33,566 bases of DNA from Rhodoplanes sp. (GTDB lineage Bacteria > Pseudomonadota > Alphaproteobacteria > Rhizobiales > Xanthobacteraceae). The notes beneath the pieces were generated by a model. It saw only the letters and a program-made list of their open reading frames with translations. It was not told where the DNA came from and searched no databases. The stretch spans positions 1 through 33,566 of the forward strand of contig NZ_JACAAX010000059.1 of the NCBI RefSeq assembly GCF_013377085.1, given 5' to 3'. The translations under genes were made by a program, and so were the position numbers. This document shows, in pieces, positions 1 to 33,566 of the stretch. The stretch's first letter is position 1; each line of letters begins with the position of its first letter.

Positions 1-232
1 AAGGCACGCGCGCCCGGGCCGCGGCCCGCGCCGCCTCGCCGGCGGGCGTGGTGGTGGCAGGCGCCGTCGCGGCCTCCGCCGCCGCACGCGGCGGACGCGC
101 CTGTGCGACGGCGGAGGACACGGACGCGAGCGCGAGGACCATCATGGACGAGACGACCGCAGCGGCCGGCGCTGCCGTCAGGACGCAATAACAAGCATGC
201 CGCCAGCGAGCCCGCTGCAGGCCTTCATCCAT
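1..232 (-). CDS. N-terminus of an exported protein (partial, runs off the left edge)
   Basis: The minus strand is open from an ATG at 232-230 to the window edge (77 codons). The product begins with a basic n-region (RARWRH near residues 7-12), a long Ala/Val/Leu hydrophobic core and a typical signal peptidase site ending AVAQA around residue 43. A Pro/Ala/Thr-rich segment follows, as is common just after the signal of periplasmic or outer-membrane-associated proteins. Codons after the signal are almost all GC-ending, supporting real coding. A weak GGGGA lies upstream of the ATG; an ATG-ATG pair at residues 30-31 is an alternative start but would leave a signal with no basic n-region. The function cannot be told because the mature domain lies outside the window. 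Confidence 0.5.
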   Translation of the reverse strand, partial: MDEGLQRARWRHACYCVLTAAPAAAVVSSMMVLALASVSSAVAQARPPRAAAEAATAPATTTPAGEAARAAARARVP

Positions 233-779
233 GAAATGGTCCCCGTGCTCCGGATGCCGACTCGATACTCGTACTCGTACGCAAACTCGTACGCAGGCAT
301 CCGCGGCGCGCGTCGAAACGCGCGTCGTTCCACCAAGCGCTCCAGGCGCTCCGCGAACGCGACGACGATCCCGGCGTGACGATACGCTCGACACGACGAC
401 GAAGCCGCCGCGATGACGATGTCGATGTCGCGATGTGTGGTGTGTGTTCGAGCTCCCCCTGTCCCCGGGTAAAACCGTGACTCTGCAATTTGTCCACTTT
501 GTGATCGGCTCTAAGAATTCGTAACGCGAAGTGTCTTGCATGACCGGCTTTTGCACCGGCAACGCCGAGCAAATCGTTGGTGCCGTCCAGCAGAGACTCG
601 CGGAAAAATCGCTTTCATCTTGTGACAAATCTTATTTGCTCGCGCGCAGTTGATGCCGATTTTCCCGCATGCGCGCAGACGGTGCTCCGCTGCGTCGTCG
701 GCGATGACGACGTGTCCGCAACGAGCGGACTCGCGCTTGTGGAGAAAAGTGCAGATCCGAAAATCAGTTGCACCCGACT
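233..779. other. Non-coding stretch, no gene seen
   Basis: This stretch has lower GC and no ORF with convincing codon bias in any frame. It holds a short tandem direct repeat (ACTCGTACGCA at 273-283 and again at 285-295, with a related ACTCG just before). Promoter elements for the minus-strand exported protein probably lie at its left end, but none stands out. I see no tRNA or other structured RNA here. Confidence 0.4.
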
Positions 780-850
780 CCGCTCGTCCCCGCGAAAGCG
801 GGGACCCAGCACAAAATGAACTGGATTCCCGCTTACGCGGGAATGAGCGG
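780..850 (+). repeat. 71-bp bipartite palindromic repeat, copy A
   Basis: The element has two adjacent perfect hairpins: GTCCCCGC/GCGGGGAC with a GAAA loop, then TTCCCGC/GCGGGAA with a TTAC loop. They are separated by a short linker that itself carries CCCAG and CTGG. The ends are CCGCTCGT and ATGAGCGG, which are nearly inverted. The same 71-bp architecture recurs at 3656-3726, and half of it recurs inverted at 4105-4134. The form resembles the REP/BIME class of dispersed palindromes. It sits upstream of the nuclease remnant exactly as copy B sits upstream of the intact nuclease. Confidence 0.85.
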
Positions 851-912
851 AAGGCCAGACGCGCCGTTCTGAATTCGGCGCCGATGCGCGACCAGGCCCA
901 GGAGCCGCAACG

Positions 913-1050
913 GTGACCAGTCACTGTGTGTATCGTCGCGAGTCGACCGATCGGCACGTTCTGCAGCGGCACGACCGACGATCTCGTCCGCGGCTTGGGA
1001 GCACCGGACCGGGGTCGTGCCGAGCTTCACCAAACAAGACGGCGTGCCCG
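913..1050 (+). pseudogene. Decayed GIY-YIG nuclease gene (5' half only)
   Basis: The DNA from about 875 aligns with the intact nuclease locus starting at 3770. The shared leader reads TCGGCGCC-x-ATGCGCG, followed by a CCAGGAGC ribosome-binding region, a GTG start (913 here, 3813 there), CGGCACGTT, and ACCGACGATCT-x-GTCCGC encoding the TDDLVR motif. Similarity fades after GGCGTG near 1046. The reading frame is broken: the start and the TDDLVR segment lie in different frames. The 3' half with the metal-binding Glu and the downstream inverted repeat is gone. This fossil also extends the pentapeptide ORF artificially upstream, which is why that gene's start is placed at 1139. Confidence 0.75.
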
Positions 1051-1138
1051 TCGGACCCAAATTCGGGAAACCACACGCAACGCTTGCGATGTCATCGAAT
1101 TACCATCACACTCGATCCGTCTCGGACCGAGGCAGACT

Positions 1139-3292
1139 ATGACGGACAAAAAGATCGACCCTTACGACGTCGAGGCGCTGGAAAGGTCGCTGAACGATTC
1201 GGCGACGCGCGTCTCGACCATCTGGGTGAGCTTTCTGATCTTCGGGCTCTATCTCGTCATCGCCGCCGGCACGGTGACGCACCGCCAGCTTTTCCTGGAA
1301 GAGCCGGTCAAGCTTCCGGTCCTCAACATCGACCTGCCGCTGGTCGGCTTCTTCTTCCTCGCGCCGATCCTATTCGTGATCTTCCACGCCTACGTGCTGC
1401 TGCAGGTGCTGCTGCTGGGCCGGACAGCGGCAGCTTATAATGAGGCAGTCGATCGCGCCGTGAAACCGCCGCCCGGCAACGCCACGATGCGCCAACGCCT
1501 CGCCAACACGCTGTTCGCCCAAATCTTCGCCGGATCGCCGCGAGAGCGCGACGGCTGGCTCGGGCGACTTTTGAGATCGATGGCCTGGCTGACGCTGGCG
1601 ATCGCGCCGGTGCTGGTTCTGCTGGTCTTCCAGTTCAAGTTCCTGCCCTACCACAGCCACCTCGTGACATGGACGCACCGGGTGCTGATCCTCGTGGAAC
1701 TGGGGGCCGTTTTCCTGCTTTGGCCCCTCGCACTCGATCCGAAGCGCGACATCGAGTGGCTTCGTGTGGTCAAGAGCCCGTTCATATCGGCCGCGGCACT
1801 GCTCTACGTCGTCGTCGCCCTGTCGCTGCTCACGTTCCCCGGCGAACCCCATGTCAATCAATTCGCCGGCCAGCCAGTCGATGCCGTGCAGTGCACGCGG
1901 TGGTTTTTTATCCGTGCGGATCCGAATTCTCTAGCCCTCGGGAGAGATTGGGTTCGCATTCTGTCATTCGACCGCCTCGACTTGCCGCGCATCGATGTCG
2001 TCGACGACGAAAAACTTGCGAAAATCGAGAAAGCCGCATCCGACAGGAATCTGCCTCCATATGGAGGCGAGCGAACGCGTAATTTTCGCGACCGCGATCT
2101 CAATTGCAGCGACCTCTCGTTTGCCGACCTTCGTCGGGTCGATCTAGCGGATGCGCGGATCTCTGGGGCACGTCTGGATGGGGCTGACCTTCAAGGCGCA
2201 TCCCTCGATCGCGCTCAGCTTCAGAGAACATTCCTATTATACGCCCAGCTTGAACAAGCCTCTCTCGATGAAGCCCAGCTTCAGGGCGCAACTCTTGAAC
2301 GCGCCAATCTTCAGGGCGCATCGCTCACTTTTGCGCAACTTCAGGGGGCAGCCCTCCAATATGCCGAGCTTCCGGGAGCAAATTTGGGGTATGCGGCGCT
2401 TCAGCACGCGTCCCTCTTTCAAGCGCAGTTGCAGGGCGCCAATCTGTTCAGAGCGAGGCTTCACGGAGCCGCCCTTCAAAATGCCCGACTGGAAGGGGCA
2501 TCTCTCGACGGCGCCGAGCTTCATGGAGCATTGTTGCACAACGCCAAACTGCAGGGAGCATCTCTTGTTGTCGCCGAGCTTCAGGGCGCCGACCTGACCA
2601 ATAGCACGATGGCATACACCAATTTATCGGGCGTCTACGTCTGGCGAACAAAAAATGCGATGTGCCGCGACGCACGTGTGGGCCATTATGAAGCAAACTT
2701 CGTTTTTTCATCCCGGGCGGTATATTCGGCGGGGTACGTTACGATGCGCGTGGACAAACCCGTTCCGATCTTTTTACCACCCCTTACCCCGAGATACGAA
2801 CCCGACAACCCTGTTCCGATGGCGCTCGACGTAATTGAGTTATTTATCAAAAGTTCCATCGCGAGCATTATAGACAAAGAGCAGCAATACGAGGCGGAAC
2901 AGCGCATGCGGGCCGCCATTGTTGTCGATCCGGCCAAGCACGACGGGCCGGAAGAAGGGGACGTCTGGCGCGCCTGCGCCGAGGCCTCGGCTAAAGTTTC
3001 CCAGGCAGATTTTGATAGAATGCATGCTGCATATCTACGTGCTCTCGGCTGCGACGCCAGGGAACACCGACAAGCTATTGCTAAAGGCATCATCCGCAAT
3101 TGGATTTCATATAGAGAGGAGCGCCGCGCATTCTCCGCCCAACTCGCTCGTGGCCTGCTCGGCGAAGACGGCAAGTCCTGCGCCGCAACCAAGGACCTCG
3201 ACGACGGCTACAAGGAGCGCCTGCACGCCGCCATCGCGGCCGCGACGACCAATCCCGAAGTGCAGGCGCCATCCGCGGAATCGGGACGGTGA
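1139..3292 (+). CDS. Membrane-anchored pentapeptide-repeat protein
   Basis: The product is 717 aa. Residues 1-24 are hydrophilic, then five predicted membrane segments follow (about 25-45, 68-93, 149-168, 180-199, 215-233). A linker leads to a pentapeptide-repeat domain at about residues 315-497, built of A(D/N/Q/E)LQGAxL-type units with a marked ten-residue period. A C-terminal non-repeat domain of about 220 residues contains isolated Cys residues. Pentapeptide repeats form a right-handed quadrilateral beta-helix; known members range from DNA-gyrase mimics to scaffolds, so the role here is unknown. The start at 1139 is preferred (GAGG upstream); the frame stays open to 926, but that part derives from the decayed nuclease gene. 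The repeat region is less GC-rich than the flanks, hinting at internal repeat expansion or transfer. It appears to be transcribed alone, with the DUF433 gene 44 bp downstream. Confidence 0.85.
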   Translation: MTDKKIDPYDVEALERSLNDSATRVSTIWVSFLIFGLYLVIAAGTVTHRQLFLEEPVKLPVLNIDLPLVGFFFLAPILFVIFHAYVLLQVLLLGRTAAAYNEAVDRAVKPPPGNATMRQRLANTLFAQIFAGSPRERDGWLGRLLRSMAWLTLAIAPVLVLLVFQFKFLPYHSHLVTWTHRVLILVELGAVFLLWPLALDPKRDIEWLRVVKSPFISAAALLYVVVALSLLTFPGEPHVNQFAGQPVDAVQCTRWFFIRADPNSLALGRDWVRILSFDRLDLPRIDVVDDEKLAKIEKAASDRNLPPYGGERTRNFRDRDLNCSDLSFADLRRVDLADARISGARLDGADLQGASLDRAQLQRTFLLYAQLEQASLDEAQLQGATLERANLQGASLTFAQLQGAALQYAELPGANLGYAALQHASLFQAQLQGANLFRARLHGAALQNARLEGASLDGAELHGALLHNAKLQGASLVVAELQGADLTNSTMAYTNLSGVYVWRTKNAMCRDARVGHYEANFVFSSRAVYSAGYVTMRVDKPVPIFLPPLTPRYEPDNPVPMALDVIELFIKSSIASIIDKEQQYEAEQRMRAAIVVDPAKHDGPEEGDVWRACAEASAKVSQADFDRMHAAYLRALGCDAREHRQAIAKGIIRNWISYREERRAFSAQLARGLLGEDGKSCAATKDLDDGYKERLHAAIAAATTNPEVQAPSAESGR

Positions 3293-3336
3293 AACTGTAG
3301 CCGTGCTGCTATAATTCTCCGCCGGAGGATACCGCC

Positions 3337-3570
3337 ATGGCCGATCTGCCGACGCGTATCAGCCTCGATCCCGCCGTGTACGGCGGCACGCCGTGCATCC
3401 GGGGAACGCGCATCCGGGTCTGCCTCGTGCTCGACCTTCTGGTGCCCGGCATGTCGGACGCCGAGGTGCGCGCCGAGTATCCCGAGCTGACCCGCGACGA
3501 CGTCCTCGCCGCCATCGCCTATGGCGCCGAAACGTCTCGCGAGGACGTGATCCGCACTTCGCAAAAGTAA
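3337..3570 (+). CDS. DUF433 antitoxin-like protein (orphan)
   Basis: The product is 77 aa with the DUF433 pattern: I-x-x-x-P-x-x-x-G-G-x-P-x-I-R-G-T-R-I at residues 8-28, then a helical part with PGMSDAEVRAEYPELTRDDV that resembles a small HTH. GGAGGA upstream of the ATG is a strong ribosome-binding site. DUF433 proteins are usually antitoxins co-transcribed with a DUF5615 (PIN-like) toxin that starts within a few bases of the antitoxin stop. Here no toxin follows: 26 bp after the stop the palindromic repeats begin. The C-terminus (TSREDVIRTSQK) lacks the usual run of aromatic or hydrophobic residues and may have been altered when the repeats arrived. Family assignment is firm; antitoxin activity without a partner is doubtful. 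Confidence 0.85.
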   Translation: MADLPTRISLDPAVYGGTPCIRGTRIRVCLVLDLLVPGMSDAEVRAEYPELTRDDVLAAIAYGAETSREDVIRTSQK

Positions 3571-3596
3571 CGACAGGATACTGGACCCAACGATTT

Positions 3597-3617
3597 CCGC
3601 TCGTCCCCGCGCAAGCG
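3597..3617 (+). repeat. Truncated copy of the palindromic repeat end
   Basis: The bases CCGCTCGTCCCCGCG, followed by CAAGCG, match the left end and half of the first hairpin of the 71-bp element. The match stops at position 3617. It lies 39 bp before the complete copy at 3656, in the same orientation, so the locus has received this sequence more than once or has been partly duplicated. Confidence 0.6.
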
Positions 3618-3655
3618 CATAGGCGCCAACATAGCGGCGCCGGGCCTTTGCTTTT

Positions 3656-3726
3656 CCGCTCGTCCCCGCGAAGGCGGGGACCCAGCGCATAAGGAGCTGG
3701 TTTCCCGCTTGCGCGGGAATGAGCGG
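3656..3726 (+). repeat. 71-bp bipartite palindromic repeat, copy B
   Basis: It has the same length and order as copy A: hairpin GTCCCCGC/GCGGGGAC (loop GAAG), linker with CCCAG and CTGG, hairpin TTCCCGC/GCGGGAA (loop TTGC), right end ATGAGCGG. The stems are identical to copy A and most differences lie in loops and linker, as expected if the fold is under selection or is used for copying. Its first 30 bases also form the left inverted repeat of the nuclease unit. Confidence 0.85.
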
Positions 3727-3812
3727 AGGGTGGGGTCTCTGTCCGAGGATTGCGGTGTACGTCGTTATATCGGCGCCTATGCGCGCAAGCGGGGCCCCAG
3801 GAGCAGCGTTCC

Positions 3813-4100
3813 GTGAGCTTCTACGTCTACATGCTGGCGAGCCGACGAAACGGCACGTTGTATGTCGGCATGACCGACGATCTGGTCCGCCGGGTCTGGG
3901 AGCACCGGGCTGGAGTGGTTCCCGGCTTCACCAGGAGGTACGGCGTGAAGATCCTGGTCTGGTACGAGCAGCATGCGAACCGCGAATCGGCCTTTCTGCG
4001 GGAGAGGCAGATCAAGAAATGGAACCGCGCCTGGAAGATGCAGCTCATCGACGCTCGGAACGGTTCATGGCGGGACCTTTGGGAGGAGATCGCGCAGTGA
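3813..4100 (+). CDS. Small GIY-YIG nuclease family protein (UPF0213-like)
   Basis: The product is 95 aa from a GTG start with AGGAG nine bases upstream. The frame is open to 3750, but homologous proteins begin at SFYVYML. The GIY-YIG core is complete: Y4-V-Y6 and L16-Y-V-G19 form the two short strands, R26/R27 and H31 lie in the first helix, and E64 in the R-E-R-Q-I-K-K-W segment is the expected metal ligand. The end is a basic region plus W-x-D-L, typical of the stand-alone single-domain group. The family cleaves DNA in characterised relatives, but the cellular role of these short members is not settled. The gene stands alone between inverted repeats and has a decayed sister at 913-1050. Catalytic residues are intact, so it is probably functional. 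Confidence 0.9.
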   Translation: MSFYVYMLASRRNGTLYVGMTDDLVRRVWEHRAGVVPGFTRRYGVKILVWYEQHANRESAFLRERQIKKWNRAWKMQLIDARNGSWRDLWEEIAQ

Positions 4101-4104
4101 AGAC

Positions 4105-4134
4105 CTGGGTCCCCGCTTTCGCGGGGACGAGCGG
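4105..4134 (-). repeat. Inverted half-copy of the palindromic repeat
   Basis: Its reverse complement matches the first 30 bases of copy B with one change (GAAA versus GAAG in the hairpin loop). It starts four bases after the nuclease stop codon and may also serve as that gene's terminator hairpin. It lies about 160 bp before thrS. Confidence 0.8.
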
Positions 4135-4291
4135 GGGGGGGTCGGCCAAGCGAACAATCGTCGCCCCCGCCGCAGCCCTGCCTCCCCGCGCCCCGCCTTG
4201 CGCTCTCGCCCGGCCCTGCTATATGCCTGCGCCGTGAGAACAATCCGCTTACCTGCGTTCGTAGGCAGCGAGTGAGCAACAGGAGCTTTCA

Positions 4292-6271
4292 ATGGTCGCC
4301 CTGACCTTTCCCGACGGCGCGCGTCGCGAGTATCCCACCGGCATCACGGGTCTCGACATCGCCAAGGGCATCTCGCCCTCGCTGGCCAAGCGCACCGTCG
4401 CGATGGCGCTCGACGGCACGCTGGCCGACCTCGCCGATCCGATCGAGACCGACGCCAGGATCGAGTTCGTGTCGCGCGACGACCCGCGGGCGCTGGAGCT
4501 GATCCGCCACGACGCCGCCCACGTGATGGCCGAGGCCGTGCAGGCTCTCTGGCCCGGCACCCAGGTGACCATCGGCCCGGTGATCCAGAACGGCTTCTAC
4601 TACGACTTCTTCCGCAACGAGTCGTTCACCCCGGAAGACTTCGTCGCCATCGAGAAGAAGATGAAGGAAATCATCGCCCGCGACCGGCCGTTCACCAAGG
4701 AGGTGTGGTCGCGCGACGAGGCCAAGCGCGTGTTTCGCGACAAGGGCGAGGCGTTCAAGGTCGAGCTGGTCGACGCGATCCCGGAGGACCAGTCGATCAA
4801 GATCTACAAGCAGGGCGACTGGTTCGATCTCTGCCGCGGTCCGCACATGACCTCGACGGCCAAGATCGGCACCGCCTTCAAGCTGATGAAGGTGGCAGGC
4901 GCCTATTGGCGCGGCGACCATCGCAACCCGATGCTGACCCGCATCTACGGCACCGCCTGGGCCAAGCAGGAGGACCTCGACGCTTATATCAAGCAGATCG
5001 AGGAGGCGGAGAAGCGCGACCACCGAAGGCTCGGCCGCGAGCTCGATCTCTTCCACTTCCAGGAAGAAGGCCCCGGCGTCGTGTTCTGGCACGCCAAGGG
5101 CTGGTCGATGTTCCAGTCGGTGATCGCCTATATGCGGCGGCGCCTCGCCGCCGACTACGACGAGGTCAACGCGCCGCAGATGCTCGACAAGTCGCTGTGG
5201 GAGACGTCGGGCCATTGGGAGTGGTACCGCGAGAACATGTTCGCGGCGCAGTCGGCCGGCGACGAGGCCGAGGACAAGCGCTGGTTCGCCATCAAGCCGA
5301 TGAACTGCCCGGGCCATGTGCAGATCTTCAAGCACGGGCTCAAGAGCTATCGCGACCTGCCGATCCGCCTCGCCGAGTTCGGCGTGGTGCATCGCTACGA
5401 GCCGTCCGGCGCCATGCACGGGCTGATGCGGGTGCGCGGCTTCACCCAGGACGACGCCCACATCTTCTGCAACGAGGATCAGCTCGCCGCCGAGTGCCTG
5501 AAGATCAACGACCTGATCCTGACGACCTACGCGGATTTCGGCTTCGACACCGATCTGGTCGTCAAGCTCTCGACGCGGCCCGAGAAGCGGGTCGGCTCCG
5601 ACGCCTCGTGGGATCACGCCGAGGAGGTGATGGGCCGCGTGCTCGAGCAGATCGCGGCGCAGTCCGGCGGCAAGATCAAGACCGCGGTCAATCCCGGCGA
5701 AGGCGCGTTCTACGGGCCGAAATTCGAGTACGTGCTGCGCGACGCCATCGGTCGCGACTGGCAGTGCGGCACCACCCAGGTCGACTTCAACCTGCCGGAG
5801 CGGTTCGGCGCCTTCTACATCGACGCCGACGGATCGAAGAAGACGCCCGTGATGGTGCATCGCGCCATCTGCGGCTCGATGGAGCGCTTCCTCGGCATTC
5901 TCATCGAGCACCATGCCGGCCACTTCCCGCTGTGGCTGGCGCCCGTGCAGGCCGTGGTGGCGACCATCACGCAGGACGGCGACGACTACGCACAGGAGGC
6001 GGTCGCCGCGGCCCGCCGGCTGGGACTGCGGGTCGGCATCGACCTGCGCAACGAAAAGATCAACTACAAGGTCCGCGAGCACTCGCTGGCCAAGGTGCCG
6101 GCGCTGCTGGTGGTCGGCAAGAAGGAGGCGGCGGAGCGCACCGTGTCGATCCGCCGGCTCGGCAGCGACAAGTCGACCGTGATGCCGCTCGACGCGGCGC
6201 TCGCCGCGCTGGTCGAGGAGGCGGTGCCGCCGGACCTGAAGCGGGCGAAGGCGGAGACCGAGGCGGCGTGA
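4292..6271 (+). CDS. thrS: Threonyl-tRNA synthetase
   Basis: The product is 659 aa, normal for a full bacterial ThrRS, and charges tRNA(Thr) in the cytoplasm. Domains in order: TGS (1-60); editing/SAD domain with H73-x3-H77 and C181-x3-H185, the residues that remove mischarged serine; class II catalytic core; C-terminal anticodon-binding domain from about residue 560. The catalytic zinc site is complete (C339 in MNCPGH, H390 in DDAHIF, H523 in VHRAICGS). Motif 2 (HRYEPSG) and motif 3 (CGSMERF) are present. CAGGAGC precedes the ATG. The leader shows no T-box and no obvious attenuator. The gene is monocistronic and converges on the DNA-binding gene, with 28 bp between the two stops. Confidence 0.98.
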
Positions 6272-6299
6272 GCCGCAGCACCGGCTCAGCCGCGCCGGT

Positions 6300-7187
6300 T
6301 CAGCCGACCGGCTCGGCGGCGTCGGCGCGGCTGGTCGACAGCGCCTGCGCCGCGCAACCCGAGAAATAGAGAAACACCGCGGCGAAGAATTGCTCGAGGC
6401 CATCCCGCACGCGCGGCAGCAGCATGACGCGGTCCGGCTCGGGCCCCCGCACCAAAAGACCCGCGACCTCGGCATCGCGCAGCAGCGTCAGCACGTGCTT
6501 GCGCGAGACCGCGAACTGGGTCGCGAGCCGGTTGATCGACAGGTGCACCGGGACGGCCGGCGGGAACGGCCCCTCCTCGCCGCCTTCGAGCGCCAATGCG
6601 AACAGGATCGGGATCCCGGCATTGCGCTCGGCGAACAACGCGAGGTCGGGCGTATGGGTGAGCACCCGGAAACCGCCGACGAAGCCGTCGCCCAGCGCCA
6701 GCATGAAGTCGCGGACGAACGCCGGATCGTCGAGCGCCGCGAGATGGCGTTGCGCCTCCGGAAGCACCTTGGCGATCGCGGCGAAATGGCCGCGCCAGCG
6801 TTCGACCTGGAGCGCGACGAGCTTGGCGGTCGGCACCAGCGGACGGCGCCGGCGGTCGTCGTGCGGGGCGGGCGCGAAATAGCCGCCGGCGCGCAACAAC
6901 GCCAGCATCGCCTCGCAGCGGCCGCGGCTGCACAGGCCGAGCCTGACGCACAGATCCTTCAAGGCCCCGACCGTCAGGCCGGGCCGGCCCTCCGCCGTGC
7001 CGCCGTGGTGCAGGTAGAACGCGGCCAGCACGAACAGCGCGCGGGCGCGGTCGTTCATCAGCGTATTGACCAGGATGTTGCCGCGAAACAACGTCACGGT
7101 GGTTTGCGCATCCGCCCGCATGGCCTCCGCAAAACCGGATCGACTTCGCAGCGCCGCAATGGCTTGGCTCGAAACCTCGAACGTCAT
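6300..7187 (-). CDS. Putative DNA-binding protein with winged-helix-like segments
   Basis: The product is 295 aa with no signal peptide and no membrane segment. Two regions look like helix-turn-helix. Residues about 48-108 have a long helix, a loop with GLTVGALKDLCVRLGL and a following helix. Residues about 215-247 (SINRLATQFAVSRKHVLTLL, then DAEVAGLLV) are a clear recognition-helix-plus-wing pattern seen in MarR/Crp-like winged helices. No ligand or cofactor motif is recognisable. The C-terminus after 265 is aromatic and hydrophobic. I do not recognise the family with certainty; a transcriptional regulator is the most likely role. It is transcribed toward thrS, and its upstream region carries a 56-bp palindromic repeat. 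Confidence 0.75.
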   Translation of the reverse strand: MTFEVSSQAIAALRSRSGFAEAMRADAQTTVTLFRGNILVNTLMNDRARALFVLAAFYLHHGGTAEGRPGLTVGALKDLCVRLGLCSRGRCEAMLALLRAGGYFAPAPHDDRRRRPLVPTAKLVALQVERWRGHFAAIAKVLPEAQRHLAALDDPAFVRDFMLALGDGFVGGFRVLTHTPDLALFAERNAGIPILFALALEGGEEGPFPPAVPVHLSINRLATQFAVSRKHVLTLLRDAEVAGLLVRGPEPDRVMLLPRVRDGLEQFFAAVFLYFSGCAAQALSTSRADAAEPVG

Positions 7188-7291
7188 CGGTGTCTACGCC
7201 CGTCGCCCTGATCGCCCGGCCCGGGGACTGGAGCGTCTTCAAGCGAAGCGGGCAACGGTTCGCGTGAAGAAAATGCCCTATCTGCAACCAT

Positions 7292-7347
7292 TTAGAGCGC
7301 GTTGCGACGCAAATCCCGGACTCCATCTCAGGCTGGACGCGCTCTAA
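7292..7347. repeat. Dispersed palindromic element with TTAGAGCG ends
   Basis: The arms TTAGAGCGCGT (7292-7302) and ACGCGCTCTAA (7337-7347) are perfectly complementary over 11 bp and enclose 34 bases. Elements with TTAGAGCG...CGCTCTAA ends are common intergenic repeats in Hyphomicrobiales genomes (recalled, not searched). It lies about 105 bp upstream of the DNA-binding gene, so it may lie within or next to that gene's promoter region. Confidence 0.6.
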
Positions 7348-7385
7348 TGCCGTCAGCCTAGCAAATCCGCCCAAATTTCCACAAT

Positions 7386-7436
7386 GGCCGCCCCGCGCCG
7401 GAGCAGGCCTGTCGACGCTCTTTGGCGGCCTTTTTT
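7386..7436 (+). terminator. Terminator-like hairpin with T-run, no obvious upstream gene
   Basis: GGCCGCC (7386-7392) pairs with GGCGGCC (7424-7430), followed directly by six T residues. The loop is long (31 bases), so this is not a classical compact terminator. On the plus strand no annotated gene precedes it, since the neighbours on both sides are on the minus strand. The rest of the 7188-7590 gap holds only the TTAGAGCG element and nothing else that I can name. Confidence 0.3.
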
Positions 7437-7590
7437 GGGAATAGCTGGCATGATGCGGCCCCGCACGCGCCGACGCGAGCGAGCCGGCCGCGGTGATCGA
7501 CCGCGGGCGGGTCGATTCGGCCTATGCGGGCGCGCCCGGCGGCGTCGCCGGCGAGTCGCTCACATTCCGACTGAGAACGGCGCTGGCGGC

Positions 7591-7962
7591 TCAGAATCCG
7601 AAGCCGAGGGGGCCGGCCCTGCCCTGTCGAACGACGGCACCGACCGCTGTCTCGCCGAGACTGCCGATCTGGTCGGTCAGCACCTTCATCTGGCGCTGAA
7701 AATATTCGGCCTGGATCGTCAGGACGTCCTGCACGTCCCTGGCCAGCATCAGGCTTTGGGCGAAATCGAAGGCGGAGCCGATGTTGCGTTCGGCATGCCT
7801 CAGCGCCTGCTGGCCCAGCTCGATCCCGACCAGGGCCGGCGTCGCGCTGATGCTGTCCTGAAGGCGGTCGAAATGGTCGCTGACGAACGAATGGACCTGA
7901 CCGAGGCTCCGTGTCGCCACCTCCTGCGTGGCACCCATCTTGAAGGCGATCGAGGTGTACAT
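7591..7962 (-). CDS. Phasin family protein
   Basis: The product is 123 aa, fitting the phasin_2 family that coats polyhydroxyalkanoate granules. It is predicted to be almost all helix. The diagnostic stretch is NIGSAFDFAQSLMLARDVQD followed by a hydrophobic/Gln-rich helix with FQRQMKVL and a Gly-rich end. The start is set at MYTS (7962) with AAGGGA seven bases upstream; the frame is open further upstream, but that part is Arg/Cys-rich and unlike the family. No PHA synthase or depolymerase gene is nearby, so the gene is isolated as phasins often are. Family assignment rests on sequence pattern only. Confidence 0.8.
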   Translation of the reverse strand: MYTSIAFKMGATQEVATRSLGQVHSFVSDHFDRLQDSISATPALVGIELGQQALRHAERNIGSAFDFAQSLMLARDVQDVLTIQAEYFQRQMKVLTDQIGSLGETAVGAVVRQGRAGPLGFGF

Positions 7963-8273
7963 GGTCGGATCCCTTGCTGCACGAAGCCCGCGGCCGATGT
8001 CCGCCGCTCGCCACTGCCGAGACGCAACTGCTCGCCCGAACCAGCATCGGCGAACAAACCCGACAAGGGAAGTCAGGCTAGCACGGTGCGACAACGTGTT
8101 CGCATCAGGAGTGCGACCTAAGGGATGTCCCTCAGCGGTGCGGTTCGGGCGTCGCCGGGTGGCGGCTCGTGCGGCGACCGACGGTCCGCCCGCCGAGGCC
8201 GTGATCCGGCGCTGGCGCGATCCGGCCGGCCGGCTCGATCAGCCGCGCCACCGGCCGGCGGCGAGCCGCGCTC
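7963..8273. other. Non-coding gap upstream of the phasin gene
   Basis: About 310 bases separate the phasin start from the cytochrome stop, both on the minus strand. The gap must hold the phasin promoter and the cytochrome transcript end. Only a small palindrome (AGGGA-TG-TCCCT at 8121-8132) stands out; no T-run follows it. No coding signal is seen on either strand. Confidence 0.35.
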
Positions 8274-8648
8274 TCAATGCGGCGCGAGGCTTTTGATGTA
8301 GGCGGCGAGATCGGCCGCCTCGGCGCGCGTCAGGCTCATGTCGGGCATCCGCGGATGCGGATCGAGCAGGAACAGCGCGAGCAGCCCCGCGTCGAAGCTG
8401 TTGCGCCGCGCGATCGCCATGAACGGCGTCGCCTCGCCGGTCGCCTGGGTCTGGTCCGCCGCGGTGACGTGGCAGGTGGCGCACCAGCGTCGCGCGATCT
8501 CGGCGCCGCGGGCCGGATCCGGCGCGGGCGTCAAGCCCGGGCGCGGCTCGATCTGGGCGAGCGCGGCACTCGCCGCCAGGCCGACCACGACGACAGCGGC
8601 AAAGACGGCGCGGAGAGCGAAAGCGCAGGCAGGCGAGCGAGGCGGCAT
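8274..8648 (-). CDS. Small periplasmic c-type cytochrome
   Basis: The product is 124 aa with an N-terminal signal peptide (basic MPPR start, Ala/Val-rich core, cleavage after ALAQ near residue 32). One heme-binding CATCH motif lies at residues 56-60, and a likely axial Met lies in the PRMPDMSLT stretch about 40 residues later, before a final helix DLAAYIKSL. This is the class I monoheme fold, exported by Sec and matured by the Ccm system. The frame is open to 8699, but starting there would place a long non-basic extension before the signal. No oxidase or dehydrogenase lies adjacent, so its electron partner is unknown. Confidence 0.88.
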   Translation of the reverse strand: MPPRSPACAFALRAVFAAVVVVGLAASAALAQIEPRPGLTPAPDPARGAEIARRWCATCHVTAADQTQATGEATPFMAIARRNSFDAGLLALFLLDPHPRMPDMSLTRAEAADLAAYIKSLAPH

Positions 8649-8788
8649 GGAGCAATCCCGGAGCGGCGCGACGGCCTGAAGGACACGATTCACAATCATG
8701 GGACGAAGAATGACGCGACGGCGCCGGCTTGTCGCGCGAATTTCGCGTCGGTGGTCCGGGGCCGCAGGCCGGCCGGACAGGAGCCGGC

Positions 8789-9934
8789 CTAGCGGGCCAA
8801 CAGCTCGATCTCGCCGTCGACCCCGGTGATCACCTTGAACTCGCGCTCGAAGGTGCGCCCTTCGTTGCGGGCGATGGCGCGGTAGTCGCCCTCGGCCAGC
8901 ACGACGCGCGGGAAGGCGCCGACGGTTTCCTTGATGACGTCGCCGCCCGGCGTCAGCACGGTCCAGCTCGTGTTGGCGAGCGCCTCGCCGCCGCGGTCGG
9001 AGACCAGCTTGAGCATGATCATGGCGGCCCGGTGCGTCACCGTGATGTCGGTGAGCTTGCCGGGCTGCACCCGGATGTCGGAACGCACCACGGCGTTGCT
9101 GTCGCCGTAATTGGAGACGATGTGATACGTGCCCTCGGGCACCACGACGACGTCTCCGGTGGCCACCGCCGAGGCGACTTGGCGCTTGTCGCCCGGCTCG
9201 AACTGGCTGCCGCGGAAGATGTCGAAGGCGATCTGCCCGTTCGGGATGCGCACGTCGCCGACCCGGCCCTCGATGCGCAGGCCGCCGGCCGGCAGGTCGA
9301 ACACCTCACGCACCGGCTCGTTGCGCAAATGCACGGTCTTGGCCGCGCTGGCGAGCCCGAAGGCGACATGCACCACATAGTCGCCGGGCGGCAGCGCCAG
9401 ATTGGGCGTCGCGCTGCGGTCCTCGCGCAGCGGCCGGAAGGCGCCGGTGATGTCGGGCCGCACCGGATAGATCCGCCACACCACGCCACCATTGACGGGG
9501 GCGCTGTCGCGGCCGTAGCGGGCCGAGAGCGTCAGCGGAATGTCCTTCGGGGCCGCCGGCGTGATGGTGGTGGCGGACGGCGGCAGCGCGGCGGTGGCGG
9601 CCGGACCGGCCGGAACCTGGGACGGCGGCGCGCCCGGGGGCGGCACCAGGGTCTGCATCACGGGGGCGGGCGGGCTCGGCACCCCGCCTCCGCCGCCGGG
9701 AGACATCAGGCTCGCCCCGGGGGCGGGCGGCTGCTGGCCCGGGCTCATCAGACCGCTGAAGGGCAGCGAGTTCACGAATCGCTGCATCGCCCCGACGATC
9801 GCCTGCTCAGGGCGGTTCTGGGCGGCAGCGGGAAGCGGGAGGACAGCGACGCAGAGAAGCGCAGCGGCGACGGCAAGGCGCGTCACGCCGGCGACACCGA
9901 GGCCACGGTTCGGCGAGCGGTCATACGACCGCAT
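8789..9934 (-). CDS. Secreted beta-rich protein with Pro-rich linker
   Basis: The product is 381 aa from the chosen ATG. It has a clear signal peptide (MRSYDRSPNR, then a hydrophobic core ending LPAAAQ near residue 39). After a short helix it has a Pro/Gly/Ala-rich low-complexity linker (about 59-127). The remainder is a series of beta-sandwich-like segments with repeated (P/A)xGDY or PEGTYH turns (LPPGDYVVHV, VPEGTYHIVS, LAEGDYRAIA), as in carboxypeptidase-regulatory or PEGA-like domains. No catalytic motif is seen. A periplasmic or cell-surface structural or adhesive role is possible. ATGs at 10006 and further upstream keep the frame open, but no start has a good ribosome-binding site. It diverges from the nitroreductase gene. 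Confidence 0.8.
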   Translation of the reverse strand: MRSYDRSPNRGLGVAGVTRLAVAAALLCVAVLPLPAAAQNRPEQAIVGAMQRFVNSLPFSGLMSPGQQPPAPGASLMSPGGGGGVPSPPAPVMQTLVPPPGAPPSQVPAGPAATAALPPSATTITPAAPKDIPLTLSARYGRDSAPVNGGVVWRIYPVRPDITGAFRPLREDRSATPNLALPPGDYVVHVAFGLASAAKTVHLRNEPVREVFDLPAGGLRIEGRVGDVRIPNGQIAFDIFRGSQFEPGDKRQVASAVATGDVVVVPEGTYHIVSNYGDSNAVVRSDIRVQPGKLTDITVTHRAAMIMLKLVSDRGGEALANTSWTVLTPGGDVIKETVGAFPRVVLAEGDYRAIARNEGRTFEREFKVITGVDGEIELLAR

Positions 9935-10174
9935 CACCGCGGCGCCCGCAGGCACCCGGCGCAGACCGGTCTCGTCTTGGATCGAGCCACCCCCTGCCCT
10001 GATCATGCCGGAGAGATACGCGCGCCTTTGAGGCAATTTCAAGCCGCACCGCCCTTTATCGACCGTCTTGCGTGTGGTAGCGGGCACGCCTGACGACGCC
10101 GTGCGGCGCCGTCCCGCGCGTCGGCCCGGCGCGCCGAGCTTGTTGCATTGCCGCGCTCTGGGAGACATTTTGCC

Positions 10175-10744
10175 ATGCCGGACGCCCTCGCGCTCCTCAA
10201 GACCCGCCGCTCCGTCAAGCCGGACCAGCTCACCGGCCCGTCACCGAGCGCCGAGGACATCGACACCATGCTGACGGTCGCGTCGCGGGTGCCGGACCAC
10301 GGCAAGCTCACGCCCTGGCGCTTCATCCTGTTCGAGGGCGACCACCGCGAGGAGGCCGGCGCCGCCATCGCCTCCGCCTTCGCGGCGAAATACGCCGACG
10401 CGACCGGCGACCAGCTCGTCTTCGAGAGCGGCCGGCTCGCCCGCGCGCCGCTGGTGATCGCCGTGGTGAGCAGCGCCTTACCGGGCCAGAAGGTCCCCGA
10501 ATGGGAGCAGCAGCTCTCGGCCGGCGCCGCCGCCATGAACCTGCTGCACGCCGCCGCCGCGCTCGGCTATGCGGCCTGCTGGATCACCGAGTGGTACGCC
10601 TACGACCGCCAGGTGATGAAGGCCTTCGGCCTGGAGCCGCACGAAAAGTTCGTCGGCTTCGTGCATGTCGGCCATTTCCCCGGCACGCCCGAGGACCGGC
10701 CGCGCCCGGCGCTCGCCGACATCGTCACCCGCTTCGAGTCCTGA
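10175..10744 (+). CDS. Nitroreductase family protein (YdjA-like)
   Basis: The product is 189 aa, the usual length for the single-domain FMN-dependent nitroreductase group. The N-terminal TRRSVKP provides the FMN-phosphate Arg/Ser contacts. SRVPDHGKLTPWRF at about residues 40-53 is the characteristic YdjA-type segment, and LGYAACWITEWYAYD near residue 140 carries the Gly/Trp positions over the flavin. It would reduce nitro or quinone-like compounds with NAD(P)H in the cytosol; the real substrate is unknown. GGGAG lies about ten bases before the ATG. An upstream TTG at 10148 is in frame but less likely. It is transcribed alone, divergent from the secreted-protein gene. Confidence 0.92.
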   Translation: MPDALALLKTRRSVKPDQLTGPSPSAEDIDTMLTVASRVPDHGKLTPWRFILFEGDHREEAGAAIASAFAAKYADATGDQLVFESGRLARAPLVIAVVSSALPGQKVPEWEQQLSAGAAAMNLLHAAAALGYAACWITEWYAYDRQVMKAFGLEPHEKFVGFVHVGHFPGTPEDRPRPALADIVTRFES

Positions 10745-11154
10745 CCCGCGGCAGCGCCGCCGACGGCGTCCCGGCCGGCGCGGGCCGTGCCCTGCCCGGC
10801 CAGGACGCCGATTCGCGCCGCCCCGCCGGCTACATTACAAAGGCGTAATTGTTTGCGGTGCCGACGCATTCGCCTGCCATTGCGCTGACGCACGCACGTA
10901 TTTGCGCCGCAGCAACGGCCGCCATGCCATAGCCACTGTTTCGACATCTAGTGTGGCTCCGGCGAATACTTTTCGGCCACTTTGTGGCTCCCATATTTTA
11001 CCGATCGATTATTTCAAGCGCAGCCAAATGCACCTTTTGTTGATTGGCCAAGCGCCGTGCTGCAACGCACATGTCGACCCGACGGACAACGACACCCCCG
11101 ATCCACGGCGACGACCTGTCCGTCTGCGGCGCCGACCCCTGGAGAACAACAACC
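10745..11154. other. 410-base non-coding region with short inverted repeats
   Basis: No frame shows convincing coding. From about 10830 the base composition becomes more AT-rich, as in promoter regions. It holds ATTAC-N6-GTAAT at 10834-10849, and further on several AGCCAC/GTGGCT motifs including the tight hairpin GCCAC-TTT-GTGGC near 10976-10988. These could be an operator and a structured leader for the small exported protein gene downstream, or an unannotated small RNA. No transcription start can be fixed by eye. Confidence 0.3.
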
Positions 11155-11421
11155 ATGTCGACCATCATCCGCTCGAACACGACCCGTTTCGCCATCGCCA
11201 CCGTCCTGACGCTCGCCACCGCCACGGGCGCGCTCGCCGCCTCGCGGGGCGAGAACGCCCAGGCGGCCCGTGAGGCCGCAGCGCTGCGCAACCAGGCCGC
11301 CTACGGCGCCTATGCGGCGGCGCCCGCCCCGGTCCTCGGCGGCAGCGTCTACGCGCCGCAGACCTATTCGGTGCAGGCCGATGGCCAGTATCTCGACCAG
11401 GCCAAGGGCCACATCGACTGA
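11155..11421 (+). CDS. Small exported protein of unknown function
   Basis: The product is 88 aa. A Sec signal peptide covers about residues 1-26 (STIIRSNTTRF basic start, hydrophobic core, cleavage around GALAA). The mature part is only about 60 residues, Ala/Tyr/Gln-rich, without cysteines, and ends in a charged tail (DQAKGHID). TGGAGA precedes the ATG; the frame extends to 11044, but the signal peptide defines the start. A strong terminator hairpin follows at 11468. Similar short Ala/Tyr-rich secreted proteins occur in Bradyrhizobium relatives, but I do not recognise a named family. Confidence 0.7.
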   Translation: MSTIIRSNTTRFAIATVLTLATATGALAASRGENAQAAREAAALRNQAAYGAYAAAPAPVLGGSVYAPQTYSVQADGQYLDQAKGHID

Positions 11422-11467
11422 CCAGTCGAACGCACCCGCTCGAACGCGACTGAGCGATAATCCTGCT

Positions 11468-11503
11468 CCGAGGCCGGCGTCCGCGCCGGCCTCGGACTCT
11501 TTC
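11468..11503 (+). terminator. Rho-independent terminator after the small exported protein
   Basis: CCGAGGCCGGCG and CGCCGGCCTCGG form a perfect 12-bp stem with a TCCG loop at 11468-11495, followed by ACTCTTTC. The T-run is interrupted, but the stem is very stable. It lies 47 bases after the stop codon of the exported protein gene. Confidence 0.75.
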
Positions 11504-11878
11504 AAGACCCGACCGTGATGACGCGGCGCCGCTCCTTGCGCCCCGTATCTGCGGCGCCCCCTCTGACTCCCCCGTGCTGAACCGAGCCCACCCCCGGCAA
11601 GGCGCCGTCCGACGTCCGGCGGGTTCGCCGCGCCCATCGGCATCGCCCAACGCATTTTTCGTCCCGCGATGCGCTCTTCTCGCTCCGTGGCATGTCGTTA
11701 CGGCACGCTCGGCGAGTCGTGATCTCAATTATTCGAAGTGATCAGTTCTGCTCAGACCAGACTGGACGATCGGCGTCATCATCACAAGTTCAGGTCAGCG
11801 TCGTCTTCTTATGCTCTTCTCGCCGAGAGGATCGCAGACGTGGGCGGAACTGTCGATTTCGACTTGAAGAGGTTCATG
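11504..11878. other. Non-coding gap before the second small exported protein
   Basis: About 375 bases with no ORF of convincing codon use. The part from about 11700 is AT-richer (for example TCTCAATTATTCGAAGTGAT) and is probably the promoter and leader of the gene at 11879. I looked for a GGAAC-N16/17-CGTT general-stress (EcfG-type) promoter and found GGAAC at about 11847 but no matching second half. Confidence 0.3.
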
Positions 11879-12157
11879 ATGAAAACCCTTGCTCACGCCG
11901 TTCTTGCCCTCGCGCTCGTGGCCGGATCAGCCGCTTTCGTGGTCCCTGTCGCTCCTGCAAACGCGCAGGTGTCGATCGGTGTCGGCGAAGGCGGGCCGAG
12001 GGTCCATGTCGGCCCCAACAACGACGACCGCAGGTACCGCGGTGATCGCCGGCGGGGCTACGAAGGTCGCGCTCAAGGCGAGTGCCGCGAGGTGACGACG
12101 CGATCGCGGAGCCCCGACGGCTCGACGATCGTCAGGACCTCGCGTCGCTGCAATTAA
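11879..12157 (+). CDS. Small secreted basic protein of unknown function
   Basis: The product is 92 aa. The signal peptide runs to about residue 30 (MKTLAHAV, long Ala/Val core, cleavage after PANAQ). The mature part starts with V-S-I-G-V-G and a Gly-rich turn. It continues with an Arg/Asp/Tyr-rich segment (DDRRYRGDRRRGYEGR) and ends with two cysteines 28 residues apart (C64 in GECREV and the penultimate residue), which could form a disulfide. Two adjacent ATGs exist; the second (11879) has AAGAGG at proper spacing. I do not recognise a named family; small secreted proteins of this layout are frequent in Bradyrhizobium relatives. Confidence 0.7.
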   Translation: MKTLAHAVLALALVAGSAAFVVPVAPANAQVSIGVGEGGPRVHVGPNNDDRRYRGDRRRGYEGRAQGECREVTTRSRSPDGSTIVRTSRRCN

Positions 12158-12272
12158 CGACGCGCGGCTTTTTGGTGCGCCGCGCTCCGTCGCGGATGGA
12201 GATGACGGCCGGTTCGGTCGATCGGCCGCCAGACGGGGGGACAGACCATAACGAACTCGCAAGGAGCGTCTC

Positions 12273-12575
12273 ATGTCAGGTGAAAGTCTTCTCGTCATCC
12301 TGCTGGTCGGCCTGCTCGCTGGATGGCTGGCCGGTCAGATCATGCAGGGATCGGGGTTCGGGCTCATCGGCGATCTCGTCATCGGAATCCTCGGCGCCTT
12401 CATCGGGAGCTGGCTGTTTCCGCAAATCGGCGTCCGTCTCGGTGCCGGCCTCGTCGCGGCGATCGCCAACGCCACGCTCGGCGCGATTTTGCTGCTGCTG
12501 ATCATCGGCCTCGTTCGGAATGCAGGCGGCGGATGGCGGCGAAGCTGGGGCGGCGGTTGGGGTCGCCGTTGGTGA
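12273..12575 (+). CDS. GlsB/YeaQ/YmgE family stress-associated membrane protein
   Basis: The product is 100 aa. Three closely spaced hydrophobic segments (about 5-22, 28-48, 56-80) with the family pattern GLLAGWLAGQIMQG, then GLIGDLVIGILGAFIGSWLF, identify the transglycosylase-associated/YeaQ family. These are tiny inner-membrane proteins often induced by envelope or general stress; their biochemical role is unknown. The C-terminus is a Gly/Trp/Arg tail (GGGWRRSWGGGWGRRW), longer than in the shortest members. AAGGAG lies just upstream of the ATG. It follows the small secreted protein by 115 bp on the same strand and may or may not share a transcript. Confidence 0.93.
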   Translation: MSGESLLVILLVGLLAGWLAGQIMQGSGFGLIGDLVIGILGAFIGSWLFPQIGVRLGAGLVAAIANATLGAILLLLIIGLVRNAGGGWRRSWGGGWGRRW

Positions 12576-12664
12576 CGACGATCGCGGGCCGTCACGATCG
12601 CGGCATCGGGTGCGATGAACGGAGCGAATAGCTCCGCCGGCGAGGTGCGGCATGCGTGCGCCGC

Positions 12665-13519
12665 TCAGGCGCCGCAGCAGGACGGGCCGCAGCAGGCACC
12701 ATCTCGCGCGCCCGGCTTCACGGCGCGGATGAAGGCGCTGAAGAACTTGCCGTCGAGCTCGGCCGCGAGCGCATCGACATCGTGGCCCTTGCCGACCAGG
12801 AGGTCGCGGGCGTCCTCGACCTTGTAGACGCGGGTCGGCTCGATGGTGACGCCGTCGAAGCCGGCGGCGGCGAGCTTCGCGACATAGTCGGATTCGTCGA
12901 GCGCTCCGGCGAGGCAGCCGACCCACAGCAGCATGTCCTGGCGCAGCGCCGCCGGAATCGCGCCGCGGGTGACCACGTCCGACACGGCGAAGCGCCCGCC
13001 GGGCTTCAACACGCGAAACGCCTCGCGAAAGACCCGGTCCTTGTCGCCCGACAAATTGATCACGCAGTTCGAGATGATCACGTCGACCGAGCTGTCGGGC
13101 AGCGGAATGGCTTCGATCTCGCCTTTCAGGAACTCGACATTGTCGAGCCCCGCCTTGCGCTGGTTCTCACGCGCCAGCGCCAGCATCTCGTCGGTCATGT
13201 CGAGGCCGTAGGCCTTGCCGGTCGGCCCGACCCGGCGCGCCGACAGCAGCACGTCGATGCCGCCGCCGGAACCGAGGTCGAGCACGAGCTCGCCCGGAGC
13301 GAGCGCGGCCAGCGCCGTCGGGTTGCCGCAGCCGAGCGAGGCTGCGAGCGCCTCGGCCGGAACGCCCGCCGCCTCTCCGGCGCCGTAGAGATTGGTGGTG
13401 ATCGGATCGCAGCCGCCCCGCCCCGACGGGCCGCAGCACGCGCTGCCGCCACCGGCGACTTGCAGGGCCGCCTGCGCGTACTTCTCCCGTACGACATCCT
13501 TCACGTCAGGGTCGGTCAT
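12665..13519 (-). CDS. arsM: Arsenite S-adenosylmethionine methyltransferase
   Basis: The product is 284 aa. It methylates As(III) stepwise using SAM, giving methylarsenicals up to volatile trimethylarsine. The Rossmann-type SAM site is VLDLGSGGGIDV at residues 79-90. The three conserved arsenic-binding cysteines are visible at C64 (SLGCGNP), C152 (ISNCVINL) and C202 (WVGCLAGAL). Extra cysteine clusters lie at the N-terminus (ACCGPSGRGGC, 27-37) and the extreme C-terminus (ACCGPSCCG), common in bacterial ArsM. GGAG sits seven bases before the ATG. The frame extends to 13909, but the upstream part overlaps arsR antisense and is not coding. It diverges from arsR1 across 244 bp. Confidence 0.95.
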   Translation of the reverse strand: MTDPDVKDVVREKYAQAALQVAGGGSACCGPSGRGGCDPITTNLYGAGEAAGVPAEALAASLGCGNPTALAALAPGELVLDLGSGGGIDVLLSARRVGPTGKAYGLDMTDEMLALARENQRKAGLDNVEFLKGEIEAIPLPDSSVDVIISNCVINLSGDKDRVFREAFRVLKPGGRFAVSDVVTRGAIPAALRQDMLLWVGCLAGALDESDYVAKLAAAGFDGVTIEPTRVYKVEDARDLLVGKGHDVDALAAELDGKFFSAFIRAVKPGARDGACCGPSCCGA

Positions 13520-13723
13520 GGTCGTCTCCGTTCCGGCGGCATGGGCCGCTGCGTGTCCTGCTCCGTCATGGCCGGACCGGCGCGAACGCGCCGCGGCCCG
13601 GCCATCCATCTCGCGAAGACTGATGGACGCCGACCTTCGTTCGCACGCGACGGCCCAATGCCATCGGCACCGGACGCACGCTCCACGGGGCCGCCAATCC
13701 ACCATCGTCGTCGGAAGCAGTAT

Positions 13724-13755
13724 TTGCGCTTGCGCGCATATGCGCAAGTGATAAT
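13724..13755 (+). promoter_or_regulatory. Putative ArsR operator and promoter for arsR1
   Basis: CTTGCGC (13729-13735) and GCGCAAG (13742-13748) are perfect 7-bp inverted arms six bases apart, followed at once by GATAAT (13750-13755), a good -10 candidate. Transcription would then begin around 13760-13764, at or just before the arsR1 ATG. A repressor dimer on the arms would block polymerase, as ArsR/SmtB proteins do. It is also upstream of arsM on the other strand, at greater distance. Confidence 0.5.
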
Positions 13756-13763
13756 GTTCATTC

Positions 13764-14060
13764 ATGAGCGATGTCCTGACGATCCTGTCCGCCCTCGCCG
13801 AGCCGACCCGCCTCGCCGCCACGCGGCTGCTGTGGGACGGGCGCGAGCACTGCGTCTGCGAGCTGATGCAGGCGCTCGGCGCCAGCCAGTCGCGCATGTC
13901 GCGCCACATGGCGGCGCTGAAGGCCGCCGGCCTCTTTCTCGATCGCCGCGACGCCCAGTGGGTGCGCTATCGCCGCGCCCCCGACCTCTCGCCCGAGGTG
14001 GTGGCGCTGGTCGACGCGGCGCTGGCCGTGCCGGCACAACGGCAACGGAGCGCCGCATGA
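13764..14060 (+). CDS. arsR: ArsR family arsenic-responsive repressor (arsR1)
   Basis: The product is 98 aa, a small ArsR/SmtB winged-helix dimer. The As(III) site of the classical type sits at the start of the recognition region: C30-V-C32 in REHCVCELM. It is followed by the helix ALGASQSRMSRHMAALKAAGL (about 37-57) and the wing DRRDAQWVRYR. It should release DNA when As(III) binds the cysteines. No ribosome-binding site is visible, and the likely -10 is only about 9 bases before the ATG, suggesting a leaderless message. The stop overlaps the permease start (ATGA), indicating translational coupling. Confidence 0.93.
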   Translation: MSDVLTILSALAEPTRLAATRLLWDGREHCVCELMQALGASQSRMSRHMAALKAAGLFLDRRDAQWVRYRRAPDLSPEVVALVDAALAVPAQRQRSAA

Positions 14061-15115
14061 GCATCGCCTCCCCTGATCAGCATCCCGGCGCGCTTCGCAG
14101 TGCTGCCCCACGGATCGCCGCCGTCGCGGCCGCGCTGGTGCTGTGGGCCGCCCTCTATGCGAGCCTGCAGCCGGCCTCGGAGTGGATCGTCGCCCAGTTG
14201 CCGCTCGACCCGAAAAGCCCGCTCGGTCAGGCCATCGCGTTCTTCCTCTACGACACGCCCAAGGTGCTGATGCTGCTCACCCTGGTGGTGTTCGCCATGG
14301 GCGTGGTGCGCAGCTTCTTCTCGCCGGAGCGCACCCGCGCGCTTCTCGCCGGCCGCCGCGAAGGGCTCGGCAATGTCGCGGCCGCCGGCCTCGGCGTGTT
14401 CACGCCGTTCTGCTCTTGCTCGGCCGTGCCGCTGTTCGTCGGTTTCGTCTCGGCCGGCGTACCGCTCGGCGTCACCTTCTCGTTCCTGATCGCCGCCCCG
14501 ATGGTCAACGAGGTCGCGCTCGGCCTGCTGCTCGCCCTGCTCGGCTGGCAGGTGGCGCTCGCGTATCTGGGCTTCGGCCTGTTGATCGCGATCGTCGCCG
14601 GCGCCGTGATCGGCCGGCTGCATCTCGAGGGCTGGCTGGAGCCCTGGGTGCGCGAGCTGCGCACCGCGCCGGCCGACGTCGCGGCGCCCGACCTCACGGT
14701 CGCCGACCGCATCGACGCCGGCACCGAGGCGGTGCGCGACATCGTCGGCCGGGTGTGGCCGTGGGTGATCGCCGGCATCGCGGTCGGCGCCGGCATCCAC
14801 GGCTGGGTGCCGCAGGACCTGCTCGCCTCGATCATGGGGCGCGACGCCTGGTGGTCGGTGCCGGCCGCGGTGGCGATCGGCATCCCGATGTACTCCAACG
14901 CCGCCGGCATCGTGCCGGTGGTCGAGGCCCTGCTCGGCAAGGGCGCGGCGCTCGGCACCACGCTCGCCTTCATGATGAGCGTGATCGCGCTGTCGGCGCC
15001 CGAGCTCGTCATCCTGCGAAAGGTCCTCACCGTCCGCCTGATCGCCGTGTTCGTCGGCGTCGTCGGGCTCGGCATTCTCGCCGTCGGCTTCCTGTTCAAC
15101 GCCATGTTCGGCTGA
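14057..15115 (+). CDS. COG0701 permease (UPF0718/ArsP-like)
   Basis: The product is 352 aa, an inner-membrane protein with about eight to ten helices in two related halves around a soluble loop at about 205-235. The family signature TPFCSCSAVPLF lies at residues 116-127 with C119 and C121 exposed in the first half, followed by GFVSAGVPLGVTFSFLIAAPMVNE. The second half has IPMYSNAAGIVP. Members include ArsP, which exports trivalent organoarsenicals, and other permeases of unknown substrate, so the substrate here is not proven. Position between arsR1 and a CxxC protein, divergent from arsM, favours an arsenic or methylarsenic substrate. The start is the ATGA overlap with arsR1. A fused upstream frame is spurious. 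Confidence 0.85.
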   Translation: MSIASPDQHPGALRSAAPRIAAVAAALVLWAALYASLQPASEWIVAQLPLDPKSPLGQAIAFFLYDTPKVLMLLTLVVFAMGVVRSFFSPERTRALLAGRREGLGNVAAAGLGVFTPFCSCSAVPLFVGFVSAGVPLGVTFSFLIAAPMVNEVALGLLLALLGWQVALAYLGFGLLIAIVAGAVIGRLHLEGWLEPWVRELRTAPADVAAPDLTVADRIDAGTEAVRDIVGRVWPWVIAGIAVGAGIHGWVPQDLLASIMGRDAWWSVPAAVAIGIPMYSNAAGIVPVVEALLGKGAALGTTLAFMMSVIALSAPELVILRKVLTVRLIAVFVGVVGLGILAVGFLFNAMFG

Positions 15116-15133
15116 ATCTCCGGAGTTGCTCCC

Positions 15134-15370
15134 ATGAAGGATGTCAAGGTGCTCGGACCCGGCTGCAAGCGCTGTGTCGCCACGGCCGAGATGGTGCAGC
15201 ACGAGGCCGACAAGCTCGGCATCGCCGTCGCGGTCGAGAAGGTGACCGACTACGCAGCGATCGCGCGCTATGGGATCGCGGCGACGCCCGGCATCGTCAT
15301 CGACGGCAAGGTCGTCCATGCCGGCGGCCTGCCCAAGCCCGAGGACGTCGCCGCCTGGCTGGCGGCGTAG
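15134..15370 (+). CDS. Small thioredoxin-like CxxC protein
   Basis: The product is 78 aa of the short thioredoxin/redox-active disulfide family. The active motif is C11-K-R-C14 in VLGPGCKRC, followed by the helix and by a cis-Pro position in ATPGIVIDGKVV. Such proteins are frequently encoded next to COG0701 permeases. A role in handing electrons or metalloid to the permease, or in keeping its CSC motif reduced, is inferred from this linkage. GGAG precedes the ATG and the gap to the permease is 18 bp, so the two are almost certainly co-transcribed. Confidence 0.9.
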   Translation: MKDVKVLGPGCKRCVATAEMVQHEADKLGIAVAVEKVTDYAAIARYGIAATPGIVIDGKVVHAGGLPKPEDVAAWLAA

Positions 15371-15396
15371 AGAGCAGCCCTTCGAGGCAGACGGGC

Positions 15397-15439
15397 TTGC
15401 CGATCGTCTATGATTCTATTATTCTGGAATTATGGAATC
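15397..15439 (+). promoter_or_regulatory. Promoter and operator overlapping the arsR2 start codon
   Basis: TTGCCG (15397-15402) and TATTCT (15420-15425) are spaced 17 bp, giving a start at or next to the A of the arsR2 ATG (15432). Over this lies an AT-rich inverted repeat: GATTCTATTATTC (15412-15424) and GAATTATGGAATC (15427-15439), matching at 11 of 13 positions around a TG centre. A repressor bound here would cover the -10, the start site and the start codon. The design implies a leaderless arsR2 transcript. Confidence 0.6.
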
Positions 15440-15797
15440 AGTCGACGCAATTCTTGCTCTCGCCGCCCTCTCGCAGGCGACCCGCCTGGACGTGTTCCGG
15501 CTGCTGGTGAAGCACGAGCCCGGCGGGCTGCCGGCCGGCGACATCGCCAAGACGCTCGCCGTTCCGGCCAACACCATGTCGGCCCATCTGGCCGTGCTGA
15601 CGCGGGCGGGCCTCGTCTCCCCCCGGCGCCACGGCCGCTCGATCGTCTATCGGGCCGATCTCGACCGGCTGCGCACCGTGATGCTGTTCCTGCTGCGCGA
15701 CTGCTGCGGCGGCCGCCCGGAAATCTGCTCGGCCCTGATGGCCGATCTCGATCCTTGCTGTCCCTCTCCGGCGTCCGTCGAAGGACCGATCTCATGA
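15432..15797 (+). CDS. arsR: ArsR family repressor with C-terminal cysteines (arsR2)
   Basis: The product is 121 aa. It is a winged-helix ArsR with helix-turn-helix at about 35-60 (GDIAKTLAVPANTMSAHLAV) and wing RRHGRSIVYR. Unlike arsR1, it has no cysteine near the DNA-binding helices. Its cysteines are at the C-terminal dimer helix and tail: C91-C92, C99, C109-C110. This is a different, independently evolved As(III) site type known in other ArsR branches. The start overlaps its own operator. The stop overlaps the arsC start (ATGA), so this regulator heads the arsC-arsC-acr3 unit, separated by 61 bp from the thioredoxin-like gene. Confidence 0.93.
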   Translation: MESVDAILALAALSQATRLDVFRLLVKHEPGGLPAGDIAKTLAVPANTMSAHLAVLTRAGLVSPRRHGRSIVYRADLDRLRTVMLFLLRDCCGGRPEICSALMADLDPCCPSPASVEGPIS

Positions 15798-16321
15798 CCG
15801 ACCGCATCTACGGCGTTCTGTTTCTCTGTACCGGCAACACCGCCCGCTCGATCCTGGCCGAGAGCATCCTGCGCCAGGCCGGCGGCGACCGCTTCGAGGC
15901 CTTCTCGGCCGGCAGCCAGCCGAAGGGCACGGTCAATCCGCTCGCCCTGAAGGTGTTGCGCGACAGCGGCTATCCGACCGAGGGGCTGCGCTCGAAGAGC
16001 TGGAGCGAGTTCGCCTTCGCCGGCGCGCCGGTGATGGATTTCGTCTTCACGGTCTGCGACAACGCCGCCGGAGAAGCCTGCCCGGTGTGGCCGGGCCAAC
16101 CGATGACGGCGCATTGGGGCATCGAGGATCCGGCCGCGGTCGAGGGCACCGCCATCGAGCAGGAACGCGCATTCGTCCAGGCGTTCCGTTTCCTCGAGAA
16201 CCGCATCAACGCCTTCACGGCACTCCCGATCAGAAGCCTCGACGCGATCGCGCTCGGCACCAAGCTGCGCGACATCGGCCGCATGGACGGCGCCACCGGC
16301 CGCAAGGCGGAGCTCGCCTGA
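15794..16321 (+). CDS. arsC: Arsenate reductase, low-molecular-weight phosphatase (thioredoxin) type
   Basis: The product is 175 aa and reduces As(V) to As(III) for export by Acr3. The P-loop C12-T-G-N-T-A-R18 attacks arsenate. C88 and C96 in the VCDNAAGEACPVWPG loop relay the disulfide outward, as in thioredoxin-coupled ArsC (C10/C82/C89 in the Staphylococcus enzyme). HWGIEDPAA gives the Asp-Pro general-acid region. The C-terminus is about 40 residues longer than the shortest members. The ATG overlaps the arsR2 stop, and the stop (TGATG) overlaps the next arsC, so the genes are tightly coupled. Confidence 0.95.
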   Translation: MTDRIYGVLFLCTGNTARSILAESILRQAGGDRFEAFSAGSQPKGTVNPLALKVLRDSGYPTEGLRSKSWSEFAFAGAPVMDFVFTVCDNAAGEACPVWPGQPMTAHWGIEDPAAVEGTAIEQERAFVQAFRFLENRINAFTALPIRSLDAIALGTKLRDIGRMDGATGRKAELA

Positions 16322-16761
16322 TGGACGTCGTCATCTACCACAATCCGCAATGCGGAACCTCGCGCAACACGCTCGGGCTGATCCGCAACGCCGGCATCGA
16401 GCCGCACGTCATCGAGTACCTGAAATGCCCGCCGAGCCGGGCCATGCTGGTCTCGCTGATCGCCCGCGCCGGCCTCACCGTGCGCCAGGTGTTGCGCGAG
16501 AAGGGCACGCCCTATCGCGATCTCGGCCTGGATGACCCGGCCCTCGCCGACGACGCCCTGCTCGACGCCATGATGGCGCATCCGATCCTGATCAACCGGC
16601 CCCTGGTGGTGACGCCGCAGGGCGTGCGCCTGTGCCGCCCCTCCGAGTTGGTGCTCGATCTGCTGCCGCCGCAGCACGGCGAGTTCCGCAAGGAGGACGG
16701 CGAGCTGGTGATCGATGCCGCCGGACGACCGGTCGCCGGGCGGCGCGCCGCAACGGCCTGA
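16321..16761 (+). CDS. arsC: Arsenate reductase, glutaredoxin (ArsC/Spx fold) type
   Basis: The product is 146 aa. It belongs to the ArsC family related to E. coli plasmid ArsC: YHNPQCGTSRNTL at residues 6-18 carries the catalytic C11. The fold continues with VIEYLKCPPSR (about 35-45) and the HPILINRPLVVTPQGVRLCRP segment (about 90-110), which supplies the arsenate-binding Arg residues. It uses glutathione/glutaredoxin, unlike the upstream thioredoxin-type enzyme. Two non-homologous arsenate reductases in direct tandem give redundancy across reductant pools. It begins inside the stop codon of the first arsC. Confidence 0.94.
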   Translation: MDVVIYHNPQCGTSRNTLGLIRNAGIEPHVIEYLKCPPSRAMLVSLIARAGLTVRQVLREKGTPYRDLGLDDPALADDALLDAMMAHPILINRPLVVTPQGVRLCRPSELVLDLLPPQHGEFRKEDGELVIDAAGRPVAGRRAATA

Positions 16762-16774
16762 AGGATTCCCCGCC

Positions 16775-17827
16775 ATGTCCACGTTCGAACGCTATCTGAC
16801 CGTCTGGGTGGCGCTCTGCATCGTCGCCGGCATCGCGCTCGGCCACGTCATGCCGGGCGTCTTCCATGCCATCGGGGCGGCCGAGATCGCCAAGGTCAAC
16901 CTGCCGGTGGCGGCGCTGATCTGGCTGATGATCATCCCGATGCTGATCAAGATCGACTTCGCCGCGCTCGGCCGGGTCAAGGAGCACTGGCGCGGCATCG
17001 GCGTGACGCTGTTCATCAACTGGGCCGTCAAACCGTTTTCCATGGCGGCGCTGGGCTGGTTATTCATCGGCTGGGTGTTTCGGCCGTACTTGCCGGCCGA
17101 CCAGATCAACTCCTACATCGCCGGCCTGATCATCTTGGCGGCGGCGCCCTGCACCGCCATGGTGTTCGTGTGGTCGCATCTCACCAACGGCGAGCCGCAT
17201 TTCACCCTGTCGCAGGTGGCCCTCAACGACACCATCATGGTGTTCGCCTTCGCGCCGATCGTCGGCCTGCTGCTCGGCCTCTCGGCCATCACGGTGCCGT
17301 GGGACACGCTGGTGCTGTCGGTGGTGCTCTATATCGTGGTGCCGGTCGCGATCGCCCAGGTGATCCGGCGAGGCCTGCTGGCCGGCGGCGGCGAGCCGGC
17401 CCTGAAGGCGCTGCTGGCCCGGCTCGGGCCGGTGTCGCTGGTCGCCCTGCTCGCCACCCTGGTCCTGCTGTTCGGCTTCCAGGGCGAGCAGATCCTCGCC
17501 CAACCCCTGATCATCGCGCTGCTGGCGGTGCCGATCCTCATCCAGGTCTACTTCAATGCCGGCCTCGCCTATCTGCTCAACCGCCTCGCCGGCGAGCAGC
17601 ATTGCGTCGCCGGGCCTTCCGCCCTGATCGGCGCCTCGAACTTCTTCGAGCTCGCGGTCGCCGCCGCCATCAGCCTGTTCGGCTTCCAGTCGGGCGCCGC
17701 GCTGGCGACCGTGGTCGGCGTCCTCATCGAGGTGCCCGTGATGCTGACCGTGGTGTGGATCGTCAACCGCTCCAAGGGCTGGTACGAGCGCGGCCGGCCG
17801 GAACGCTCGGTTGCAGCGCAACCCTGA
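16775..17827 (+). CDS. acr3: Arsenite efflux transporter of the ACR3 family
   Basis: The product is 350 aa with ten predicted membrane helices (bile acid:sodium symporter superfamily). It exports As(III) driven by the proton motive force. Functional residues known from the family are visible: C126 in AAAPCTAMVFVWSHLTNGE and E292 in GASNFFELAVA. AAGGA precedes the ATG, 13 bp after the second arsC stop, so it is the last gene of the unit. The frame opens earlier at 16715, but that part overlaps arsC. Near its end GGTTGC-AGC-GCAACC (17809-17823) and a following GC palindrome may help to end transcription, though no T-run is present. Confidence 0.96.
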   Translation: MSTFERYLTVWVALCIVAGIALGHVMPGVFHAIGAAEIAKVNLPVAALIWLMIIPMLIKIDFAALGRVKEHWRGIGVTLFINWAVKPFSMAALGWLFIGWVFRPYLPADQINSYIAGLIILAAAPCTAMVFVWSHLTNGEPHFTLSQVALNDTIMVFAFAPIVGLLLGLSAITVPWDTLVLSVVLYIVVPVAIAQVIRRGLLAGGGEPALKALLARLGPVSLVALLATLVLLFGFQGEQILAQPLIIALLAVPILIQVYFNAGLAYLLNRLAGEQHCVAGPSALIGASNFFELAVAAAISLFGFQSGAALATVVGVLIEVPVMLTVVWIVNRSKGWYERGRPERSVAAQP

Positions 17828-18103
17828 GGCCGGCGCGGCCGCGTTTCGACTATCGCGTCGCCGCTTCGAATCGGCCACGGTCAAGCGGATTCGCCCCGAC
17901 ATCGTCCGAACATTTTTTTCCGCGGTGATCTGCGTGGGAAACCGCCGACGCGAGTCGCCTCCCGGCGTCGCTTGCTGTATTCCCGCGCCTCCCGAGCTTG
18001 GTGCCGCGTCATCTGGCGAGCTTGCGTAAAAAACCGGCGCCGCAAGGCGTCACCGGACGCTGTCCGCGTCCGTCCACAAAAACCGTAGATATCGCAAACC
18101 GTC

Positions 18104-19603
18104 ATGGCCATCGAGACCATCGCCCGCAAGCTTCCGACCGACCGCGCCCCGGCGTTCCGCCAGGCCCCGCACAATATCGAGGTGGAGCAGGCGCTCCTGG
18201 GGGCCATCCTGGTCAACAACGAGGCGTTCTACCGCGTCTCCGACTTCCTCGAGCCGTCGCATTTCTTCGAGCCGATCCATGCGCGCATCTACGAGCTCAC
18301 GGCCAGCCTGGTGCGGGCCGGCAAGACCGCGACCCCGGTGACGCTGAAGACCTTCCTGCCGGCCGATCTCGACGTCGCCGGGCTGACCGGCAGCCAGTAC
18401 CTCGCCCGCCTGGCGGCGGAAGCCACCACCGTCATCAACGCGCTGGACTACGGCCGCACCATCTACGACCTGGCGCTGCGCCGCGCCCTGATCGGCATCG
18501 GCGAGGAGCTGGTCAACGAGGCCTACGAGGCGGCGGTCGATTCGAGCCCGCGCGACCAGATCGAGGCGGCCGAGAAGAACCTCTACGAGCTCGCCGAGAA
18601 CGGCCGCTACGACGGCGGCTTCCAGCGCTTCGCCCAGGCGCTGACCACCGCGGTCGACATGGCGGCGCAGGCCTATCAGCGCGACGGGTCGCTGTCGGGC
18701 ATCGCCACCGGCCTGAAGGACCTCGACCGCATGATGGGCGGCCTGCAGTCCTCCGACCTGATCATCCTGGCCGGCCGCCCCGGCATGGGCAAGACGGCGC
18801 TGGCCACCAACATCGCCTACAACGTGGCGAAGGCCTGGGAAGGCGGCGTGCGCCCGGACGGGCGGATCGAATCCACCAATGGCGGCATTGTCGGCTTCTT
18901 CTCGCTGGAAATGTCGGCCGAGCAGCTCGCCACCCGCATCATCGCCGAGCAGACCGAGATCCCCTCCTACAAGATCCGCCGCGGCGAGATCGAGTCCCAC
19001 GACTTCGACCGCATCGCCGAAGCCGCGCGCGACATGGAGGTGGTGCCGCTCTACATCGACGAGACGGGCGGCCTGGCGATCGCCCAGCTCGCGGCGCGCG
19101 CCCGGCGGTTGAAACGCCAGCGCGGCCTCGACCTCATGGTGATCGACTACATCCAGCTCCTGTCGGGCTCCTCGAAGCGCGGATCGGAAAACCGCGTGCA
19201 AGAAATCACCGAGATCACGACGAGTCTCAAGGCGCTGGCCAAGGAGCTCGCCGTGCCGATCATCGCGCTCTCCCAGCTCTCCCGCCAGGTCGAGAGCCGC
19301 GACGACAAGCGCCCGCAGCTCTCGGACTTGCGCGAATCGGGATCGATCGAGCAGGACGCCGACGTCGTCATCTTCGTGTTCCGCGAGGAATACTACCTGA
19401 AGAACCGCGAGCCGCGCCCCGGCACCGAAGAGCACTTCAAGTGGATGACCGAGATGGACGCGGTGCACGGCAAGGCCGAGGTGATCATCGGCAAGCAGCG
19501 CCACGGCCCCACCGGCACGGTGCAGCTCCAGTTCAAGGCCGAGGTCACCCGCTTCGCCGACCTCGCCGACGAGGACAAGCTGCCGGCCCGCATGGGGGAT
19601 TGA
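18104..19603 (+). CDS. dnaB: Replicative DNA helicase DnaB
   Basis: The product is 499 aa, hexameric 5'-3' helicase of the replisome. The N-terminal primase-interaction domain (NIEVEQALLGAIL from residue 25) is followed by the RecA-like motor. The Walker A GRPGMGKTA has K230. The FFSLEMSAEQL motif, the Walker B LDLMVIDYIQLL and the RLSDLRESGSIEQDAD-type H4 loop (LSDLRESGSIEQ) are all present. A segment with EGGVRPDGRIESTNGG after Walker A is the insert usual in alphaproteobacterial DnaB. No intein. The ribosome-binding site is weak. In related genomes dnaB sits next to rplI upstream and alr downstream; here the ars island is the upstream neighbour. Confidence 0.98.
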   Translation: MAIETIARKLPTDRAPAFRQAPHNIEVEQALLGAILVNNEAFYRVSDFLEPSHFFEPIHARIYELTASLVRAGKTATPVTLKTFLPADLDVAGLTGSQYLARLAAEATTVINALDYGRTIYDLALRRALIGIGEELVNEAYEAAVDSSPRDQIEAAEKNLYELAENGRYDGGFQRFAQALTTAVDMAAQAYQRDGSLSGIATGLKDLDRMMGGLQSSDLIILAGRPGMGKTALATNIAYNVAKAWEGGVRPDGRIESTNGGIVGFFSLEMSAEQLATRIIAEQTEIPSYKIRRGEIESHDFDRIAEAARDMEVVPLYIDETGGLAIAQLAARARRLKRQRGLDLMVIDYIQLLSGSSKRGSENRVQEITEITTSLKALAKELAVPIIALSQLSRQVESRDDKRPQLSDLRESGSIEQDADVVIFVFREEYYLKNREPRPGTEEHFKWMTEMDAVHGKAEVIIGKQRHGPTGTVQLQFKAEVTRFADLADEDKLPARMGD

Positions 19604-19614
19604 GCACTCTCCTC

Positions 19615-19719
19615 CGTCATTCCGGGGCGCGGGCCGAAGGCCCGCGAGCCCGGAATCCATAAACACAGGCCGGGGTTATGGGTCCCGGGCTCGCGGCTTC
19701 GCCGCGCCCCGGGACGACG
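19615..19719. repeat. 105-bp dispersed palindromic repeat after dnaB
   Basis: It is a long imperfect palindrome. CGTCATTCCGGGGCGCGG at the left mirrors CCGCGCCCCGGGACGACG at the right, and CGCGAGCCCGGAATCCATAA mirrors TTATGGGTCCCGGGCTCGCG nearer the centre. The arms carry smaller hairpins (GGGCC-GAA-GGCCC and CGGC-TTCG-CCG-type). The CATTCCGGGGCGCG...CCCGGAATCC motif is one of the most common intergenic repeats in Bradyrhizobium and Rhodopseudomonas genomes (recalled). It begins 11 bp after the dnaB stop and could also fold in the mRNA as a 3' end structure. A short related piece, CATTCCGGGACGGCG, lies at about 28312-28326. Confidence 0.75.
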
Positions 19720-19838
19720 ACGTCTCCCGTGCGGCAAAGGTCGGCGAATCAAGCCCCTCCCTTGTCCGGCGCGCCGAACAGGTCTAGTGGCGGACTCCGC
19801 CGTGCCGCGGTGACGGGACGGCGCCGAGGAGAAGAGCC

Positions 19839-21044
19839 ATGACGGTGCAGGATCTGCCGCGGGTGTCGGGCGACGAGCTGCGGGCGACGAGCGCCGTCGC
19901 GGGCACCGCGGCCCCGTCCGTGCCGGTCTCCGAGGCCGGCCCGCCCGTGATGGAGACGGGCGGCGTCCTCACCATCGATCTCGCCGCCATCGTCGCCAAC
20001 TGGACCGACCTCGCCCGCCGGGTGGCGCCGGCCGACTGCGCCGCCGTGGTCAAGGCCGACGCCTATGGCTGCGGCCTCGCCGAGGTCGCCGGGGCGCTCT
20101 CGCGTGCCGGCTGCAAGACCTTCTTCGTCGCCCATCTGACCGAGGCGCGCGCCCTGCGCCGTGTCGCGCCCGACGCGATCATCTACGTGCTCAACGGCAT
20201 CCCGCCGGCCGGCGCCGCCGCCTTCGCCGACGCCCGCGCCCGCCCCGTGATCGGCAGCATGCCGGAGCTGGTCGAGTGGGACGCGTTCTGCCGGGTGAAT
20301 TCCTGGACGGGCGGCGCGGCGCTGCAGTTCGACACCGGCATGAACCGGCTCGGCCTCACGGCCGAGGAGGCGGCCGCGCTCGCCGTGCGGGTCACCAGCC
20401 CCGACCACGGCATTTCTTTGGTGATGAGCCACTTCGCCTGCGCCGACCAGCCCGAGCACCCGCTCAACGAGCGCCAGGTCCAGGCTTTTCGCGAGATCCG
20501 CATGCTGTTCCGCGGCGTCGACGCCTCGCTCGCCAACTCGTCGGGCATCTTCCTCGGGCCGTCGACCCATTGCGAGCTGGTGCGCCCCGGCGCCGCCCTC
20601 TACGGCCTCAACCCGACGCCCGGCGCGGCCAACCCGATGCGCAGCGTGGTGCGGCTCGAAGGCCGGGTCGTCCAGGTGCGCAAGATCCACAAGGGCGAGA
20701 CGGTCGGCTACGGCGCGAGCTGGACGGCATCGCGCGACACCCGCATCGCCATCGTCGCGGTCGGCTACGGCGACGGCTTTCTGCGCGCTGCGGCGGCGCT
20801 GGGGAACGACAAGCCGCAGGCCATGGTGGTGGGCAAGCGCTGCCCGATCGTCGGCCGCATCTCCATGGACCTGCTGGCGGTCGACGTCACCGCGCTCCCC
20901 GAGGTGTCGCCGCGCCGCGGCGACTGGGCGACGCTGCTGGGCGACGGGATCGACATCGACTCGGCCGCGCCGTTCGCCGGCACCATCGGCTACGAGGTGC
21001 TGACCAGCCTGGGGCGCCGCTATCACCGGAGCTGGCGGAGCTGA
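19839..21044 (+). CDS. alr: Alanine racemase
   Basis: The product is 401 aa. It is a PLP enzyme interconverting L- and D-alanine for peptidoglycan. K72 in AAVVKADAYGCG binds PLP at the end of the first barrel strand. The second-domain Tyr is in ETVGYGASW, and ISMDLLAVDVT near residue 340 is the conserved beta-domain motif. The first 40 residues are a Ser/Ala/Pro-rich extension before LTIDLAAIV, longer than in E. coli Alr. GAGGAGAAGAGCC before the ATG supports this start; M38 is an alternative. It ends nine bases from the stop of the DadA-like gene on the opposite strand. Confidence 0.96.
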   Translation: MTVQDLPRVSGDELRATSAVAGTAAPSVPVSEAGPPVMETGGVLTIDLAAIVANWTDLARRVAPADCAAVVKADAYGCGLAEVAGALSRAGCKTFFVAHLTEARALRRVAPDAIIYVLNGIPPAGAAAFADARARPVIGSMPELVEWDAFCRVNSWTGGAALQFDTGMNRLGLTAEEAAALAVRVTSPDHGISLVMSHFACADQPEHPLNERQVQAFREIRMLFRGVDASLANSSGIFLGPSTHCELVRPGAALYGLNPTPGAANPMRSVVRLEGRVVQVRKIHKGETVGYGASWTASRDTRIAIVAVGYGDGFLRAAAALGNDKPQAMVVGKRCPIVGRISMDLLAVDVTALPEVSPRRGDWATLLGDGIDIDSAAPFAGTIGYEVLTSLGRRYHRSWRS

Positions 21045-21053
21045 GGCGGACGC

Positions 21054-22298
21054 TCACCGCGCCCAGCGCGCCGGCCGGAACGGGGCCGGATCGACAAGCG
21101 GCGTCTCGCCGGTCATCAGCTCGGCGAGCAGCCGCCCGGTCGCCGGTCCGAGCGTAAAACCCTGGTGGCCGTGGCCGAAATGCAGCCACAGCCCGCGGTG
21201 CCGCGGCGCCGCTCCGATCACCGGCAGCATGTCGGGCATGCACGGCCGGGTGCCGAACCACGGCTCCGCCTCCACGGGCGCGCCGAGATCGAGAAGACCG
21301 CGCGCCGCCTGCTCGGCGCGGCCGAGCTGCACCGGCGTCGCCGGGGCGTCGACCCCGGAAAACTCGGCCCCGGTGGTGATGCGAAGGCCGGCCGCCATCG
21401 GTGCCGCCACGTAGCCGAAATCGGCGTCCCGGAGAGTCAGGTCGAGATTCTGGCCGCCCCGCCAGTGCCGGTGATAGCCGCGCTTGCGCACCATCGGAAT
21501 TTTCAGGCCGAAGCGGCGCAGCAGCGCCGGCGACCACGGCCCCAGCGCCACCACGACATTCGCCGCCTTGAGCGGGCCGTCGGCCGTGCTCACCCGCCAG
21601 CCGCCCGTGGCCGTCGCGGCCAGCGTGCCGGCATCGCCGTGCGCGAAGGTGCCGCCGGTCCGCAAAAAATGCTCCGCGTAGGCGGCGACCAGCCGGCCGG
21701 GATCGCGCACCGTCCAGGGATCGAGCCAGTGCAGCGCGCCCGCCCCGGTGTCGCGCAGCGCCGGCTCGGCGGTGCCGAGCTCGGCCGGCGACAGCCGCCG
21801 GAACGCCACCCCGAGGTTTTCGCGCAGGCGTTCCGCCGTCGCCGTGTCGGCGTCGAGCTTGGCCTCGGAACGGTGGAACACACGAAAGCCGTCGCGGCGG
21901 ACGAGGTCGTCCCGCACGCCGGCCGCCGTCATCAGGTGCTGGTGCTCCGCCGTCGCGCGGCCGATCAGGGTCGCATAGGCGGCCGAGATTTTCTGGTGGC
22001 GCGCCGGCGCCGAGTGCCACCAGTAGCGCAACAGCGGCCCGACATGGCCGAAGAGCGCGAGTGGGTCGTAGCGCACATCGTTGCCGCGCCCGAGCGCGAC
22101 GCGAAAGAGCGCGAAAAGGTCGCGTGGCATCGGATAGGGCTCGACCGCCTCGCTCTGGATCAGGCCGGCATTGCCGTAGCTCGTCTCCCGCCCGGGCGAC
22201 TGCCGGTCGACCAGTGCCACCGACCAGCCGCGCCGTTGCAGATGGAGGGCCGCCGCGACCCCCGCCATGCCGGCCCCGAGAACGATCACGTCAGGCAT
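21054..22298 (-). CDS. FAD-dependent D-amino acid dehydrogenase-like oxidoreductase
   Basis: The product is 414 aa of the DAO/DadA family. The N-terminal dinucleotide fold VIVLGAGMAGVAAALHLQ (4-21) with a Glu/Asp-equivalent at ALVDRQ binds FAD. SYGNAGLIQSE (about 40-50) is the DadA-type segment that holds the flavin. Near the C-terminus WFGTRPCMPDMLPVIG and FGHGHQGFTLGPATGRL are the usual second FAD-contact motifs. The likely reaction is oxidation of D-amino acids (for example D-alanine) to the 2-oxo acid with electrons passed to the quinone pool. It lies tail to tail with alr, which supplies D-alanine. It is more distant from E. coli DadA than an ortholog would be, so the substrate is open. 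Confidence 0.88.
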   Translation of the reverse strand: MPDVIVLGAGMAGVAAALHLQRRGWSVALVDRQSPGRETSYGNAGLIQSEAVEPYPMPRDLFALFRVALGRGNDVRYDPLALFGHVGPLLRYWWHSAPARHQKISAAYATLIGRATAEHQHLMTAAGVRDDLVRRDGFRVFHRSEAKLDADTATAERLRENLGVAFRRLSPAELGTAEPALRDTGAGALHWLDPWTVRDPGRLVAAYAEHFLRTGGTFAHGDAGTLAATATGGWRVSTADGPLKAANVVVALGPWSPALLRRFGLKIPMVRKRGYHRHWRGGQNLDLTLRDADFGYVAAPMAAGLRITTGAEFSGVDAPATPVQLGRAEQAARGLLDLGAPVEAEPWFGTRPCMPDMLPVIGAAPRHRGLWLHFGHGHQGFTLGPATGRLLAELMTGETPLVDPAPFRPARWAR

Positions 22299-22405
22299 TC
22301 ACACGCGTCCCACCGAGGGCCGCCGACCGGCCCGCCCCGCCCACGTTGCAAGCGCGATGCCGCGGGCGGCCACTGACAGCCTGGTCGCGGGATCGTGCAG
22401 TCGTG

Positions 22406-22927
22406 TCACCGACCGCGCTTCCGGCTGCGCAGAGCATCGGCAACCGTCGCCAGCGAGGCCGGCACCTCGATCGAAAGGCGTCGCTCCGCGTCCGCATGCA
22501 GCACGCCGGTCCACGGGTCGAACACTGGCACGCCCGCCGCGACGAAATGGCGGGTGTCCCGTGTCACAACGACCAGCCCTTCCAGTGCCGCGATCGCCGC
22601 GACGAAGAGGTCCGGCTGGCCGAAGGTGTGACCACGCTTCTGGCCCGCCATCGCCATCGTCTTCCAGCAGAGAACGACGTCCTCGGTGACGGCCAGGGTC
22701 CGCCCTGCGAACAGCGGCCGCAACGTGCGATCCACCCACGCCTCGAGACCCGCCCGCCGATCGGCATCGTCGATCAGCCCGATCCCGTAACGAATCTCGG
22801 CGACGGTGACGTCCGACAAGAACAACGTTTCGGCCGGCTGGGCCTCGACGAACGCCACCACGGTGGGCTCCGGCTTCGGCTTGCGCAACTCGGACACGAC
22901 ACTGGTGTCGAGCAGCCAGCCCCTCAT
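22406..22927 (-). CDS. PIN-domain toxin of a type II TA pair (VapC/FitB-like)
   Basis: The product is 173 aa. The PIN acidic residues are present: D7 in WLLDTSVVSE, E44 in VAEIRYGI, D107 in GQPDLFVAAIA and D124 in VTRDTRHF. This set is expected to bind Mg/Mn and cleave RNA. The length exceeds the usual 135-145 because of a tail after about residue 140 (LHADAERRLSIEVPASL and a basic end). The ATG is one base from the antitoxin stop, so the genes are one operon with the antitoxin first. All catalytic residues are intact, suggesting an active toxin. Confidence 0.92.
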   Translation of the reverse strand: MRGWLLDTSVVSELRKPKPEPTVVAFVEAQPAETLFLSDVTVAEIRYGIGLIDDADRRAGLEAWVDRTLRPLFAGRTLAVTEDVVLCWKTMAMAGQKRGHTFGQPDLFVAAIAALEGLVVVTRDTRHFVAAGVPVFDPWTGVLHADAERRLSIEVPASLATVADALRSRKRGR

Positions 22928-22928
22928 G

Positions 22929-23228
22929 TCACAGGTCCACGTCTCGCACCGGTGCCTCGATCGAGGTCCGCTCGAAGTCGACCTCGGCGAGCGGCGAGTC
23001 CCGGAACGCCCGAACGATATCTCGCCCCGAGACCGGCGACCGCATCCGATCGAACTCGTCGGCCCGCACGATCACCACCGCGTCGCGGCCATGGACCGTG
23101 ACCCGCTGCGGACCATCCTGCTGCGCCAGACGCACGACCTCGCTGAGGCGCGCCTTGGCGTCCTGCAGGCTCCAGCGGTTCTGGCCGCACGTCGATGCGC
23201 GGTCGTGCGGGGTTGTCGGGTTTCCCAT
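22929..23228 (-). CDS. Phd/YefM-type antitoxin
   Basis: The product is 99 aa. WSLQDAKARLSEVVRLAQ (19-36) followed by GPQRVTVHGRDAVVIVRADEFDRM (39-62) is the standard Phd/YefM DNA-binding N-domain. The acidic C-terminal part (DSPLAEVDFERTSIEAPVRDVDL) would wrap the toxin. About 17 residues precede the usual family start, so a start at a later codon is possible, though no ATG is available before the conserved block. It is the first gene of the pair and diverges from radA; its own upstream region carries an inverted repeat at 23222-23267. Confidence 0.9.
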   Translation of the reverse strand: MGNPTTPHDRASTCGQNRWSLQDAKARLSEVVRLAQQDGPQRVTVHGRDAVVIVRADEFDRMRSPVSGRDIVRAFRDSPLAEVDFERTSIEAPVRDVDL

Positions 23229-23267
23229 CTGCGGTACTTTCTGGTCTGTCTGACTAGATTATGGGAA
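23222..23267. promoter_or_regulatory. Inverted repeat in the antitoxin/radA divergent region
   Basis: TTCCCAT (23222-23228) and ATGGGAA (23261-23267) are perfect inverted 7-bp arms 32 bases apart; one arm includes the antitoxin ATG. On the minus strand TAATCT at 23260-23255 is a possible -10 for the TA operon. Phd/YefM antitoxins autoregulate through short palindromes, so this may be an operator, but the spacing is wide and the match could be chance. Confidence 0.25.
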
Positions 23268-23370
23268 CCACCGGCGCGCGCCGCAAGCGGCGAAGCACGT
23301 GCGCCCAGCTTTCGAAGCCGCTCGCCGTCGAATCGTTGACTTCCGCACCCCGCTTCGGCCCACATCGGCC

Positions 23371-24789
23371 ATGGCCAAGAAGACTCAAGAGTTCGTCTGC
23401 CAGACCTGCGGCGCCGCCTATGGCCGCTGGCAGGGCAAGTGCGACGCCTGCGGCGAGTGGAACACCATTTCCGAGGAAGGCGCCGCCACCGAGCGCATCC
23501 TGGCGGCCGGCCCCGGCCGGCCGCCCCGCAAGGGCAAGCCCTTCCCGCTCGCGCCTCTGGCCGGCGAGCAGAAGGAGGCGCCGCGGCTGCCCTCCGGCAA
23601 CGCCGAGTTCGACCGGGTGGCCGGCGGCGGCCTCGTCCCCGGCTCGGTGCTGCTGGTCGGCGGCGATCCCGGGATCGGAAAGTCGACACTGCTGATCCAG
23701 GTCGCGGCGGCGCTGGCCGGGGCCGGCCACCGGTCGATCTACATCACGGGCGAGGAATCGGTCGCCCAGGTTCGGCTGCGCGCCGAGCGGCTCGGCCTGA
23801 CCAGTCTGCCGGTCGAGCTCGCGGCCGAGACCTCGGTCGAGGACATCATCGCAACCCTTTCGCAGGGCAAGCTTCCTCGCCTCGTCGTGATCGACTCGAT
23901 CCAGACCATGTGGACCGACATGGTCGAGCAGGCGCCCGGCACCGTGACCCAGGTGCGCGCCTCGGCCCAGATCCTGATCCGCTTCGCCAAGCGGGCCGGC
24001 ACCGCCATCGTCCTGGTCGGCCACGTCACCAAGGACGGCCAGATCGCCGGCCCCCGCGTGGTCGAGCACATGGTCGACGCCGTGCTCTCCTTCGAGGGCG
24101 AAGGCGGCCACCATTTCCGCATTCTTCGCGCCGTCAAAAACCGCTTCGGGCCGACCGACGAGATCGGCGTGTTCGAGATGACGGGCGGCGGCCTCTCGGA
24201 GGTCGCCAACCCGTCCGCCCTGTTCCTGTCCGAGCGCGACCTCGGCGCCCCCGGCACCGCCGTGTTCGCCGGCATGGAGGGCACCAGGCCGCTGCTGGTC
24301 GAGATCCAGGCCCTGGTCGCCCCGACCTCGCTCGGCACGCCGCGCCGCGCCGTGGTCGGCTGGGACCCGAACCGCCTCGCCATGGTGCTGGCCGTGCTGG
24401 AGGCCCATTGCGGCGTCAAGCTCGGCGGCTACGACGTCTATCTCAACGTCGCCGGCGGCCTGCGCATCCAGGAGCCGGCCGCCGACCTCGCCGCCGCCGC
24501 GGCGCTGGTCTCCTCGCTCGCCAAGACGCCTCTGCCGACCGATGCGGTGCATTTCGGCGAGATCTCGCTGTCCGGCGCCATCCGGCCGGTGGCACATGCC
24601 CCGGCGCGGCTGAAGGAGGCCCAAAAACTCGGCTTCGCCCGCGCCGTGGTGCCGGACGCGACCCGCGGCGGCGAGCGCGACGGCCTCACGCTGGCCCCGG
24701 TGGCGACCCTCACCGACCTGGTCGGGCGAATCGTTCCGGGACGGCCGGCTCCCCGTCGGGACGCCAAGCCGGCCACGGCCGAGCGCTGA
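23371..24789 (+). CDS. radA: DNA repair protein RadA (Sms)
   Basis: The product is 472 aa. It is a branch-migration helicase-like ATPase acting in recombination. The N-terminal zinc finger has four Cys (C10, C13, C24, C27). The RecA-like core has Walker A GGDPGIGKST (K104), LVVIDSIQTM as Walker B and the RadA-specific KNRFG motif (in AVKNRFGPTDEIG). A Lon-protease-like C-terminal domain follows (GGYDVYLNVAGGLRIQEPAADLA...). The start at MAKKTQEFVC matches the family; the frame opens at 23299 but that segment is not conserved. It begins the radA-cvpA-purF-SDR direction shared with relatives. Confidence 0.97.
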   Translation: MAKKTQEFVCQTCGAAYGRWQGKCDACGEWNTISEEGAATERILAAGPGRPPRKGKPFPLAPLAGEQKEAPRLPSGNAEFDRVAGGGLVPGSVLLVGGDPGIGKSTLLIQVAAALAGAGHRSIYITGEESVAQVRLRAERLGLTSLPVELAAETSVEDIIATLSQGKLPRLVVIDSIQTMWTDMVEQAPGTVTQVRASAQILIRFAKRAGTAIVLVGHVTKDGQIAGPRVVEHMVDAVLSFEGEGGHHFRILRAVKNRFGPTDEIGVFEMTGGGLSEVANPSALFLSERDLGAPGTAVFAGMEGTRPLLVEIQALVAPTSLGTPRRAVVGWDPNRLAMVLAVLEAHCGVKLGGYDVYLNVAGGLRIQEPAADLAAAAALVSSLAKTPLPTDAVHFGEISLSGAIRPVAHAPARLKEAQKLGFARAVVPDATRGGERDGLTLAPVATLTDLVGRIVPGRPAPRRDAKPATAER

Positions 24790-24958
24790 CTTGCCCTCGC
24801 GCCACAGGTGCCACGGAACGGTGGGCAGCCGCCTCATTTTGTGCCGCCGCCGGTTCCCAGGCCGGTGAAAAATGCTCTATACACGGCCCCGCATCCCGTC
24901 GGCCGGCGACGCGCCCGGTGGCGGACCCGATGAACAGCCCGCCACGAGCCCGCCGCCG

Positions 24959-25579
24959 ATGTACCTGGACATTTTCCTGATCGTCGTGATGCTGATCTCG
25001 GGGCTGCTCGCCATGGTGCGCGGCTTCATGCGCGAGGTGCTGTCGATCGCGGCCTGGGGTGCAGCGGCCGCCGCGACCCTCTACTCGTTTCCGAAGCTCC
25101 TCCCTTACGCCAAGCAGTATTTCAACAACGACTACGTCGCCATGGGCGCGACGGCGGGCGGCGTGTTCCTGCTCACGCTGATCATCGTCTCGGCCCTCAC
25201 GGTCCGCGTCTCGGACCGCATCCTGGACAGCCGGATCGGCGCGCTCGACCGTACGCTGGGCTTCCTGTTCGGGCTCGGCCGCGGCCTCCTGATCGTGGTC
25301 GTCGCCTTCATCTTTTTCGACTGGCTGGTCCCGGCAAAGTCGCAGCCGGACGCCGTGCGCAACGCAAGGTCGCGGGCCGTACTCCAGGGCACCGGACAAT
25401 GGCTGATGTCGCTGTTGCCGGAAGACCCGGAGAACACCATCTTGAAGCGGTTCAAGAAGAAGCCGACCGACGAGGATCAGGACACCCCGCCCGAACAGCG
25501 ATCGAATCGGGGTTCTCTCGAGCGGTACGTGTCCCTTCCGGGCCCGGACGGGACGCGCGTGACGGTGGTGCTGCGGTAG
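24959..25579 (+). CDS. cvpA: CvpA family membrane protein
   Basis: The product is 206 aa from the preferred ATG, four predicted helices (about 3-20, 30-48, 62-82, 100-122), with the family core LISGLLAMVRGFMREVLSIAAW and IGALDRTLGFLFGLGRGLL. A charged cytoplasmic tail follows (LLPEDPENTILKRFKKKPTDED). CvpA proteins are needed for colicin V production or envelope stress tolerance in enterobacteria; the molecular function is unknown. It directly precedes purF as in many proteobacteria. The frame is open to 24872, which would add a 29-residue Pro-rich extension absent from homologs I recall; neither start has a strong ribosome-binding site. Confidence 0.92.
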   Translation: MYLDIFLIVVMLISGLLAMVRGFMREVLSIAAWGAAAAATLYSFPKLLPYAKQYFNNDYVAMGATAGGVFLLTLIIVSALTVRVSDRILDSRIGALDRTLGFLFGLGRGLLIVVVAFIFFDWLVPAKSQPDAVRNARSRAVLQGTGQWLMSLLPEDPENTILKRFKKKPTDEDQDTPPEQRSNRGSLERYVSLPGPDGTRVTVVLR

Positions 25580-25746
25580 GCCGACGACGGCCTTGCTTCG
25601 TGCTGCCTGTGCTTGATCGGCCGATCCGTCGCCCGCCGTCGCGGGAGGACGGCGCGGTCGATATTTTGTTTTCGTGGCCGGCCCTGCGCCGACCGAACCA
25701 CGGGCCAGGCCGGCCCGGCCCTGGACAAGCGCCCGAGGACTGCCCG

Positions 25747-27243
25747 ATGACCGCCTCCACGCCCGCTTCGACCGAGCAAGGGACTCACCTGTTCGACCCC
25801 GCGCTCGACGGCGACCGCCTGCGCGAGGAATGCGGCGTCTTCGGCATCTACGGCCACCGCGACGCCACCGCCATCACGGCGCTCGGCCTGCACGCCCTGC
25901 AGCACCGCGGCGAGGAGGCGGCCGGGATCGTCTCGTTCGACGGCCAGCGATTCCACTCGGAGCGGCGGCTCGGCCTGGTCGAGGACACCTTCTCCAAGCG
26001 CCACATCATCGACCAGCTCCCCGGCCACGCGGCGGTCGGCCATGTCCGCTACTCGACGACGGGCGGCACCATCCTGCGCAACGTCCAGCCGTTCTTCGCC
26101 GAGCTCGACCAGGGCGGTTTTGCCATCGGCCACAACGGCAACCTCACCAACGGGCTGACGCTGCGCCGCCAGCTCGTCGGCGAAGGCGCCATGATGCATT
26201 CGACCAGCGACACCGAGGTGATCCTGCACCTCGTCGCCCGCTCGCGCCGCACCGGCTTCGTCGACAAGTTCATCGAGGCGCTGCGCCTGCTGGAGGGGTC
26301 CTACTCGCTGGTCGCCATGACCAACAAGAAGCTGATCGGCGCCCGTGACCCGCTCGGCATCCGTCCGCTGGTGCTGGGCGAGCTCGACGGCTGCCCGATC
26401 GTCACCTCGGAGACCTGCGCCCTCGACATCATCGGCGCCAAATATGTACGCGACGTCGAGAACGGCGAGGTCGTGGTGTTCGACGAGCATGGCGCCCAGT
26501 CGCACAAGCCGTTTCCGCCGGTGCCGCCGCGCCCCTGCATCTTCGAGTACATCTATTTTGCGCGGCCCGACTCCGTCGTCGGCGGCCGCAGCGTCTACGA
26601 GGTCCGCAAGAACATGGGCCGCGAGCTCGCCCGCGAGGCGGCGGCCGCCGCCGACGTGGTGGTACCGGTGCCGGACTCCGGCGTGCCGGCGGCGATCGGC
26701 TACGCCCAGGAATCCGGCGTCCCCTACGAGCTCGGCATCATCCGCAACCACTATGTCGGCCGCACCTTCATCCAGCCGACCCAGTCGGTGCGCGAGCTCG
26801 GCGTCCGCCTCAAGCACAACGCCAACCGCGCCGTCGTCGCCGGCAAGCGCATCGTGCTGATCGACGATTCGCTGGTGCGCGGCACCACCTCGGTGAAGAT
26901 CGTGCAGATGATGCGCGAGGCCGGGGCGACTGAGGTGCACTTCCGCATCGCCTCGCCGCCCATCACCCACCCGGACTATTACGGCATCGACACGCCGGAG
27001 CGCGACAAGCTCCTGGCCGCCAACCACACGGTCGAGGAGATGCGGCAGATCATCGGCGCCGACAGCCTCGCCTTCCTGTCGGTGGACGGCATCTACCGGG
27101 CGGTCGGCGAAGAGGGCCGCGACGCCGCCCGGCCGCAGTTCACCGACCACTGCTTCACGGGCGAGTACCCGACGCCGCTGACCGACAAGTCCGCCGACGC
27201 GAGCTCGCCGCGCCAGCTCTCGCTCCTGGCCGAGGCGAGCTGA
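25747..27243 (+). CDS. purF: Amidophosphoribosyltransferase
   Basis: The product is 498 aa and catalyses the first committed step of purine synthesis, PRPP plus glutamine to phosphoribosylamine. The glutaminase Ntn nucleophile is C29 (EECGVFGIYG), exposed after removal of a 28-residue propeptide. HALQHRGEEAAG, RYSTTGG and GHNGNLTNG are the usual glutaminase motifs. The PRTase motif I-V-L-I-D-D-S-L-V-R-G-T-T-S begins at residue 369 with D372/D373. The Cys positions for an Fe-S cluster of the Bacillus type are not evident. The frame is open to 25399 through cvpA, but the propeptide defines the start. Confidence 0.98.
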   Translation: MTASTPASTEQGTHLFDPALDGDRLREECGVFGIYGHRDATAITALGLHALQHRGEEAAGIVSFDGQRFHSERRLGLVEDTFSKRHIIDQLPGHAAVGHVRYSTTGGTILRNVQPFFAELDQGGFAIGHNGNLTNGLTLRRQLVGEGAMMHSTSDTEVILHLVARSRRTGFVDKFIEALRLLEGSYSLVAMTNKKLIGARDPLGIRPLVLGELDGCPIVTSETCALDIIGAKYVRDVENGEVVVFDEHGAQSHKPFPPVPPRPCIFEYIYFARPDSVVGGRSVYEVRKNMGRELAREAAAAADVVVPVPDSGVPAAIGYAQESGVPYELGIIRNHYVGRTFIQPTQSVRELGVRLKHNANRAVVAGKRIVLIDDSLVRGTTSVKIVQMMREAGATEVHFRIASPPITHPDYYGIDTPERDKLLAANHTVEEMRQIIGADSLAFLSVDGIYRAVGEEGRDAARPQFTDHCFTGEYPTPLTDKSADASSPRQLSLLAEAS

Positions 27244-27525
27244 GGGGGCGTCCGCAGCGCGACGCGGTCGCTGCGCGACTCGTTGCATCGTGCTCTGGCG
27301 GCGGCGGTCGAGCCGATCATTGCAAAATTGATCGAGGTCTATATTCCCTCTGCGGAAATGGTGCGTCATCGGACGTCCGCGCACCTCGGGCAGACCGACA
27401 CGGGGACCTTCGCCACTGCCCAGGCCGACGACGTGCTGGTCCTGACCGACGATTTCCGACTCTCCGCCACGCTGTCCCGCGTCGGCCGAGACGTCTTGAA
27501 CTTCAATCACATCAGATCATTCGAT
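27244..27525 (+). pseudogene. Fragment of a PIN-domain protein gene (C-terminal half)
   Basis: In the frame of purF, directly after its stop, the translation contains IEVYIPSAEMV, then HLGQTDTG and VLVLTDDFRLSATL, and ends NFNHIRSFD. The combination of (Y)IPS, a D-containing LGxTD turn, L-T-D-D-x-x-L and a final N-F-N-H-x-R is the C-terminal half of a PIN-domain subfamily I know from other bacteria. The N-terminal half with the first catalytic Asp is missing, no ribosome-binding site or good start exists (only a TTG at 27283), and no stop follows before the SDR gene, the frame running on out of phase through it. I read it as a 5'-truncated relic, perhaps of a former toxin-antitoxin locus. Confidence 0.5.
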
Positions 27526-27541
27526 TGGACCCGACCTTCGC

Positions 27542-28282
27542 ATGACCAAACCCCTCTTCGAACAGATTGCGCTCGTCACCGGGGCGTCGCGCGGCATCGG
27601 CTACGCCACCGCCCTGGCGCTCGCCAAGGCGGGCGCCCATGTGGTCGCGGTCGCCCGCACGGTCGGTGGCCTCGAGGAGCTCGACGACGCCATCCAGGCG
27701 GTCGGCGGCACCGCGACGCTGGTGCCGCTCGACCTCGAGGATTTCGACGGCATCACCCGCCTCGCGATGGTCCTCGACGACCGCTACGGCAAGCTCGACG
27801 TGCTGGTCGCCAATGCGGGCCAGCTCGGGCCGGTGTCGCCGCTGGCGCATGTCGAGACCAAGGAGTTCGAGACGCTGATGAAGGTCAACGTCACGGCGAA
27901 CCTGCAGCTTCTGCGCTGCTTCGATCCGCTACTGCGCAAGGCGAGCGCCGGCCGGGTCGTGGTGGTGAGCTCCGGCGCCGCCCATGCGGGCCGCGCCTAT
28001 CGCGGGCCCTACGCGATCTCCAAGGCCGCCCTCGAGGTCATGGCCCGCACCTATGCGGCCGAGACCGTGACGACGCCGGTGCGCGTCAATATCTGCAATC
28101 CCGGCCCGACCCGCACCAAGATGCGGGCCCAGCTCATGCCGGGCGAGGATCCGCAGACCGTGCAGCCGCCCGAGGACGCCGCCGAGGCGATCCTGTCGCT
28201 GTGCCTGCCGAGCTTCCAGGAGACCGGCCGGCTGTTCGACCTGCGCGCCGGTCGCCTCCTGCACTACAATCCGCCGGACTGA
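27542..28282 (+). CDS. Short-chain dehydrogenase/reductase
   Basis: The product is 246 aa, a classical SDR. The cofactor site is VTGASRGIGYAT (12-23), NAG follows at about 95, the catalytic Ser lies in VVVSSGAAH, and Y-A-I-S-K (near residue 160, in GPYAISKAALEVM) gives Tyr and Lys. The residue after the second beta-strand is Arg (AVARTVGGLEE), suggesting NADP(H) use. PGPTRTKMRAQLMPGED after the active site is the usual substrate-loop start. The substrate cannot be read from sequence. An SDR of this kind follows purF in related genomes, so the linkage is old, but functional coupling to purine synthesis is unproven. Confidence 0.93.
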   Translation: MTKPLFEQIALVTGASRGIGYATALALAKAGAHVVAVARTVGGLEELDDAIQAVGGTATLVPLDLEDFDGITRLAMVLDDRYGKLDVLVANAGQLGPVSPLAHVETKEFETLMKVNVTANLQLLRCFDPLLRKASAGRVVVVSSGAAHAGRAYRGPYAISKAALEVMARTYAAETVTTPVRVNICNPGPTRTKMRAQLMPGEDPQTVQPPEDAAEAILSLCLPSFQETGRLFDLRAGRLLHYNPPD

Positions 28283-28337
28283 GACCGGACCTGGGTGATC
28301 CCTGGGGTGGTCATTCCGGGACGGCGCCCATCTCGCC

Positions 28338-30278
28338 TCACGGCAGGCCGAGCGCCCCGACCAAATAGTCCGAACCGAACGCCGTGAGATGCCCGGTGTC
28401 CCAGGCCAGCAGCCCGGCCGGCGCGCTGCCGACAAAGGTGCGGCAGCCGCGGGCGTCGCACAGCGCCCGGTACGGAGAGGCATAGGCGAGGCCGAGCCGC
28501 GCGGCCGTCTCGGCCAGACGCTGGTCGAGCTCGTCGAGCCCCGGCTCCATCGCGTAGACCATGCGGTCGGGATAGGTGCCGTCGCCGCGTAGCGCGTAGC
28601 GCACCAGCGCCTTGGCGACCGGCAGGCGCCATTGCGGCACGGGTCCGACCAGGACGATCTGCTTGACACCGATGTCGCGCAGCACCCGCACCGTGCGGTC
28701 GATCCCGCTCCAGTCATAGCTTCGCCAGTTCGCCGCCAGGATCACGATGTCGGGGCGCAGCGCGGTCGCGCGGGCCACCACGTCGTCGTTGATGGCGCGA
28801 CAGTTCTCCCGAAACGAGAAATCGACCCCGGGCAGCGGCGGGCAGGCGGCCGCCGTGAACTGAGCGAGCGGCCGATCGGCCCGGCTGAGCCCAGGATAGA
28901 GATGCGCCGCGTGCGAGTCGCCCCACAGCATCACCAGCGGCGCCGTGGCGCTCTGCTGCGGCGCCGGGCAGTTCGGGAAGCCGATCTCCGACATGGTCGC
29001 CAGGAAGCACGACCCACCCCGATAGAACGGCACGGAGTCGTAGCGGTAGCTGGCGAGGCCCTCGACCTCGGCCGGAAAGCGCCCCGGCAGGCCGTCCAGC
29101 AGATGGGTGACCCAGGCCCCCGCCCCGGCCAGCACCAGCGCGACCGACAGCGTCGTGATCCGCAGGCGGCGCCAGGACCCGAACCGGATCGGCCGCTCGA
29201 TGAAGGCGTAGGTGCCCCAGGCGAGCAGGACGGCGAGCGCGACGGCGGCGAGCCGCAACGGCACGCTCGGCTCCTGCATGGTGGCGATCCCGGCGAAGGA
29301 CAGCAGCGGCCAGTGCCACAGATAGAGCGGGTAGCTGATCAGCCCGACCCACACCATCACGGGATTGCCGAGCACGAACCGGTTGACCAGCGTCCCCGGC
29401 CCGGCGGCGATCAGCAGCACGGCGCCGGCGACCGGCAGCATCGCCCGCCAGCCCGGAAACGGCATGCTGCGGTCGAGCGCGACCAGCGAGACGAGCAGCA
29501 GAGCCGCGCCGGCGACCGCCATCGCCTCGCGCACGGCCGGACGGGCCGGACCGCCGGTCCCGGAGACCGCCGCCTGCGCCAGCATGGCACCGGCCAGGAG
29601 CTCCCAGAACCGCACCAGCGGCGAGAAGAACGCCTTCGGCGTCGCCGCGTCGACCCAATACAGGTTCCAGGCGAGCGAGGCCGCCCCGATCACCAGGATG
29701 CCGATGCGCGGATCGTGGCGCAGCCGCCAGCCGATCCACAGCACCAGCGGCCAGACGATGTAGAACTGCTCCTCGACGCCGAGCGACCACAGATGCAGGC
29801 CGGGCTTGGTCTCGGCGGCGCCGTCGAAATAGCCGCCCTCCTTGCGCAGCGCCAGATTGGCGATGAACGCCGCCCCGGCCGCCAGGTGCTTGGTGAGGGC
29901 CCGGAACTCGTCCGGGAACAGCATCGCCCAGCCGATCGCGTAGGAGGCGACCAGCACCGTGACCAGGGCCGGAACGATGCGCAGCACCCGCCGGGCGTAG
30001 AAGTCGGCGAAGCTGAAGGTGCCGCGGGCGAGGCTGCCGAGGATGATGCCGCTGATCAGGTAGCCGGAGATGACGAAGAACACGTCGACGCCGACGAATC
30101 CCCCGGGCATCGCAGCCGGAAACGCATGGAAACAGACGACCGAGAGAATCGCGACGGCGCGCAGCCCGTCGATGTCGGTGCGGTAGCCGAGATGCACGAG
30201 CGCGCCAGCCGCCGGCCGGGCCACGCCCGAAACCGCGATTGGATCATAAGAACCAGCCGCAACATCTTGCGATGCCAT
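28338..30278 (-). CDS. Acyltransferase-3/SGNH-domain O-acetyltransferase
   Basis: The product is 646 aa, of the OafB/OatA-like two-domain type. Residues about 32-370 form the acyltransferase-3 membrane domain with YRTDIDGLRAVAILSVVCFH (essential Arg/Asp and H51), FVGVDVFFVISGYLI and FYARRVLRIVPAL. About 400-646 is a periplasmic SGNH domain: WGDSHAAHL with nucleophile S455, and D627-x2-H630 in DTGHLTAFG. It would take acetyl groups across the membrane and attach them to a surface polysaccharide or lipopolysaccharide sugar; the acceptor is unknown and no glycan genes are adjacent. AGGGGAAAG precedes the ATG. The open frame upstream to 30464 is Arg-rich shadow. Confidence 0.95.
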   Translation of the reverse strand: MASQDVAAGSYDPIAVSGVARPAAGALVHLGYRTDIDGLRAVAILSVVCFHAFPAAMPGGFVGVDVFFVISGYLISGIILGSLARGTFSFADFYARRVLRIVPALVTVLVASYAIGWAMLFPDEFRALTKHLAAGAAFIANLALRKEGGYFDGAAETKPGLHLWSLGVEEQFYIVWPLVLWIGWRLRHDPRIGILVIGAASLAWNLYWVDAATPKAFFSPLVRFWELLAGAMLAQAAVSGTGGPARPAVREAMAVAGAALLLVSLVALDRSMPFPGWRAMLPVAGAVLLIAAGPGTLVNRFVLGNPVMVWVGLISYPLYLWHWPLLSFAGIATMQEPSVPLRLAAVALAVLLAWGTYAFIERPIRFGSWRRLRITTLSVALVLAGAGAWVTHLLDGLPGRFPAEVEGLASYRYDSVPFYRGGSCFLATMSEIGFPNCPAPQQSATAPLVMLWGDSHAAHLYPGLSRADRPLAQFTAAACPPLPGVDFSFRENCRAINDDVVARATALRPDIVILAANWRSYDWSGIDRTVRVLRDIGVKQIVLVGPVPQWRLPVAKALVRYALRGDGTYPDRMVYAMEPGLDELDQRLAETAARLGLAYASPYRALCDARGCRTFVGSAPAGLLAWDTGHLTAFGSDYLVGALGLP

Positions 30279-30545
30279 GCTTTCCCCTGCCCCGCCCCGC
30301 CGTCGCCACGCCGTCGCACCGCCCCCGGCACGACCACCCGCCCCTGCACGCTGCCGTGACCGACGATGCGTGTGCCGTCCGCGCCGGCGCACCACCAAGC
30401 GCGCCGCGACTCCGGTCGAACAGAAATGATCAGCAATAATTACGGCCAGTCGCGGGCAGCGCAACCGCTTTCGCCGGAGCGGGGTTTCGAAAGGGAGCGG
30501 GAGAGACCGGGCGGCAACAGCCGCGCGCCGGCGGAGAGCGCTTAC

Positions 30546-31814
30546 CTACCGGGTCGCCCGCCAGGCGATGCCGGCCGCCAGCGCCAGCAGGGCGGCGGCG
30601 AGCAGGTACGGCGCGCCCGGCCCCGGAAAAGCCTGGCCCGGTGACGCCAGCGCCAGCGCATAGGCCTGCGAGAACAGGCCCGGCCCCAAAAGCCCGGCGA
30701 TGCCCTGCAGGCAGGCGTTCGCCCCCTGCAGGCGGCCCTGCTCGGACGGGCCGAGGCGGGCGCTCATCAGGCTGTTGGCGGCGGCGTTGCCGAAGCCCCA
30801 CAGGCTCATGAACGGGATGCCGAGCCAGAACATCCAGCCGACCGGCGCCAGACCCTGGATGGCGAGGCCGAGGATGCCGCTGCAGAAGCCGCCCAGCATC
30901 GCGGCGCGCTCGCCGAACCGCCGCACCCCGGGGCCGATCAGGCCGCCCTGCACGATCACGGCGGCGAACCCGACGGCCGCCATGGTGAAGCCGATGGTGC
31001 GCTCGTCCCAGCCGTAGCGGAACGTCAGGTAGAGCACGCCGACGATCGGCATGACGTAATGGGCGAGCTGGCTGACGAACCAGGCGCCGGCGAGCGACAG
31101 GAGCTGCGGCTGCGAGCGCAGCAGCGACAGTGCGCCGACCGGGTTGGCGCGGGCGAGCGACAGCGGCGCCCGTTTTTCCGGCGGCAGCGACTCGGGCAGC
31201 ACGAAGAACCCGTAGAGCGCATTGAGCAGGCTCAGGCCCGCCGCGATCCAGAACGGCAGCCGCGGATCGACGCCGCCGGCGAGCCCGCCGATCGCCGGGC
31301 CGAGCACGAAGCCGATGCCGAAGGCCGCCCCCAGCATGCCGAAACGCGCGGCGCGCTGGTCGGGCGGCGTCACGTCGGCCACATAGGCGAAGGCGGTCGA
31401 GACGCTGGCCGAGGCCATGCCGGAGACGACCCGCCCGACGAACAGCCAGCCGATATTGGGGGCGAGCGCCATCACGACATAGTCGAGGCCGACCCCGAAA
31501 TTGGAGACGAGAATCACGGGCCGGCGGCCGAAGCGGTCCGACAGCGCCCCCTGCACGGGAGAGAAGACGAACTGCATCAATGCGAAAGCAGTGCCGAACA
31601 GGCCGTAGGTCGCGGCCGCGGCGACCTGGTCGCCGCCCAGAAAGTCGGCGACGAGGCGCGGCAGCACCGGCACGAAGAGGCCGACCGACAGCATGTCGAT
31701 CGCCACCGTGACGAAGATGAAGCCGAAAGCGGCGCGCCGCGGGCCGGGCGGCGCAGACGCCTCCCCGACCGAACCGTCCGCCCCAGCCTCAGCGTCCCCT
31801 GGCCCGGGTCGCAT
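30546..31814 (-). CDS. MFS exporter, tetracycline-resistance-like (TCR/Tet group)
   Basis: The product is 422 aa with twelve predicted helices. Motif A between helices 2 and 3, [14 protein letters not shown], is complete, and motif C-type Gly/Pro pattern [14 protein letters not shown] in helix 5 marks a drug:proton antiporter. [19 protein letters not shown] in helix 1 resembles TetA(class A/C). Drug specificity cannot be predicted; chromosomal copies next to der occur in related species. Its ATG lies 26 bases inside the 3' end of der, so it is translationally coupled to der. A 267-bp gap with no further gene signal separates it from the acyltransferase gene downstream. Confidence 0.92.
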
Positions 31815-33225
31815 ACGGGTTGGCTTTTTCGCGCAAGGTTAGCCTGATCGGCGTGCCGGGCAGCTCGAAGGCCGTCCGCAGGCCGTTGATCAGATAGCGC
31901 TTGTAGGATTCCGGCACCGCATCGGCGCGGGTGCAGAAAATGACGAAGCTCGGCGGCCGCGCCTTCGGCTGGGTGATGTAGTTGAGCTTGAGGCGGCGGC
32001 CCGACACGGCCGGCGGCGGATGGTTGTCGATGGCGCCGTCGAGCCAACGATTGAGCGCGTGGGTGGCGATCCGCTTGTTCCACACCGCATGGATGTCGAG
32101 CACGGCCTGCATCAGCCGGTCGAGGCCGAAGCCGGTCAGCCCGGCGACCGCCACGATGGGCAGCCCGGCGAGCTGCGGCAGCCGGTGCTCGGCGTCCTCG
32201 CGCAGCCGCTTGAGCGCCCCCGCCTCGCCCTCGGCGAGATCCCATTTGCTCAGGCCCAGCACCAGCGCCCGGCCCTCGCGCTCGACCAGATCGGCGATGC
32301 GCAGATCCTGCTCCTCGAAGGGCGCGGTGGCGTCCATCAGCAGCACCACCACCTCGGCGAACCGGATGGCGTCGAGCGCGTCGGAGACCGACAGCTTCTC
32401 GAGCTTGTCCTCGATCTTGGACTTACGCCGCATGCCGGCGGTGTCGTACACCTGGAACTCGCGCCCGCCCCAGACGAGGTCGACCGCGATGGCGTCGCGG
32501 GTGATGCCGGCCTCCGGGCCGGTGAGCAGGCGGTCGGCGCCGAGCAGGCGGTTGATCAGGGTCGACTTGCCGGCATTGGGGCGGCCGACCACGGCGATGC
32601 GGATCGGCCGCACCGGCGCGCCCGCGTCCACCGGCTCCTCGCCGGCCGCCTTGGCCTCGCGGGCGACGATCTTGGCCTCGCGCTCGGCCGCGACCTCGCT
32701 GCGGGTCAGCTCCGCGGCGATTCTGGTGTGCTCGGGCAGCGCCTCCCGCAGCGCGTCGTAGAGGTCGGAGAGCCCCTCGCCATGCTCGGCCGAGACGCCG
32801 ATCGGCTCGCCCAGACCGAGCCCGAAAGCTTCGTATATGCCAGCACTTGCCGCACGACCTTCGCTCTTGTTGGCAACCAGAACGACGGGCCGCCCGGCCT
32901 TGCGCACCGCCGCCGCGAAGGCGCGGTCCGTGGGAGTGAGGCCGGCGCGGGCATCGACCAGGAACAGGATGGCGTCGGCCTGCGTCATCGCGGTCTCGGT
33001 CTGGGCCCGCATGCGGCCGGCGAGCGATTCGCCCGGTGCCTCCTCGAAGCCCGCCGTGTCGATCACCGTGAAGTCGAGGTCGCCGAGCCGGCCGGTGCCC
33101 TCGCGACGGTCACGGGTGACGCCCGGCTGGTCGTCGACCAACGCGAGCCGCTTGCCGACCAGGCGGTTGAACAGGGTCGACTTGCCCACATTGGGGCGTC
33201 CCACAATGGCGATCGTGAAGGACAT
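31789..33225 (-). CDS. der: Ribosome biogenesis GTPase Der (EngA)
   Basis: The product is 478 aa with two tandem GTPase domains and a C-terminal KH-like domain, required for 50S assembly. The first G1 is GRPNVGKST (9-17), with DTAGFEE as G3 and NKSE in place of the canonical NKxD as G4. The second G1 is GRPNAGKST near residue 210, with [10 protein letters not shown] as G3 and SKWD as G4, where the usual Asn is replaced by Ser. The end, [21 protein letters not shown], is the typical KH segment. The start at MSFTIAIVG fits the family; an upstream ATG at 33294 is shadow. The 3' end overlaps the MFS gene. Confidence 0.97.
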
Positions 33226-33330
33226 CGGGGTCGCCGGTCGGCCTCTCGCAATGGAATGGACGCGGCAACGCGATGCGCCGCCGCGCGCCTGCATAGCACA
33301 GGCGGCGGACGGCGTACGCGGTGTTTCAGG

Positions 33331-33566
33331 TCAGCGCGAGAAGCTGCCGGGCGCCGGCGCGGACGGCCAAGGCAGCGGTGCCGCCGGCTCGGCCGTGGTG
33401 CCGGCGCTGCTGCTCGTCGCCGGCGCAGCGGCCTGAGCGGGCGGCGCCGGCCGCACCGGCACCGACTGGACCGGCGTGGCGGGAGCCGGCCGGGACGTGC
33501 GGGTCGGGGCCGGCGCGGGAGCCGGAGCCGGCTCGGCATCCGGGTCGACGGCGGCCGGCGGGGCCG
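33331..33566 (-). CDS. C-terminus of a Pro/Ala-rich protein upstream of der (partial)
   Basis: A minus-strand frame is open from the right edge to a TGA at 33333-33331 (78 codons). It is very rich in Pro and Ala (EPAPAPAPAP, RPAPPAQAAAPAT) and ends LPWPSAPAPGSFSR. In related genomes the gene before der encodes a membrane-anchored TPR protein (YfgM-like) that often has a Pro/Ala-rich tail, so this may be its end. That identification rests on position only. The gap to der is 105 bp with no visible terminator. Confidence 0.5.
   Translation of the reverse strand, partial: APPAAVDPDAEPAPAPAPAPTRTSRPAPATPVQSVPVRPAPPAQAAAPATSSSAGTTAEPAAPLPWPSAPAPGSFSR

Follow-up and report, generated by a model that had tools for sequence, protein, structure and literature searches.

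REPINs are described in the available text of PMC3116915 and PMC8266576 as inverted doublets of REP sequences that are tied to specific HuH-type transposases, the RAYTs. A second group, the CGTC-REP superfamily, is characterised in the accessible part of PMC3733652 by a CGTC (or TGTC/CCTC) tag, a stem of 8-9 bp, a loop of 4-5 nt and a CCA tail; these repeats mostly form head-head dimers with the tags outside, show an alpha-proteobacterial bias, are equated with dRS3 in Neisseria and have Azospirillum lipoferum and Sinorhizobium meliloti among their hosts. The same part of PMC3733652 reports no transposase genes associated with the CGTC repeats, which apparently lack a dedicated transposase, and leaves their mobilisation open; its authors suggest that the repeats may have lost an enzyme of their own at an early stage, or that they are served by transposases of many kinds. 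A link between GIY-YIG enzymes and REPs was absent from the titles and abstract openings of the papers listed in searches of open-licence PubMed Central (a collection without bioRxiv and lacking most subscription journals), and the string "GIY" does not occur in the main text of PMC3733652, PMC12306157, PMC6006769, PMC3116915 or PMC8266576.

The window analysed here is one entire contig, 33,566 bases, of the 6.48-Mb genome of Rhodoplanes sp. It holds a small GIY-YIG nuclease gene placed between REPs of the family we call R1 (Table 1). A previous sequence-only reading had described the gene as lying between opposite copies of a hairpin-bearing 30-mer with one mismatch, and this is indeed what we find, as 3656-3685 and 4105-4134 form inverted 30-nt arms that are 97% complementary and 419 nt apart. 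The right copy also begins where that reading put it, four bases past the stop codon. The left copy does lie within a double hairpin as proposed, but it is not the left end of the element, because this double hairpin sits inside a 164-bp insertion; the left end is instead a REP which the insertion has split in two, and a 10-bp direct repeat, CGCGCAAGCG, flanks the insertion at 3608-3617 and 3782-3791. As judged from the sequence, the underlying unit in the window is REP(+)-nuclease-REP(-).

Table 1. Positions in the window of the nuclease gene, its REPs and the related features.
Feature	Position	Strand	Remarks
Second R1 double hairpin	779..854	+	89% identical
Decayed GIY-YIG remnant	about 926..1052	+	Frameshifted, truncated, two frames; just downstream of the 779-854 hairpin
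Element's own left REP, left part	3596..3617	+	
Insertion splitting the left REP	3618..3781	.	164 bp; inverted termini CATAGGCGCC/GGCGCCTATG
REPIN-like R1 double hairpin within the 164-bp insertion	3655..3730	+	REPs 3656-3685 (+), 3697-3726 (-)
Element's own left REP, right part	3792..3800	+	CCAG tail ends 12 nt ahead of the start codon
GIY-YIG nuclease gene	3813..4100	+	GTG start, 95 aa, UPF0213-like, Pfam PF01541
Right REP	4105..4134	-	4 nt past the stop; CCA tail toward the gene

Folded as single-stranded DNA, the double hairpin inside the insertion reached -30.4 kcal/mol (z -6.5). The insertion that carries it resembles a small mobile element of another kind, and a search with its termini gave only scattered single partial matches at other loci of the same genome. 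Further upstream, the double hairpin and the gene remnant spanning 779-1052 probably represent an older second copy of the same system, judging by their sequence; the C-terminal half of GIY-YIG was not found in the remnant. The ORF at 926-3292 contains pentapeptide repeats (PF00805, 117 bits) and lies upstream of a DUF433 gene and thrS. Directly upstream of thrS there is a 43-nt block (4243-4285) that by eye is the same in five genomes of the genus, where much of the intergenic sequence around it has diverged; it is possibly a thrS leader element. Searches for tRNA, tmRNA and Rfam families gave no match anywhere in the window.

The 95-aa protein matches the Pfam GIY-YIG family PF01541 with 55.9 bits against a cut-off of 22.6. 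Across 26 diverse aligned homologues six residues do not vary: Y6, Y17, R27, H31, E64 and N83. This Tyr, Tyr, Arg, His, Glu, Asn set, which is catalytic in the superfamily, together with the Pfam match places the protein in the GIY-YIG superfamily. The AlphaFold model has a pLDDT of 94, and in the Foldseek search the UPF0213 structures 1zg2 and 1ywl came first, followed by Slx1 at ranks 3-10 and the UvrC domain at rank 12, the Slx1/UvrC matches being weak (E-values 0.035-0.22). The UPF0213 entries (PDB 1zg2, 1ywl) are the closest among solved sequences and folds; they are structural-genomics entries and named hypothetical. Slx1, which acts on branched DNA according to the titles of the matched entries, and UvrC resemble the nuclease in fold and differ from it in having accessory domains. 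The dN/dS values ranged from 0.06 to 0.18 for 13 of 14 pairs (the 14th was not computable; many dS values exceeded 1 and several were saturated), a range that indicates purifying selection at the sequence level.

The R1 repeat is dispersed through the source genome. Its 19-mer core has 79 matches with at most one mismatch in the 6.48 Mb, compared with 0 and 1 for a reversed control pattern, and is therefore not a product of chance. The R1 double hairpin occupies at least 40 distinct places, 40 of 121 candidates being scored (the 44 rows included two opposite-strand repeats of places already listed and two partial 22-nt matches). The genome has three intact GIY-YIG homologues, and the two outside the window are 58% and 56% identical to the window protein. 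All three are bracketed, each by a different dispersed repeat family with at least 40 scored places apiece. One of the other homologues is bracketed by R2, a double hairpin of 107 bp; the remaining one, the C1 homologue, 56% identical to the window protein, lies between the 122-bp double hairpin R3 and a single related REP. R1 is absent from the 3.3-kb loci of both. Both R2 (40 of 281 candidates scored, many matching only part of the query) and R3 (40 of 466 scored) likewise occur in at least 40 places, and among the copies listed the three families share one layout, with CGTC-type tags outside and CCA tails inside. Several R1 double hairpins (L023, L028-L030, L033 and L034) have outer flank motifs in common, e.g. 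gatgaatcg and gtgggtcga, suggesting from sequence a larger composite repeat. The sole Y1_Tnp match found in the genome (L305, G000:C23:30072-30395) has an inverted flanking repeat around GGTGACAGTGCACT, not a CGTC-REP, and resembles a published TIRtron.

A junction of at least four helices was seen in the single-stranded folds of 18 of 29 R1, 5 of 8 R2 and 19 of 20 R3 copies taken, and in 8 of 145, 7 of 40 and 13 of 100 of the respective shuffles. We infer that such a multi-helix junction is the substrate of the nuclease; several REPINs from other species fold as long hairpins and not as multi-helix junctions. We also considered a classical insertion sequence and rejected it, as a target duplication of 4 nt or more was found in none of 28 R1 copies with both borders present and in none of 19 R3 copies.

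To see how general the arrangement is, we turned to other genomes, where 51 of 80 (the source genome counted) gave 114 GIY-YIG matches. The sequence-only reading had let its proposal depend on whether such repeats are enriched beside GIY-YIG genes, and they are. A locus was called bracketed when a repeat scoring at least 20 was common to both 400-bp flanks, and this was the case for 79 of 91 loci of the relatives (92 of the 114 matches were taken and one was removed for short flanks) and for 1 of 157 control ORFs from the same loci. Among named genomes 54 of 79 loci were bracketed compared with 8 of 259 controls. It should be noted that this set consists of the best 80 of 542 confirmed relatives less one removed, that it is mostly metagenome-assembled, with a risk of misbinning for the taxon names, that it keeps L190 and L246, in which an early stop gives a wrong downstream boundary, and that it counts L178 and L189, which seem to duplicate loci of the relatives and are left out of the motif scan below (78 loci). 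The genome titles name alpha-, beta-, gamma-, delta- and zetaproteobacteria, Nitrospirae, Dehalococcoidia, a cyanobacterium, Hydrogenedentota and candidate phyla. In a phylum sample, 17 of 25 loci were bracketed with 300-bp flanks (no control set in this sample; 5 of 30 loci were omitted as already examined), and in a plasmid collection 7 of 8 loci chosen out of 32 records, L165 being the unbracketed one. Neisseria gonorrhoeae is among the bracketed loci of that collection, and its repeats are of the dRS3 kind named in the available part of PMC3733652. The homologues unbracketed at the threshold number 12 of 91 in the relatives, 25 of 79 in the named genomes and 8 of 25 in the phylum sample.

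A scan with the motif TC[AG]-hairpin-CC[ATG], which is independent of similarity between the flanks, found REPs on both sides of the gene at 42 of 91 relatives' loci and 51 of 78 named loci, compared with 1 of 402 random placements, the downstream stretch of the named loci being 30 nt longer than in the random placements. The tails of both nearest REPs point toward the gene in 28 of the 42 and 37 of the 51 loci, respectively. At these tail-facing loci the median distance from the upstream REP to the start codon is 31 and 22 nt, and that from the stop codon to the downstream REP is about 11.5 and 4 nt.

The repeats also follow the nuclease in their sequence. Across 86 loci (the 91 less five with in-frame stops) nuclease identity correlated with the similarity of the nearby repeats (Mantel r 0.524) in the 3,562 of 3,603 cross-genome pairs whose outer surroundings are non-homologous, and none of 2000 permutations, which take no account of host kinship, reached as high a value. 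Repeats were common to 81% of 47 nuclease pairs with at least 70% identity as opposed to 1-3% of pairs below 55%, and to 13% of 52 pairs of paralogues from the same genome. Host kinship as the sole cause of the co-variation is disfavoured, since the hosts belong to many genera and a single host can have paralogues with different repeats. On this sequence evidence we regard it as established, with hardly any room for doubt, that GIY-YIG genes pair and co-vary with CGTC-type REPs. The parallel to RAYT/REP extends further than the earlier reading had drawn it, in that each nuclease has its own co-varying repeat family.

Copy number tells a similar story, with exceptions. Eight genomes, the source genome among them, have a close nuclease (identity of 62% or more, a cut-off of our own); their median number of R1-type 27-mers was 47, compared with 0 in the 72 without (Mann-Whitney p 1.4e-6), and within the family the medians were 58 (6 genomes) and 2 (42 genomes), p 1.3e-4. 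Nine of the 72 genomes without a close nuclease still hold 10-86 R1 matches, two of them from the same genus. Phylum-wide, 249 genomes were compared for matches to CGTC-1, a generic pattern. Of the 53 that have a strong homologue (best E no higher than 1.5e-30, again our cut-off), 21 had at least 5 such matches, and of the other 196, 23 did (odds ratio 4.9, p 1.2e-5). The other 32 of the 53 have fewer than 5 generic matches, and perhaps the repeats of those genomes differ. Six genomes have at least 100 CGTC-1 matches; three of these have a strong homologue, G166 has only fragments or weak matches, and G115 and G240 have none. On renewed search, 7 of 10 REP-rich genomes without a strong homologue gave no nuclease at E up to 1e-3, and G038 and G215 gave weak nuclease matches only. 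Among the nuclease-free genomes, G115 (99% complete, 179 matches) and G130 (68 matches) are near-complete and G240 is 75% complete. We regard the REP-rich genomes without nuclease as true exceptions, barring loss of the gene or a failure to detect it. As to individual genomes, the 1.5-Mb G106 holds 274 CGTC-1 matches and an open nuclease frame, and the 4.5-Mb G166 holds 753 matches, but of the nuclease it has only fragments, all at one locus, and a weak match elsewhere.

The genes do not sit at one conserved locus, an outcome on which the sequence-only reading had also made its proposal depend: only 22 of 388 pairs of nucleases at least 60% identical and from different genomes have common surroundings, and the thrS site itself is variable. 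There, the source genome and G004 have the gene, and no copy lies within 1.5 kb in G001-G003, which belong to the same genus, or in two other genomes of the family; in one further genome of the genus, 58% complete, thrS was not matched. The DUF433 gene of the window was found in none of six homologous thrS loci, and with other neighbours differing as well a rearrangement is possible at this site. In Azospirillum lipoferum 4B a REPIN-gene-REPIN unit separates sufB from sufC (L166, AZO_p3, 255506-255799), and the two genes adjoin without the unit in A. ramasamyi, A. oryzae, strain B510, A. argentinense and A. thermophilum. Shinella sp. PSBB067 (L311), too, has a bracketed homologue between these two genes, which shares 48% identity with the A. 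lipoferum one and has another REP. Either the position was hit by two insertions or the site is old, and hence the other Azospirillum records may have lost the unit.

The comparison of loci with and without the unit, which the sequence-only reading had suggested for finding empty sites and target duplications, accordingly gave presence and absence; a target duplication of 4 nt or more was not seen, and an exact empty site was resolved neither at thrS nor at suf, where the borders are unreadable because the adjoining intergenic DNA has diverged. Inheritance in place occurs too. Homologous surroundings were found for 41 locus pairs, and the C1 locus with R3 has the same surroundings in four other genomes. 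On pSymB of Sinorhizobium one REPIN is present in S. meliloti strains and missing from M103 and S. medicae, with the flanks replaced. L167 and L176 have the gene in common at one place and differ in their REPIN copies. For Rhizobium CIAT894, the flanks were not continuous across the gene in the other records listed.

We propose that the unit REP(+)-GIY-YIG gene-REP(-), about 400 bp, would be a minimal autonomous element, and that the dispersed double hairpins, REP(+)-short spacer-REP(-), would be non-autonomous, MITE-like derivatives of it. The nuclease, with its UPF0213/Slx1/UvrC-like fold, would recognise the hairpin or four-way junction of its own repeat family, formed in single-stranded or extruded DNA, and cut at the REP borders, whereupon repair or replication would copy the unit into new sites without target duplication. 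GIY-YIG enzymes hydrolyse DNA and strand joining is not known for them, so integration would require host functions. Each nuclease would serve its own repeat family, and several nuclease/REP pairs could thus coexist in one genome. The sequence-only reading had speculated that the nuclease mobilises, or is mobilised with, REP-like hairpins in parallel to RAYT/REP; our results support this proposal, and neither outcome that it had named as a refutation came about. The sequences themselves show the bracketing, the compact inverted layout, the co-variation of nuclease and repeat, the relation to copy number, the purifying selection and the presence or absence at sites, and binding, cleavage and dispersal driven by cleavage are what we infer.

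On balance we consider it rather probable, from the sequence comparisons, that the nuclease disperses CGTC-type REPs, which would make a RAYT/REPIN-like system with an unrelated enzyme. Free-standing GIY-YIG homing endonucleases exist, and these small selfish GIY-YIG genes offer another explanation, in which the nuclease targets the REPIN. Empty REPINs would be cut in their spacer and the gene would enter them through repair over the REP arms, the REPINs themselves being spread by something else. The gene does occupy the spacer position of a REPIN with the REP tails toward it, co-variation of nuclease and target would follow, and the REP-rich genomes without nuclease also fit. Efficient homing should however fill many places, and the source genome has a single intact gene for each family, although at least 40 places were scored for every one of them; we consider homing unlikely. 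We give a marginally lower probability to a domesticated role in maintenance or regulation, in which the nuclease trims or resolves REP hairpins or cruciforms, or the end hairpins control its own transcript, with no dispersal. The purifying selection, the frequent inheritance in place, the weak fold similarity to Slx1 and the REP a few nucleotides past the stop all agree with such a role, and RAYTs are likewise called domesticated in the available text of PMC8266576; taken alone, domestication leaves unexplained why copy number tracks a close nuclease and why the REPIN stands in a MITE-like relation to the full element.

That RAYT-type Y1 transposases mobilise CGTC-REPs in trans has in its favour one Y1_Tnp match in the genome, but this single match is flanked by an unrelated inverted repeat, for which we rejected the explanation, and Di Nocera et al. 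(2013) describe, in the part of PMC3733652 available, no tyrosine transposase gene flanked by CGTC repeats; we rate it as very improbable. Slightly more improbable still is coincidence, with REPs accumulating in intergenic DNA and the small gene a passenger. REPs are mostly intergenic, the gene is small, and some control ORFs are bracketed too (1/157 and 8/259), but an enrichment of about 20-fold or more over control ORFs and random placements led us to reject passive accumulation, and the cognate specificity also speaks against it.

Dispersal by the nuclease, the reading we prefer, puts the system close to REPIN-RAYT (REPtron) in several respects: short hairpin repeats, inverted doublets scattered genome-wide, a dedicated nuclease gene with repeats of its own family on either side, cognate pairing, few genes and many gene-less copies, and in-place inheritance of some nuclease copies, a tendency of RAYT genes too, which the available text of PMC8266576 calls domesticated. 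On the other hand the enzyme is GIY-YIG here and a HuH/Y1 tyrosine transposase there, and the repeats are CGTC/CCA-type here and GTAG-type there. The GIY-YIG/REP system would work like REPIN-RAYT yet is no member of it, as the enzyme differs. Free-standing GIY-YIG homing endonucleases are likewise small selfish genes; here REPs bracket the gene and there are many gene-less copies.

With regard to the CGTC-REPs, R2 and R3 start with CGTC/GTC, like the repeats of many relatives, and so carry the tag; R1 has GCTC, a variant not named in the accessible part of PMC3733652. R1 agrees in stem, loop and tail (8-bp stem, 4-nt loop, CCAG tail), whereas R2 and R3 agree in their CCA tails and depart from the definition in stem length, their stems being longer and partly bulged. 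The listed copies of all three families are head-head dimers, and their alpha-proteobacterial host likewise suits the superfamily. The available text of PMC3733652 gives no transposase partner and here a dedicated nuclease is proposed; as this partner is a nuclease and not a classical transposase, it adds to the published description and membership is not excluded.

The sequence comparisons suggest that CGTC-REPs owe their spread to the nuclease, their hitherto missing partner, in a pairing that recurs in many distant bacteria. More broadly, we see about an even chance that GIY-YIG proteins are the autonomous enzymes of a minimal REP-nuclease-REP class that made the CGTC-REPs from alpha-proteobacteria to Neisseria (dRS3) and deeper phyla by cutting the junction or hairpin of a REP pair. 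Bacterial palindromic repeats include two large superfamilies, of which the CGTC-REPs form one, and with a nuclease and matching repeats at hand across genomes their mobilisation becomes a biochemical question. If the nuclease does disperse REPs, partnerships of REPs and enzymes would have arisen at least twice, with unrelated nucleases, and these would be the first known case of DNA-only elements in bacteria that a GIY-YIG enzyme disperses.
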